64,000 nt of DNA, from positions 385,667 to 449,666 of the forward strand of contig NZ_GG703818.1 of assembly GCF_000156395.1 (NCBI RefSeq), read 5' to 3'. Position 1 is the stretch's first letter; each line of letters opens with the position of its first letter. Source of the stretch: Providencia rustigianii DSM 4541. GTDB lineage: Bacteria > Pseudomonadota > Gammaproteobacteria > Enterobacterales > Enterobacteriaceae. Shown here in pieces: positions 1 to 64,000 of the stretch. The position numbers were made by a program, and so were the translations under genes. The notes beneath the pieces are model-generated. The model had not been told where the DNA came from, did no database searches, and saw nothing but the letters and a program-made list of their open reading frames with translations.

Positions 1-12
1 TTAAAGAGCGGT
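1..12 (-). promoter_or_regulatory. rRNA operon boxA antitermination site (partial, at edge)
   Basis: The reverse strand reads GCACCGCTCTTTAA up to the window edge, matching the rrn leader boxA core CTCTTTAA. It lies downstream of the two rrn promoters described here. NusB/NusE bind such sites to make rRNA transcription resistant to Rho. The 16S gene itself should start roughly 150-200 bases beyond the left edge; this distance is inferred from E. coli rrn operons. Confidence 0.75.
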
Positions 13-76
13 GCGACATTTCTTTTGGAAATCGACTCAGTTTTTATCAACTTAGGTCGTTGTCGCGAGGTGGCGT

Positions 77-104
77 ATATTACGCTTTCCTCAGTGAGAG
101 TCAA
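77..104 (-). promoter_or_regulatory. rRNA operon promoter P2
   Basis: On the minus strand a -35 TTGACT (99-104) and a -10 TAATAT (77-82) are separated by 16 bp and sit in the context ATGCTTGACTCT, as in E. coli rrn P2. It fires toward the left edge, in front of the 16S gene outside the window. Confidence 0.85.
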
Positions 105-196
105 GCATTTTTTTGCTTAATCTTTTCAGATTCTCTCGCTGCCGGTTCAGTGTCCATCGCGCTTTGCGTTGGCTTGTTCCCGGTCAGTGGATGCGC

Positions 197-260
197 ATTA
201 TAGGGAGTCAGAAAAATCTGGCAACCCTTTTTTTGATATTTTTTATCAACCGCCGATTTA
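197..260 (-). promoter_or_regulatory. rRNA operon promoter P1 with UP element
   Basis: The minus strand has -35 TTGCCA (219-224), a 16-bp spacer ending in CTCCC, and a -10 TATAAT (197-202) followed by a GC-rich GCGC discriminator. This is the typical rrn P1 layout, tuned to ppGpp and initiating-NTP control. A/T tracts at 225-260 fit an UP element. The position next to gmhB matches rrnH of E. coli. Confidence 0.9.
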
Positions 261-273
261 TCATCCAAAACGG

Positions 274-840
274 CTATTTTTTGAATCTTTTTAGGGTTTC
301 TGGCAGTTCTGCGATGCTATTTATAACGATATCAGCACTTGCCATTGCTTCTTCCGTGACTGCTTCACCACTTTTAACCAAGATGTTAGTACCCACTTGA
401 GCCGCTTTACCCGCCAGCATGTCTGCAAGTTTATCGCCAACCATAATAGAAGAAGCCATATCGATGTCTAAATGCTCTTGTGCATCTAATAGCATGCCAG
501 GTTTCGGTTTACGACAATTGCATTCTTGCTTGTATTCTTCAATCGTAGCCTCTGGGTGATGCGGACAAAAATAGATGCCATCTAAATCAATACCACGATC
601 TGCCAGTGACCAATCCATCCATTCAGTGAGATGCTCAAACTGCTCTTCCGTATAAATACCGCGTCCAATTCCTGACTGGTTAGTAACAACAACTAACGCG
701 TACCCCATTTTTTTTAATTCAATCATGGCTTCAATAGCGCCATCAATAAATTGAAAATCATCGATTTGATGTACATAACCATGATCGATATTAATTGTGC
801 CATCTCTATCAAGAAAGATTGCTGGAATGCCTTTACTCAC
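274..840 (-). CDS. gmhB: D-glycero-beta-D-manno-heptose-1,7-bisphosphate 7-phosphatase
   Basis: HAD-family phosphatase that removes the 7-phosphate of heptose bisphosphate during synthesis of ADP-heptose for the lipopolysaccharide inner core; it acts in the cytoplasm. The protein is about 188 residues (E. coli 191). The nucleophile motif FLDRDGT gives Asp11 and Asp13, the later KPKPG and MVGDKLADM motifs complete the HAD core, and a Cys/His cluster starting CPHHPE and ending CNCRKP is the structural zinc loop. A TTG-initiated frame reaches 855, but a GTG at 840 preceded by GAGGAG seven bases upstream gives the family N-terminus, so I place the start there. It lies downstream of nothing here and runs toward the rRNA operon. 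Confidence 0.95.
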
Positions 841-923
841 CGCTTTGCTCCTCAAACTAAAATGGTTTTTAGTATCTCACGAAAAGAAATGAAATGAGAA
901 TAGAATAAATAGAACAAACTTTA

Positions 924-954
924 TTGACTTAGACGTCTAGACGCCTTAACATCC
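924..954 (+). promoter_or_regulatory. metNIQ promoter with overlapping MetJ operator
   Basis: A -35 TTGACT (924-929) and a -10 TAACAT (947-952) are 17 bp apart. The spacer holds two tandem 8-bp met boxes, AGACGTCT (931-938, a perfect match to the MetJ consensus) and AGACGCCT (939-946). MetJ with S-adenosylmethionine bound here would block RNA polymerase, so the transporter is expected to be repressed by methionine. Confidence 0.9.
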
Positions 955-1008
955 AAGTATATTAGATACAGTATCTAGAAAATAATTCGTCAGAGAATAG
1001 AAGATAGA

Positions 1009-2040
1009 ATGATAAAGCTCTCAAATATAAATAAAGTCTTCCAGCAAGGAAATCGTCAGATACAGGCATTGACTGATATCAGTCTGCATGTTCCTTCTGG
1101 TCAAATATATGGTGTTATTGGTGCATCTGGCGCAGGTAAAAGCACGCTAATTCGTTGCGTTAACATGCTAGAGCGACCAACATCAGGGCAAGTCATTGTT
1201 GATGGTCAAGATTTAACTTCTCTACCAGAAAAAGCTTTGACGAAAGCTCGTCGTGGTATTGGCATGATTTTCCAGCACTTTAACTTATTATCGTCACGCA
1301 CCGTCTTTGACAATGTCGCGCTACCTCTTGAGTTAGATAGTACGCCAAGAGAAACAATCAAGCAGCGTGTTAACGAATTACTCGAATTGGTAGGTTTGAC
1401 TGATAAGAAAGATGCTTATCCTGCAAATCTATCTGGTGGGCAAAAACAGCGCGTCGCCATTGCTCGTGCGCTAGCTAACTCTCCAAAAGTATTATTGTGT
1501 GATGAAGCAACCAGTGCGTTAGACCCAGCAACAACACGCTCTATCCTAGAATTGCTGAAAGATATTAATCGCCGTTTAGGTTTGACCATTTTATTGATCA
1601 CTCACGAAATGGATGTCGTTAAGCGTATTTGCGACCAAGTGGCAGTCATCAGTGGTGGGCAGTTAATTGAGCAGGATAAAGTGAGTGAAGTTTTCTCTCA
1701 TCCTAAAACGCCAGTCGCTCAAGAATTTATTAAATCCACGTTGATTATTGATATTCCCGATGATTACAGTGAACGTTTGCAAAGTGAACCAGGTAAAGAT
1801 TTATCACCTTTATTAAAGCTGGAGTTCACAGGGCAGTCAGTGGATGCACCATTAATTTCCATGGCTGTTCGTAAATTTGATATCGACATTAATATTTTAA
1901 GTTCGCAAATTGATTATGCCGGTGGTGTTAAGTTTGGTGTGATGCTAGCAGAATTACACGGTATCGATGGTGGTGTTGAATCCACAATTACCTTTTTAAA
2001 AGAACACCATGTCAAAGTAGAGGTTTTGGGTTATGTCTGA
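1009..2040 (+). CDS. metN: Methionine ABC transporter, ATP-binding protein
   Basis: ATPase subunit of the high-affinity D/L-methionine importer MetNIQ; a dimer drives the membrane subunit MetI. Visible are Walker [10 protein letters not shown] (residues 38-46), the Q-loop region GMIFQHFN, the signature LSGGQ near 141 and Walker [12 protein letters not shown] near 161. The C-terminal ~90 residues form the NIL/C2 domain that binds methionine and inhibits transport. Length 343 equals E. coli. First gene of metN-metI-metQ; its stop overlaps the start of metI by 8 bases, suggesting translational coupling. A MetJ operator lies upstream. Confidence 0.97.
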
Positions 2041-2686
2041 GGGAATGATTTCACTACTTATTTCAGGAACGATTGATACCATTATCATGACATTCGTTTC
2101 TGCAATTTTAGGTTTTATTTTAGGTATCCCTACAGGCGTTCTACTTTATGTAACTCGCCGTGGACAAGTTATGGAAAATACCGCTCTGTATAGCGTTATT
2201 TCCGCGGTTGTAAACGTATTCCGTTCAATACCGTTTATTATTTTGTTAGTGTGGATCAGCCCGTTTACCAAATTTATCGTCGGCTCGGCGATCGGTATTG
2301 AAGGTGCCATCGTTCCATTAACTGTCGGTGCAATTCCATTTATTGCTCGTATGGTTGAAAACGCACTATTAGAAGTACCGAGTGGCTTAATTGAAGCATC
2401 CCGAGCTATGGGTGCAACGCCACTACAGATTATTAGCAAAGTATTACTACCAGAGTCTCTTCCTGGACTCATTAATGCGGCAACCATTACATTAATTATG
2501 TTAGTCGGTTATTCCGCAATGGGTGGTGCTGTCGGTTCCGGTGGGTTAGGCCAAATTGCAATGCAATACGGTTACTATACTTATAACCCAGTAGTCATGA
2601 ATACCGTACTTGTCCTATTAATTGTTTTAGTATTCATCATTCAGTTTACTGGTGAATATTTAATGAAGAAAGTGTCACATAAATAG
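2033..2686 (+). CDS. metI: Methionine ABC transporter, permease
   Basis: Inner-membrane permease of MetNIQ, 217 residues as in E. coli, with about five hydrophobic transmembrane segments. The EAA loop that docks onto the MetN ATPase is visible as [10 protein letters not shown] around residue 122. The N-terminus MSEGMISLL aligns with the E. coli start, supporting the ATG inside the metN tail. It lies between metN (8-base overlap) and metQ (93-bp gap). Confidence 0.97.
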
Positions 2687-2779
2687 TCCGAAATAGAGAT
2701 AGTCAGTAACAATAGCAGCGCCAAAGAAACTCTACCAAGTAGTTAAGGTGCTATAAAAAAGTGTCTAAAGGGGTAAATT

Positions 2780-3601
2780 ATGTCTATTAAGTTAAAATCA
2801 TTTGCAGTAGTTGGCGCGCTGTTAGGAACGTTATTCCTCGCTGGCTGTGGTGAGAAGCAAAAAGATCCAAATAGTATTAAAGTCGGTGTGATTATGGGCA
2901 AAGAGTTTGAAGTTGCTGAAGTTGCACAAAAAGTTGCTAAAGAAAAATATGGTCTGAATGTTGAGCTAGTCTCCTTTAATGATTTCGTTTTACCAAACGA
3001 AGCATTAAGCAAAGGTGATATTGATGCTAACGCATTCCAACATAAGCCTTATTTAGATCAGCAAATCAAAGATCGTAACTATAAATTAGTCCCAGTTGGT
3101 AATACATTTATTTACCCGATTGCAGGCTACTCAAAGCAAATTAAATCTATTGATGAACTTGCTGATGGCTCACAGGTTGCTCTGCCTAATGACCCAACGA
3201 ACTTAGGTCGTTCATTACTGTTACTGCAACAACAAGGTTTGATTAAGTTAAAAGATGGCACAGGTTTAATGCCAACTGTTTTGGATGTTATTGAAAATCC
3301 TAAAGGCTTAAAATTTGTTGAGCTAGAAGCACCGCAATTACCACGAGCTCTTGATGACCAAAAAATTGCTTTAGCGATCATCAATACCACTTGGGCTAGC
3401 AGTGCAACACCAAAACTGACTCCAGCAAAAGATGGTCTGTTTGTTGAAGATAAAGATTCTCCATACGTGAATATTATTGTCACCCGTGAAGACAATAAAG
3501 ATAGCGAGAATGTGAAGAAGTTTATCCAAGCATATCAATCTAATGAAGTTGCAGAAAAAGCTAACGAAGTTTTCGATGGTGGTGCAGTTAAAGGCTGGTA
3601 A
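2780..3601 (+). CDS. metQ: Methionine-binding lipoprotein
   Basis: Substrate-binding lipoprotein that delivers methionine to MetI from the periplasm. A type II signal peptide ends in the lipobox LAGC with Cys23 as the lipid-modified residue, followed by the NlpA-family core beginning IKVGVIMGKEFEV. A good ribosome site (AAAGGGG) precedes the ATG. The gap of 93 bp from metI has no clear terminator, so it is probably in the same transcript; an intrinsic terminator follows the gene. Confidence 0.96.
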   Translation: MSIKLKSFAVVGALLGTLFLAGCGEKQKDPNSIKVGVIMGKEFEVAEVAQKVAKEKYGLNVELVSFNDFVLPNEALSKGDIDANAFQHKPYLDQQIKDRNYKLVPVGNTFIYPIAGYSKQIKSIDELADGSQVALPNDPTNLGRSLLLLQQQGLIKLKDGTGLMPTVLDVIENPKGLKFVELEAPQLPRALDDQKIALAIINTTWASSATPKLTPAKDGLFVEDKDSPYVNIIVTREDNKDSENVKKFIQAYQSNEVAEKANEVFDGGAVKGW

Positions 3602-3626
3602 TCTTTCCTCTTAAAAAGAAAGCGTA

Positions 3627-3664
3627 TAAAATACTAGGCGGCTTAATGCTGCCTAGTATTTTTG
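3627..3664 (+). terminator. Intrinsic terminator of metNIQ
   Basis: Stem ATACTAGGC / GCCTAGTAT with a short AT-rich extension closes on a run of T residues (3659-3663). It lies 26 bp after the metQ stop and before rcsF. Confidence 0.85.
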
Positions 3665-3728
3665 TATTATGAATACCGATAAAATAAATAATGAATGCGC
3701 TACCACAGATAATAAAAAGGTCGAATTT

Positions 3729-4139
3729 ATGAGATTGTTTTTACTCACCCTAGCGGCATTTATGCTAGCTGGGTGTGGAATTAACCAATACACCAGTCCA
3801 AGTATGAATAAGGGGTTTTCGAGTATGAAGATATCGAAACCCGTACCAAAAGCGACTAAAGAAGAAGATGTCAGCGCAGAAAAAATTAAATTAATGAATA
3901 GCCCTGAGGAATTACTGGGTATGCCATTCAAAGATTTAGGCGTTGTCTCCGGTGAAGACTGTAGAAAAAACGCTAAGAGTCCCCCAGCTAATCTTGATTC
4001 TGCAAAGAATAGCATGTTAACCCAAGCCGCTTATATTGCTGCCGATGCAGTACTATTACATCAATGCCAAACGTCGACTGCTCCAGGCTGCTACCAAGCA
4101 ACCGTATGTGAAGGCAGCGCGCTTAAAATTGTCGAATAA
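3729..4139 (+). CDS. rcsF: Outer-membrane lipoprotein sensor of the Rcs phosphorelay
   Basis: RcsF senses envelope damage and signals through IgaA to RcsC/RcsD/RcsB. The protein is 136 residues (E. coli 134). The signal peptide ends in LAGC with Cys16 as the lipidated residue; a Lys/Pro-rich linker follows, then the folded domain with the four conserved cysteines (GEDC, HQC, PGC, TVC) that form two non-consecutive disulfides. The upstream-extended frame would bury the signal peptide, so I chose the ATG at 3729, which has AAAAAGG eight bases before it. It is followed after 7 bp by trmO, as in E. coli. Confidence 0.94.
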   Translation: MRLFLLTLAAFMLAGCGINQYTSPSMNKGFSSMKISKPVPKATKEEDVSAEKIKLMNSPEELLGMPFKDLGVVSGEDCRKNAKSPPANLDSAKNSMLTQAAYIAADAVLLHQCQTSTAPGCYQATVCEGSALKIVE

Positions 4140-4146
4140 TATATTT

Positions 4147-4866
4147 ATGCAATCTTTTCAATTTAATATTATCGGGCATATCGAATCCCCCTATAAAGAA
4201 AAGTTTGCCATCCCTCGCCAACCTGGATTAGTCCAGGGCGGCTTTGGACGTTTACATTTACATTCGCCATTTAATGACCCTAATGGGGTTCGTGGACTAA
4301 CTCAGTTTAGCCATATTTGGGTTTTATTCGTTTTCCATCAAACAATGAGTGGAGGATGGAAACCGTTGGTTCGCCCACCACGCTTAGGTGGAAATGATAA
4401 AATGGGCGTATTTGCAACACGTTCAACTTTCCGACCTAATCCTATCGGAATGTCATTAGTTGAGCTGAAAGGTGTTTCAACTGAAAATAACCAAGTCATA
4501 CTTGAACTTGGTAGCCTTGACTTAGTCGACGGTACGCCCGTGATCGATATCAAGCCCTACCTTCCTTTTGCCGAAGCCATTACCACAGCAAAAGCGGGAT
4601 ATGCTCAAGATGCACCATCCGATAATATGCAGGTTATTTTCAGCCCTTTAGTGCAAGAAGAATTAATTAAATATCAGGCTAACTATCCTGGGCTTGCAAT
4701 ATTTATTGAACAAGTACTGATGCAAGATCCCCGCCCTGCCTATAAAAAACAATCAAATGAAGCCCGTGATTATGCAGTTCATTTATTAGATTTTAATGTT
4801 CGTTGGCGAGTCATTGATAATGTCACTGAAGTATTCGCGATCGAACGTAACGAAAAAACGCTTTAA
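4147..4866 (+). CDS. trmO: tRNA (adenine(37)-N6)-methyltransferase TrmO
   Basis: SAM-dependent enzyme that methylates N6 of t6A37 in tRNA-Thr(GGU), formerly YaeB/TsaA. It is 239 residues with the N-terminal TsaA-like barrel containing VFATRSTFRPNPIG and LVDGTPVVDIKPY-like segments (here LVDGTPVIDIKPY), and a C-terminal FNVRWRV motif. The start at 4147 gives MQSFQFNIIGHIESPYKEKF, which aligns with E. coli; a longer frame starting inside rcsF has no family support. Probably co-transcribed with rcsF. Confidence 0.94.
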   Translation: MQSFQFNIIGHIESPYKEKFAIPRQPGLVQGGFGRLHLHSPFNDPNGVRGLTQFSHIWVLFVFHQTMSGGWKPLVRPPRLGGNDKMGVFATRSTFRPNPIGMSLVELKGVSTENNQVILELGSLDLVDGTPVIDIKPYLPFAEAITTAKAGYAQDAPSDNMQVIFSPLVQEELIKYQANYPGLAIFIEQVLMQDPRPAYKKQSNEARDYAVHLLDFNVRWRVIDNVTEVFAIERNEKTL

Positions 4867-4872
4867 CCTCTT

Positions 4873-4901
4873 TTGACAAATCCTTGTCACTGGTAGACTA
4901 G
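4873..4901 (+). promoter_or_regulatory. Candidate proS promoter
   Basis: A perfect -35 TTGACA (4873-4878) is followed by weak -10 candidates: TAGACT (4894-4899, spacing 15) or GACTAG (spacing 17). The -35 also forms the left arm of a small inverted repeat TGACAA/TTGTCA (4874-4889), and GCTGC/GCAGC (4913-4925) forms a hairpin in the leader. Assignment is tentative. Confidence 0.4.
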
Positions 4902-4985
4902 CTCTTTATTCCGCTGCTTAGCAGCTTTAAATTATTGGGTGAGCACTGACTTACCATAATTTGTTGTTCTAATGGAACCTATACA

Positions 4986-6716
4986 ATGCGTACTAGCAAA
5001 TATCTGCTCTCAACTCTAAAAGAGACCCCTGCGGATGCAGAAGTTATCAGCCATCAGCTGATGCTGCGTGCAGGAATGATCCGTAAACTTGCTTCTGGTC
5101 TGTATGACTGGCTACCCACTGGCGTACGTGTACTACGTAAAGTAGAAAACATTGTTCGCGAAGAAATGGAAAATGCAGGTGCTATCGAGGTATCTTTACC
5201 CGTAGTTCAGCCCGCTGATTTATGGCAAGAAAGTGGGCGTTGGGAACAATACGGTCCTGAGTTGCTACGCTTTGTTGATCGTGGAGAGCGTCCATTTGTT
5301 CTGGGTCCAACCCATGAAGAAGTTATCACTGATTTAGTGCGTAACGAAATCACTTCATATAAACAATTACCTTTGAATTTATTCCAAATTCAAACAAAAT
5401 TCCGTGATGAAGTACGCCCACGTTTTGGTGTGATGCGTTCACGCGAATTTATCATGAAAGATGCCTACTCTTTCCATACCAGCCAAGAGTCATTGCAAGA
5501 AACTTATGATGCAATGTATGAAGCCTACAGCAAAATTTTCACACGTATCGGCTTTGATTTCCGTGCAGTACTCGCTGATACGGGCTCAATAGGTGGAAAT
5601 GCATCCCATGAATTCCAAGTCTTAGCGCAAAGCGGTGAAGATGATGTCGTTTTCTCTACCGAATCTGATTTCGCCGCAAATATCGAGTTTGCTGAAGCTG
5701 TTGCACCGAACGTCCAGCGTGCTGCTCCTAGCGAAGAGATGCACTTGGTTGATACACCAAATGCAAAAACCATTGCTGAATTGGTCGAACAATTTAATTT
5801 ACCGATCGAAAAAACCGTCAAAACGCTGATTGTTCACGCGAAGAAAGATTCTGGTCATACTTTAGTTGCCCTATTAATTCGTGGCGACCATGAACTGAAC
5901 GAGATCAAAGCTGAAAAACATCCGTTAGTCGCTAGCCCATTACAGTTCGCAACTGAAGAAGAAATTCGCCAAGCTATCAATGCCGGCCCGGGTTCTTTAG
6001 GTCCAGTCAATATGCCACTGCCAATTGTTATCGACCGCAGTGTCGCGGTAATGAGTGACTTTGGTGCCGGTGCAAATATTGATGGTAAACATTACTTTGG
6101 TATTAACTGGGAACGAGACTTACCATTACCAGAAACTTACGACCTGCGTAATGTTGTGGTTGGCGATCCAAGTCCGGATGGCAAAGGCACACTATTAATT
6201 AAGCGTGGTATTGAAGTCGGTCATATCTTCCAGTTAGGTACTAAGTACTCAGAAGCGATGAAAGCTTCAGTGCAAAACGAGGAAGGTCATAACCAAATCG
6301 TCACGATGGGTTGCTATGGTATCGGTGTTACTCGTATCGTTGCAGCAGCTATCGAGCAAAGCCATGATGACCGCGGTATCATATGGTCAGATGCTATCGC
6401 ACCTTTCCAAGTTGCGATTCTACCAATGAATATGCACAAATCTTATCGCGTGAAAGAAGTTGCAGAAAAACTCTATGCCGACCTGAAAGCTCAAGGTATT
6501 GACGTGATTTTTGATGACCGTAAAGAGCGTCCGGGTGTGATGTTTGCAGATATGGAATTAATTGGCGTTCCATACACTATTGTTATTGGCGACCGTAACT
6601 TAGATACCAACCAAGTAGAATATAAATCACGTCGTAGTGATGATAAAGCACTGGTTGGTTTAGATAATGTCGTTAGCTTCTTAAAAGAAAAATTAGCGAC
6701 AAATTTGCGTAAATAA
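4986..6716 (+). CDS. proS: Prolyl-tRNA synthetase
   Basis: Charges tRNA-Pro in the cytoplasm. At 576 residues it is the bacterial-type enzyme (E. coli 572): class II motif 1 near residues 40-75, motif 2 with [16 protein letters not shown] around 140-155, the inserted editing domain (roughly 225-405) that hydrolyses mischarged Ala-tRNA, motif 3 [13 protein letters not shown] near 445, and a C-terminal anticodon-binding domain from about 475. It is a single gene between trmO and the convergent nlpE, followed by an intrinsic terminator. Confidence 0.98.
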
Positions 6717-6737
6717 TTACCAAAATTGTCTCTATAA

Positions 6738-6782
6738 CAAAAGGCTCAGAATTCAGTATTCACTGGTTCTGAGCCTTTTTTA
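6738..6782 (+). terminator. Intrinsic terminator of proS (possibly bidirectional)
   Basis: Stem AAAAGGCTCAGAA / TTCTGAGCCTTTTT with an A-rich 5' flank and T-rich 3' flank lies between the convergent proS and nlpE, so it could end both transcripts. Confidence 0.88.
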
Positions 6783-6802
6783 TTCATCAATATATTAATG
6801 AA

Positions 6803-7465
6803 TTAAGATTGTTTGCAAGACGCCGAAGGGTCAAACTTGATTTTACCTGTAGGGACAAGCGCAGAATCAAACTGTCCATCTTCTATTGATGGGCGAATTG
6901 TATAATAACCATCAACTTCGACATAAACTGGGGTACCGCCGTCAACCCCCGTTTCACCATATGCTCTCTCTAGCTCAATACCTGAAGTCGCATATTTGCG
7001 CCCAGTTTCACACTCAGTAAAAATAGCTGCATCCGCCATATAACGGTATTCACCAATTTTTTTGCTCGGTGTCACTTTCCCTAACGTATAATTCATGGCG
7101 CTTTCAATTCGCTCACCATTAATATCAAGTAGAGTTACCGAGTTATTATCAGCCGCTTTAGCAAAATAAGAACGCTCAGCCTGAGCATTAGTCAACGTCA
7201 GCATATTTCCATTTGCCGACCAATTTCCTGTTTCATGAAATATTTGATTGCCATTTTTGGTTTCTAAATAGAGCAACTGTTCAACATAGCTACCATCTGG
7301 ATTAACTAATAGAGTTGCTTCAATACCCGAACAATCGGCACAAGGGATCAAACCACTATAAACATTATCGACTGAGGCTGACTCAACTTCACTGACACCA
7401 CTTTGGCAGCCGGATAAAGCAATTGAACCCGCGGCAATAAACGCTAATAAAAAAACTTTTTTCAT
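6803..7465 (-). CDS. nlpE: Outer-membrane lipoprotein NlpE (copper/surface-sensing Cpx activator)
   Basis: NlpE (CutF) activates the Cpx envelope stress response on surface contact, on lipoprotein trafficking defects and under redox stress. The protein is about 220 residues (E. coli 236). The signal peptide ends in LSGC (Cys20 region); the N-terminal beta-barrel domain holds the CXXC pair in IPCADCSG, and a C-terminal OB-like domain has cysteines in FTECETG and SASCKQS. The start ATG at 7465 has AAGGGA upstream and gives a proper signal peptide; the longer frame adds 18 unlikely residues. In E. coli yaeQ and arfB lie between this gene and rof; they are absent here. Confidence 0.9.
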   Translation of the reverse strand: MKKVFLLAFIAAGSIALSGCQSGVSEVESASVDNVYSGLIPCADCSGIEATLLVNPDGSYVEQLLYLETKNGNQIFHETGNWSANGNMLTLTNAQAERSYFAKAADNNSVTLLDINGERIESAMNYTLGKVTPSKKIGEYRYMADAAIFTECETGRKYATSGIELERAYGETGVDGGTPVYVEVDGYYTIRPSIEDGQFDSALVPTGKIKFDPSASCKQS

Positions 7466-7690
7466 TGTAATTCCCTTAAGATCATTCATGTATGACTGTT
7501 CAAACCCAAAATACATCATATCATCTCAAATAATAAAAAATGGGGTGCCTAAAAAATTTAAATTGCTCAAATAAGATACCAAGCACATTAGATTGGTGAA
7601 TAAGAATTTTCTTTTTCCTGCACCTCTGATTATAGTTATTAAATTACTATGCTATTATCGAGTTAAGCACTTTTTTACTCAGTTCTTTTT

Positions 7691-7733
7691 GCTTAGTATA
7701 TTGAGGCTTAGTACATTGATGCTTAGTACAACA
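7691..7733 (+). repeat. 15-bp tandem repeat in the rof leader (2.9 units)
   Basis: Units are GCTTAGTATATTGAG (7691-7705), GCTTAGTACATTGAT (7706-7720) and a partial GCTTAGTACAAC (7721-7732). The first two differ at two positions. The repeat stops 45 bp before the rof start codon. Confidence 0.85.
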
Positions 7734-7740
7734 TGTTCAA

Positions 7741-7774
7741 GGCGGCAATAACCGCCACTAACTCAGTGGTGAGG
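7741..7774 (+). promoter_or_regulatory. Two hairpins overlapping the rof ribosome-binding region
   Basis: GGCGG(CAATAA)CCGCC (7741-7756) is followed by CCACT(AACTC)AGTGG (7755-7769), which share two bases and so are alternatives or stacked. They end just before the Shine-Dalgarno GAGGG (7771-7775). They could modulate rof translation; this is inference. Confidence 0.5.
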
Positions 7775-7778
7775 GAAT

Positions 7779-8042
7779 ATGTCTACAGATAATGAATATC
7801 AACCAATCAATTGTGATGATTACGAATATCTAGAAATCGCATGCCAACGTCAATTAAAACTGCAAGTTCAGTTAAATGACGGCGAGAATATTGAAGGGCA
7901 AGCCAGTGATTTGCTCCTACGAAAAAAAATTGAGTACCTTGTCCTGATCACTCAGGAAGGAACCAAGGAGCTTAGGCTGGATTATATTAACTCCTTCAGT
8001 CATCCTGAAATCGGCACAATCGTTGTCGACCAATCTCATTAA
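7779..8042 (+). CDS. rof: Rho-binding antiterminator Rof (YaeO)
   Basis: Small acidic protein (87 residues, E. coli 84-86) that binds the primary RNA site of Rho and inhibits Rho-dependent termination. The family core is clear: YQPINCDDY at the N-terminus, ASDLLLRKKIEYL in the middle and ELRLDYINSFSHPEIGTVV-like end (here INSFSHPEIGTIVV). A GAGGG site five bases before the ATG fixes the start. It is convergent with tilS, as in E. coli. Confidence 0.95.
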   Translation: MSTDNEYQPINCDDYEYLEIACQRQLKLQVQLNDGENIEGQASDLLLRKKIEYLVLITQEGTKELRLDYINSFSHPEIGTIVVDQSH

Positions 8043-8119
8043 TACTCGTACTGAGTTTCTTCTATGCCCCTTATGATAGTCACAGTCATAAGGGGTTTCT
8101 CATTTAATAATCAAATAAA

Positions 8120-9481
8120 CTAAATGTACTCATCCCTATTTGACCAAAATTCAGAATGTTGCCAATCAATTGCAATGCCCTCATCTTGATCATTAATCAA
8201 ACCATCTGAAGTAATAAAACAGCCTACAGCGCTAATTAGCACATCGTTATAGTAGATTAATGGTGTACGCTCACGCATCCATGGGGCAACACCAAGTTCT
8301 TGCCAAAGTTTTTTACTACTTCGAGAATGGGTTCTGCCAACAATGTTATGTGAACCTTGCAAACCAAAACGTACGGTGACTTTCTCATCACGTCGAGGTG
8401 GCCTAATTTGTCCTTGTCCATTCATTACAATGAGATAGCCAAGGGATTCAGGCAATGCCAATGGTGCTGGATACTCCCAGTCATAGGTCATGCCCATGAC
8501 ACTATTTATACGTCGAACCACCCAGAGCGCACCTTGATAACGGCGAATTTCTCTATCACCCAAACGACAAATAGGTTCTGCATCTTGCCGAGCTAGAGCC
8601 ACTTCCTGCCATATACGCTCTAATTGATTAAACGGGGGCATCGGTAACTGATGCAGTTTAATCCATCGGCGTAGCAAGGCATTACGTTTAGCGATGGAAC
8701 ATTCAACCAGCCCATCGATAAAAAGCCCGCCACGATAATCCACTATCTCATCCAGTGAATCTTGAAGCAGTTCGTCCAGCAGTGATTCCTGCTCAGCACA
8801 CAATGAAGCGCTACGAGAAACGGCATTAGCAAAATGCGGCCAACGTTCAGATAATCTTGGCATAATATGTAACCGTAAAAAATTACGGTCATAGCGATCA
8901 TCTTGATTACTGTCATCCTCAACCCAAGGTAGCGCATATTCTTGCATATAACGTTCTAACTCTTGGCGAGAAATGTCTAATAGTGGTCGCAATAAATAAG
9001 TATTCCCGCGAGTCGCATCAAATGGTTGTGACTCCCGCATGGCAGATAATCCGGCAGGACCACTTCCCCGCTTCAATGCTAATAAAAATGTTTCAGCTTG
9101 ATCATCTAGATGCTGAGCAGTAACAATAATTTCATTTTGAAGCAATTCGTCACGATAAGCTTGATAGCGTGCATCTCTTGCCGCAGCCTCAACTCCGTTG
9201 TTAGACGCATCAACCGTAACATGGTGACAAACAAAAGGGATATTCCATTGTTCACAAAGTTCTGCACAATGCATTTCCCATTTATCTGCGCGCATATTCA
9301 AGCCATGGTGAACATGTATAGCGCGAACTTGTAATGAAGGAAAGTGGCTTTGTTTTAGCTGATAAAGGGCATGTAACAACACGGTTGAATCAATACCGCC
9401 ACTAAATCCAACTAAAATTTTTCGATGATCCCCTATCTTGCTTAAAATCTGCTCTAGGATGATCTGTGAAGATTTAGCCAT
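8120..9481 (-). CDS. tilS: tRNA(Ile)-lysidine synthase
   Basis: Essential enzyme that converts C34 of tRNA-Ile(CAU) to lysidine, changing its specificity from AUG to AUA. The PP-loop ATP pyrophosphatase motif SGGIDST is near residue 27, followed by the HVHHGL and AQHLDDQAET motifs; the C-terminal two TilS domains extend to 453 residues (E. coli 432). AAGGG precedes the ATG. In E. coli ldcC and yaeR lie between accA and tilS; here tilS follows accA directly on the same strand, after a terminator. Confidence 0.95.
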   Translation of the reverse strand: MAKSSQIILEQILSKIGDHRKILVGFSGGIDSTVLLHALYQLKQSHFPSLQVRAIHVHHGLNMRADKWEMHCAELCEQWNIPFVCHHVTVDASNNGVEAAARDARYQAYRDELLQNEIIVTAQHLDDQAETFLLALKRGSGPAGLSAMRESQPFDATRGNTYLLRPLLDISRQELERYMQEYALPWVEDDSNQDDRYDRNFLRLHIMPRLSERWPHFANAVSRSASLCAEQESLLDELLQDSLDEIVDYRGGLFIDGLVECSIAKRNALLRRWIKLHQLPMPPFNQLERIWQEVALARQDAEPICRLGDREIRRYQGALWVVRRINSVMGMTYDWEYPAPLALPESLGYLIVMNGQGQIRPPRRDEKVTVRFGLQGSHNIVGRTHSRSSKKLWQELGVAPWMRERTPLIYYNDVLISAVGCFITSDGLINDQDEGIAIDWQHSEFWSNRDEYI

Positions 9482-9551
9482 GACTTACCCTTATACAAAT
9501 GAATTACTATTAATTTTACTTCCTACTAGCAAGTAGGTCGAAAAAATATAA

Positions 9552-9590
9552 TAAAAAACGGGAGTTGGTAAACCAAACTCCCGTTTTAAA
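9552..9590 (-). terminator. Intrinsic terminator of the dnaE-accA transcript
   Basis: Stem AAAACGGGAGTT pairs with AACTCCCGTTTT (loop about 9 bases); on the minus strand it is followed by six T residues. It separates accA from tilS. Confidence 0.88.
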
Positions 9591-9606
9591 TTCAATAGAT
9601 TACTAA

Positions 9607-10566
9607 TCAGCAGTAACCGTAACCCATCAAACGTTGATAGCGACGATTTTTCAATGCTTCAGTATCTAAAGTATCTAATTCTTCAAGATCTTGAACAATT
9701 TGTGCCTTTAGAGACTCTGCAATTGCATCGTAATTACGGTGAGCACCACCAAGAGGTTCTGGAATAACGTTATCAATTAATTTTAACTCTTTCAAACGAC
9801 CCGCAGTGATCCCCATAGCATCAGCGGCTAATGGCGCTTTATCTGCACTTTTCCACAGAATGGATGCACAACCTTCTGGAGAAATAACAGAGTACGTACT
9901 GTATTGCAGCATATTCACTTTATCACCAACACCGATAGCTAATGCACCACCGGAGCCGCCTTCACCAATGACCGTACAAATAACAGGTACTGATAAACGT
10001 GACATTTCACGCAGGTTGCGTGCAATAGCTTCCGATTGTCCACGTTCTTCCGCACCGACACCAGGGTAAGCCCCTGGAGTATCAATAAAGGTGATAATCG
10101 GTAAGTTAAAACGCTCAGCTAATTCCATCAGGCGCAATGCCTTACGGTAACCTTCAGGTGCTGGCATACCAAAATTACGACGAATTTTCTCTTTAGTTTC
10201 GCGACCTTTTTGGTGACCAATAACCATAACTGGACGACCATCTAAACGCGCGATCCCACCAATAATTGCTTTATCATCCGCGTAGGCGCGATCACCGGCT
10301 AACTCTTGGAAATCCGTGAATATACGAGGGATATAATCCAAAGAGTATGGGCGACGTGGGTGACGAGCGAGCTTAGCGATTTGCCAAGCGCCCAGATCAG
10401 AGAAAATTTTACGTGTCAGTTCGACACTTTTTTCACGTAAACGAGCAACCTCTTCATCTAGGTTGACTTCGATATTATTCTCTTGACGGCTGAGTGCAGT
10501 TAGGGAATCGATTTTCGCCTCTAATTCAGCAATCGGCTGTTCAAAATCAAGAAAGTCCAGACTCAT
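9607..10566 (-). CDS. accA: Acetyl-CoA carboxylase carboxyltransferase, alpha subunit
   Basis: Alpha subunit of the carboxyltransferase that, with AccD, moves CO2 from carboxybiotin to acetyl-CoA to make malonyl-CoA for fatty acid synthesis. It is 319 residues, as in E. coli, with an N-terminal helical part and the crotonase-like core containing the oxyanion-hole segments [10 protein letters not shown] and [12 protein letters not shown]. It begins 12 bp after dnaE, so the two are probably co-transcribed, and the terminator at 9552-9590 closes the unit. Confidence 0.98.
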
Positions 10567-10578
10567 AATATTCCTATT

Positions 10579-13500
10579 TTAGTCAAATTCTAATTCTACC
10601 TGCTCATGACCCAGCAGAGTTCGAAGGTCGTTCAGAAGGGGATCCACGGGTGTCACACGCCAAACAACGCCAAACTTAAGTTTAGCTCTGGCATCATCCT
10701 TCTGATAATACAAATGAACCGGGATCGTCCCTGAACGGTGAGGTTCAAGGGCGCTACGAAGCCGATTCAATAATTGATCGTTAATTTGTTTATCTGACAG
10801 TGATATCGCAAGAGCTCGAGCATACTTTTCCCTTGCTTCTCCAATATCCATTAATTCGCGCACTGTCATTTTATTACCACCGTTGAAATCATCAAAGCTG
10901 ACCTGACCGGTGGCAATTAATATATTATCTTTTTCCAACATATGTTGGTATTTATCCAGTGCATCTGAAAATAACATAATATCCAGACGACCGGAACGAT
11001 CATCAAGGGTGCAAATCCCAATTCTGTTTCCACGTTTCGTGGTAATAACTTTCGCTGAGAGCACTAAACCTACCACAGTTGTCACTTGACCACGAGGGGT
11101 TGGGTTCACATCTTTCAATCTCAAGCCATTAGTATAACGCTCAATCTCGCTTAAGTAGCGCGTTATTGGGTGCCCTGTCAAATATAAGCCCAGAGTTTCA
11201 CGTTCCCCCTCAAGCACGACTTGCTCTGGCCATTTAGGTACGCTGGCATACGAGCTTTCAACTTGTTCAGGGGCTTCCGCTAATACGCCGAACATATCTC
11301 CTTGCCCGATAGCTTCTGCTTTCGCATGCTGGTCTGCGGCTTTTAATGCATCTTCAAGAGAAGACATTAGAGCCGCACGATGTGGACCTAAATGATCAAA
11401 AGCCCCCGCCATGATCAGTTTTTCCATCACACGGCGGTTGATCTTCTTGATGTCCACTCGAGCACAAAGATCAAAGATTTCCTTGAAGATCCCACCTTGC
11501 TGACGAGCTTCAATGATCGCTTCAATTGGGCCTTCACCGACCCCTTTGATAGCACCGATACCGTAAACTATCTCACCTTCATCATTCACATGGAAGTGAT
11601 ATAAGCCACTATTGATATCTGGTGGTAATACTTTTAAGCCCATCCGCCAGCATTCATCGACTAGCCCAACCACTTTTTCGGTATTATCCATATCCGCAGT
11701 CATTACTGCCGCCATAAACTCAGCGGGATAATGGGCTTTTAACCATAATGTCTGGTAAGAAACTAATGCATAAGCAGCTGAGTGAGATTTGTTAAATCCA
11801 TAACCGGCAAATTTCTCTACCAAGTCAAAGATTTTCATCGAAAGCTCGCCATCTATGCCATTTTTAATAGCACCATCTTTGAAAACAGAGCGCTGCTTCG
11901 CCATTTCCTCAGGTTTCTTTTTACCCATAGCACGACGCAGCATATCCGCCCCGCCGAGGGTATAACCCGCTAATACCTGAGCAATCTGCATAACCTGTTC
12001 TTGGTACAAGATAATACCATAAGTTGGCTCTAGAACAGGTTTTAATGATTCATGCTGCCACTTCACATCAGGATACGATATTTCTTCACGACCATGTTTA
12101 CGGTCAATAAAGTTATCCACCATCCCTGATTGCAGTGGACCTGGGCGGAATAATGCCACAAGGGCAATCATGTCTTCAAAGGAGTCTGGCTGTAGTCGCT
12201 TAATCAGATCTTTCATGCCGCGGGATTCTAATTGGAATACCGCCGTCGTTTCTGATCGCTGTAGCATATCGAAGCTTTTTTTATCTTCCAATGGAATAGC
12301 TGCGATATCAATCGGTTCTAAGTTTTTCTTCGCGCGTCGAGCATTGATCATTTCCAATGCCCAGTTAATGATGGTTAAAGTACGTAACCCTAGGAAGTCA
12401 AACTTAACCAAGCCCGCATATTCGACATCGTTTTTATCAAATTGCGTAACGGGGTTGTTTCCTTCTGCATCACAATATAGCGGTGCAAAATCAGTAATTT
12501 TAGTAGGGGCAATGACTACCCCACCCGCATGTTTACCCGCATTTCGAGTCACACCTTCAAGCTTTCGCGCCATATCAATCAGCGCTTTAACTTCTTCATC
12601 CGCTTCATAAATTTCAGGGAGTTGAGGTTCAACCTCAAACGCTTTTTCCAGCGTCATCCCTGGATCCGGTGGGATTAATTTAGAGATTCTGTCGACAAAA
12701 CCGTACGGATGCCCTAGTACACGTCCCACATCCCGGATAACCGCTTTCGCAGCCATGGTACCAAAAGTAATAATCTGGGATACGGCATCACGCCCATACA
12801 TTTGAGCTACGTGATCAATCACTTGGTCACGTTTTTCCATGCAAAAGTCCACATCGAAGTCAGGCATAGAAACCCGCTCAGGGTTTAGAAAACGTTCAAA
12901 CAGTAAATCTAATTCTAATGGGTCTAAGTCTGTAATTTTCAGTGCATAAGCGACTAAAGATCCCGCACCGGAACCTCGTCCTGGCCCTACAGGTACGCCA
13001 TTATCTTTTGACCATTGGATAAATTCCATCACGATCAGGAAGTAGCCGGGGAATCCCATTTGGTTGATAACATTCAGCTCAATATCCAAACGTTCATCAT
13101 ATTCAATCCGTTTTACCGCCCGCTCTTTTTCATCTGGGAATAAAAATTCTAACCGCTCTTCGAGCCCTTTTTTCGAGCACATGACCAGATAGTCTTCGGT
13201 TTCCATATCCCCTGTGGGGAATTTAGGGAGAAAATACTCGCCAAGACGGATAGTGACGTTACAGCGCTTAGCAATCTCTACACTATTTTCTAACGCTTCT
13301 GGGATGTCAGCAAATAGCTCACACATCTCTTCTTCAGAACGTAAGTATTGCTGAGGACTATAATTTTTCGGACGTTTAGGATCAACAAGAGTAAAGCCAT
13401 CATGAATTGCCACACGAATTTCGTGAGCATCAAAATCACGGCTCTCGATAAAACAGACTTCATTCGTGGCTACAACAGGCAACCCGCGCAGCGTCGCTAA

Positions 13501-14061
13501 TTCTATAGCTGCATGTAAATAACTCTCTTCGTCAGGTCGACCCGTTCTAATTAATTCGAGGTAGTATGAACCGGGAAAGTGTGTTTCGTAGAACTCGATG
13601 CATTCATCGACTAGCGCTTGGTTTCCTCGCAGTAAGAACTGCCCCACATCCCCTTTACGGCCACCAGAAAGGAGAATTAGCCCTTCTTTATGCTTCACAA
13701 GCCAATCACGATGGATTGTCGGACCAATGGCGCCATAGCCTTTTTGATACGCTTCTGAAATCAATAATGTAAGATTTTGGTAACCTTCATTATTGCGAGC
13801 CAGTACAGTTAAATGGGCAACATCGTCACCAAGCTGCTCACTTTCCATGTAGAAGTCAGCACCAATAATTGGCTTAACACCCGCACTATGCGCCGCACCA
13901 TAAAATTTCACTAACCCACATAGGTTAGTAAAATCGGTGATGGCAAGCGCAGGCATGCCCATTTCAGCCACTTTTTTGACCAAAGGACCGGTTTTAGCCA
14001 GTCCATCGATCATGGAATAGTCGCTATGAACGCGTAGATGAATAAAACGAGGAGAAGCCAT
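10579..14061 (-). CDS. dnaE: DNA polymerase III, alpha subunit
   Basis: Replicative polymerase catalytic subunit, 1160 residues exactly as in E. coli. Order of domains: PHP domain (about 1-270, starting [15 protein letters not shown]), palm with the catalytic aspartates in PDFDVDF near 400 and the third near 555, fingers, the HhH and beta-clamp-binding region, the OB fold (about 990-1070) and the tau-binding C-terminus. GAGG lies upstream of the ATG. It lies between rnhB and accA in the conserved lpxB-rnhB-dnaE-accA order. Confidence 0.99.
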
Positions 14062-14087
14062 TAACCTGATACCTATTTTTTAACTGA

Positions 14088-14678
14088 CTATTTAATGTCT
14101 AACGCTCGTCGTACTGGCGCGAAGCTTTTGCGGTGAAACTCAGTCGCTCCAAATTGAGCTAGCTTTTCTAAGTGATAAGCGGTTGGATAACCTTTATGTT
14201 TAGCAAATCCATATTCAGGGAATACTTTATCTAATTCCACCATTTCCCTGTCTCTCACTACTTTAGCAAGAATGGATGCTGCGCTAATTTCCTGCACTAA
14301 ACTATCTCCCTTCACGACTGCTTGGGATGGCATTGATAATTTGGGACAACGATTTCCATCAACTAAAACAAACTCCGGCGTGATAGATAGCCCAGCAACG
14401 GCTCTTTGCATGGCTAGCATAGTTGCATGCAGAATATTTAACTCATCAATTTCATTTGGTTCCGCTCGTCCAATGCACCAGCAGAGCGCTTTTTCTTTGA
14501 TTTCATCAAACAGTTTCTCACGTTTTTTTTCTGTGAGTTTTTTTGAGTCTGCTAAGCCTTCAATGGGGTTGTTCGGATCAAGAATAACAGCGGCAGTCAC
14601 AACCGCACCGACTAACGGTCCGCGACCCACTTCATCAACACCAGCAATTAAGTTGGCTTTTGGGTATATAAATTCCAT
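14088..14678 (-). CDS. rnhB: Ribonuclease HII
   Basis: Removes single ribonucleotides and RNA from RNA-DNA hybrids. It is 196 residues (E. coli 198). The catalytic motif [12 protein letters not shown] supplies the first Asp-Glu pair near residues 14-15; FVLVDGN (Asp near 105) and the KVVRDREM region (Asp near 123) supply the rest. The start codon overlaps the lpxB stop by one base (TAATG), a sign of translational coupling. Confidence 0.97.
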
Positions 14679-15832
14679 TAATTTCTAACCAAATCTAGTA
14701 CTGCATCAGCCGCTTGCTTATCCGCATCACAGCGGATCAACTGATGTAATTGTAAGAAAGTCTGCTTCAATGCGTCCACTTGCTCTCCCCCTTCTAATAA
14801 GGGAAGTAATTGAGCAGCAAGCTGTTCTGGTTGGCACTCATCTTGAAGCAATTCTTTAACGATTTCCTTTCCTGCCAATAAATTAGGCAAAGAAACATAG
14901 GGGGTTTTAACTAAACGCTTAGCTAACCAAAACGTGAATGGCTTCATTCGATACCCAACAACCATCGGACATTTAGTCAACATGCATTCTAATGCAGCAG
15001 TACCCGATGCTAACAAGGTAGCATCAGCAGCCATCATCGCATCTCGCGCTTGCCCATCTAAAATATGAACGTTAAGTTCTGGGGCAACCTGCTGTTTTAT
15101 CTCATCGAATTGCTGACGCCTTTTTTGATTAACCAACGGAACCACTATCTGTAAATCAGTAAAGTGGTTACTTAAAAGTGTAGCGGTTTTTAAAAAATCA
15201 GCACTGAGCATTTCCACTTCAGAATGGCGGCTTCCCGGTAATAAGGCTAAGCACTTGCTGGTAGCAGGAATATTTAAACGTTCTCGTGCCGCTTGTTTAT
15301 CCGGATTGAGTGCAATTGCATCCGCCATTGTATGTCCGATAAAACGGCAAGGGACATCAAAACGATCGTAGAAAGCTTTTTCAAAAGGTAAAAAAGCCAG
15401 GACTAAATTTGTCGAACGACCAATTTTAAATACTCGCTTTTGACGCCATGCCCATACGGATGGGCTGACATAATGAATAGTTTTAATGCCTGTCGATTTC
15501 AATTTACCTTCAAGGGTAATATTAAAATCCGGTGCGTCGATTCCAACAAAGACATCAGGCTGTAATTCAGTAAAACGCTGAGTTAAATCTTTACGAATAG
15601 ACAATAGGCGAGGTAAACGACCGAGGACTTCAACAATCCCCATGACCGCCAGTTCTTCCATTTCATACCAAGCTTCACAACCTTCAGCTTGCATGAGAGG
15701 ACCGGCAACACCAACAAAGCGGGCATTGGGTACTTGCTGTTTTAATGCACGAATCAATCCGGCACCTAAGATGTCGCCAGACGTTTCTCCGGCAACAAGG
15801 CCAATAGTAAGTGGGCGGTTGCTATTCACCAA
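14678..15832 (-). CDS. lpxB: Lipid-A-disaccharide synthase
   Basis: Peripheral inner-membrane glycosyltransferase (GT19) that joins UDP-2,3-diacylglucosamine and lipid X to form the lipid A disaccharide. It is 384 residues (E. coli 382), with [19 protein letters not shown] at the N-terminus and [12 protein letters not shown] and [10 protein letters not shown] in the C-terminal half. The start is ambiguous: a TTG at 15832 lies six bases after AAGGAG, and a GTG lies one codon later. Part of the fabZ-lpxA-lpxB-rnhB-dnaE-accA unit. Confidence 0.97.
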
Positions 15833-15885
15833 AATTCGCTCCTTATTAAAGGCCTAATCTCATTTTTCATCTGTAACAACAAAAA

Positions 15886-16683
15886 TTAACGAATAATTCC
15901 GCGTTTAGACTGTGCTGATTCTTCAAGGAAATCACTAAACACTTTGACGTGTTCATCGGTTTTTGCCATTTCTGCAATTTCTTCTCGCGCTTCTTCTAAA
16001 GATTTCCCTGAACGATATAACGTTTTGTACGCATTACGAATTGCATGCAGGGATTCTTTTTCAAAACCACGACGCTTAAGACCTTCTAGGTTTAAGCCGA
16101 ATGGTGTTGCATGGTTACCTTGTGCGATAACATACGGAGGTACGTCTTGAGCAACCCCAGAACATCCACCCACCATAACGTGAGCGCCAATTTGGCAAAA
16201 TTGATGCACTGCGGTCATGCCACCAATAATGGCGAAATCACCTAATGTGACGTGACCACCTAAAGTTCCGTTATTAGCAATAATACAGCGGTTGCCAATA
16301 ATGCAATCATGAGCAATATGGACGTTAACCATCAATAAGTTGTCATTACCAATCTTAGTGAGATCACCACCTTGGGTGGTTCCTCGATGGATAGTCACAC
16401 TTTCACGAATACGGTTTCTGTCACCAATCTCTACGCGTGTTGGCTCGCCTTGGTATTTCAGGTCTTGGTTAATTTCACCAATAGAAGCAAATTGAAATAT
16501 CACATTGTCACGGCCAATTTTGGTGTGCCCATTAACGACAACATGCGATTTCAGCTCGGTACCATCACCAATTTCAACATTAGCGCCGATATAGCAAAAA
16601 GGGCCAATATGAACATTGGCTCCAATAACAGCTCCATCTTCTACAATAGATGAGGGATGAACATAGGCAGTTTTGTCAATCAT
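15886..16683 (-). CDS. lpxA: UDP-N-acetylglucosamine O-acyltransferase
   Basis: First step of lipid A synthesis: transfers a 3-hydroxyacyl chain from ACP to O3 of UDP-GlcNAc. The protein is a left-handed beta-helix of hexapeptide repeats over about residues 1-190 with the catalytic His in the VHIAHDC segment, then a helical C-terminus. It is 265 residues (E. coli 262). I start it at [10 protein letters not shown], one base after the fabZ stop, with GAGGT in the fabZ tail as ribosome site; the longer frame adds four residues inside fabZ. Confidence 0.97.
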
Positions 16684-16684
16684 A

Positions 16685-17137
16685 TCAGACCTCACGGCGA
16701 CGGGCGCACATCATTTCTGCTTCGCAGGCCACTTCTCCATCAACTTTTGCAACACCTTTAAAACGAGCAACACCGCGACGTTCTTTGATAAATTCAACTT
16801 CCAGGATCATTTGATCTCCTGGCAGAACGGGACGTTTAAAGCGTGCATTATCTATTGCTGCGAAATAATACAATTCACCAGGCTCCAATTTTCCTACTCT
16901 TTTAAATGCAAGGATACCTGTTGCCTGAGCCATTGCTTCTAAAATTAAAACACCCGGAAAGATTGGTTTGCTAGGAAAGTGTCCCTGAAAAAATGGCTCA
17001 TTAAAGGAGACATTTTTTACCGCGCGCAAAGATTTACCTTCTTCGAAATCCAAAACACGGTCAACCAAAAGGAATGGGTAACGGTGCGGAAGTAGTTCTA
17101 AAATTTCTTCAATATTCAGAGTATGATTATCACTCAT
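16685..17137 (-). CDS. fabZ: 3-hydroxyacyl-ACP dehydratase
   Basis: Hot-dog-fold dehydratase converting 3-hydroxyacyl-ACP to trans-2-enoyl-ACP in fatty acid elongation. It draws on the same 3-hydroxyacyl pool as LpxA and LpxD next door, so its level affects the balance of phospholipid and lipid A. It is 150 residues (E. coli 151). Catalytic His is in [11 protein letters not shown] and the Glu in LILEAMAQA. Almost touching lpxA (1-bp gap). Confidence 0.97.
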
Positions 17138-17266
17138 CGAAATACTCTTCCTGTCTATTAATACAATCTAATTAATGAATCGGCCTGCTTTGACCCTATA
17201 AAGGACCAACAGGCAGGCCGGAAAAAACGTAACTCTAAAGCTATTTTAGCCCGAATTACCAAATGA

Positions 17267-18304
17267 TTACTGTTTTTTTTGATTTTGGCTATCTAATTCA
17301 CGTTCCAGTGTTTTTAGACGCTTATTCATCTCATTGATATTTAAAACTAAAGCAGCAGTTTTTCGCCAAGTTTTATTAGGTTGTAAAGGAATACCTGAAG
17401 AGTAAACTCCCGGTTCAGTGATTGGTCGCATAACCATTCCCATTCCTGTTACGGTAACCTTGTCACAAATTTCCATGTGACCATTGATAACACTGGCTCC
17501 GCCAATCATACAATAGCGACCAATTTTCAAACTACCGGCCATGATAACACCACCAGCAACTGCGGTATTATCGCCTATTGTTACATTATGCGCAATTTGG
17601 CACTGGTTATCGATAATAACCCCATTGCCAATGACTGTGTTATCTAATGCGCCACGGTCAATCGTTGTACAAGCACCAATTTCGACGCGGGATCCAATGA
17701 TCACAGTGCCTAATTGTGGAATTTTGATCCAGTTGCCACGATCATTTGCGTACCCAAAACCATCAGAGCCGATTACTGTACCTGATTGGATCAAACAGTG
17801 ATCACCAATCTCAACATCATGATACACACTGACATTGGCCCATAAACGAGTACCTGCGCCAATTCGTGTATTTTTACCAATAAAGCAACCCGCGCCAATA
17901 ATCACGTTATCACCCAGTGTGACACCACTTTCGATAACGGCATTTGCGCCAATTGCAACATTCTGACCCAATTGGGCATCATCAGCGATCACCGCTGATG
18001 CATGGATATTTTCAGCAGGCGCTGGCGTTGTATCCATAATTTGCGCCATACGCGCATAAGCAAGATAAGGGTTATCTACAACCAGTGCAGCAACCTTACA
18101 AGCGCTCAGATCTTTTTCAGTCAATACAACAGCCGCAGCCTGACAATCTACTAACTTGTCACTGTAACGACTATCAGATAAAAAAGTAATCTGTTGACTG
18201 TTAGCTGAATACATCGGTGCGATACCGGTGATGACGATATCGCCATCACCGTGTAACTGTGCATTCAACTGCTGAGCTAAATCAGCTAATCGAATTGAAG
18301 ACAT
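17267..18304 (-). CDS. lpxD: UDP-3-O-(3-hydroxyacyl)glucosamine N-acyltransferase
   Basis: Third step of lipid A synthesis, adding the N-linked 3-hydroxyacyl chain. It has an N-terminal uridine-binding domain (about 1-100), a beta-helix of hexapeptide repeats (about 100-300) with the catalytic His in [10 protein letters not shown], and a C-terminal helix ending in Lys/Gln. It is 345 residues (E. coli 341). Only 3 bp separate it from skp upstream; a 129-bp gap follows before fabZ. Confidence 0.97.
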
Positions 18305-18307
18305 CTA

Positions 18308-18802
18308 TTATTTAACCTGCTTTTGAACCTGACTAGTGATATCGATACCATCTTTTGCATACGCAACTGCGTTTGCATCGATAACAACATCATAGCCTTC
18401 TTTCGCAGCAACAGATTTAATAGAATCTTGGATACGGCTCAGAATTTTATTGCGCTCTTCAGATTGACGACGACGGTTGTCTTCTTCAAACTTCTGTGCT
18501 TTTTCAGCGAATTGGTCACGTTTAGTGATTAGCTCTTTTTCCAGCTTTTCGCGCTCGCTTGTGCTCATTGTCGCACCATCACGACGTAGTTTTTCTACGC
18601 GTGATTGCAGATCTTTTTCCAGATTTTGCAATTCAGTTGCACGACTTTTGAATTCACTTTCAAGCTGTTTAGCAACGGATTCACGTGCTGGCATCTTCTG
18701 GAAAATTTCACCAACGTTTACGATAGCGATTTTTTCAGCATAAGCACCCGCAGACATTGCTAAAGCAATACTCACACCCGCTGCACACAACAATTTTTTC
18801 AC
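18308..18802 (-). CDS. skp: Periplasmic chaperone Skp
   Basis: Trimeric 'jellyfish' chaperone that holds unfolded outer-membrane proteins in the periplasm on their way to BamA. It is 164 residues with a signal peptide cleaved after AGAYA, a short beta core, and a long charged coiled-coil (about residues 45-125) forming the tentacles. The start codon is GTG with TTAAGGAG six bases upstream, as in E. coli. Between bamA and lpxD. Confidence 0.97.
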   Translation of the reverse strand: MKKLLCAAGVSIALAMSAGAYAEKIAIVNVGEIFQKMPARESVAKQLESEFKSRATELQNLEKDLQSRVEKLRRDGATMSTSEREKLEKELITKRDQFAEKAQKFEEDNRRRQSEERNKILSRIQDSIKSVAAKEGYDVVIDANAVAYAKDGIDITSQVQKQVK

Positions 18803-18888
18803 ACTAAACTCCTTAACCCATTCTTATGGCTGGAAATTTTGGTTGCCCTCATTCAATATGAGGGCTTAGTTCGATAGAGACTGGGGAC

Positions 18889-21303
18889 TTACCAAGTTCT
18901 ACCAATATTAAATTGGAACTGTTCTGATTTATCGCCTTCGTAATCCTTAATAGGTTGCGCATAGGAGAAGACCAGAGGTCCAAGCGGCGAAATCCACTGT
19001 AAAGCAAGACCCGTAGATACACGGACATTGGTTGCATTACCGTAGTCAGGCATGCCTTTACGCCACTCTGGATTAATACTATTCCAATTGGTATCCCAAA
19101 CCGTACCCGCATCCACAAACAGTGAGGTACGGATCGTATTCGCATATTTTTCGTCAATAAATGGTGTTGGTGTAATCAGCTCAAATGATGCTGTATACAT
19201 TGCATTACCACCAACCGCATCGCTCGATGGGCTGCCTGGCTCTGGAACTGCCACACCATTGACCGATTTCAAGTAAACGGCTTTAGGACCAATGTTATTC
19301 GAACGGAAACCACGAATAGAGCTGGAGCCACCCGCATAGAAGTTCTCATAGAATGGCATTTGCTTACTGCCGATACCATCACCATAACCCGCTTGTGCTC
19401 GACCTAACACAACCCAAGTTTCATCATCATTTATTGGGTAATAATGTGCGGTATCAAAACGCAGTTTATAGTATTCGTTATCAGAACCAGGGACTGTAAC
19501 CTTACCTGAAACGCTGGTTTTATTACCCGATGTTGGGAAGAAACCACGGTTTAAGGAGTTATATGTCCAACCAACGTTCAATGTAAAGTCATCGGCTCTA
19601 AAGCTTTCTTTATTACGACCATCTGCTGTGACAGGCGGATTTTGCCCCATTGAATCGAGGTAATCCCACATTGCGGCTTGAGCTCGCATGTCAGATAAAT
19701 CGTTATGAACATAACCCGCACCAACACGGAATGAGTTATTTTCATTGAATGGGAAACTTAAGAAGCTATCAAGACCATAGGTTTTGTTGTTATAGCCTGA
19801 TAAATCCGCATCTTTAGCGCTAAAGTCGTTATAGAAAATACGCCCACCCAAACTCACCCCGTTAACGGTGAAGTAAGGGTCAGTCATTGAAAATTCTACG
19901 TTGGTTGAGTAGTCGTTTCGGCTCGCGTTAATACCAACCGCATTACCTGTACCTAACCAGTTATCCTGAGTCACACCGACTTGGAAACTCACGCCACTTT
20001 CAGTACCAAAACCAACACCAAAGTTCATAGAACCCGTGTTACGCTCTTTAACTTTATAAATGACATCAACTTGGTCAGCACTGCCAGGAATACGTTGAGT
20101 TTCAACATCTACCGTTTCAAAGAAACCTGTACGATTCAGACGTTCTTTACCTAATTCGACAAGATCATTACCTAACCAAGCACCTTCCATCTGACGCATT
20201 TCACGGCGTAAAACAGAATCCTTACTGGTATCGTTACCTTGGAAACGAATTTGGCGAACATAGAAACGGTTACCAGCATCCACATTGACATGCAACTTAA
20301 CCGTTTTATCTGCATCATTAATTTCAGGCTGAGTCATTACACGCGGATATGCGTAGCCATAGCGACCAAACAGATCTTTAATCTTGTTTTCCATCTGAGT
20401 CACTTGAGCACCGTTGTATAATTCACCCGGTGTAATCGTGATTAACTCTTTGATGTCCGCTAAATGCTCTGCCGTATTACCATTAACTTCAACTCCGGAG
20501 ATTTTGTATTGATCCCCTTCAGTAATATTAATTGTAATATAAATATCTTTTTTGTCTGGCGTCAGGCTCACTTGAGTGGAATCGATATTAAAACGGGCAT
20601 AACCACGATCAAGATAAAAACTGCGTAAAGTTTCTAAGTCACCCGCCAGTTTTTGCTTCTGATACTTTTGGTCAGCCGCTAAGTTCCACCAAGGCACATC
20701 GTCACGTAATTGGAGTTTATTCACCAATTCTGCGGTTGGATAATTTTTATTACCCACAATGTTGATCTGCTGAATTTTTGCAGATACGCCTTCAGAGAAC
20801 ACAAATTTTAAATCGACACGGTTACGTGGCAATGGAGTTACCACCGCTTTTACTGTCGCATTATATTTACCAACGCTGTAGTAAAAGTCTTCTAAACCTT
20901 TCTCTATATTCGCAATTTTAGTGCGGTCTAATGCTTCACCCACACGGACATTTGATGCTTCCAAGTTCTGCTTCAGCATGTCATCTTTTACAGATTTATT
21001 GCCTGTAAAAGTGATACTTGCGATGGTTGGTCGTTCTTTAACTTGAACGATCAGCGTGTTTCCATCACGCAGGACCCTAACATCTTCGAAGTTACCAGTA
21101 GAGAATAATGAACGGATTGAACGACTAATATCGTCGTTATCAACTGAATCACCGACCCTAACAGGCATGTTCAATAATGCTGCACCAACGGCGACGCGTT
21201 GTAGACCTTCGAAACGAATGTCTTTAACTACGAATCCGTCTGAACCGTATGCAGTGGCGCTACCTAAAAGCAGCGACGCTATGAGCAACTTTTTCATCGC
21301 CAT
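18889..21303 (-). CDS. bamA: Outer membrane protein assembly factor BamA
   Basis: Central subunit of the BAM complex that inserts beta-barrel proteins into the outer membrane. It is 804 residues (E. coli 810). Signal peptide [20 protein letters not shown], then five POTRA domains (about 21-420), then the 16-stranded barrel with the conserved loop-6 motif in SSIRGFRSN, ending FNIGRTW with the aromatic terminal residue typical of barrels. The start, 43 bp after rseP, matches E. coli. Confidence 0.99.
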
Positions 21304-21345
21304 CGTTGTTATGCGTATTCCTTACTGGTCCCAAGCTTTCAAAAA

Positions 21346-22698
21346 TTAGAAGCGAGAGAAATCATTAAAAAGTGCAAGTCCCATTAACAGAATCAATGCC
21401 ATTGCACCTATCCGAAAACTAAAGTCTTGAACTCGCTCAGACACTGGGCTTCCCTTAATTTTTTCAATTAATAAGAAGAGTAAGTGCCCCCCATCTAACA
21501 CAGGCAATGGAAATAAATTGATGATGCCTAGGTTTACGCTAATCAGCGCAATAAACATCAAATAATATACCAAGCCTGATTCAGCCGAAACCCCCGCGCC
21601 TTTCGCGATAGATACCGGACCACTCAAGTTATTGAGTTTGACATCCCCAACAACTAATTTACCCATCATATTGACTGTCAGTTTCATTAACTGCCAAGTC
21701 TTATCGCTAGCTTGAAATAGCGCAGATAACGGATCATACTCCTGCACCATTTTATACTCATCAGCTAACGGTAGCACTGATAATTCAACGCCAGCAAGCC
21801 CAACTTTTTCTCCTCGTTTTCCATCTTGGCTATCCGGAGTCAATGTTAAAGGCACTTGTTGCTGATTTCTTTCTACGATTAATTTCAGTGGTGTCCCCGG
21901 ATTAGCCCGAATAATTTTCGTTACTGGATTCCAAATATCCAGAGCTTCTCCGTTAACACTAATAATTCTATCTCCGGGTTTTAAACCGGCACGAGCACCT
22001 GCTAAGCCTTCAGTCACTTTGAGGATGACTGGGTCTACCTTGGCAGATACTGGCATAATGCCAATCGACAAAATTGGATCTTGTTTTTCAGGATCAAATT
22101 GCCAAGAGGTCAAGTCTGCTGTTTTTGAAACTGGCTCATTATATCCTTGAGGCAAAACTTGTGCAGTAAATTCCCGATCACCAATTTTACCCACTAAGGC
22201 TAAACGAACAGAATTCCAATCAGGTGTTTCGATACCATCGATCGATTTTAGTTCCATTTTAGGCTCAAAATTTGCTTGAGCTGCAATAGAACCCGGCTTG
22301 ATATCCTCGATGACGGGGCGCACGGATGGAATCCCAATCATAAACACAATCCAGTAGACAACAATAGCTAGTAAAAAGTTCGCTAGCGGACCTGCACTAA
22401 TAATGGCAGCTCGTTGCCCAACTGTTTTATTGTTAAACGCAAGATGCCTACGTTCTGGTGCAACTTCACCAACACGCTCATCAAGCATTTTGACATAACC
22501 CCCTAGAGGGATCAGCGCCAATACAAACTCGGTACCGTGTTTATCGACTTTACGCCAAAGCGTTTTACCAAACCCAATAGAAAATCGCTCAACATAAACA
22601 CCACAACGGCGAGCGACCCAATAATGACCAAATTCGTGTACTGTAATCAGTACACCTATTGCAATAATAAATGCCGCTAAGCTCCAAATGAATCCCAT
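21346..22698 (-). CDS. rseP: Site-2 intramembrane protease RseP
   Basis: Inner-membrane zinc protease that cleaves RseA after DegS, releasing sigma-E; it also clears signal-peptide remnants. The zinc motif HEFGH is His21-Glu22-His25 in the first membrane helix, the third ligand lies in [11 protein letters not shown] near residue 400, and two PDZ domains lie between (about 115-310, with [13 protein letters not shown] in the second). It is 450 residues, as in E. coli. Eight bp after cdsA. Confidence 0.98.
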
Positions 22699-22706
22699 TG
22701 ATATTC

Positions 22707-23573
22707 CTAAAGACCAAAACCGTTAAAAACTAACAAATTCAGCCCTGCAAATACCGGAATTGCGGCTGTCAGGCTGTCAATTCTATCAAGAATTCCACCA
22801 TGCCCCGGAATCAAATGGCTACTATCTTTGATACCAGATTGACGCTTAAACATACTTTCGGTTAAGTCGCCAAATACAGATACTACAACAACAATAATTG
22901 ATGTCACTAGTAAATAATCTGGCATGACAGGGATTGGGGCATATAAACTAAATAACCATGAGATGATGCCCGCAGTGATTAAACCACCAATCAATCCTTC
23001 CCATGTTTTACCTGGCGATACTTTTGGCGCCATTTTATTACGTCCGATGGTGCGCCCAAATGCATAAGCACCAGAATCTGCGCCCCAAACTAACAACATG
23101 ACATATAAAAGCCACCACGCACCAAATGAGCTATCACTTTGATAACCAATAGTTCTTAACACCATCATTCCACAATAGAATGGAACAATCGTTAACACGC
23201 CAAATAATAAACGAAGAATGATAGACTTGCCCCATGAGGCAGAAGCTGGATAAGTCACGACAAGTAAAATCGCAGCGACCCACCAGATCAGTCCGGCCCA
23301 TAAGCCATACAGAATAAGTGGCTCATGGGTTAGCATGGTCATGTCAGGTAAAGAAAATTGAATCGCCAACAACACCACTGCGAATACGGCCGCTAAACCA
23401 ATACGTTTAGCTTGTGAATGCCACCCTGCGAACTGAGCCCATTCCCATGCCCCCAATGCACAGACTGCAATGACAACAAACCCGAAATTAGCCGGAGAAA
23501 GTAAAAATAAAGCTGCGATAACAATAGGTATTAAAATTACCGCAGTGAGTAAACGATACTTCAGCACATCCAT
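22707..23573 (-). CDS. cdsA: Phosphatidate cytidylyltransferase (CDP-diglyceride synthase)
   Basis: Makes CDP-diacylglycerol from phosphatidic acid and CTP, the branch point of phospholipid synthesis. It is an integral inner-membrane protein with about eight hydrophobic segments, 288 residues (E. coli 285). The CTP-transferase signature is visible near the C-terminus: [19 protein letters not shown] followed by [15 protein letters not shown]. Six bp after uppS. Confidence 0.97.
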
Positions 23574-23579
23574 CCCCTT

Positions 23580-24332
23580 TTATTTGACGAGTTCGTCATC
23601 TGATTCAGCCCCACCATAGCGACGCTCACGTTGACTAAAAGCATCCACTGCACTCTGAAATACTGTCTCATCAAAATCTGGCCATAACACGTTAGTGAAA
23701 TAAAACTCTGCGTAAGCGACTTGCCATAATAAAAAATTACTAATGCGGTGTTCTCCACCTGTACGAATAACCAAATCTACATTTTCTTGGTCATGCATAC
23801 AAATATGCTGACTAATTGCACATTCATCCACATCATCGATAGAAAGCTCACCACGACTGACTTTGCCATAAACTTGTTTGACGCTGTTAACAATATCCCA
23901 TCTACCACCATAATTTGCTGCGATGTTTAGCTGTAAACCCGTATTGTCTGCAGTTAACGCTTCCGCTTTATCAATTCTTTTTCTTAACGTTTCACTAAAA
24001 CGGCTAACATCACCAATAATTTTGAGTTTTACATTATTTTTATGGAGATTTTTAACTTCGTTATCTAATGCAAAAACAAACAGATCCATCAACGAACTCA
24101 CTTCTTTTTCTGGTCGTTTCCAGTTTTCGCTGCTGAATGCGTAAAGAGTGAGTGAACTAATTTTATTCTTTACCGCAAAACGCACAGAACTACGTACAGA
24201 TTCAACACCTGCTCGATGACCAGTAATTCTGAATTTTCCTCTCTGTTTAGCCCATCGTCCATTACCATCCATTATGATAGCAACATGCTTCGGCATCATA
24301 GATTCAGAGAGATTTTCACCACTAGAGTTCAT
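23580..24332 (-). CDS. uppS: Undecaprenyl diphosphate synthase
   Basis: Cis-prenyltransferase (IspU) that extends farnesyl-PP with isopentenyl-PP to C55-PP, the carrier for peptidoglycan and O-antigen. The signature HVAIIMDGNGRWAK places the catalytic Asp at residue 22; NYGGRWDIV, and RTGGEHRISNFLLWQVAYAE late in the protein, complete the active site. It is 250 residues (E. coli 253). First gene of a tight uppS-cdsA-rseP-bamA-skp-lpxD run. Confidence 0.97.
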   Translation of the reverse strand: MNSSGENLSESMMPKHVAIIMDGNGRWAKQRGKFRITGHRAGVESVRSSVRFAVKNKISSLTLYAFSSENWKRPEKEVSSLMDLFVFALDNEVKNLHKNNVKLKIIGDVSRFSETLRKRIDKAEALTADNTGLQLNIAANYGGRWDIVNSVKQVYGKVSRGELSIDDVDECAISQHICMHDQENVDLVIRTGGEHRISNFLLWQVAYAEFYFTNVLWPDFDETVFQSAVDAFSQRERRYGGAESDDELVK

Positions 24333-24517
24333 TAAATGTTAATCCTTGTCTGTACTACTTGGAAATCCGGCTCAATCATAACGCTTATGATTACATTTGC
24401 TGATAAGACACATCCTTTAATTTGAAGACTGCTGATATTGTCTCTATTTTTCAACATAGCCACACATATTAAAGATATATTATAGTTATCAGCAACTAAA
24501 TAAATCACATATCAAGA

Positions 24518-25711
24518 TTAAAATTCTTGAGAAATGAGTTGAGTTGTTTCACGACGAGCACAAGCATCGATTTCTAAGACCTCATCAATGGATGCTGGTT
24601 CCGAAAAATGAAGTTTATCCATAATCTTACGATTAATTTTTGCGATATCCGTAAAACGGATTTTTTCTTCTAAGAAAGCTGCAACCGTAATTTCATTCGC
24701 ACCATTCAGTGCCGTTGTTGCCGCTTGGCCTTGGTGACAGGCATCAATAGCTAATTTTAGGCAAGGATAGCGTTGATAGTCAGGTTCAACAAATGTTAAT
24801 GAAGATAACGTTGTAAAATCTAATGCTTTTGCACCTGAGATAATACGTTGAGGATAGGCCATGCTGTAAGAAATAGGTGTACGCATATCTGGCGTTCCTA
24901 GCTGGGCGATAACACTACCATCCCGATAACGCACCATTGAGTGAATCACAGACTGAGGATGAATAATGACTTCCATCTGTGTTTCATTAGCATTGAAGAA
25001 ATAGCAAGCTTCAATATATTCCAAGCCTTTATTCATCATTGTCGCTGAATCGACCGAAATTTTACGCCCCATAGACCAATTAGGATGATTACACGCTTCA
25101 TCAGGCGTCACATTATCTAGGTAAGATAATGCTGTATCTCTAAATGGGCCACCAGATCCGGTCAATACGATGCTGGAAATACCCGACTTGGTCAGATCTG
25201 CAAAGCCTAAATTTAATTGAATCTCGGTAGGTAAGCTTTGGAAAATTGCATTATGCTCACTATCAATAGGAAAGACCGTTGCATTATGTTCACGAATCGC
25301 ATTAAAGAATAAACGTCCACTAGTGATCAGTGACTCTTTATTCGCTAATAATATTCTTTTTCCTTTACGGATCGCCGCCAAAGTAGGTAATAAACCTGCA
25401 ACACCCGTGATAGCCGACATAACTTGATCAGCTTCATCTAACCCAGCTAGCTCAATCGCAGATTCTCGACCCGATAACACTTCAGTTTTACAATTATTTT
25501 CGGTCAGAATAATGCGTAATTCCTTTGCTGCGTGTTCATCTGCCATCGAAACATATTTTGGATTGAATTCTAGGCACTGGCTAGCCATTTCAGCCACATT
25601 TTTACCTGCAACTAAAGCAACAATTTGAAATTTTTCAGGATTTTGGCGAACAACAGAAAGTGTACTTGTACCGATTGAACCTGTAGAACCCAGGATAGTA
25701 AGACGTTTCAT
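24518..25711 (-). CDS. dxr: 1-deoxy-D-xylulose 5-phosphate reductoisomerase
   Basis: Second step of the MEP isoprenoid pathway, NADPH-dependent conversion of DXP to MEP; its product feeds UppS downstream. NADPH-binding [10 protein letters not shown] starts at residue 8, the metal/substrate motifs [11 protein letters not shown] and [17 protein letters not shown] are in the centre, and it is 397 residues (E. coli 398). It stands 185 bp upstream of uppS; that gap has no strong terminator, so read-through is possible. Confidence 0.98.
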
Positions 25712-25795
25712 AGTGATCAGATACTCTGTATTAATTCAATACTGAGATTATATCAGCTTAGAGATAAGAAAGGATTGTTTAATAGAAATGATAAA

Positions 25796-25850
25796 TAATA
25801 AAGCCATGCTAAAGCACACTTTTAAAAAATGTGTTCAGATGGCTTTATTA
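25796..25850 (-). terminator. Long hairpin between frr and dxr, probable frr terminator
   Basis: Perfect 12-bp arms TAATAAAGCCAT (25796-25807) and ATGGCTTTATTA (25839-25850) enclose a second small stem ACAC/GTGT. On the minus strand it is followed by a T-rich stretch. It lies 10 bp after the frr stop. Confidence 0.65.
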
Positions 25851-25860
25851 TCAAGATGGA

Positions 25861-26418
25861 TTAAAACTCCATCAACTCCGCTTCTTTTTGCGCTAATGCC
25901 TCATCAACTTTCTTGATAAAACTATCAGTCAGCTTTTGGATATCATCCTGAGAACGGCGTTCATCATCTTCACTGATTTCTTTATCTTTCAGTAAAGCTT
26001 TAACTTTATCGTTAGCATCACGACGGACGTTACGAATAGCAATACGACCTTGCTCTGCCTCACCACGAACGACTTTGATTAAGTCTTTACGACGTTCTTC
26101 AGTCAACGCTGGGAGTGGAACACGGATTACTGTACCTGCTGATGATGGATTCAGACCTAAGTCAGACGCCATAATTGCTTTCTCAATCGCTGGAGACATA
26201 GAGCGATCGAATACAGAAATTGCTAATGTACGAGAGTCTTCAACTGTCACGTTCGCTAGTTGGCGTAAAGGTGTTGCAGAACCATAATATTCAACTACGA
26301 TGCCATCTAACAGGCTTGGGGACGCACGACCAGTACGAATTTTACTGATTTGACTTTTTAGTGCTTCAAGGCTCTTTTCCATACGGTCTTGAGCATCTTT
26401 TTGGATTTCGTTAATCAC
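25861..26418 (-). CDS. frr: Ribosome recycling factor
   Basis: With EF-G and IF3 it splits the post-termination ribosome. It is 185 residues as in E. coli: a three-helix bundle (domain I, residues 1-30 and 105-185, with the conserved RREANDKVK-like [14 protein letters not shown]) and a small beta domain II. The start codon is GTG, as in E. coli. Follows pyrH by 108 bp. Confidence 0.98.
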
Positions 26419-26526
26419 GTTATCAACCCTTAAGAACTTGTTATTAACGGCCGCAAAGCAGCCTCGCTTAAATTGTCTGAATTTACTTTAGATAATACAT
26501 TTAAACTCAGACCATGTCTCTGAGTA

Positions 26527-27255
26527 TTAATTGTGAGAAATCAGAGTTCCTTCATTCTCGCCCATCACAACACGACGTAACGCACCTGGCTTATTCATGT
26601 TAAAAACACGAATTGGTAGGTTGTGATCGCGAGCCAGAGTGAATGCAGCTAAATCCATAACTTTCAATTCACGCTCAAGGACTTCTTGATAATTCAAATT
26701 TTCATACAGAACGGCATCAGGGTCTTTAGCAGGATCTGAAGAGTATACGCCATCAACTTTTGTGGCTTTCAATACAACATCAGCTTCAATTTCAATGCCG
26801 CGTAAGCATGCTGCTGAGTCCGTTGTGAAGAATGGATTTCCTGTTCCCGCAGAAAAAATAACCACACGGCCATGACGTAGCAGGCTAATAGCTTCAGCCC
26901 AGCTATAGTTATCACACACGCCATTCAGTGGAATTGCAGACATTAATCTTGCATTCACATATGCTCGGTGCAGCGCATCTCGCATTGCAAGACCATTCAT
27001 CACTGTTGCCAGCATCCCCATATGGTCGCCAACAACGCGGTTCATGCCAGCTTGTGCTAAACCCGCACCACGGAACAAGTTACCACCACCAATAACCACA
27101 CCGACCTGTATACCCAGTTCTATAAGTTCTTTGATTTCCTGAGCCATACGATCTAAAACGCTAGCATCGATACCAAAACCTTCTGCGCCTTGTAGAGCTT
27201 CGCCACTTAGCTTAAGCAGAATTCGCTGATAAACGGGTTTTGCATTGGTTGCCAT
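26527..27255 (-). CDS. pyrH: Uridylate kinase
   Basis: Essential UMP kinase of the amino-acid-kinase fold, hexameric, activated by GTP and inhibited by UTP. It is 242 residues (E. coli 241), with [11 protein letters not shown] at the N-terminus, [12 protein letters not shown] for phosphate binding, and the [14 protein letters not shown] loop. Position in rpsB-tsf-pyrH-frr is conserved in most bacteria. Confidence 0.98.
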
Positions 27256-27409
27256 GAGTTGTGTCCTAACAGGTAATTATTGGAGTTACATATATAGAGT
27301 TATCAATAACCCTATATGACGAAAATTCATTTTATATCAATATTACACAAAATAGTTCAAGTTAAACGAAGCTAGCGCACATGTAGCTTGAAATATAAAG
27401 TGTATTAAA

Positions 27410-27436
27410 GAAAGGCCGCCAATTGGCGGCCCTTTT
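27410..27436 (-). terminator. Intrinsic terminator after tsf
   Basis: A perfect 18-bp palindrome GGCCGCCAATTGGCGGCC (27414-27431) is followed on the minus strand by TTTCTTT. It probably separates rpsB-tsf from pyrH. Confidence 0.85.
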
Positions 27437-27442
27437 AGTTGA

Positions 27443-28294
27443 TTACTTGCTCATTGCAGCAACTTCTGCTGCAAAGTCAGTTTCAACTTTCTCGATACCT
27501 TCACCTACTTCATAACGGATGAAGTTAGTGACTTTAGCACCTTTTTCTTTCAGTAAGTCACCAACAGATTTGCTTGGATCCATTACGAAAGGCTGGCCAG
27601 TCAGAGAAATTTCGCCAGTAAATTTGTTCATGCGACCGATAACCATTTTTTCAGCGATTTCGCGTGGTTTACCAGATTGCATTGCGATGTCTAACTGAAT
27701 TTGGTGCTCATGAGCAACAACATCAGCTGGAACGTTGTCTGGGGTTACATATTCTGGCTTGCTTGCAGCAATGTGCATAGCGATATGCTTCAGCAGTTCT
27801 TCATCTGCGCCTTCAGCGGCAACTAGAACACCGATACGTGCGCCGTGCAGGTAGCTACCTACTTGTGCGCCTTCCAGAATTGCAACGCGACGAATATTGA
27901 TGTTTTCACCAATTTTCGCAACTAAAGCAGTACGAGCTTCTTCGAATTTTGCTTTCAGAGCATCGATGTCAGCGTTTTTATCAGCAACAACTGATGCTAA
28001 TACTTCTTTACCGAATGCTAGGAAACCAGCATCTTTAGCAACGAAGTCAGTTTCGCAGTTCAGTTCGATCAACGCGCCAGTTTTACCATCATTGAAAACT
28101 TCAGTCAGGATAACGCCTTCAGCAGCAACACGGCCTGCTTTTTTAGCTGCTTTCGCTTGACCTGATTTACGCATGTTGTCGATTGCTAATTCGATATCGC
28201 CATTAGCTTCAACTAGTGCTTTTTTACATTCCATCATACCTGCGCCAGTACGTTCGCGCAGTTCTTTTACCAATGCAGCGGTAATTCCAGACAT
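27443..28294 (-). CDS. tsf: Elongation factor Ts
   Basis: Guanine-nucleotide exchange factor for EF-Tu. It is 283 residues (E. coli 283): an N-terminal UBA-like helical domain with [16 protein letters not shown], the core with the EF-Tu-contacting TDFVAKD motif near residue 79, and a C-terminal module ending [11 protein letters not shown] start it at [14 protein letters not shown] because an upstream extension of 32 residues runs through the rpsB-tsf hairpin and has no counterpart in the family. Confidence 0.98.
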
Positions 28295-28354
28295 GTGATT
28301 TATTCCTCGATATGCCTCGCGAGATTTTCCTCGCAAGGATAGTTCTGATTCACA

Positions 28355-28384
28355 GAAACAAAAGGGGCCTAGTAGGCCCCTTCT
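28355..28384 (-). terminator. rpsB-tsf intergenic attenuator/terminator
   Basis: Stem AAGGGGCC(TACTA)GGCCCCTT followed by TTTGTTT on the minus strand lies between rpsB and tsf. A similar hairpin in E. coli lets only part of the transcripts continue into tsf. Confidence 0.85.
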
Positions 28385-28428
28385 AACCAATATATAGCAA
28401 TACCTGGTTAATAAGGGCTTTTGCCTTA

Positions 28429-29381
<953 letters not shown>

Positions 29382-29388
29382 GGCGCGC

Positions 29389-29418
29389 TTTATACCATAA
29401 AACAGAGTTGCAATCCAA
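29389..29418 (-). promoter_or_regulatory. rpsB-tsf promoter
   Basis: Minus-strand -35 TTGGAT (29413-29418), 18-bp spacer, and an extended -10 TGGTATAAA (hexamer 29389-29394) followed by GCGCGCC. The GC-rich discriminator predicts negative control by ppGpp/DksA. Confidence 0.65.
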
Positions 29419-29797
29419 TATTTGTTGCTTTTTTCGCTGATAAAAATCGAATATGGTGTCGTGATATCACCGGAGTGATGGTCTAATTTAGTGGTACAAC
29501 AAAACAATACCTAAACTATAATCTAAAAAATGGGTTTATTCGAATTGAGAAACTCATTTTTTGCAATTTGTGCTACAAAAGGCTCAATTTGAACAAACTG
29601 AGATAGCCATGTGGCTTACCCTTTAGGCCTTGGTTGGCAACTCAACATATCTCCTACTATTTGGTAGATAGTTGGCAGAAAATGCGGTGACTGTTACCAT
29701 ACCGCTATCAATGGTAAAAATGTCGCAACAATTGCCCATTTCAACCGCCTTTATTTAACATGTCGCAAATTCTTGCGGACATATATGGACTGAACTC
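29419..29797. other. Divergent control region between rpsB and map
   Basis: No gene fits here. An inverted repeat ATCAC(CGGA)GTGAT (29466-29479) lies upstream of the rpsB promoter. On the plus strand a hairpin of ATGTC-GCAA with TTGC-G-GACAT (29760-29782) sits right before the map start codon. I could not define the map promoter. Confidence 0.5.
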
Positions 29798-30595
29798 ATG
29801 GCTATTATTATTAAGACTGAAGAAGATATTCAGAAAATGCGTGTTGCTGGTCGACTAGCAGCTGAAGTGTTAGAGATGATCGCTCCGCATGTAGTGCCGG
29901 GAGTCAGTACAGGTGAACTTGATCGTCTGTGCCACAAACACATTGTTGAGCAACAACAAGCGATCCCAGCCTGCCTTGACTACCATGGCTTCCCAAAATC
30001 CGTTTGTATCTCTGTCAACGATGTTATCTGTCACGGTATTCCAAGTGACGATAAAATTCTGAAAGATGGAGACGTAGTAAACATTGATGTGACCGTTATT
30101 AAAGATGAATTCCACGGCGATACCTCAAAAATGTTTATCGTAGGTAAACCTACCATTCAAGGCGAGCGCCTGTGTCAAGTGACACAAGAAAGCCTCTACC
30201 TCGCTATTCGCATGGTAAAACCGGGGATCCGTTTACGTACCATTGGTAAAGCCATCCAAGAATTCGTTGAAAAACAAGACCTATCTGTCGTTCGCGAATA
30301 CTGCGGCCATGGTATTGGTAAAGGTTTCCATGAAGAGCCGCAAGTTCTGCACTATGACGCAGATGACAGCGGTGTAATTCTGCAAAAAGGGATGACATTC
30401 ACTATTGAGCCTATGGTTAATACTGGGGATTACCGTATTCGTACTATGAAAGATGGCTGGACGGTAAAAACCAAAGATAGAGGCTTATCCGCACAGTATG
30501 AACATACTTTAGTGGTTACTGATAATGGCTGTGAAATTCTGACACTACGTAAAGAAGAAGAGCCATTTATCTCAGCGGTTCTTATCAACGAATAA
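29798..30595 (+). CDS. map: Methionine aminopeptidase, type I
   Basis: Essential enzyme that removes the initiator methionine when the second residue is small. It is 265 residues (E. coli 264) with the pita-bread fold and five dinuclear-metal ligands: Asp in NIDVTVIKDEFHGD (two), His in CGHGIGKGFHEEP, and Glu in FTIEPM and QYEHT. Divergent from rpsB and followed by an intrinsic terminator. Confidence 0.98.
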   Translation: MAIIIKTEEDIQKMRVAGRLAAEVLEMIAPHVVPGVSTGELDRLCHKHIVEQQQAIPACLDYHGFPKSVCISVNDVICHGIPSDDKILKDGDVVNIDVTVIKDEFHGDTSKMFIVGKPTIQGERLCQVTQESLYLAIRMVKPGIRLRTIGKAIQEFVEKQDLSVVREYCGHGIGKGFHEEPQVLHYDADDSGVILQKGMTFTIEPMVNTGDYRIRTMKDGWTVKTKDRGLSAQYEHTLVVTDNGCEILTLRKEEEPFISAVLINE

Positions 30596-30603
30596 TCATC
30601 TTC

Positions 30604-30632
30604 TTAGCTCCTCTTATTGGGGAGCTTGTTTC
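30604..30632 (+). terminator. Intrinsic terminator of map
   Basis: Stem AGCTCC (30606-30611) / GGAGCT (30621-30626) with 9-base loop, then TTGTTT. Confidence 0.75.
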
Positions 30633-30701
30633 TCTGTTCATCCTTCCAGAAAAAACGTAAGCTGGTCATAATTTCTGTATGGCTATCAACACGGACAGAG
30701 A

Positions 30702-33341
30702 ATGATGACGGCACCTTCAAACAGCTACCTATCACCAACCCTATTTCACCCTTCCGATCTCGAGTTATCAACATTACGGCAACACGTTGACCAATTTGAT
30801 GCGTGCCAAGAAACCGCCTTTCACCAAGGCCAAAATGTTGCGGATTTAATACATGCTCGTAGCGACTATCTTGATGCCTTATTAACCAAGCTATGGCAAG
30901 CCTACCAGTTTGATCAATACGCCGATATGTCACTCATCGCCGTCGGAGGATATGGTCGCCACGAACTTCATCCATTATCTGACATTGATATTTTGGTACT
31001 CAGTCAACAACCTTTACCTGATGAGATTGCCACCAAAGTGGGTCAATTCATCACATTCCTCTGGGATCTACGATTTGATATTGGGCATAGTGTCCGCTCA
31101 CTCGAAGAATGTATCGAAGCAGGTAAAGCAGATTTAACCGTCGCGACGAACCTGATTGAGTCACGCCTAATTTGTGGCGATATCACCCTATTTTTGACAT
31201 TACAAAAAACTATTTTTAGTGATGAATTTTGGCCTTCAGCCACCTTTTTTGCTGCCAAAATTGAAGAACAACAAGAACGCCATCAGCGTTATCACAGTAC
31301 CAGTTATAATCTAGAACCCGATATTAAAAGTAGTCCCGGAGGCTTGCGAGATGTGCATACCTTGCTCTGGGTTGGTCGCCGTCATTTTGGTGCTACCACC
31401 GTTGATGAAATGGTTGGCTTTGGTTTCCTAACCGAGGAAGAACGCCAAGAGTTAAAAGAGTGCCTCACTTTTTTATGGAAAGTCCGTTTTGCCTTGCATC
31501 TAGAAGTCAAACGCTACGATAACCGCCTATTATTTGATCGCCAATTTAGTGTTGCGCGCGCCTTAGGCTACGATGGGGATAAAAATCAACCCGTCGAGCG
31601 TATGATGAAAGATTTCTATCGCGTTACTCGCCGAGTACGAGAATTGAATCAGATGCTCTTGCAGCTATTCGATGAAGCCATTCTTGCCTTAAATCCGGAT
31701 GAAAAACCGCGCCCTATTGATGAAAATTTCCAGCTACGCGGCACTTTGATCGACGTGATTGATGAAATGCTATTTATCAAGCAGCCAGAAAGCATCTTGA
31801 AAATGTTCTATCAAATGGCTCGCTACCCAAATATCACGGGAATTTATTCCACCACGTTACGTCAGCTTCGTTTTGCCAGACGAAACCTTGAGATTCCACT
31901 ATGCGAACTTCCCGAGGCTCGACGCTTATTTCTTAAAATATTACGTCATCCGAGAGCCATTAAAGGTGCATTTGTCCCTATGCACCTGCACAGTGTTCTA
32001 AGTGCCTACACACCGTATTGGAGCAATATTGTAGGTCAAATGCAGTTTGACCTATTTCATGCCTATACCGTGGATGAGCATACTATTCGGGTACTGCAAA
32101 AAATAGACAGCTTTACCCAAGAAGAGAATCGCCGAGAACATCCTCTTTGTGTGAGTGTGTACCCCAAAATTCTACAACCTGAATTACTACGCTTAGCGGC
32201 CATGTTTCATGATATCGCTAAAGGGCGTTCGGGTGATCACTCAGATCTTGGAGCTGAATTTGTATATGATTTTGCGATACAGCATGACTGTACAACCAAA
32301 GAAGCGGAACTTGCGGCTTGGCTGGTAAAAAAACATCTATTGATGTCAGTAACTGCTCAACGCAGAGATATCCAAGATCCCGATGTGATCAAACAATTTG
32401 CGGGAGATGTCAAATCGACCTCTCGCCTTAACTATTTGATGTGCTTAACTGTTGCTGATATTTGTGCCACGAATAGCACGCTTTGGAATAGTTGGAAACA
32501 GAGCCTGATCCGTGAACTCTATTTATCTACGGAGCACCAGCTAAACCAAGGCATGCAGAGTACACCCGATCTACGTGAGCGCATACGTCACCATCGCTAC
32601 CAAGCGTTATCATTGTTACGGCTCTCCCCCTCTGATGAAGAGAAACTCAACGGATTATGGTCTCGTTGTCATGCGGATTATTTTCTACGTCATACCCCAA
32701 CACAGCTAGCTTGGCACGCTAATCATCTTTTACAGCACGACCTTGCTAAACCGCTAGTATTAATCAGTACTCAATCAAAACATGGTGGCACCGAAATTTT
32801 CATCTGGTGCCATGATAAATCGCATCTATTTGCTGCAGTCGCGAGTGAATTAGATAGACGCAATTTAAGTATTCATAGCGCACAAATTTTCACCAACAAA
32901 GACAATATGGCAATGGATACCTTTGTGGTCTTAGAACCGAATGGTGCGCCTCTCGCTAAAGATAGATATGATCCTATCCGCAAAGCGTTGTTGTTGGCCA
33001 TTCAACAACCCGAAGTCCAGCAACCAAAATCCCGCTCTATCCCCGCTAAATTGCGTCATTTTAGTGTGCCAACTAAAGTGAATTTTCTGCATTCCAATAA
33101 TGAACGGCGTACCTATATGGAATTATTTGCCCTCGATCAACCGGGATTGTTAGCCAAAATAGGTCACATTTTTGCCCAAATGGAAATTTCACTATACGGT
33201 GCACGGATCACGACTATTGGCGAAAAAGCCGAAGACTTTTTTGTTCTTGCAGATAAAGACCACAAAGCTTTATGTAAAAATATGCAACAAGAGTTGTCAG
33301 AAAGGTTGACAGAAGCTATTAAATCGAAGGATAAATTATAG
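30702..33341 (+). CDS. glnD: Bifunctional uridylyltransferase/uridylyl-removing enzyme
   Basis: Nitrogen sensor that uridylylates PII proteins (GlnB, GlnK) when glutamine is low and removes UMP when it is high, so controlling glutamine synthetase and NtrBC. It is 879 residues (E. coli 890). The nucleotidyltransferase motif [19 protein letters not shown] is near residue 83, the HD hydrolase domain has [13 protein letters not shown] near 505, and two ACT domains (about 690-780 and 800-875) bind glutamine. Two adjacent ATG codons are possible starts. Confidence 0.98.
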
Positions 33342-33367
33342 TGCCAACCTATTGAAGGCACTTTTTA
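33340..33367 (+). terminator. Intrinsic terminator of glnD
   Basis: Stem AGTGCC / GGCACT with a 11-base loop and five T residues; its left arm begins inside the glnD stop codon. Confidence 0.8.
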
Positions 33368-33403
33368 CCTGAAAGCATTCGAACTAAAGGAGAAATACAA
33401 TTA

Positions 33404-34231
33404 ATGCAGCAATTACAAGCGATTATTGAACAAGCATTTGAAGATCGAGCCTCTATTACGCCGAATACAGTTTCCCCTGCGGTGAAACAAGCAGTGATGG
33501 ACACTATTGCTCTATTAGATAGCGGAAAACTGCGTGTAGCAGAAAAAATTGCAGGCGTCTGGGTGACCCATCAGTGGCTAAAAAAAGCCGTTCTGCTCTC
33601 TTTCCGTATTCATGATAATCAAGTGATTGAAGGTGCTGAAAGTCGTTATTTCGATAAAGTACCAATGAAATTTGCAGATTACGATAAAGCACGTTTTGAA
33701 CGTGAAGGCTTTCGTGTCGTACCACCGGCAGCCGTGCGTCAAGGGGCTTATATCGCTAAAAACAGCGTATTAATGCCATCTTATGTCAATATTGGGGCTT
33801 ATGTTGACGAAGGAACAATGGTTGATACATGGGCAACTGTTGGTTCATGTGCTCAAATCGGTAAAAATGTTCACTTATCAGGTGGCGTTGGTATTGGTGG
33901 TGTTCTGGAGCCATTACAAGCCAACCCAACTATTATCGAAGATAACTGCTTCATCGGCGCTCGTTCCGAAGTCGTTGAAGGCGTGATTGTTGAGGAAGGC
34001 TCCGTCATTTCAATGGGCGTTTATCTGGGGCAAAGTACCAAAATTTATGACCGTGAAACCGGCGAAATATTCTACGGTCGCGTTCCAGCGGGCTCCGTCG
34101 TCGTTTCTGGCAACCTCCCATCTAAAGATGGAAGCTACAGCCTATACTGCGCCGTGATCGTGAAAAAAGTGGATGAAAAAACTCGCGGTAAAGTTGGTAT
34201 CAATGAATTATTAAGAAGCATTGACGAGTAA
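33404..34231 (+). CDS. dapD: Tetrahydrodipicolinate N-succinyltransferase
   Basis: Succinylates tetrahydrodipicolinate in the lysine and meso-diaminopimelate pathway, which feeds peptidoglycan. It is a trimeric left-handed beta-helix enzyme, 275 residues (E. coli 274): a helical N-terminus, then hexapeptide repeats from about residue 105 to 235 with [19 protein letters not shown]. An AAAGGAG lies upstream, slightly farther than usual from the ATG. Has its own unit after the glnD terminator. Confidence 0.98.
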
Positions 34232-34651
34232 TCTATTCTATTGTTCTCGTCTCACTCACCTCCCCTTACATTTTTAATGTGATAAGGTGATAACGCGAAG
34301 CTACCCCGAAGCGCATACCCGTATGCAAATCGGGTAGCCAAGTGCTACATGGTTTCATAATAAAAAAATCCTCCCTTTAAGCATAAACACCTACGCCAAC
34401 CAGCCAGAGCCTTCCTGTTATATATCAATAACACCAGTAATATAGCGTTTTTTATTACAAACAGAGGTTGGTCAAATGAGAGAAATCGCGCATAATATGA
34501 CCGAGAGTTTACTAACCGTTATCAATAAACTGCTATGATTAGATAGTTATTTTGTAACTAATCGCTTTATAAGCAAATATGGTTTAGTAAAAACGTGATC
34601 AAGAGACCGCCTTGTTTATCGACTCAGTCCCTTACAATTAAGCGAGCTAAC
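34232..34651. other. Intergenic region between dapD and yaeH
   Basis: About 420 bp with no credible gene. Its first part holds the structured palindromic element at 34300-34338. A -10-like TATGAT (34534-34539) lies about 110 bp before yaeH without a good -35. Nothing else recognised. Confidence 0.5.
34300..34338. repeat. Nested palindromic element downstream of dapD
   Basis: Outer arms GCTACCCCG (34300-34308) and CGGGTAGC (34331-34338) enclose an inner perfect stem GCATAC(CC)GTATGC (34313-34326). No T-run follows on either side, so it is not a typical terminator. It may be a dispersed repeat, but no second copy is seen in this window. Confidence 0.5.
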
Positions 34652-35038
34652 ATGTACGACAATTTGAAGAGTTTAGGTATCAGTAACCCACAAGATATCG
34701 ACCGCTATTCCCTGCGCCAAGAAGCTAACAACGATATTTTAAAAATTTATTTTCGCAAAGATAAAGGTGAATTTTTCGCTAAAAGCGTAAAATTTAAATA
34801 TCCACGCCAGCGTAAAACTGTTGCTGCAACCGATGGAAGCAATAACTTCAAAGAAATTAACGAGATCAATACAAATCTACGTTATGCAATTGAAGAACTT
34901 GATCAAATTTGTCAAAACGATCAACCAGATATCGATTTAAAACACAAAATTCTCGATGATTTACGTCATTTAGAACATGTTGTTTCAAATAAGATTGCTG
35001 AGATTGAAGCGGATTTGGAAAAACTGACTCGCAAGTAA
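34652..35038 (+). CDS. yaeH: UPF0325 family protein YaeH
   Basis: Conserved protein of unknown function, 128 residues exactly as in E. coli, where it also adjoins dapD. The sequence is highly conserved: [36 protein letters not shown] and the C-terminal helix [12 protein letters not shown]. It is charged and helix-rich with no signal peptide or membrane segment, so probably cytoplasmic. I start at MYDNLK; a longer frame upstream has no family support. Confidence 0.93.
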
Positions 35039-35050
35039 TAACCAATCCAC

Positions 35051-35115
35051 TGCACCGTAAATAGCCATAAATCGGATCGTTTTTATCTGATAGAAAGATC
35101 GCCATTTACGGTGCA
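35051..35115. terminator. Long inverted repeat between convergent yaeH and yqcA
   Basis: Perfect 12-bp arms TGCACCGTAAAT (35051-35062) and ATTTACGGTGCA (35104-35115) enclose 41 bp with a smaller GATC...GATC stem. On the minus strand T residues come before the arm, not after it. Position suggests a transcription barrier for both genes, but the T-tract is weak. Confidence 0.5.
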
Positions 35116-35120
35116 AAAAT

Positions 35121-35573
35121 TTAGAGTAAATCACCCCAGGCTTGTACCCACGGCTTAGCAAACTCTTCCGGTGCATCAACTTCTGTTGCATCAATATACA
35201 AAATATCACCGAGACGACTGGCAGATTGTTCTGCTAGCAACTCATCAAATTGCTTTCCTGCCCCACAAAAATTATCGTAGCTACTATCACCCAACGCCAC
35301 TAAACCATATTTCAGCTCAGGCTGATAACCTAATACATCTTTAATTTCATAAAATAGAGGCGCAATTGTGTCTGGTAAGTCCCCTTGTCCAGTGGTGGAT
35401 GTCACCACTAATGCAACGCCATCCCCTGCATTATAACTTTGCCAGTCCGTTAATGTTGGCTCATCAAAAACCACCACTTCGTGGCCTTGTTGCGCTAAAA
35501 TTTCTTCAGCAACTTCAGCTACCGCCAGCGAATTTCCATACACAGTTCCGACAAAAATACCCACCTTTGACAT
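35121..35573 (-). CDS. yqcA: Flavodoxin-like protein YqcA
   Basis: Short-chain flavodoxin of the MioC type, 150 residues (E. coli 149). The FMN phosphate loop is [14 protein letters not shown] near residues 7-20, and the other FMN loops are [11 protein letters not shown] and [14 protein letters not shown]. Probably an FMN electron carrier in the cytoplasm; the partner is not known from the sequence. Last gene of yqcC-truC-yqcA. Confidence 0.93.
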
Positions 35574-35598
35574 AATACCTCCCCTCTATTAAAACTTA

Positions 35599-36357
35599 TC
35601 AAATTGCATGATTGATAACGTTAATATCTAAACTTTTGACCGTATCTAGCCACCCAAATTGTTCAATGAGCGATAACCATTGTGCATCCCAAGATGCAAC
35701 CAACGATATTTGTTCTTCTGTTATGGGATGAATAAATACAAGTTGGCTAGCGTGCAACATTAAGCGTGATACACCGAAATGCTCAACAACCCCACGATTT
35801 TGGCGTAGATCTCCATGCTTACTGTCACCCAGGATTGGATGGCGCAAATGGGACATATGGCGTCTAAGTTGGTGCTTACGCCCAGTTTCTGGCTTAAGCT
35901 CTACTAAGCTAAAACGAGAGGTTTCATAGCGCCCAATAGCAACAGGGCATTCAGCGGTTACCAGTGGACGATAATGCGTCACACAATCCTGCAATTTCGG
36001 CTCTTTAGAAGCATGTTTATCTGCTATTTTATCCAGCTCTTCTAATAGTGGATAATCCAATCGTTGGGCATCTGTCACATATCCGCGTACAACAGCATGA
36101 TACGTTTTTTCCATCTTATGTTGTTCAAATTGCTCCGCTAATAATCTTGCGACCTCACTCGATAAGGCGAACAATAGAACCCCAGATGTGGGTCTATCAA
36201 GACGATGAATGGGATAAACATGCTGACCAATTTGATCCCGCAAGGTCTGCATAACAAAAACGGTTTCTTTGCTATCAAGCCAACTACGGTGAACTAACAT
36301 ACCTGCGGGTTTATTGACGGCAACGACGAACTCATCTTGATAGATAATCTCTAACAT
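35599..36357 (-). CDS. truC: tRNA pseudouridine(65) synthase
   Basis: RluA-family enzyme that makes pseudouridine at position 65 of tRNA-Ile1 and tRNA-Asp. It is 252 residues (E. coli 260). The catalytic Asp54 is in HRLDRPTSGVLL; the KPETGRKHQLRRHM segment further on is the family motif III. Three bp separate it from yqcC, 25 bp from yqcA. Confidence 0.96.
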   Translation of the reverse strand: MLEIIYQDEFVVAVNKPAGMLVHRSWLDSKETVFVMQTLRDQIGQHVYPIHRLDRPTSGVLLFALSSEVARLLAEQFEQHKMEKTYHAVVRGYVTDAQRLDYPLLEELDKIADKHASKEPKLQDCVTHYRPLVTAECPVAIGRYETSRFSLVELKPETGRKHQLRRHMSHLRHPILGDSKHGDLRQNRGVVEHFGVSRLMLHASQLVFIHPITEEQISLVASWDAQWLSLIEQFGWLDTVKSLDINVINHAI

Positions 36358-36360
36358 GAA

Positions 36361-36699
36361 TTATCCGCCTGTTACAGTAAACTGAAAATAGCTATCGAGC
36401 TCACGTAAATGGTCAAGAAACGCAATAAACTTGCCATCTTCATCATCTTTGTAAACTTCTTCAAAATAAGGGGCAATCGCAAAATTGCTCGGCAATGTTG
36501 CTCCCTGCTCAATCATTTCATTCAAACGAGGGATTAGGATCCATTGTAACCACTGTGCGGCCTCCATTGTATCTATCGCAAAAGGTTCCACACTTTCAAA
36601 TGCTTCAGGGCTTGGCGGAACTTCATCCCATAAAGATTGGGCTTTCATCTCAGCTTCTAGATGCTCTAATTTCTCTAAGATGCGTTGTTCGATATTCAT
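36361..36699 (-). CDS. yqcC: YqcC family protein
   Basis: Conserved protein of unknown function (DUF446), 112 residues (E. coli 109). Helix-rich and acidic, with the family segments ELRLREHL-like N-terminus (here QRILEKLEHLEAEMKA), FAIDTMEAAQWLQWILIPR and LRELDSYF at the end. First gene of yqcC-truC-yqcA. In E. coli csrB is its neighbour; here a VirK-family gene intervenes. Confidence 0.92.
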   Translation of the reverse strand: MNIEQRILEKLEHLEAEMKAQSLWDEVPPSPEAFESVEPFAIDTMEAAQWLQWILIPRLNEMIEQGATLPSNFAIAPYFEEVYKDDEDGKFIAFLDHLRELDSYFQFTVTGG

Positions 36700-36966
36700 A
36701 CTAAAACCTATTTAACTGTAATAATTCAAAATATACTGGATTTTATTGCACAATTCTGTCGAAAAGATGGGGCGATACACAATAAATGGGGCTGACCATA
36801 ATAAAAAACAATATTCCAGATAAAGATGGATATTTTTATACCCTTTACTCTCTTTTATTAAAACAATTTATATTTGTTTATCTTTCATTGTACATTCAGC
36901 ATTTATTATCAAATGTTTTTCTAAATGATTGGATTTTTTCATTCTTAACATAAAAATGGTTTATCT

Positions 36967-37866
36967 ATGGGACTCTTAAAGCAGTGGCGTCAGCAAAATA
37001 AGACGTGGAAATCTTTCACTAATAAATATGTAGAATTAAAAAGAAAGATCCGAATTGCCAAGCTGCCTTCGCAAGAATATCAGCAGTATCAATCGATGTG
37101 TGAAAATTACCAAAGTTCTCGACTAGCGGCAGTGATTGATGGTGTTCCTCACTTTATTGAGCGCCCAATTAATAAATACCTGCATAAAGCTTGGAGTGGA
37201 AAACAGAAATTACTCACAGCAAGTTACACTCTCGATTTAATTGAGAAAACATTCAAACCAGAAGCTATTGAAGCGATGTTTTCAAATAATCGCTCAGGAT
37301 TAACCATCGCTAATATCGAACTTAAATCCGGCGATTTTGCTCAATTAAAACTGATTTATTCCCAGTATCCACGAGAGGGTGACCTTTCTGTTCATCTACT
37401 TAATGAACTGGGTGACGAAATTTATCTAATGAGTTTTTCATTTGGTGAGAAAGGTCAGCTGTATGTGTGCTCTTTGCAAGGGCCTTCCACGGAACAGAGT
37501 GTGGAACAAGTAAAATCTATCACGAAACAAATGCATGCGATGAGACCTAAAAACCTTCTCATGTCGGCAATCTATGCTGTTGCTGCCTTTTTCCAAGTCA
37601 AATCAATCCAAGGGATTTCGAATGATAGCCATATTAAAAGCCAACATTTAAAATCAAGCTATAACACTTTCTGGGAAGAGTGTGGGGCAAGCTTAACTTC
37701 TGATGGTTGGTACCAACTTCCATTGCAAGAACCTACTCGCGATATTGAATCAGTCAAAAGCCAACGCCGTTCTGAATTTCGTAAACGTGAAGCCCTACGG
37801 GAAGCGATGTCCCAGAGTATTATCGAATCGTTGAACCAAAACTCTCGTTCAATAGACCATCAATGA
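36967..37866 (+). CDS. VirK/YbjX family (DUF535) protein
   Basis: 299 residues with the DUF535 layout: a charged N-terminus, then YTLDLIEKTF near residue 85, and the diagnostic C-terminal block with SSYNTFWEECGASLTSDGW followed by a Lys/Arg-rich KSQRRSEFRKREAL. VirK of Shigella and Salmonella and YbjX of E. coli are members; they affect envelope or virulence traits, but the molecular function is unknown. No signal peptide; one weakly hydrophobic stretch near 195-215. The ribosome site is weak. It has been inserted, relative to E. coli, between yqcC and the csrB position, and is divergent from yqcC. Its flanks are very AT-rich. Confidence 0.85.
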   Translation: MGLLKQWRQQNKTWKSFTNKYVELKRKIRIAKLPSQEYQQYQSMCENYQSSRLAAVIDGVPHFIERPINKYLHKAWSGKQKLLTASYTLDLIEKTFKPEAIEAMFSNNRSGLTIANIELKSGDFAQLKLIYSQYPREGDLSVHLLNELGDEIYLMSFSFGEKGQLYVCSLQGPSTEQSVEQVKSITKQMHAMRPKNLLMSAIYAVAAFFQVKSIQGISNDSHIKSQHLKSSYNTFWEECGASLTSDGWYQLPLQEPTRDIESVKSQRRSEFRKREALREAMSQSIIESLNQNSRSIDHQ

Positions 37867-37904
37867 TAAAAAAAGTAGCCAGTTAAAACCTAACTGGCTA
37901 CTTA
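37867..37904 (-). terminator. Strong intrinsic terminator of the csrB-position RNA
   Basis: Stem AAGTAGCCAGTTA / TAACTGGCTACTT (13 bp, 5-base loop) followed on the minus strand by seven T residues (37874-37868). It begins one base after the VirK-family stop codon. The T-run is on the minus strand, so it ends a leftward transcript, not the VirK-family mRNA. Confidence 0.9.
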
Positions 37905-38008
37905 TCTATTTACCAACTTGCATCCTGCAAAACGACATCCTGCCGTCTAACATCCTGTCAAAACAATTTAGCGGATCAATTTAATCTGCTAGGTTATCCA
38001 TTACCTTG
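37868..38008 (-). ncRNA. Putative compact Csr/Rsm-type regulatory RNA at the csrB position
   Basis: On the minus strand three CAGGATG motifs lie within about 45 bases. Each sits in a small hairpin that shows GGA in the loop: ACA-GGA-TGT (37950-37958), GGCA-GGA-TGTC (37934-37944) and TTGC-AGGAT-GCAA (37918-37930). A fourth GGA lies in the loop of GGT...ACC (37992-38005). A strong terminator follows. These are the features of CsrA-sequestering RNAs, and csrB lies between syd and yqcC in E. coli. The 5' end is uncertain: a -10-like TATACA (38015-38020) gives about 140 nt, but the RNA may reach back to about 38,045-38,090, where GGACAGGG resembles the E. coli CsrB 5' end. It has far fewer GGA motifs than the roughly 18 of E. 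coli CsrB. Confidence 0.65.
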
Positions 38009-38158
38009 TTTTTATGTATAAAAAGCCAAACAAACTTACCCTGTCCAGCCCGCTAAGAATGTATTAAATCCATTAATGAAACAACCTAGCTCTTCAAACT
38101 AAACTATCTAATAAATAACGGCGAAATCTTAAATTGATAGTAACGCCATGAAATTAAA

Positions 38159-38181
38159 AGTGAAATAATTATCATTTCACT
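38159..38181. repeat. 8-bp inverted repeat downstream of syd
   Basis: AGTGAAAT(7 nt)ATTTCACT, perfect arms. On the minus strand it is followed by CTTTTAATTT, so it may be the syd terminator; it could also be an operator in front of the csrB-position RNA. Confidence 0.5.
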
Positions 38182-38217
38182 GAAATTAAAAATAATTAAG
38201 CGATAGCTTAGCTAAAT

Positions 38218-38235
38218 TGTAGGCTTAGGCTTACA
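38218..38235 (-). promoter_or_regulatory. GacA/UvrY-type binding palindrome
   Basis: The minus strand reads TGTAAGCCTAAGCCTACA, an 18-bp imperfect palindrome that matches the Gac box TGTAAG-N6-CTTACA at 11 of 12 fixed positions. It lies 20 bp after the syd stop and about 200 bp upstream of the predicted start of the Csr-type RNA, a distance similar to the upstream sites of csrB and rsmZ. Confidence 0.7.
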
Positions 38236-38254
38236 GACTTTCGTCCTTTATCTC

Positions 38255-38815
38255 TTACCCCTGAGATGATAGTGCAGGCTTCAGTTGTTGAATAAAGCTC
38301 GCAAGATTTGTTGCAAGTACTCGCCGTTCCTTACTACCAAATTTTTCCAAAATAATTTCTCCGGTCAAATTACACATAGAAATCATGTCTAGCTCAGAAT
38401 CTAATGTCCCGATAAATAACGTTGGAGATAGCTTAAGTCGTTTTTGGGTAACTAAATGACCAATAAGATTTTCTTGCAGGCGAATAAAATCATCTTCATT
38501 CCAAACTTGCAGTAAATTGAGATGAATATCTTCAAATGTCGCACTGATATCCCCGGCAAATTGAGAGGTATAAAATGCATGGATATCATCTTGCAATTGG
38601 ATATCCAACGCGGCTGCAACTCGGCTTAAATTTTTTTCCTCTAAAGGAAATGGCTGAGGCTCCCAATAAACCACATCCTCCCCGGTTCGAACAATACAAG
38701 GAGAAGGGACACCATATAGGTCACTCGACTCTGGAGGAAATCCGGTTACTTCTTGCCATTTTGAAACATACTGCAAGGTAAAATCTTTAATTAAATCAGA
38801 AATTATTGTATTCAT
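38255..38815 (-). CDS. syd: SecY-interacting protein Syd
   Basis: Cytoplasmic protein that binds SecY and is thought to survey faulty SecYEG translocons. It is 186 residues (E. coli 181) with the family segments LYGVPSPCIV near 29, FYTSQFAGDI near 85 and the strongly conserved DDFIRLQENLIGHLVTQKRL near 110. Divergent from queF. Confidence 0.94.
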   Translation of the reverse strand: MNTIISDLIKDFTLQYVSKWQEVTGFPPESSDLYGVPSPCIVRTGEDVVYWEPQPFPLEEKNLSRVAAALDIQLQDDIHAFYTSQFAGDISATFEDIHLNLLQVWNEDDFIRLQENLIGHLVTQKRLKLSPTLFIGTLDSELDMISMCNLTGEIILEKFGSKERRVLATNLASFIQQLKPALSSQG

Positions 38816-38975
38816 TATTTAGCAACTATGAGAAATAACGTTATTTAAACCAATTTAAATTGGCAGACGTCAATATTATCGATAAGTGGTATTATGACAG
38901 AAGTTTCAAGGCGAATAAAATGCGCACAATTTTTTAGTTTTCAGAAAAAATATCGTCTGAAAGATAAGGACCTTT

Positions 38976-39821
38976 ATGCCACACTACCAAAACAATCCGG
39001 CTCTCGATAATTTAACCCTTGGGAAAAAAACAGCTTACCACGATCAATATGATGCAAGCCTATTACAAGCCGTTCCTCGTAGCTTGAATCGTGATCCCTT
39101 GGATATTCATGCAAATGCACTCCCATTCCATGGCGCCGATATTTGGACTTTATATGAGTTGTCATGGCTAAATCATCGTGGAGTTCCACAGGTTGCGATT
39201 GGTTCGGTGAGTATTGATGCAACAAGTGAAAACTTAGTGGAATCGAAAAGTTTTAAGCTGTACCTCAACAGTTTCAATCAGACTCGTTTTGAAACGTGGG
39301 AAAATGTGCGAAGCGTTTTGCAAAATGACTTAAGCTACTGTGCTAATGGTGGTGTTAAGGTTACACTTTATAAGCTCGATGATTTCACTCAGCAAAGCAT
39401 TCATCAATTCCATGGAGAATGTATTGATGATCAAGATATTGATATCGATAACTATGAATTTAACCGCCAATATTTAGTCGATAGCACACAACCCTTATTG
39501 GTCGAAGAAACACTCGTCAGCCATTTATTGAAATCAAATTGCTTGATAACCAACCAGCCAGACTGGGGTTCTGTACAGATTCACTATCGCGGTTCAAAAA
39601 TTAATCGTGAAGCTCTATTACGTTATCTTGTCTCATTTCGTCATCATAATGAATTTCATGAGCAATGTGTTGAGCGAATATTCAATGATATAACTGCGCT
39701 GTGTAATCCAGAAAAACTCAGTGTTTATGCACGCTATACACGACGAGGCGGCTTAGATATTAATCCATGGCGCAGTAATGAACAATTTACCCCTGATATG
39801 GGGCGTTTAGCACGGCAATAA
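38976..39821 (+). CDS. queF: NADPH-dependent 7-cyano-7-deazaguanine reductase
   Basis: Reduces preQ0 to preQ1 in queuosine synthesis, one of few nitrile reductases. It is the two-domain long form, 281 residues (E. coli 282). The catalytic Cys is in [15 protein letters not shown] near residue 189, with the substrate-binding segment [13 protein letters not shown] near 89 and a second domain with [21 protein letters not shown] lies five bases before the ATG. Confidence 0.97.
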
Positions 39822-39910
39822 GTACCTACTTAATTGAAAATTAGTGTAATTGAAGAAAATGCTTTTCAAACCATTTTTCATGTAATTCACACGTCAAGGC
39901 CCAATAGGGC

Positions 39911-39926
39911 AAAGGAGTGTTACTTG
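39911..39926 (+). promoter_or_regulatory. Ribosome-binding site and TTG start of ppnN
   Basis: AAAGGAG (39911-39917) is followed six bases later by TTG (39924-39926). This TTG opens the sequence [11 protein letters not shown], where the E. coli protein starts, so it decides the start codon. Confidence 0.85.
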
Positions 39927-41291
39927 ATTACTCATATTAGTCCATTAGGATCTATGGATCTCTTATCTCAGCTTGAAGTGGATATGCTGAAGCGGACCGC
40001 TAGCAGCCACTTATATCAGCTATATAGAAACTGCTCCTTAGCGGTTCTACATTCTGGTAGCTTAACGGATAGCAGCAAAGAGTTATTAGAGAAAAGCGCT
40101 GGCTTTGATATCAATATATTACGCAGAGAGCGTGGTATTAAGCTCGAGTTAATCAACCCACCGGAAAAAGCGTTTGTTGACGGAAAAATCATTCGTTCAT
40201 TGCAAGCGAACTTATTCGCCGTTTTACGCGATATTTTATTTGTCCACGGGCAAATCAATACGGCTCAAAAACAGTTCCATCTTGACCTAGAAAACGGTAT
40301 CCATCTCACCAATATGATCTTCTCCATACTGCGTAATGCCCGCGCACTGCACATTGATGAAGATCCAAATATGATCGTTTGCTGGGGTGGACACTCCATC
40401 AATGAAACCGAATATTTGTACGGTCGCAAAGTGGGTAATGAGCTAGGGTTACGAGAACTCAATATCTGTACAGGCTGTGGCCCCGGAGCGATGGAAGCCC
40501 CAATGAAAGGCGCCGCAGTAGGCCACGCTCAACAACGTTATAAAGACAGCCGTTTTATTGGTTTAACTGAGCCATCTATTATCGCTGCTGAGCCACCTAA
40601 CCCATTGGTTAATGAACTCATTATCATGCCTGACATTGAAAAACGTCTTGAAGCGTTTGTCAGGTTAGCTCACGGAATTATTATTTTTCCGGGTGGTGTG
40701 GGGACTGCGGAAGAATTACTGTATCTATTAGGCATTATGATGGATCCAGAAAACAGCGAGCAAGTATTACCGCTGGTTCTCACGGGACCAAAAGAGAGTG
40801 CGGAATACTTCACTGTTCTGGATGATTTTATTCGCCATACTTTAGGCGATGAAGCTTGCCAACATTACCAAATCATTATCGATGACCCGCAAGAAGTTGC
40901 TCGAGTCATGAAAAAAGGCATGTCTGCGGTAAAAGAAAACCGTCGAAATACCGGTGATGCCTATAGCTTCAACTGGTCGATTAAAATTGCCCATGACTTA
41001 CAGCATCCATTTGAACCTACCCATGAAAATATGGCATCCTTGAGCCTACATCCAGGCCAAGCACCAGAGAAACTGGCATCTGATTTACGTCGTGCATTCT
41101 CTGGAATTGTTGCTGGTAACGTGAAAGAAGTCGGTATGAAAGCGATAGAAAAACAGGGTCCGTTCAAAATTCATGGCGATAGCGATATTATGAAGCGTAT
41201 GGATATTCTCCTTCAAGGCTTTGTAAAACAGCATCGAATGAAGCTGCCGGGCGGAACTGCATACGAACCTTGCTATGAAATCGTGAAATAA
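39924..41291 (+). CDS. ppnN: Nucleotide 5'-monophosphate nucleosidase PpnN
   Basis: Splits purine and pyrimidine nucleotide monophosphates to base plus ribose 5-phosphate; in E. coli it is activated by (p)ppGpp. It is 455 residues (E. coli 454, formerly YgdH). The LOG/lysine-decarboxylase-like motif [13 protein letters not shown] is near residue 285 and the nucleotide-binding [13 protein letters not shown] near 192. A 30-residue longer frame exists, but the TTG start has a much better ribosome site and matches the family. Confidence 0.95.
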
Positions 41292-41339
41292 TGACTCTCT
41301 CGCGCCAAGGATGGCGCGTCAGAAGGCCTAACGGTATTT

Positions 41340-42107
41340 ATGATCCACTTATTAATTATTGACGCATTGAATCTAATTCGACGTATCCACGCGGTTCAAG
41401 GTAGCCCCTGTGGAGAAACGTGTTTATCCGCAATTTCTCAGCTAATCACTCATACAGATGCCACCCATATTGTGGCCGTTTTCGATGAGGATGGCAGGCA
41501 TCATAGTTGGCGTCATGAAAAATTGCCTGACTACAAAGCGGGTCGCCAACCCATGCCAGAAGAATTACAAACTGAGCTTCCCTCGTTAGTCTCCCAATTT
41601 GAAGAAAATGGTATTCACTGCTGGCAATCAGAAGGTGATGAAGCAGACGATTTGGCCGCTACGCTAGCAAAACGGATAGCCAGTGCGGGTCATACGGTAA
41701 CCATCGTTTCCACCGATAAAGGTTATTGCCAGCTACTTTCACCCAACCTACGTATTCGTGATTATTTTCAAAAACGTTGGCTTGATGTGCCGTTTATTGA
41801 AAATGAATTTGGTGTAAAGCCGGAACAACTACCAGATTATTGGGGACTTGCAGGGATCAGTAGCAGTAAAGTTCCTGGTGTTGCAGGAATTGGTGCGAAA
41901 AGTGCCACAACGCTACTTCAGCGATTTCAGAATATTGAGAATCTGTATGCTAACTTTGATTCACTTGAAGAAAAATGGCAGAAAAAACTCGCTAACAATC
42001 AGGAAATCGCGATGATTTGCCGGGATATTGCAACATTGAAAACCGATATTATTCTTAAAGGTAACCTAAACCAGCTACGCTACCAAGAAGCTAAACCCTC
42101 GAAATAA
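41340..42107 (+). CDS. xni: Flap endonuclease Xni (ExoIX)
   Basis: FEN-family protein related to the 5' nuclease domain of DNA polymerase I; E. coli Xni is a structure-specific flap endonuclease. It is 255 residues (E. coli 251). Visible: [17 protein letters not shown] at the N-terminus, [14 protein letters not shown] and [12 protein letters not shown] for metal binding, and the helix-hairpin-helix/K+ site in [16 protein letters not shown]. Follows ppnN by 48 bp on the same strand. Confidence 0.95.
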
Positions 42108-42138
42108 AAAAGTCACTTCATCGTGAAGTGACTTTTTA
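42105..42138. terminator. Bidirectional terminator between xni and rlmM
   Basis: AAAAAAGTCACTTCA(TCG)TGAAGTGACTTTTT: a 9-10-bp stem with A and T runs on opposite sides, so it can stop transcription from either strand. Confidence 0.9.
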
Positions 42139-42153
42139 TCTTTGTTTGATTAA

Positions 42154-43257
42154 TTAGTAAAACTCACGAGCCATCGGGTTAGCAGACCATACCCGCTGCA
42201 CATGTACGGTGATTTCTTCACGGTCATGATACAGCTGCTTAGCTTGAATCAATACGTTAATACCATTTTCTTTCAACTGGGTCCTCATTTTTTCGAAAAT
42301 ATGAGTGACCTCTTCATAGCGCTTTTTCATCGGTAATTTCAGATTGAAAATAGTTTCACGACACCAGCCTTCCTGTAGCCATTGCGTCATTAATGCTGCA
42401 ACCTTAGCTGGTTTTTCAACCATATCGCAGACTAACCACGTAATATTTTGCGATGTTGGTTGATACTTAAAACCATCAACACGATGATGTTTTACTTGCC
42501 CTGTATCCATCAAGCTTTCTGCCATCGGGCCATTATCCACAGCGTCGACCATCATGCTACGTTTGACTAATTGGTAAGTCCATCCCCCCGGACAGGCGCC
42601 TAAATCTACCGCTTTCATTCCACTAGCTAAACGCTCATCCCATTCTTCATAAGGGATAAATACATGGAAAGCTTCTTCTAATTTCAATGTTGAACGGCTT
42701 GGTGCATCCGATGGGAATTTCAGTCGCGGGATCCCCATATAAAACATAGAACTATTGTTTGAATAAGAATAACCGGTGTAGCAACAACCCGGTGCAATAA
42801 AAAACACATGCACAATTGGGCGTTTAAAATTCTCTTTTGCCAATAACACTTTTTCTTTACGTAATGCATTACGCAGAGGAACTGTAAATTTACGGCAGAA
42901 TTTCATTAACTCTTTGGATTCATTCGTATCCGCAACTTCTACGCGAAGATCACCCGCTCTCTCAACTTGTTGTTTGAGAATATTCACTATTGGAGTAATA
43001 CGATCTTCAGGTGGCAGATCCTTGAGTAAGTCTCCCACAACAAACATTTGGCGAGCAAAAATCAGTTCACGAAACGGCAGAGTACGAGCTAGTCGATCGG
43101 CATCTTCGGCTTGATAGCATTCGAAAATCACATACCCACTGTTCTCTTTTACACGGGCAAAACCAAAAATTTCCCTCTGCCCTGCTTTATCTGTAATTTC
43201 TGCTGCACACTCTTTTTCAAAGCCCGGGCGGCAATACAGTGCAATTTTATTACTCAT
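42154..43257 (-). CDS. rlmM: 23S rRNA (cytidine(2498)-2'-O)-methyltransferase
   Basis: SAM-dependent 2'-O-methylation of C2498 in the peptidyl transferase region. It is 367 residues (E. coli 366): an N-terminal THUMP domain and a C-terminal Rossmann methyltransferase with motif [16 protein letters not shown] near 223 and the VCDMVEKP segment. Its start overlaps the ygdD stop by 8 bases. Confidence 0.96.
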
Positions 43258-43645
43258 TGCGTGACGCCAATTTCCTTAGACGCATAGCGCCAATAACCAC
43301 TAAAAGCCAGCCAATCAGGAAACACACGCCTCCTATTGGCGTAAAATATGAAAAGTATTTTACCTGCAATAAGGCCATACAATAAAGGCTTCCACTAAAA
43401 AGAAGTATCCCTACGGAGAAAAAGACTCCCGACCAATAGAACCACAGAATAACTTTACGTAATAAAACTGCGCTCAATACCATCAAAACGACAGTATGAA
43501 ACATTTGATATCGTAGACCTGTTTCAATCCACGCCATTTGGTGCTCACTCATAATTGGCGCAAGCGCATGAGAGCCAATAGCACCAAAAGCAACGGCAAA
43601 AAAACCGCTAATCCCTGCAAAAATTAACATCAAACGACTATTCAC
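43250..43645 (-). CDS. ygdD: DUF423 family inner-membrane protein YgdD
   Basis: Small membrane protein of unknown function, 131 residues as in E. coli, with four hydrophobic helices. The family segments [33 protein letters not shown] and [13 protein letters not shown] are clear. The start is GTG with AAGGTGC upstream. It overlaps rlmM and follows gcvA by 27 bp, so gcvA-ygdD-rlmM may be one transcript, as in E. coli. Confidence 0.92.
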
Positions 43646-43672
43646 GATAGCACCTTAGTTTTGATTGTTTAA

Positions 43673-44614
43673 CTATTCGATAAGCGGTAAATCTTGATCA
43701 TTGGTAATAAAACCTAACTTTTCTTGTTCACTCGCTGCTTGCGCTAGGATCCATTGACGAAATGCCGCTATCTTCCCTATCTCTGCCTGATTCTCTTGGC
43801 AGACTAAATAAAATGCATTTTTACTAACTAATACTTCACTAAATGGGCAAACTAAACGACCAGCATCAATCTCATTTTTTGCCATTACATTATTGGCCAA
43901 CGCAACACCTTGCCCATGGACAGCCGCTTGGATCACCATCGCACTGTGACTAAAAATAGGACCTTGCTGCACATTCACCACATTTTGAATATCTAATTGC
44001 TTAACATAGGCTTGCCAATCTCGACGGGATGAATCATGGAGCAACGTATGTTTCGCTAAATCTTCTGGGATCTTGAGCTGTTTTTCTCCAGTTAACAATG
44101 TTGGTGAACAAACTGGCATTAAATACTCGGCATATAGCCGGTCAGTTCGTAGACCTGACCAATTACCTTTTCCATAAAAAATAGCGACATCAACATCATC
44201 AGCTAACTTATCTTCTTCACGATCCACCGCTTGGATTCGCACATCTATGCCGGGAAAAGCTTGATTAAAGCCCGAAAGGCGAGGCACCAACCATTGTATA
44301 GCGAAACTGGGAGATAAGCTCACAGTGAGTGCGCCTTTAGCACTACGTGCTTGAAGCTTTCTCGTCGCCTCATTTAAAGAAGAAAAAATTTCTTTAATAT
44401 CGAGGTAATAACTCTGCCCTTCTTCGGTCAGTAATAATGAACGATTACGCCGACGAAATAATTTCAACCCGAGGAAATCTTCCAAACTTTTTATTTGGTG
44501 ACTGACAGCCGCTTGCGTAACAAACAGTTCATCTGCCGCTTTAGTAAAACTTAGATGACGAGCGGCGGCATCAAATACTCTCAGAGCATTTAAGGGCGGT
44601 AATCTTTTAGACAT
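43673..44614 (-). CDS. gcvA: LysR-family regulator GcvA
   Basis: Glycine-responsive regulator of the glycine cleavage operon gcvTHP that also activates the sRNA gene gcvB. It is 313 residues (E. coli 305), with the LysR winged helix-turn-helix in the first 65 residues (SFTKAADELFVTQAAVSHQI) and a substrate-binding domain from about 90. It is divergent from gcvB with a shared 101-bp control region. Confidence 0.96.
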   Translation of the reverse strand: MSKRLPPLNALRVFDAAARHLSFTKAADELFVTQAAVSHQIKSLEDFLGLKLFRRRNRSLLLTEEGQSYYLDIKEIFSSLNEATRKLQARSAKGALTVSLSPSFAIQWLVPRLSGFNQAFPGIDVRIQAVDREEDKLADDVDVAIFYGKGNWSGLRTDRLYAEYLMPVCSPTLLTGEKQLKIPEDLAKHTLLHDSSRRDWQAYVKQLDIQNVVNVQQGPIFSHSAMVIQAAVHGQGVALANNVMAKNEIDAGRLVCPFSEVLVSKNAFYLVCQENQAEIGKIAAFRQWILAQAASEQEKLGFITNDQDLPLIE

Positions 44615-44715
44615 AATCAGTTCTACTTGGCTTCGCTATATGCATTAGTTTTTTTCATCCGAAGCATTATAAATTGTCCATTGAGGATACGCTAGTAAAT
44701 ACCTATAGTATGCGC
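44615..44715. promoter_or_regulatory. Divergent gcvA / gcvB promoter region
   Basis: gcvB: -35 TTGAGG (44681-44686), 17-bp spacer, -10 TATAGT (44704-44709), start at about 44716. gcvA (minus strand): -10 TATAAT (44666-44671) with a weak -35. A CTAAT motif typical of GcvA sites occurs on the minus strand at 44645-44649. The overlap of the two promoters fits GcvA repressing itself while activating gcvB. Confidence 0.75.
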
Positions 44716-44915
44716 ACTTCCTAAGCCGGAACGAAAAGTTGCAGAGTTTAGTTACTTTGAAACTTTTGGCTTTGTGGTTGTGATGTTGTGTTTGCAAGTT
44801 GTCTGGATAAACCAGGCTTTGTAGCGATTGCTACTGTTTTTTTCACTTCCTGTACATTTACCCTGTCTGTCCATAGTGATTTTATAGTGCACCGCCTAAG
44901 CGCGGTGCTTTTTTT
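44716..44915 (+). ncRNA. gcvB: GcvB small RNA
   Basis: Hfq-dependent sRNA of about 200 nt that represses many amino-acid and peptide transport mRNAs. The 5' end ACTTCCTAAGCCGGAACG, the G/U-rich R1 seed (around 44775-44810), the conserved block CACTTCCTGTACATTTACCC followed by CTGTCTGTCCATAGTGATT (R2, about 44841-44881), and the terminator GCACCGC(CTAA)GCGGTGC-type hairpin plus T-run (44889-44915) all match E. coli GcvB. Confidence 0.97.
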
Positions 44916-45254
44916 ATTGTTCTTCTATAAAACCCACAAAATCAAAGATAAATAATATTTATTTCATCGTAATAAGAATAACTTCATATTTAAACGCCAT
45001 CTTAAATTAAATTTATTCATTAGTCTAAAAAACAACGTTCAATACTAAAGCAGTAATCGATGACACACCGTTTGCAATTATTCTAAAACTTACGTCACAC
45101 ATTAAAAATCAAGTGTAACAAAATATTTCAAAAAATGGATAAAAGAATGACGTTTTTTATCGCATTCTACTTATTCCGCATTTTCCGTTATGATTAAGCC
45201 TTAAATAAGCCCATTTTTACCTCGTTGAATAGGTAACAACATAGAATTAACACC
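44916..45254. other. Intergenic region between gcvB and csdA
   Basis: About 340 bp, very AT-rich, without a credible gene. E. coli has the small lipoprotein gene ygdI here; it is absent. TATGAT (45189-45194) is a possible csdA -10 with no clear -35. Confidence 0.5.
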
Positions 45255-46460
45255 ATGGATAATTTTAGCGCTCCACAATTTCGCCAACAATTTCCTGCGA
45301 TAAATTCAGAAACGATATTCCTTGATAGCGCAGCAACCGCACTCAAGCCGTTGGAGATGATAAATGCCACCAATGATTACTATCGACTGTCGGGCAGCTC
45401 CGTTTATCGAGGGCAATCCCCCGAGTCACTGAAAATCACCCGCAACTATGAACAAGGGCGCTTATCTGTCGCGAAACTGATCCATGCAATGGATGAAAAG
45501 AACATCATTTGGACGCGAGGGGCTACCGAATCGATCAATCTGATTGCGCAGAGTTATTTCCGTAACAAGCTTCAGCCCGGTGATGAAATTATTGTCAGTG
45601 AAATAGAGCACCATTCAAATCTATTGCCTTGGATGATCTTGGCTCAGCAAACGGGAGCGAAGCTCGTAAAATGGGCTGTAAATACTGATTTAACTCTCGA
45701 TCTTGCTACACTTAAATCTTGCTTAAATGCGAATAGCAAAATTATTGCTATTACCCAAATGTCCAATGTCACTGGATATCAACCTGATATTAAAGCCATA
45801 ACTCAGTTGGCTCATAATGTCGGGGCTAAAGTCGTTGTCGATGGAGCTCAAGGTGTTGTCCATCACCCGCTTAATGTCACAGCGACTGATATTGATTTCT
45901 ATGTATTTTCTGCTCATAAACTCTATGGTCCAACAGGACTAGGAGTCTGCTATGGAAAAGCTGAACATCTTGAACAAATGACGCCATGGCACGGCGGCGG
46001 AAAAATGTTAAACAAAGTCAATTTCGACGGTTTCACACCTGCGCCGATTCCACAACGTTTTGAGGCCGGAACACCCAATATCGCAGGAGTCATAGCCTTC
46101 TCTGCAGTTTTAGATTGGTTAAAAACTCAAGACCTAGCCCAAGCAGAAACTTATACTTGCTCGCTAATTAGTTATGCGCGTGAGCAACTAGCCCTGTTCG
46201 ATGGGTTGATTTGCTACAGTGCCCCACAATCGCCGCTATTATCTTTTAATTTTCAAGATATCCATCATAGTGATTTAGGTCTTTTCTTGACCGAACAAAA
46301 AATTGCTCTACGCTATGGGCAACACTGTGCACAACCATTAATGGATTCACTGAAAATAAGCGGTTGCTTACGGATCTCCGCGATGCCTTACAATAATAAA
46401 CAAGATATTGATAAGTTTATTAATTCAGTAAAATTTGCACTGTCGATTTTAAATGATTAA
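45255..46460 (+). CDS. csdA: Cysteine desulfurase CsdA
   Basis: PLP enzyme that takes sulfur from cysteine (or selenium/sulfinate from analogues) and hands it to CsdE; the CSD system supports Fe-S assembly and, through TcdA, tRNA modification. It is 401 residues as in E. coli. The PLP lysine is in FSAHKLYGPTG near residue 222, the conserved His in EIEHHSNLLPW, and the catalytic Cys in RYGQHCAQPLM near 357. csdE follows after 11 bp. Confidence 0.96.
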   Translation: MDNFSAPQFRQQFPAINSETIFLDSAATALKPLEMINATNDYYRLSGSSVYRGQSPESLKITRNYEQGRLSVAKLIHAMDEKNIIWTRGATESINLIAQSYFRNKLQPGDEIIVSEIEHHSNLLPWMILAQQTGAKLVKWAVNTDLTLDLATLKSCLNANSKIIAITQMSNVTGYQPDIKAITQLAHNVGAKVVVDGAQGVVHHPLNVTATDIDFYVFSAHKLYGPTGLGVCYGKAEHLEQMTPWHGGGKMLNKVNFDGFTPAPIPQRFEAGTPNIAGVIAFSAVLDWLKTQDLAQAETYTCSLISYAREQLALFDGLICYSAPQSPLLSFNFQDIHHSDLGLFLTEQKIALRYGQHCAQPLMDSLKISGCLRISAMPYNNKQDIDKFINSVKFALSILND

Positions 46461-46471
46461 AAGGAAATCTA

Positions 46472-46930
46472 ATGACTTTGTCTAGACATGAACTGGCTTC
46501 TCATCCCTTTGGCACAGAGATTGTCACACATGAAATTGTTGAACAGTTTTCCAAACAAAAAGCTTGGGAAGAAAAATATCGTCTATTAATCCAGTTAGCG
46601 AAACAGTTGCCAACATTAACGGATGAAGAAAAACAACAGACCCAAGAAGTTCAAGGTTGTGAAAACCGAGTATGGATTGGCGCACTTCTCAATGATGATG
46701 ATACTTTTCACTTTTATGGTGACAGTGAAGGACGTGTAGTAAAAGGCTTATTTGCTATCTTGTTAACCGCGATCGAACATAAGAATGCCGAGCAAATATT
46801 AACAACTGATTTTGATGATATTTTTAACCAGACTGGTTTATCAGGACAGCTTAGCGAGTCACGCCAGAATGGTATTCAAGCGTTGATCGCCGCGATAAAA
46901 AATATCGCGAGTGAAATGACCCCTGCCTAA
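46472..46930 (+). CDS. csdE: Sulfur acceptor protein CsdE
   Basis: SufE-like protein that accepts persulfide from CsdA. It is 152 residues (E. coli 147). The acceptor Cys is in VQGCENRVWIG near residue 66; HFYGDSEGRVVKGL is the second family motif. AAGGAAA lies before the ATG. Cotranscribed with csdA and convergent with its functional partner tcdA. Confidence 0.95.
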   Translation: MTLSRHELASHPFGTEIVTHEIVEQFSKQKAWEEKYRLLIQLAKQLPTLTDEEKQQTQEVQGCENRVWIGALLNDDDTFHFYGDSEGRVVKGLFAILLTAIEHKNAEQILTTDFDDIFNQTGLSGQLSESRQNGIQALIAAIKNIASEMTPA

Positions 46931-46934
46931 TGAT

Positions 46935-46961
46935 ATTTGAGGCTACCTCGTAGCCTCAATA
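46935..46961. terminator. Hairpin between convergent csdE and tcdA
   Basis: TTGAGGCTAC(CTC)GTAGCCTCAA, a perfect 10-bp stem (46937-46959). The T-tracts on both sides are interrupted. Confidence 0.7.
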
Positions 46962-46963
46962 AC

Positions 46964-47776
46964 CTATTTTTGAGCCTCACGCTGAGCTTTAGCAATCATT
47001 TTTTTCAATGCATGAGATACAGCAATAAAACCAAAGCTAGCAGTAACCATCGTCACCGCCCCAAACCCTGAAGCACAATCCATACGTTTAGAGCCATCTG
47101 CGGTACTTTTTGCCGCACAAACTGTGCCATCACTCTGCGGGTAAACCAATTGCTCAGTCGAGAATACACAATCAATTCCTAGCTTACCCTTGCCATTTTT
47201 AACGACATTAAAATCTGACTTTAATCTTTCGCGCAATTTTGCGGCTAAAGGATCTTGAACAGTCTTAGCCAAATCTACAACTTGGATCTGTGTTGGGTCA
47301 ATTTGCCCACCAGCACCACCGGTTGTCACAACAGGAATTTTAAAACGTCGACAATAAGCCAGTAGAGCCGCTTTCGGTCTAACACTGTCGATAGCATCAA
47401 TGACGTAATTAAACCCTTTGGAGAGGTATTCAGAAACATTATCGACGGTAATAAAATCATCGATAACATTCACCTGACATTCGGGGTTAATATCCAAAAT
47501 ACGATTCTTCATCACATCAACTTTAGGCTGCCCTACGGTTGATTTCAGAGCGTGAAGTTGTCGATTAGTATTAGTGACACAAATGTCATCCATATCTATC
47601 AGAGTGATAGAGCCAATACCTGAACGAGCTAACGCTTCCGCAGCCCAGACGCCTACACCACCAACACCAATGACACAAACGTGAGAACGAGCAAATAACT
47701 GGAGAGCTTGTTGCCCATATAAACGCCCAATACCAGCAAATCGCTGCATCCACGCGTCAGAAAGTTGAGTTTGCAT
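46964..47776 (-). CDS. tcdA: tRNA threonylcarbamoyladenosine dehydratase TcdA
   Basis: E1-like enzyme (CsdL) that uses ATP to cyclise t6A37 to ct6A in ANN-decoding tRNAs; it receives support from CsdA-CsdE next door. It is 270 residues (E. coli 268), with the nucleotide-binding GVGGVGVWAAEALARSG near 36, IDMDDICVTNTNRQ, and the conserved DAIDSVRPKAAL region. C-terminal hydrophobic helix near 240-260 fits membrane association. Confidence 0.95.
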   Translation of the reverse strand: MQTQLSDAWMQRFAGIGRLYGQQALQLFARSHVCVIGVGGVGVWAAEALARSGIGSITLIDMDDICVTNTNRQLHALKSTVGQPKVDVMKNRILDINPECQVNVIDDFITVDNVSEYLSKGFNYVIDAIDSVRPKAALLAYCRRFKIPVVTTGGAGGQIDPTQIQVVDLAKTVQDPLAAKLRERLKSDFNVVKNGKGKLGIDCVFSTEQLVYPQSDGTVCAAKSTADGSKRMDCASGFGAVTMVTASFGFIAVSHALKKMIAKAQREAQK

Positions 47777-47806
47777 AATGACAAACGACCTTAGTTAAAA
47801 CAGTAA

Positions 47807-48898
47807 CTACAACGAACTAAAAACAGGTTGGCTCTTTTTCAACACCCACACGCGTCCATAGTGGTTATAAAAACCCGCCATTTTTCCCGCTTCATGCCCT
47901 GTTCCGTGATAAATATCGAAATGATGCCCTTTAATTGCACCACCAACATCAAGTGCCACCATCATACGCATTTCATATTGGCCCGTAAATTTTCCGTTAT
48001 TATCCAATACTGGGATTTCAGCTAATAATGCAGTGCCTGGTGGGATCAATGTTTTATCCGATGCGACTGAGGCTTTAGCAATTAATGGTACTGCACTCGC
48101 GCCACGTACCGGTACAAAAGATTGCGGATTAAAGAAAACGAATGAAGGATTGGATTCTAATAACTCACGAACTTCTTGTTCACTGTGGGAATTTGTCCAA
48201 TCATGGATCGCTTGTAGAGACATTTTCTCTAACGGGACTTCGCCACGATCAACTAACACTTTACCTATGCTTTTATAAGCATGACCATTTTTTCCGGCAT
48301 AACCAAAAAAGTTTAGCGGGCTACCATCACCAAAATCTACATAGCCACTGCCCTGAACTTCCATCATGAAGTTATCAACTGCAGAATTACTATAAGCTAG
48401 TATGTGTTTTTTACTTAACGCACCATTATAGATTTGCGCTCGACTCGGTAAACGTTTTTTACCTTTCGGTGGCATCCCGTAAAGTGGATGGCGGAACTCC
48501 CCTTGTGGTGAACGGCGAGCTTCGATAACTGGCGTGTAATATCCCGTAAATTGAACGTTACCGTAGTTATCCATTCCTTCCATTTGGAAAGCCGATAAAT
48601 TAAAGCGTGATAACTGAGCCGGATCGCCCCCCGCCATCAACCAATTTTCTATCGCATGATAAGTGTCATTATTACTATTGAATAAACGTGGTGATGAATT
48701 TTTAATTTCCGTCACTTGGCGATTAAAGTCAGGAGTATTAATAGGCCTCCCTTGTACATTAACTTGACTCACTGGCTGTAAGTCACTAACCAATTTACCA
48801 TCTTTATACTGCTGCCCTTTATCTGTTGGATGAGATTGACAACCAACTAAAAAACTCAAAAAGACGCCTGCAATTAACCCTTTCTGCCATGAATTCAT
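47807..48898 (-). CDS. mltA: Membrane-bound lytic murein transglycosylase A
   Basis: Outer-membrane lipoprotein that cleaves peptidoglycan glycan strands with formation of 1,6-anhydromuropeptides. It is 363 residues (E. coli 365). The lipobox is FLVGC (Cys about 20), and the 3D-domain active site with the catalytic Asp is in ALDVGGAIKGHHFDIYHG near the C-terminus. The ATG at 48898 is five bases after AGGTGG; a GTG three codons upstream overlaps that site and is unlikely. Confidence 0.95.
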   Translation of the reverse strand: MNSWQKGLIAGVFLSFLVGCQSHPTDKGQQYKDGKLVSDLQPVSQVNVQGRPINTPDFNRQVTEIKNSSPRLFNSNNDTYHAIENWLMAGGDPAQLSRFNLSAFQMEGMDNYGNVQFTGYYTPVIEARRSPQGEFRHPLYGMPPKGKKRLPSRAQIYNGALSKKHILAYSNSAVDNFMMEVQGSGYVDFGDGSPLNFFGYAGKNGHAYKSIGKVLVDRGEVPLEKMSLQAIHDWTNSHSEQEVRELLESNPSFVFFNPQSFVPVRGASAVPLIAKASVASDKTLIPPGTALLAEIPVLDNNGKFTGQYEMRMMVALDVGGAIKGHHFDIYHGTGHEAGKMAGFYNHYGRVWVLKKSQPVFSSL

Positions 48899-49082
48899 CT
48901 TTACCACCTAACTCATATCCGATATGAAGCGCACAATAGCAAACCCAAATTGAGAATGAAACGTGTAAAAATATTTAGTGGGGCTATTTTTACTTTTCAC
49001 CCTCACCGAGAATAAAAAATCAACATTTTGTCTATTTTTCATCCTCCAAGTAATGAAAAATGAAAAAAAAACACGAAAAAAC

Positions 49083-49117
49083 TTGCATCAGATCTCATCC
49101 CGAGTATAGTGCCCGCT
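49083..49117 (+). promoter_or_regulatory. metZWV tRNA promoter
   Basis: -35 TTGCAT (49083-49088), 16-bp spacer, -10 TATAGT (49105-49110), then GCCCGC. The GC-rich discriminator is that of a stringently controlled stable-RNA promoter. Confidence 0.8.
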
Positions 49118-49123
49118 ATCGGA

Positions 49124-49200
<77 letters not shown>

Positions 49201-49292
49201 ATTTTTGATTTAGTCATTTCTTGATTTAGTCAATGTAGTTTCGGTAGTAAAATCAAAATGTAGTTTATTAAAGTAGTAAAAAATATTTCAGG

Positions 49293-49369
<77 letters not shown>

Positions 49370-49397
49370 ATTTCCTGTTATATTTTAACCTTTCAGT

Positions 49398-49474
<77 letters not shown>

Positions 49475-49631
49475 ATTCTTAGTTGTATTCTTTCTTACCT
49501 ATTCCTTTAAAGCTTCAATTCGTTTTCTACTCTTTCAATTTCCAACAAATTACTTTTTATCAATACGTTACTTTTTTGCTAATAAAAAAGGCGGCGCACA
49601 TTGCTGCTCACCACCTTCTTTAATTTATTAA

Positions 49632-50885
49632 TTATTTATTACGGATTGCTAACTCGCCACCATTGCGGAAATAGGCTTTAATTCCTTGGAAAATTGACTC
49701 TGCCATTTGCTGTTGGAATTTAGCAGTCTTTAACTTACGCTCTTCTTCCAAGTTACTAATAAAGGCAGTCTCCACCAAAATAGACGGAATTTCAGGGGCT
49801 TTTAATACTGCGAACCCAGCCTGATCAACCCGATTCTTATGCAGTCTATTTACTTTTCCCATACGTTTAAGGACTTCATCCCCAAACTTCAAACTGTCAT
49901 TGATTGTCGCTGTTTGCACCAGATCTAACATGGTATGGTCGAGATAAACATCGCCGCTTTTACTCACCCCACCGATTAAGTCAGCTTCGTTCTGGGTTTG
50001 TGCAAGATAACGTGCCGTATTACTGGTGGCACCTTTTGTCGACAACGCAAACACCGATGAACCATTTGCTGAGCGGTTAGTAAAAGCATCCGCATGAATC
50101 GATACAAAAAGGTCTGCCTGCATTTTTCTGGCTTTTGCTACCCGCACTTTCAATGGAATAAATACATCCTCATTACGTGTCATATAAGCACGCATTTTTG
50201 GATCTTTATCAATCAATGCTTTCAATCGACGGGCAATTTGTAAGACTACGTCTTTTTCGCGTGTCTTATATTTACCAATTGCACCGGGATCTTCACCGCC
50301 ATGACCAGGGTCAATCATGATAATGATCGGTCGGTCAGTCCCTGCTTTACCCGGTTTTTTCGCCTGAGCAGGCATACTCTCTTCTAAATCCCCTTTATTG
50401 TAATCCTCAAGCAATGCCAATAAAGGATCATCGTTGGTTTCTACCCCTTTACCCGGATAAAAATCAATGACCAAACGATGTTTAAATTCTGAGACGGGAG
50501 CAATAGTAAAGAATCGAGGGCTAACCTTATTCTTTACTTCAAAAACTAAACGTACTGTTTTCGGATCAAATTGCCCAACCCGAACTAATTTTAAGTAAGG
50601 GTCACGAGACTGAATCTGGCTTCCCATATTTTTTAGTACGTTATTTAACTGTACGCCTTCCAAGTCAACGACAATGCGCTCAGGATTATTCAGCACGAAT
50701 TGGCGATACTTTAAAGGGACGCTCGATTCGAGTGTAATACGGGTATAACTCGAGGCTGGCCAAATGCGCACGGCAATAATGCTGCTACTCGCAGCAAAAC
50801 CGAATGGGCTGACACTCAGCAGCATAACCGCAGCCGCACCTTGTAATAGGCGGCGTTTTGATGGGCTGTGATCTTGATGACTCAT
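49632..50885 (-). CDS. amiC: N-acetylmuramoyl-L-alanine amidase AmiC
   Basis: Zinc amidase that splits septal peptidoglycan during daughter-cell separation, activated by NlpD. It is 417 residues as in E. coli. A twin-arginine signal ([15 protein letters not shown]) shows Tat export; an AMIN domain (about 35-140) targets the septum, and the Amidase_3 domain (about 190-410) has zinc ligands in [10 protein letters not shown], the Glu next to TREKD, and SIHADAF, plus ETAFISN. The ATG at 50885 gives MSHQD; a TTG one codon upstream is unlikely. Confidence 0.96.
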
Positions 50886-51228
50886 CAATAATTCCGAATC
50901 TAAACCTGAAAAGTTAAATATAAATTAAGACAAGAGATAATATCTTAGCGATTAATTCGCACTCTATCTAGTTCTTCATGCTTTGTCATTACCAAACTAT
51001 TATTTATATGTCGGAATGCTGATCTTATTTCAGCAATATAAATGACGTCATACTGCAATCCAAATAGACTAATTATGCTCACTAATTGAATAGCATTGAT
51101 TGGCAACCATCTGATATACAGATTGAATTGTTTTTATTATAGACATTTATATATAGAGATATGTAAATATTAAAAATAAATTTGTTACTTTTCTTGTCTC
51201 ATCTTTTACTTGATATTTACCGCCAAAA
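50886..51228. other. Divergent intergenic region between amiC and argA
   Basis: About 340 bp, AT-rich, with no gene visible. Weak ArgR-like sequences TGAATAGCATTGAT (51087-51100) and TTGAATTGTTTTTATTAT (51123-51140) are much poorer than the pair next to argA. Promoters not defined. Confidence 0.5.
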
Positions 51229-51263
51229 AGAATAAAAATACAGTAATAGCGAATAAAAATTCA
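51229..51263 (+). promoter_or_regulatory. Tandem ARG boxes (ArgR operator) of argA
   Basis: Compared with the 14-bp core TGAATWWWWATTCA, AGAATAAAAATACA (51229-51242) matches 12 and CGAATAAAAATTCA (51250-51263) matches 13 positions. Their centres are 21 bp apart, the spacing used by the ArgR hexamer. They end 15 bp before the argA start. Confidence 0.8.
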
Positions 51264-51278
51264 ATTAAGAGGGTAATT

Positions 51279-52619
51279 ATGAAAGAGCGCAGCACCGAGT
51301 TGGTTGATGAATTTCGCCATTCGGTACCCTATATAAACGCCCACCGCGGTAAAACATTTATTATTATGTTGGGTGGTGAAGCAATCGAACATGAGAATTT
51401 TCCAAGTATTGTCAATGATATAGGCTTATTACATAGCTTAGGAATTCGTATTGTCGTTGTTTATGGTGCTCGACCTCAAATAGAAGGTATTCTCGCAGAA
51501 CATAATTATGAAGCTATTTATCATAAACATACGCGCGTTACCGATGCGAATACCCTTGAATATGTGAAACAAGCCTCTGGCGCCTTACAACTGGACATCA
51601 CCGCTCGTTTATCGATGAGTTTAGGAAATACACCGCTGCAAGGTGCCCATATTAATGTGGTCAGTGGTAACTTTGTAATTGCCCAGCCTCTAGGTGTCGA
51701 TGATGGAATTGATTATTGCCATAGTGGCCGTATCCGCCGCATTAATGAAGATGCGATTAACGCGCAATTGGATAATGGCTCAATCGTCCTAATTGGTCCT
51801 GTTGCAGTATCAGTGACTGGTGAGAGTTTCAATCTGACATCCGAAGAAATTGCCACACAGCTAGCCGTAAAAATCAAAGCTGAAAAACTTATCGGGTTTT
51901 GTTCTTCTCAGGGAGTCGCTGATAAAAACGGCAATATTTTATCTGAATTATTCCCAAATGAAGCCGAAGCTCGTATCCAAGAGTTAGAGTCTGAAGGGGA
52001 TTATTATTCTGGTACTGTACGTTTTTTACGTGGCGCAGCAACAGCCTGCCGCCGTGGTGTACGCCGCAGCCATCTATTGAGTTATCAAGAAAATGGCTCA
52101 TTAATCCAAGAACTGTTTTCTCGTGATGGTATCGGAACACAAATCGTCATGGAAAGTTCAGAGAAAACCCGTCGTGCCAATATTAATGATATTGGGGGGA
52201 TTTTGGAGCTTATCAGGCCATTAGAACAGCAAGGTATTTTAGTCCGCCGCTCTCGCGAACAACTCGAAATGGAGATTGATAAATTTACCATTATTGAGCG
52301 AGATAACTTAGTGATAGCCTGCGCAGCACTTTACCCTTATCCTGACGAAAAATTAGGAGAGATGGCATGTGTAGCCGTGCACCCAGACTACCGAAGCTCT
52401 TCCCGTGGTGAGGAACTACTTAACCGAGTAGCGGCACAAGCCAAACAATTAGATCTGGATAAATTATTTGTCCTAACGACTCGCAGTATTCATTGGTTCC
52501 AAGAGCGTGGTTTTATGCCTGCCGAAATTGAAATGCTACCAATGAAAAAACAGGCTCTGTATAACTATCAACGTAAGTCTAAGATTTTGATGTTAAATAT
52601 TAAAACTCACGTCGCTTAA
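51279..52619 (+). CDS. argA: N-acetylglutamate synthase
   Basis: First enzyme of arginine synthesis, acetylating glutamate; feedback-inhibited by arginine. It is 446 residues (E. coli 443): an N-terminal amino-acid-kinase domain (about 1-290, with [15 protein letters not shown] and [10 protein letters not shown]) that binds arginine, and a C-terminal GNAT acetyltransferase domain ([29 protein letters not shown]). The ATG at 51279 has GAGGG six bases upstream and gives [15 protein letters not shown]; the longer frame runs through the ArgR boxes. Confidence 0.97.
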
Positions 52620-52625
52620 GCTACA

Positions 52626-52686
52626 GATAAAAACCCATGAATGAGATTAAAAACCTTACCGATAATTTCATATCTGGGTTTTATCG
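52626..52686. terminator. Terminator between convergent argA and the recD-distal gene
   Basis: Arms GATAAAAACCCA (52627-52638) and TGGGTTTTATC (52675-52685) with A- and T-rich edges enclose a loop of about 36 bases containing a second partial pairing. Probably acts in both directions. Confidence 0.65.
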
Positions 52687-52698
52687 TTGTTCAGCAAA

Positions 52699-53274
52699 TT
52701 ATGCGATTTGTACAACTCGGCATTTTTGACTCAGTGGATTAGCCTCTAATAGTGGTCTTAGAATTTCTTCCATTTCACTAAAAGAGGTTCCGTAGAAATA
52801 AAATGCCGTTTCTGTTGGGCCATCCCAAACCCCATGAATACTGCCAATATCTTCTACTGCTTCATCCAATTGGTCGAAAAGATCATTGATATCATTGTTT
52901 TCGTACACCTCTGCCGGTAATTCAGTCCCATTAAAGTAAACTGCTAAACCTTCATCAGTACCAAAATCAATTCGTACATCTTCCCCATGAATGGTTAAAC
53001 GAGACCCTTTTGGCGCTAACATGCCAGAAAACATCTGAATAATTAAGCTGATATTTTCATCACTTGCCTCAGTAACCGATAATTCGATGTCGCACTCGGA
53101 AACTTCGCCAGTGTCACCTAATAGAGTACCACCACCACTAATTTGGATTTCTTTCTCTTTACCAAGTTTTTCCATCGCTTCATCAAAAGCATCTTCTAGA
53201 TCAGCACGCCTTGCTGGCTCAAGCTTGGCGTTCAATGTCACAGTGATAGCGGTCATAGGCTGTTGGTTTTCCAT
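52699..53274 (-). CDS. Uncharacterised strongly acidic protein behind recD
   Basis: I do not recognise this family. It is 191 residues with about 39 Asp/Glu against 12 Lys/Arg by my count, no signal peptide and no membrane helix. The two halves look alike in predicted layout: beta strand (TAITVTLNA / GLAVYFNGT), acidic helix (DLEDAFDEAMEKL / NDLFDQLDEAVEDI), central strands (CDIELSV / TAFYFYG), helix (NISLIIQMFSGML / FSEMEEILRPLLE) and last strand (SRLTI / CRVVQI), so it may be a tandem alpha/beta duplication. It starts 23 bp after the recD stop on the same strand, which suggests it is the last gene of recC-ptrA-recB-recD. E. coli has no gene here. Confidence 0.8.
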   Translation of the reverse strand: MENQQPMTAITVTLNAKLEPARRADLEDAFDEAMEKLGKEKEIQISGGGTLLGDTGEVSECDIELSVTEASDENISLIIQMFSGMLAPKGSRLTIHGEDVRIDFGTDEGLAVYFNGTELPAEVYENNDINDLFDQLDEAVEDIGSIHGVWDGPTETAFYFYGTSFSEMEEILRPLLEANPLSQKCRVVQIA

Positions 53275-53297
53275 AATATTACCTTAAATCAGTAGGG

Positions 53298-55175
53298 TTA
53301 ATTCAATTGCATCAGTTGTAGGGTTAGGCCGCTACGACGCTTTGTTGGGGTCTCAATTGCACGGCGTAATACTTTTTTACTACCATACAGTGATAATTCT
53401 TTTTTAGCTCTAGTGATCGCGGTATAAACCAGCTCCCGCGTGATCACGGGGGAATATATATAAGGCAGTACTAAAGCGGTATGAGTAAATTCCGAACCTT
53501 GTGATTTATGTACCGTCATCACATATGCAGTTTCATGCAGTGGCAGGCGGTTGGGTTGAACGCCTCTAATCTCCCCATCTGGAAACTGAAAATAAGCTCT
53601 AAATTGGCCATCCTCATCCGGTAAGATTATCCCAATATCCCCATTAAATAATCCTAATGGACTATCATTGCGGCTGATCATAATAGGTCTGCCCGCATAA
53701 TGTTTATGCTGCTGATTGTAAGGCTTATAAATTAAGCCCTGTCGATGAAGTAGTTTTTCAAGTTTGTCATTTAACCCAGAAACGCCATAAGGGCCGTCAC
53801 GTAATGCAGTTAATAAACGGTACTGATTGAAAATATGCAGAATTTTTTCAGGTTTCTCTTTCGCTTTAACCGCCAATAGATACTCTTGATAAAAGCCTGC
53901 AGCATCCAACAGCATATTCACGTAGCTTTCCCCGCTTTCAACTTCAGAGCTATTATCATCAAAAATATAACTGTGAATATCGGTAAGTTGCTCATTTAAA
54001 ATGATATCAGCACGCTTCGCATTACCTGTATTTACAGCAAAAGCTAACTTCCCAATCCCTGAGTCTGCGGAAAAACGGTAACTTTTTCTCAATAGACAAA
54101 GGCTATCGCGGATCACTGGGCCTTCGTTATTTGTAAAGTCGCTCAATACATAGCCGGTGAGTTGTTCCAATTGAGCAGCCCGATTTACACTGTAGCCCAC
54201 ATCCGCAAAACGGCAGATATCACCAAGTACAGCTCCCGCCTCCACAGAAGCTAGCTGGTCTTTATCTCCTAAGAAAATCAATTTAGCCTGTTCCGGAAGT
54301 GCTTCAATTAATTTAGCCATCATGGGTAAATCCACCATTGACGCTTCATCAACAATTAAAATATCTAACGCAAGGGGATTGTCACGATGATAACGGAACT
54401 GCTGACTCTCAGGTTGAGCACCGAGTAAGCGATGCAATGTTTTAGCTTGGCTTGGTAGTAATTTTTCTTCATTCGAGCTAAGAGACAGTTTTTTGATTGC
54501 TTCACCTAATGATTCGGTTAAACGTGCAGCTGCTTTTCCTGTCGGTGCCGCAAGCTCAATTCTTAAGCGATGAGATTGCCGATGCCCAAGTTTTATTAAT
54601 GCCGCTAAAATACGGGCTACTGTTGTCGTTTTTCCCGTTCCCGGCCCACCTGAAATCACCGATACCCGGCTAGTTACAGCAACTGCTGCAGCAATTTTTT
54701 GCCAATTAATATCAGCTGGCTCAGGGAATAGTTGGTCTAAAATCGGTTGAATACTATGCTCATCATGGCTATCCAACTGCGTTTTCGAGAAAAAACTCGC
54801 AACACACTGCTCATACTGCCACATTCGCTGGAAATAGAGATAATCACCCGATAGGATTAATGGTGCAATGCGCTCATCACCCGCCAAACAAACTGACTCT
54901 GAGGCTAACAAAGCAGCTTTGATTAATTCTGGACTTGGTGCGCCGATCGCTTCCCATAATTGAGCAGAAAACTCAGGATGTCGTCCTGCAAATAACGTTT
55001 CAAAACTAATATCATTCAGTGCTAAGCAAACATGTCCTGACATCGTTTCTGCACTCAATAGCGCTGCAGTCATCAGCATAATAGGATTATTTTCATCCGC
55101 AATACTGTATGCAAACTGCACATCAAGGGGACTTAATAAACGCGCTTCAATACCTTGATTTAACAGTTGTTTCAT
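53298..55175 (-). CDS. recD: RecBCD exonuclease V, alpha subunit
   Basis: 5'-3' SF1B helicase, the fast motor of RecBCD, which also turns on nuclease activity before Chi. It is 625 residues (E. coli 608). Walker A is ISGGPGTGKTTTVARIL near residue 166, Walker B ILIVDEASMVDLPM near 280, and the C-terminal helicase motifs VMTVHKSQGSEF and VYTAITRAKKEL are intact. Five bp after recB. Confidence 0.97.
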   Translation of the reverse strand: MKQLLNQGIEARLLSPLDVQFAYSIADENNPIMLMTAALLSAETMSGHVCLALNDISFETLFAGRHPEFSAQLWEAIGAPSPELIKAALLASESVCLAGDERIAPLILSGDYLYFQRMWQYEQCVASFFSKTQLDSHDEHSIQPILDQLFPEPADINWQKIAAAVAVTSRVSVISGGPGTGKTTTVARILAALIKLGHRQSHRLRIELAAPTGKAAARLTESLGEAIKKLSLSSNEEKLLPSQAKTLHRLLGAQPESQQFRYHRDNPLALDILIVDEASMVDLPMMAKLIEALPEQAKLIFLGDKDQLASVEAGAVLGDICRFADVGYSVNRAAQLEQLTGYVLSDFTNNEGPVIRDSLCLLRKSYRFSADSGIGKLAFAVNTGNAKRADIILNEQLTDIHSYIFDDNSSEVESGESYVNMLLDAAGFYQEYLLAVKAKEKPEKILHIFNQYRLLTALRDGPYGVSGLNDKLEKLLHRQGLIYKPYNQQHKHYAGRPIMISRNDSPLGLFNGDIGIILPDEDGQFRAYFQFPDGEIRGVQPNRLPLHETAYVMTVHKSQGSEFTHTALVLPYIYSPVITRELVYTAITRAKKELSLYGSKKVLRRAIETPTKRRSGLTLQLMQLN

Positions 55176-55180
55176 TATGA

Positions 55181-58100
55181 CTAACCCTCAAATTGTGCAT
55201 TAAGAAACAGCTGATTAAATTCGGTAATAAACGCCAATGTTGGGCGATAGAAGAAAATACCATTCTTTGAATTTGCACTATCTATCCCTCTTAAGAAGAG
55301 GTAATACACCCCACCAAAATGTGTTTCATAATCATAGTTAGGCATTCGGTGTTGAAGAAAACGGTGTAAAGCTAGTGAATACAGCTGATATTGCAAGTCA
55401 TAACGATGGTCAATCATCGCTTCAGCCATTGCCTCTTGAGTATAAAATGAAGCATCCTCTCCCAGATAATTCGATTTATAATCCAATAGGTAAAACTTAC
55501 CTTTCCAACAAAAAGTTAAATCAATGAAGCCTTTTAAAATCCCTTGCACTTGCTCAAAATTGAGCGGTGGGCAACGCTTAGAGAGCGGGTCATGCTGATG
55601 AGTGACCGCATCCACATCTTTAGCACTTAATAGACTATCAATAGGCAAATAAAATTGCATTTCATCCAATCTATCTTGTGGCAATAATGCCGATAGGCAT
55701 AACTCGTCATCCGCTAATGGCACCGTTAAAATCGCATTTAGCCACGCTTGAAGCATTTCAACCCACTGGATATCAAACCCTGCGGCTTGGAGCTGTTCTT
55801 CTAACCACTCTGACGAGATATCACCCGAGAAATCAACTTCTTCCATTAAGCCGTGCAAAAAGGTTCCTGGCGCAGCGCCTTTAGGGAATCGATGTGGCGT
55901 GAATAAATTATCCTCTGATTCAATAAGCGCCAAATCTGAACTGGCTTCAATATCCATTTTGGGCGCTAATGAATTAGCAAACTGCAATGCTGATAATGTC
56001 TGCTCTTCCTCACTATAGGAGCCGTGATAACTCAGCCCCGAATAGCTCGTCACTCGCCAATGGTCATCAAAGTGGCGTGAGATCTCTTTAGCAGATAAAT
56101 CATCAGTGCTTGTTATTGTTAAATTTAGTCGTTCAGCATCAAAGGATTCAATACGTTGAACATCGATAGTCTCATTACTGAGTTCTGTGAGCATATTGGT
56201 TAACAATACAGAATCACCCTCTTGCCCTTTTTGCAGCAAATAACCTAATGCAGATAAATGTAAATCACTATTCCCAGCTTTTTTACGATTACCTTTAATT
56301 AATGGTGCAATTCCCACACTGCAATGATAGATTCCACGGGTTAATGCCACATACAGTAAGCGAAGATCTTCAGCCAAACGCTCTTCATCAGCTAAATCGA
56401 CATACTCTTTCGCATCATCTAAATCTAATTTAGTGATGAAATCCTCGCGATCGTGGAATAGCCCTTGAGACTGTGGTAAGAAATTACTCGCAAAGGGTAA
56501 CCAGACAATTTTATATTCCAACCCTTTGGATTTGTGGATAGTACTGATCTGCACTAAATGTCGGTCACTCTCTAAACGCATTTGTTGAGCATCAGATTGA
56601 TGGTCCGGATGTGCAATCTGTTGAGCCAACCAACGAGTTAGTGTGTGCTCACCTTCAAGTTGAAGGGACATCGCTTGTAATAACTCACCGATGTGCATGA
56701 TATCCATCAAACGGCGTTCACCATCCACGCCAGAGAGTAGCGTTTCGGCAATATGTCGCTGGGACATCACAACTCGTAACATAGGCAAAACACCACGTTT
56801 ATGCCAAATTACTGCATAACGAGCGAACTCATCAACAACGTTTTCCCACACTTTCTCATCGTAATTTAAATTATCAATATCTTGAGCGGTTAAGCCAAAT
56901 AATCCTGTGGCTAAGGCGCTACGTAACACCCTTTCTTTTTCCGGAGTCAGCACTGCTTGTAATAACCAAAGCAACTCTTTAGCTTCTTGGGTTGCGAATA
57001 CACTCTCACGATTCGATTGGAAAACTGAAGGTATATTAAGTTGGTTTAGTGCATCACGGATCAAAATTGCTTCACGACGACTACGAACTAAAACTGTAAT
57101 ATCGGATGCTTCTACCGGAGTCTGTTTTTGTTGATTAACAAAGTAGGTAGTTCCTTGTAATCCACCAGAAAGATACTGAGCTATTTGCGCCGCGCACTGC
57201 TGAGAGATAGCTTGCTCATACTCAGCGACCGAAACGGCTTCCGAGTTTTGCAGCCAAAAGGTTAACGCTTTTACTTCTGAACCCTGATGGAACAGTGTCT
57301 TATTGATATTATGTGGCGCATAATTAACTTTCTGAAATGGTATCTGCTCAAAGATAAATGGATTATTGCAATGACTAAAAATACGGTTTACTGCTTCAAC
57401 CATATTCTGTGATGAACGGTAGTTTGTTTCCAATGTATAGTGAGCACTAACTTGTTTTTTAGCGGCTATATAGGTGAAAATATCCGCACCACGAAATGCA
57501 TAAATCGCTTGCTTAGGATCCCCGATAAACAGTAATGCGCTATCTCCAGTATTTTGATAGATTCTCTGAAAAATGCGGTATTGCTGAGGGTCTGTATCCT
57601 GAAATTCATCGATCATGGCAACAGGAAAACGCTTAGCAATAGCTTCTGCTAATAATGTGCCACCATCTTGTTGCAAAGCTTTATCTAATCGAGTTAATAA
57701 ATCATCAAAGCCAAGCTCTCCACGACTCTGCTTCTCACGAGCAATAGTTTGCCTAACTTCGCTAATAGCTTGTGGAATGATTAAGTCACGGAGAGTTAAT
57801 GTCTGAGCCAGTAATTCATCAATTTGACGAAATACTTCATGAGCTGGCCCTGAACCACTTTTTGATTTTTCATCTAACCGAGATTGAGTAAAACGCTCAA
57901 GTATCTCTTGTGGTAGTTGGTAATCTTCAGTTTCTTGGTGTGCCCAGTCCGTAATTTTTGCCAGCCAGCTTGGTAAAAAACGCGAACTGTAGCTGCGCTT
58001 ATCAACATCTGAATCAGTAATTAACTTTTCGAAATCCCCATGATGAGCTTTCCACGCCTCTTTTACATTTTGAATTAACTCAATCAAGCGTTGATGGCGT

Positions 58101-58786
58101 TCTTCAAGTGTTTCAAGCTGTTCTGGCTGATTGATAATTAATGGAATATCACCTTGTAAAAAAGGTTTAATCTCCGTCAAGAGAGCTTCTGGCCCACTCC
58201 ATTGTGACTGCACTACTTTAGTCATGGAATAATCTAAAGGGTAAAAATGGCGCCGCCAAAAATCGGCACAAGCCTGTTTCTGGATGGGGAATTCATCTTG
58301 GATCATGGTTTGTTCAAACAAAATCCCAGACTCAAACGCATTATGAGCCAACATTCTTTGGCAAAAACCATGAATGGTATAAATGGCAGCTTCATCCATT
58401 TGACGCTCAGCTGCCAATAACCAGTTTGCCGCAAACTCACGCTGTTCTTGGTGGGGTAGCTCGTCTAATAATGTCAGATACTCAGGCTCAGAGTCGAACC
58501 CTAAACCATTTCTCAAACAAGCTAAGCGCATTTTATGAATCCGCTCACGAATACGCCCACGTAATTCATTGGTTGCAGCCTCAGTAAAGGTTACAACCAA
58601 AATCTCTTCAACACTGAGTGGTCTAGGGAACGCATTTTCGCCCCCTAGCCCCAGCAATAGACGCAGATAGAGGATCCCTATCGTATAGGTTTTACCTGTA
58701 CCCGCCGATGCTTCAATTAACCGTTGTCCTTGCAACGGTAATTTATAAGCATCTAACAATTGGGAACTCATCTGCATCTTATTCAC
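55181..58786 (-). CDS. recB: RecBCD exonuclease V, beta subunit
   Basis: 3'-5' helicase and the only nuclease of RecBCD; it also loads RecA after Chi. It is 1201 residues (E. coli 1180). Helicase Walker A is IEASAGTGKTYTIG near 24, FDDLLTRLD and MIDEFQDTDPQQY follow, then ALTRG near 830; the C-terminal nuclease domain has the catalytic FYLLDYKSNYLG near 1120. The likely start is a GTG that overlaps the ptrA stop (GTGA); ATG codons 3 and 5 codons later are alternatives. Confidence 0.97.
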   Translation of the reverse strand: MNKMQMSSQLLDAYKLPLQGQRLIEASAGTGKTYTIGILYLRLLLGLGGENAFPRPLSVEEILVVTFTEAATNELRGRIRERIHKMRLACLRNGLGFDSEPEYLTLLDELPHQEQREFAANWLLAAERQMDEAAIYTIHGFCQRMLAHNAFESGILFEQTMIQDEFPIQKQACADFWRRHFYPLDYSMTKVVQSQWSGPEALLTEIKPFLQGDIPLIINQPEQLETLEERHQRLIELIQNVKEAWKAHHGDFEKLITDSDVDKRSYSSRFLPSWLAKITDWAHQETEDYQLPQEILERFTQSRLDEKSKSGSGPAHEVFRQIDELLAQTLTLRDLIIPQAISEVRQTIAREKQSRGELGFDDLLTRLDKALQQDGGTLLAEAIAKRFPVAMIDEFQDTDPQQYRIFQRIYQNTGDSALLFIGDPKQAIYAFRGADIFTYIAAKKQVSAHYTLETNYRSSQNMVEAVNRIFSHCNNPFIFEQIPFQKVNYAPHNINKTLFHQGSEVKALTFWLQNSEAVSVAEYEQAISQQCAAQIAQYLSGGLQGTTYFVNQQKQTPVEASDITVLVRSRREAILIRDALNQLNIPSVFQSNRESVFATQEAKELLWLLQAVLTPEKERVLRSALATGLFGLTAQDIDNLNYDEKVWENVVDEFARYAVIWHKRGVLPMLRVVMSQRHIAETLLSGVDGERRLMDIMHIGELLQAMSLQLEGEHTLTRWLAQQIAHPDHQSDAQQMRLESDRHLVQISTIHKSKGLEYKIVWLPFASNFLPQSQGLFHDREDFITKLDLDDAKEYVDLADEERLAEDLRLLYVALTRGIYHCSVGIAPLIKGNRKKAGNSDLHLSALGYLLQKGQEGDSVLLTNMLTELSNETIDVQRIESFDAERLNLTITSTDDLSAKEISRHFDDHWRVTSYSGLSYHGSYSEEEQTLSALQFANSLAPKMDIEASSDLALIESEDNLFTPHRFPKGAAPGTFLHGLMEEVDFSGDISSEWLEEQLQAAGFDIQWVEMLQAWLNAILTVPLADDELCLSALLPQDRLDEMQFYLPIDSLLSAKDVDAVTHQHDPLSKRCPPLNFEQVQGILKGFIDLTFCWKGKFYLLDYKSNYLGEDASFYTQEAMAEAMIDHRYDLQYQLYSLALHRFLQHRMPNYDYETHFGGVYYLFLRGIDSANSKNGIFFYRPTLAFITEFNQLFLNAQFEG

Positions 58787-61680
58787 TCAGCATTTTCCTT
58801 GATAGGTAATCTTTTTTGTAGCTCAGAAGCGGTTTGGTATAACACCCAATTTTTAAGTTGAGCATAACCCGATTTCTCAGCTACATCTTGACCTATCACT
58901 TGGGAAGCTAAGGCTAAACCGCGCTGCTTTAAAACCGCGTTCTCGTAGTATGAAATAACTTCAGCTTGAGTTGCTGTTCCCAATCTAGCTAAAACTTTAT
59001 CTCGCGTATCGAAACTAAAAATATTACGAGAAAAATCAGATGAGTAACGCCCTACTTCCTCATAGAAAGTTTGTGGCGGTTGATTCATCTCCGTTATCAT
59101 GGATTGTTTGTATTGTTCGAACTCGGTAGCCGGTAATTTCTTCAGCTTATCTAATGCTATACGGTAAAAATCCTGATAACGAGTATTGAGATAATCTGGT
59201 GTTTTTGCATTACTTTGCAGTAAGAAACCGATACCCCATTGGTCACCTAAACCCACCTTGAAGGCAAATACGGCATACCCTAGCTGCTCATTCGTTCTCA
59301 ATTGATCATAGAACCAAGGCTGAACAATTTTAGCTAGGATCCCAGAAAGTACAGCCCCGTCAATACGCTCATAGCCAGCAGGAATAAAGATTTCTGCTAA
59401 CGCATTATCGCTACTGTTACCTTTCTTATGGAAATCGGCTAAATACGGTTTATCAACAACGACAATGTCACCACGCCACCACTCTTTACCCTGACTTTTC
59501 AATAATGCACTCGCATCTTTGATAGTCTGAATACTTTGCTGCTGGGTGATGTTACCAAAGACTAAGGCTTGTAGTGCGGCACTTTCCACTAATGTACGAC
59601 GATAATCCGTAATATCCTTAAGAGAAATTGTCTCCAATGCAGAAAGTCTCTGCTCTTGTTCGAAATAAGGAACATTATTTAGTCGTTGTAATGGCTGCAT
59701 CGCTAATTCATAAGCTTTAGCGTTGTTTGATACATCAATTTGCTCTTTGTACCACGATTTTGCTTGAGCCAATTCTCTTTCTGTCGGCTCAAAACTTAAA
59801 TATAGCTTGGTCATTGATAAAAATAGTTCAGATAAATGCTGAGTGTAGCCACTGGCATTTAACTGTAAACCAATCCCTGGGGAGACAGAAACTGACATTC
59901 CTGCCACAGAGGCTTGGTACTGCAACTCATCCATTTTTAATGAAGAAATATATTGCAGTAATGACCCAGTGACTTGAGATTTTGCATCTTTACTATCTTG
60001 GTTTGAACGTAAATCTAGCGTAATACTCGCTTTTGGCTCATCAGCAAAATATTGACTTGGCATATACAGCACCCGAGTATTGCCTTGCTGATAAATAAAC
60101 TCAGGATGTTTATATGGTTTCTCTGTTTTAATCAGCGATAAGTTATCAGGAATATATGGATTCAATTTTGGCAGCTTAAATACCATTTTTGATTCCAATT
60201 TAGCCCAATGAGTAAATTGCTTATCCGTGATTTTGTCGACTTGATAAGGTGCATCGACAAAGTACGCTTTCTTATTGCTAGGTTCATTCGGGCTAATAAA
60301 CCAAATACGCGAATTTTGAGCAGTTAGCTCAGATAAACGTTGCTTGATTGCCGAAGGATTATATTTATCCGCAACATAGTCAGAATCCAGAACATGACTA
60401 ATCGGCATATCTATCATTTGGTCTGATAACCATTCGATATAATTCATATCCCTGACAATTGAGCCATAACGGAATGAAAGGTTCAGAACCTTGGCAATTT
60501 CATCGAAATAATCTTGGTTTATCCCTTGGTTTTTAATCAGGTCAATATAGGCAAAAATAGCAGCAATAATCTGGTCACGCTCAGCTAAGCCTTTATCTGT
60601 TAGCGTCACATAAATAGAGAATGAACCATAATTACGGTCTAGGTTTGGTGAGGCTGATGCGCTAATACCTTCCGCTAAACCTTGAGAAATCAGCCAATCA
60701 GCTAATGTTCCTGGGCTACGATTACCAATTAAATAGCCGATGTACTCGTCACTTTTGCTGCGAAAATCCGCCATATTGTTCTTGATACTGAACTCGATTT
60801 GAATCGCTTTTTGTGGCTGTGCAGGCACATAATGAATCAAAACGCCTTTTTCTTTGTCTGTCATCGCCTCTACTTTAATTTCAGGGACAGTGGCATTAAA
60901 GTTAGGGATACGACCAAAAGTTTCATTGGCTATTTTAGCTAATTGTTCGATAGATTGGTCACCATACAGCACCCCATTCATCAGGTTTGCTGAATAATAA
61001 CGCTTATAGAAGCTCACTAGCTCATCTTGTAATTTACTATTTGGTTTATCTTTTAAAGTTTCTAAGTTTCCACCAGCAAACCGAGCATTCGGATGAGCAG
61101 GATTTAACGTTTCAGAACGGATCTGCCAAATACGCATACCATCACGAGCTCGCGCCATAGTTAACTCGGCATTAACCGCATTTCGCTCTTTATCCGCATT
61201 GATAGGATTTAACAATGGTTCAGCTAATGCATCAGCAAGTCTATCCGTCGCTTCTGCTAATGCCCCATTTTCGACTTCAAAATAATAAGCAGTACGGTGA
61301 GAGGCCGTACTCGCATTGTGGCTCCCTCCGTGCTTTTGTAGAAACTCAGAGAAACTACTTGGTTCAGGGTATTTTTTTGATCCCATTAACACCATGTGCT
61401 CTAGGTAGTGAGCAAGCCCTAACTGACTATCTGGGTTCTCAATACTCCCAACGGGTAGAGAAACTGCCGCTAATGATTTAGTGGCTTTTGGATCAGAAAC
61501 CAGTAAAACCGTCATGTCGTTGTTCAGCTTTATAGCTTTATATTCCCGAGTGTCACTCACGCTTTTGTTGATTGAATCTGGCAATACCTGCCAAAGCGGT
61601 TGTGCAGCCATCGCACTACCAACAAATAGTAGTGACCATAGCAAGAATAAATGAGCGATCTGTTTGGATAAACGTAGCAT
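58783..61680 (-). CDS. ptrA: Protease III (pitrilysin)
   Basis: Periplasmic zinc protease of the M16 (inverzincin) family that degrades small peptides. It is 965 residues (E. coli 962). The signal peptide ends near VGSAMAA; the HxxEH motif is in GLAHYLEHMVLMGSKKYPE near residue 90, with the downstream Glu in ERNAVNAELTMAR near 167. As in E. coli it lies inside the recC-recB operon though unrelated in function; it overlaps recB by 4 bases and is 15 bp from recC. Confidence 0.97.
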   Translation of the reverse strand: MLRLSKQIAHLFLLWSLLFVGSAMAAQPLWQVLPDSINKSVSDTREYKAIKLNNDMTVLLVSDPKATKSLAAVSLPVGSIENPDSQLGLAHYLEHMVLMGSKKYPEPSSFSEFLQKHGGSHNASTASHRTAYYFEVENGALAEATDRLADALAEPLLNPINADKERNAVNAELTMARARDGMRIWQIRSETLNPAHPNARFAGGNLETLKDKPNSKLQDELVSFYKRYYSANLMNGVLYGDQSIEQLAKIANETFGRIPNFNATVPEIKVEAMTDKEKGVLIHYVPAQPQKAIQIEFSIKNNMADFRSKSDEYIGYLIGNRSPGTLADWLISQGLAEGISASASPNLDRNYGSFSIYVTLTDKGLAERDQIIAAIFAYIDLIKNQGINQDYFDEIAKVLNLSFRYGSIVRDMNYIEWLSDQMIDMPISHVLDSDYVADKYNPSAIKQRLSELTAQNSRIWFISPNEPSNKKAYFVDAPYQVDKITDKQFTHWAKLESKMVFKLPKLNPYIPDNLSLIKTEKPYKHPEFIYQQGNTRVLYMPSQYFADEPKASITLDLRSNQDSKDAKSQVTGSLLQYISSLKMDELQYQASVAGMSVSVSPGIGLQLNASGYTQHLSELFLSMTKLYLSFEPTERELAQAKSWYKEQIDVSNNAKAYELAMQPLQRLNNVPYFEQEQRLSALETISLKDITDYRRTLVESAALQALVFGNITQQQSIQTIKDASALLKSQGKEWWRGDIVVVDKPYLADFHKKGNSSDNALAEIFIPAGYERIDGAVLSGILAKIVQPWFYDQLRTNEQLGYAVFAFKVGLGDQWGIGFLLQSNAKTPDYLNTRYQDFYRIALDKLKKLPATEFEQYKQSMITEMNQPPQTFYEEVGRYSSDFSRNIFSFDTRDKVLARLGTATQAEVISYYENAVLKQRGLALASQVIGQDVAEKSGYAQLKNWVLYQTASELQKRLPIKENAE

Positions 61681-61695
61681 CCTTTAAGGCTCCCC

Positions 61696-64000
61696 TTATT
61701 TTAAGTATTCTGCCATCGGCAGTAAGAAGCGCCGAGTATTCCTCAGCAGCGAGTCGATCATTGTACTATTGATATTTCTACAAGCCCTCAATACATAGTC
61801 ATCTTCCATTTCACCTTTCTTCATTTGGCTTCCTTGCAGGCTTTGTAGTAACGCCGATAATGCCTTTTGCTGTACATCCTCTGACGTAAAATCATATTCC
61901 TTGGTTTTCTTATCGAAACAGGCATTCAGCCAATTCCAACCACTTTGATTTAACAGAATTAATGGTGTGTTTTGCCCCTCACAAAAACCTTCAACTAAAT
62001 TTTGTAAGTGCTTCATTGCAACTTGCTGAGAAACCGAAGAAAAATGCCAAACACTATTTTCTCGCCCTAAAGCTATACTTTCACCCTCGCGAACAAAAGC
62101 ATTATAAAATAAGTGTTCGACCCACAATTGTACGCCGTCATTTGCCGTGAGATACGCCGGACGATAACGTAGTATCCCTGATTCATGAGCATTTCTTAGC
62201 GACCCTGTTATTTTGATCCCATTAATTTCACATTCAATAGGATAATCAAAACGTTGCTCACCGTACTCTTTCACTTTTTCCGCTAAGGGTGCGATATCAT
62301 TCAGCTGTTGTTCCCAAAATAGCTGACCAAATTGCTTAGCAGGTAATTGGCCTGACGCTTTTAACGCTTGATAAAATGGCATGGGATTTTCATCTTTTAC
62401 CAGTAAATCTAAAACCTGATCATTAATTTTATAGCGCTGTAAACGACCTAAAATAAAAGGCTCTTCTTCCGGTAATTCGGTTTCTTCAATAGAGAAGTGG
62501 ACTTTCAAGCGTTGCTGGAAAAAGCCCCGTATTGGGTGGCGATAAAAACGCAATAATTGCTCAATAGATAATTCAGAGATTAGCTCACGGCTTTCTAGTA
62601 AGGAGCAAAATGGCTTTTCTTGTTGGTCAGTTGTCTTCGCGGCAGGCAGCCACTCTTTCGCAAAACTTTGATATGCAGAGCTAGGGATAAAATTCTCTTT
62701 GGCAAATGGCACACGGTTATGCTGAATAACCAAATGCTGTTTAAGCCGTTGAGCGCTCTGATCAATATTTAATTGATTATCACCCTGTAAGCAAAAACTC
62801 TGGCAAATATAGTCAAGTAATTCCGTGACTAATACCGAAGGGTTGCAAGGTTGGTTATCACGAATTGAAAGACCAATATAGCTGATATACAGCTGCTGAG
62901 CTGCAGAGTTTAAAGCCTCTAGAAATAAGTAGCGGTCATCATCACGGCGTTTTCTATCCCCTCGCTGTGTTTTTTCAGCCATTAAATCAAACCCTAAAGG
63001 GGGAATACTGCGCGGATATGCGCCATCATTCATTCCTAGTAGGCAAACGACTTTAAAAGGCACCGAGCGCATTGGCATTAAGGTACAAAAATTTACAGCT
63101 CCAGCAAGGAAACGTTGGCTAATTTTTTCATCATCAAAACAGACTGAAAGCTCATCACGAATTAAACGTAACGGAATCGTTTCTTGGTATTCGGAGGTCA
63201 GCGCATTTTCAATAATTTTATGCCATTGCTCGGTTAGTAGTGCTAAAACAAGTTCGGTTTCACTATCCACTTTAAAGCAACTGTCTATCAGCTGCTGGCA
63301 GATATCTTTCCACTCTTCTAACGTCCTTTCTTGCTCCAGTAAAGTACGCCACTGCCTCAGAGTATCCACCAATAATGCTAATTTCCCAGCTAACTGAGCT
63401 GCTAACCCGCTACATTCATCATAAGGTAAAATCCCATTCCATGGCCCATTACGGCTATCCATCGCGTATCCCAGCAACATGCGGCTTAAACCAAATTGCC
63501 ACGTATTTTGCCCAATCACTGGCAGTGATAACGCTCGAACATTATCGTCATCCAATCCCCAACGAATACCTGATTCATTGACCCAGCGTCTTAGTAAACT
63601 CAGCTCACTTTCATCGATATCAAAGCGAGCAGCAAATGCGGAAACTTCGAGTAAAGTGAGAACTTGCTCAGTAGAAAAACGACTCTGAGGAAGATCCAAC
63701 AACATAATAAATGCCTGTAGGATAGGATGCGCCTGTAACGCTTTTCTGTCAGAAATAGAAAATGGAATATAGTGTGTTGACGAGGTATTACCAAAAACTG
63801 CCTGTATATACGGTGCGTAGCTATCAATATCCGCTACCATTACGATGACATCTCGTGGCGTTAATGTAGGGTCTTGTTCAAATAGTGCCAGTAATCTGTC
63901 TTGTAACACTTCAACTTCCCGTTGAGCGCTATGGCATGAATGAAACGTCACAGAGGAATCTAGTTCACTAATTGGACGCTTATTTTGGCTTGTTTCGTAG
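61696..64000 (-). CDS. recC: RecBCD exonuclease V, gamma subunit (partial, 5' end beyond window)
   Basis: RecC holds the complex together and recognises Chi through its inactive helicase-like domains. The C-terminal ~768 codons are present; the frame stays open to the right edge, so about a third of the gene lies outside (E. coli RecC is 1122 residues). Recognisable blocks: FHSCHSAQREVEVLQDRLL, VCLLGMNDGAYPRS, LMAEKTQRGDRKRRDDDRYLF in two stretches, and the nuclease-like C-terminus with RFYRHPIRGFFQQRL. The apparent GTG start at 63951 is internal. Confidence 0.96.
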   Translation of the reverse strand, partial: YETSQNKRPISELDSSVTFHSCHSAQREVEVLQDRLLALFEQDPTLTPRDVIVMVADIDSYAPYIQAVFGNTSSTHYIPFSISDRKALQAHPILQAFIMLLDLPQSRFSTEQVLTLLEVSAFAARFDIDESELSLLRRWVNESGIRWGLDDDNVRALSLPVIGQNTWQFGLSRMLLGYAMDSRNGPWNGILPYDECSGLAAQLAGKLALLVDTLRQWRTLLEQERTLEEWKDICQQLIDSCFKVDSETELVLALLTEQWHKIIENALTSEYQETIPLRLIRDELSVCFDDEKISQRFLAGAVNFCTLMPMRSVPFKVVCLLGMNDGAYPRSIPPLGFDLMAEKTQRGDRKRRDDDRYLFLEALNSAAQQLYISYIGLSIRDNQPCNPSVLVTELLDYICQSFCLQGDNQLNIDQSAQRLKQHLVIQHNRVPFAKENFIPSSAYQSFAKEWLPAAKTTDQQEKPFCSLLESRELISELSIEQLLRFYRHPIRGFFQQRLKVHFSIEETELPEEEPFILGRLQRYKINDQVLDLLVKDENPMPFYQALKASGQLPAKQFGQLFWEQQLNDIAPLAEKVKEYGEQRFDYPIECEINGIKITGSLRNAHESGILRYRPAYLTANDGVQLWVEHLFYNAFVREGESIALGRENSVWHFSSVSQQVAMKHLQNLVEGFCEGQNTPLILLNQSGWNWLNACFDKKTKEYDFTSEDVQQKALSALLQSLQGSQMKKGEMEDDYVLRACRNINSTMIDSLLRNTRRFLLPMAEYLK

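Follow-up and report, generated by a model that had tools for sequence, protein, structure and literature searches.

In Providencia rustigianii DSM 4541, the minus strand between syd and a convergent DUF535 gene carries what we consider likely to be an ortholog of csrB cut down to some 182 nt with about five CsrA sites, which would sequester CsrA and whose upstream box is most likely bound by a UvrY that has lost its phosphorylation site. A wider reading, for and against which the evidence is about evenly balanced, is that in Providencia and one sister genus BarA is gone and UvrY, under purifying selection, has turned into a pseudo-receiver regulator that needs no phosphorylation and governs a five-site CsrB through an E. 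coli-like promoter, with CsrA titration set by factors other than BarA signalling. CsrB serves in textbooks as the model of a protein sponge with many sites, and BarA-UvrY as the system that drives it. Providencia would offer a natural experiment across the genus: with GGA sites cut to about one quarter, no kinase detected and the phosphosite of the regulator replaced, it would reveal how much of the sponge design is indispensable and in what way a response regulator might act unphosphorylated. A further outcome is a covariance model (R1) for an RNA missed by Rfam in a genus of opportunistic pathogens.

The course of events that we infer from the sequence covers transcription, the 5' end, CsrA binding and sequestration, and the binding and effect of UvrY at csrB. 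Transcription would start from a promoter laid out like that of E. coli csrB and end at the RNA's own terminator. The transcript would offer CsrA five loops, one with AGGG, one with UGGAU and three with (C)AGGA, and the binding of perhaps two or three CsrA dimers would keep CsrA away from mRNAs, each RNA molecule having less capacity than one of E. coli CsrB. The most likely protein at the upstream box is the local UvrY ortholog, in which the phosphorylation Asp is missing and for which no BarA partner was detected, and control of csrB would be phosphorylation-independent, acting through the level of UvrY or another signal.

Gene order at the csrB locus

All positions refer to the window, i.e. 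the whole stretch of 64,000 nt that was analysed (contig NZ_GG703818.1, 385,667 to 449,666). The gene order in the window is ppnN, queF, syd, the RNA, the convergent DUF535 gene, yqcC, truC and yqcA, where ppnN, queF, truC and yqcA bear names presumed from their position compared with E. coli. The upstream neighbour syd (38255..38815, minus strand) was identified with Pfam PF07348 and NCBIfam NF003439, yqcC (36361..36699, minus strand) with Pfam DUF446 (PF04287) and the convergent gene (36967..37866, plus strand) with Pfam PF04393 at 185 bits; the label VirK for the latter stems from the original prediction. In E. coli K-12 the order is syd, csrB, yqcC. The DUF535 gene has no counterpart between the latter two there and counts as an insertion between the RNA and yqcC, and the RNA lies between syd and yqcC, as expected of the CsrB/RsmB family (RF00018), with this one gene inserted.

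The RNA gene was placed at 37868..38049 on the minus strand (about 182 nt) and scored 163 bits with R1, its sequence being among those used for building that model. A search with Syd returned 23 loci, ten of them from Providencia. Comparison of the syd-yqcC interval across the genus, which had been suggested along with the original prediction, recovered box, promoter and RNA in 24 of 24 genomes. In P. stuartii NCTC11800 (locus L010) the syd frame read from the start of the match reaches a stop after 60 codons and the match runs on, possibly a frame break or an assembly error.

The UvrY-type box and its probable regulator

An inverted repeat of the UvrY/GacA type, TGTAAGCCTAAGCCTACA, is predicted at 38218..38235 (minus strand) by its conserved place, with its centre at -177. 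The E. coli repeat bound by UvrY, TGTGAGAGATCTCTTACA, is centred at -183/-182 of csrB according to the excerpted text of PMC4682653. The two loci are alike in having such a box near -180 (-182 vs -177 here) at the same distance after syd and in the same promoter register. The box centre lies at -176 or -177 in 23 Providencia genomes and at -173 in the remaining one (G212), giving a predicted UvrY-type repeat some 180 bp upstream of the start in 24/24. The Providencia box no longer has the inner palindrome seen in E. coli. Genome-wide, box-like sequences with at most one mismatch occurred 26 and 30 times, against 45 and 46 for the reversed control; as they are no commoner than the control, the box is identified by its conserved place and not by rarity. 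The exact box occurs at two places in the genome, and the second was rejected as a site with its own sponge, its surroundings reading as coding (sbcC-like by eye). From the box-like places (56 strand matches vs 91 in the control), 22 loci were scored for GGA on both strands; one of them, L109, had up to 7 GGA per 180 nt and no CAGGA. The arrangement of box and promoter recurs in the sister genus (G128), in G138 and in G082; the same pattern did not detect it in G160, G012 and G032.

The best UvrY match in the genome (L125:1453-2139, outside the window; 38% to E. coli UvrY) stands directly before uvrC, as in E. coli, and shares with the UvrY/SirA/GacA family a conserved DNA-binding domain of NarL type. 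With the NCBIfam UvrY model (NF007018) it reached 182 bits, below the cut-off of 280 (E. coli UvrY, 450), and this was still its best family match. It departs from the family in that the stretch corresponding to E. coli DVVLMDMSMPG is NIILISSEHCHF, with Ser replacing phospho-Asp54. Across 15 Providencia genomes, position 54 was Ser or Asn in all, Thr82 was replaced by Asn in 14 and by Ser in one, and position 104 was never Lys; G128 has Asn, Ser and Ile at positions 54, 82 and 104. All three residues are kept in seven outgroups (G138, G113, G012, G032, G160, G180 and G147). G093 keeps Asp54 and Thr82 and does not keep Asp8, Asp9 and Lys104, G082 has lost Asp8, Asp9, Asp54 and Lys104, and in G154 and G111 UvrY was not found at 1e-25. 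For eight Providencia pairs, the receiver had a dN/dS of 0.04-0.23 and the DNA-binding part one of 0.00-0.15, with several synonymous distances above 1; the low values in both parts indicate a gene under constraint.

BarA was searched for in 27 genomes with the E. coli protein at E<=1e-60, a cut-off below which a diverged BarA could fall. At this threshold it was found in seven genomes, full-length in G032, G113, G180 and G147 and partial in G138, G012 and G160, and was found neither in any of the 15 Providencia genomes nor in G128, G093, G082, G154 and G111. The partial matches (L158, L159, L160 and L162, in G138, G160 and G012) lie in open frames of 786-792 aa. A simple tie between csrB shrinkage and BarA loss was rejected, since G147 combines a short (224-nt) CsrB match with full BarA and an intact UvrY phosphosite; it is also countered by G138, G012 and G160, which have CsrB matches of 254-287 nt and keep UvrY Asp54. 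In a uvrC tree of 22 rows, Providencia and G128 were grouped at 92/96 (with the fork drawn open), and G082 was not firmly placed. The chromosomal csrA is intact in the genome; a second csrA copy (L037:1501-1686), amid genes that look phage-like by eye, was set aside.

That the altered UvrY still governs csrB is the boldest step of our reading, and is suggested by the conserved DNA-binding part, the conserved box and the purifying selection. It is possible, if on the whole doubtful, that the RNA is a CsrA sponge whose box is served by another regulator, or that UvrY represses csrB or has a different job. The loss of Asp54 and Lys104 and the score under the NCBI cut-off would fit such an account, as would the 23 other, weaker UvrY-like matches elsewhere in the genome and the increase of csrB in a P. 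luminescens uvrY knock-out described in the portion of PMC4683029 consulted, which does not fit a simple activator; a DNA-binding part this well conserved and a box kept in 24/24 genomes speak for UvrY itself. The open-access literature, screened by titles and abstract openings, contained no description of a UvrY without its phosphosite or of a Providencia csrB, a screen that does not establish absence from print.

Predicted promoter and extent of the RNA

The predicted -35 element TTGTTT (38079..38084, minus strand) and -10 element CATTCT (38056..38061, minus strand) are separated by 17 bp. In the 24 Providencia genomes the former reads TTGTTT or TTGTCT and the latter is always CATTCT. The counterpart in E. 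coli csrB (TTGTAA, 17 bp, GATTCT) is in register with these elements, and because the two promoters align, the start was placed at 38049. The extent first proposed, 37868..38095 (228 nt), was accordingly shortened to about 182 nt with a predicted 5' end near 38049.

We regard it as unlikely that the RNA is a 3' UTR or part of a longer transcript, either processed from the syd mRNA or begun at the conserved TTACTATC block, which lies some 80 nt farther upstream. The RNA does lie on the same strand as syd, with a conserved block, TTTCATGnnGTTACTATC, upstream, and a longer RNA from the TTACTATC block was our first guess, dropped after the comparison with E. coli. The stretch between the conserved block and the -35 element is, however, highly variable, the spacing of -35, -10 and box is that of E. 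coli csrB, and the 5' hairpin described below starts at the predicted start.

Between the UvrY box and the promoter, a conserved block at 38136..38165 reads TTTMACTTTTAATTTCATGnnGTTACTATC, and its TTTCAT is aligned in E. coli as well. The sequence AATGATAATTATT (38164..38176), also upstream of csrB, is partly conserved in the genus and resembles a Fur box.

Secondary structure and covariation

The structure is a consensus on 20 distinct Providencia sequences (alignment A3), trimmed slightly by hand. On the minus strand it runs from a 5' hairpin with an AGGG loop through a UGGAU hairpin and three (C)AGGA hairpins to the terminator. The 5' hairpin (38025..38049) has ACAGGGU in its loop and its own GGA paired, with 94.3% of cells paired and double changes in 3/7 pairs. 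The UGGAU hairpin GGUAAUGGAUAACC (37992..38005) contains the fourth looped GGA announced in the original prediction, and its stem pairs covary (85.5% of cells paired, double changes in 3/4 pairs). The mini-hairpins that had been drawn around the CAGGATG motifs, with GGA in the loop, are borne out by covariation in CAGGAUG hairpin 1 (37948..37960; 94.1% of cells paired, double changes in 3/6 pairs) and hairpin 2 (37933..37945; 100% and 1/4 pairs). Hairpin 3, GCAGGATGC (37918..37930), is invariant in 20/20 sequences and, because it never varies, holds no covariation information. As in the CsrB/RsmB family, GGA thus recurs in hairpin loops, here in four GGA loops and one AGGG loop, far below E. 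coli.

For a structure derived from the same alignment and shuffles that do not remove relatedness, 56 double-change cells were counted vs 16.8 (sd 4.4) in shuffles, with 0/500 shuffles as high, and 13 pairs had a double change vs 6.7. Further pair types, a weak measure, numbered 34 vs 31.1 (24/500 shuffles as high), and 95.4% of cells were paired vs 17-45% with partners slid. The near-equal swaps U-A/C-G and A-U/G-C among the sequences at hairpin 1 argue for selection on the loop, despite the alignment-derived structure and the kinship left in the shuffles. The fold energy of the single RNA sequence had a z of -3.22.

The three 3' sites are spaced in steps of 15 nt. CsrA dimers bridge sites 10-63 nt apart with an optimum above 18 nt, as stated in the part of PMC7652899 available to us. 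The number of usable CsrA sites is uncertain, since hairpin 3 never varies, the 5' hairpin has its GGA in base pairs and steps of 15 nt fall short of that optimum; two or three putative dimers per RNA is a guess.

A decaying csrB relic, in which the box and some hairpins survive and CsrA titration is no longer meaningful, is very unlikely. Five GGA vs 22 in E. coli and a BarA kinase that was not detected would agree with decay, but the GGA hairpins are kept across the genus by compensatory changes and the promoter spacing is kept in 24/24 genomes.

GGA motifs and terminator

The three CAGGATG motifs reported on the minus strand between syd and the VirK-labelled gene were located at 37957..37951, 37942..37936 and 37927..37921 (37 nt altogether). 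When the syd-DUF535 interval was shuffled 5000 times with dinucleotides preserved, three CAGGATG never arose, whereas three AGGA within 45 nt arose in 100/5000; the exact triplet is therefore far above chance, and the clustering of bare AGGA moderately so. Three spaced CAGGA occur at four places in the 3.98-Mb genome (reversed-pattern control, 0), and the other three places are within open frames of 324-481 codons, leaving the csrB-locus place alone outside a long frame. The RNA in the window has 5 GGA in 182 nt, compared with 22 in 369 nt in E. coli CsrB and 14 in 246 nt in CsrC.

The strong leftward terminator with seven T of the original prediction was likewise found: an intrinsic terminator at 37868..37903 on the minus strand, as CsrB/RsmB RNAs have, with a 14-pair stem (37903..37873) followed by seven T (U in the RNA). 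That the region is the terminator of the convergent DUF535 gene with chance GGA motifs, and nothing more, is barely credible, for although the stem also scores as a plus-strand terminator-like site, the U tract belongs to the minus strand, three CAGGATG were reached in 0/5000 shuffles and the GGA hairpins covary.

Rfam searches and comparison with known RNAs

The original prediction expected that models built on CsrB might miss the RNA, and they did. Rfam (4227 families) gave eight matches at E<=10 over 37600-38500, none of them a Csr/Rsm family, the RsmY, RsmZ and CsrC models included, and RF00018 had no match in the window. Csr/Rsm families were also absent from the five gathering-threshold Rfam matches of the whole window. 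A full-length csrB elsewhere, which the original prediction had named as evidence against itself, was not found in the organism's own genome with the Rfam CsrB and CsrC models, neither of which matched anywhere. With the same library, the positive controls E. coli csrB and csrC scored 380 and 279 bits. In a wide-family sample, Rfam CsrB was found in 123/198 genomes and in 0/2 of this genus (G090 included), and a scan at E<=1 had no hit in four more loci from Providencia or in locus L069 of the sister genus (G128). These negative results cover the Csr/Rsm families, and a sponge of another kind would escape them.

As the RF00018 model is not matched, though position and promoter are those of csrB, the RNA is called a CsrB variant and not a member of RF00018. 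It is like E. coli csrB in having syd upstream and yqcC downstream, GGA hairpins and a terminator, and unlike it in size and GGA number (182 nt and 5 vs 369 nt and 22), in the inserted DUF535 gene, in the lost inner palindrome of the box and in the missing RF00018 match. The much reduced CsrB originally proposed is supported by where the RNA lies, how its promoter is laid out, the arrangement of its hairpins and its conservation across the genus. RsmY and RsmZ of Pseudomonas are likewise small with few GGA, but the Providencia RNA has no match to their Rfam models. RsmY and RsmZ lie at a locus other than that of csrB. Judged by position and promoter, the Providencia RNA appears to be descended from csrB.

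Photorhabdus asymbiotica has a short csrB (210 nt by coordinates) that is highly expressed, as far as the consulted portion of PMC4683029 goes. By that description it resembles the Providencia RNA as a short RNA at the csrB place, and its high expression makes expression of the Providencia RNA plausible.

Distribution in Providencia and relatives

BLAST with the RNA matched 23 of the 24 genus genomes. Covariance model R1 matched 37/297 genomes at E<=0.01; all 24 genus members were matched, the weakest of them at 1.1e-21. Sequences from 20 of the 24 had gone into R1, so that a match there is a foregone result, and three of the remaining four genomes are close to ones that had been used. The informative independent matches are G212 (1.1e-21, the genome missed by BLAST) and G128 of the sister genus (1.1e-16). 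Beyond these, R1 matched 12 genomes weakly (E 1e-5 to 0.01), and second matches in that range were seen within Providencia; all were taken as chance, as were two more matches inside the window (49779..49584 and 6654..6781).

The predicted RNA is 180-214 nt long and has 4-7 GGA across 23 measured genomes. The original prediction had held that loss of the CAGGATG motifs in related species would count against it. The GGA hairpins are kept, while all three exact CAGGATG are present in 6/23 genomes only (two copies in 16, one copy in one); the second loop is often AGGAAG or GGGAAG in relatives.

Among the outgroups, the CsrB matches of G138, G012 and G160 were below the Rfam threshold; that of G138, where UvrY Asp54 is kept, was 254 nt long and scored 57 bits. 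The R1 matches of G093 and G082 lie away from the contig place of their syd locus. At the syd locus of G093 (L073), syd is followed by a very short stretch that has a terminator-like end, a few GGA and, by eye, no clear UvrY box, possibly an even smaller csrB.
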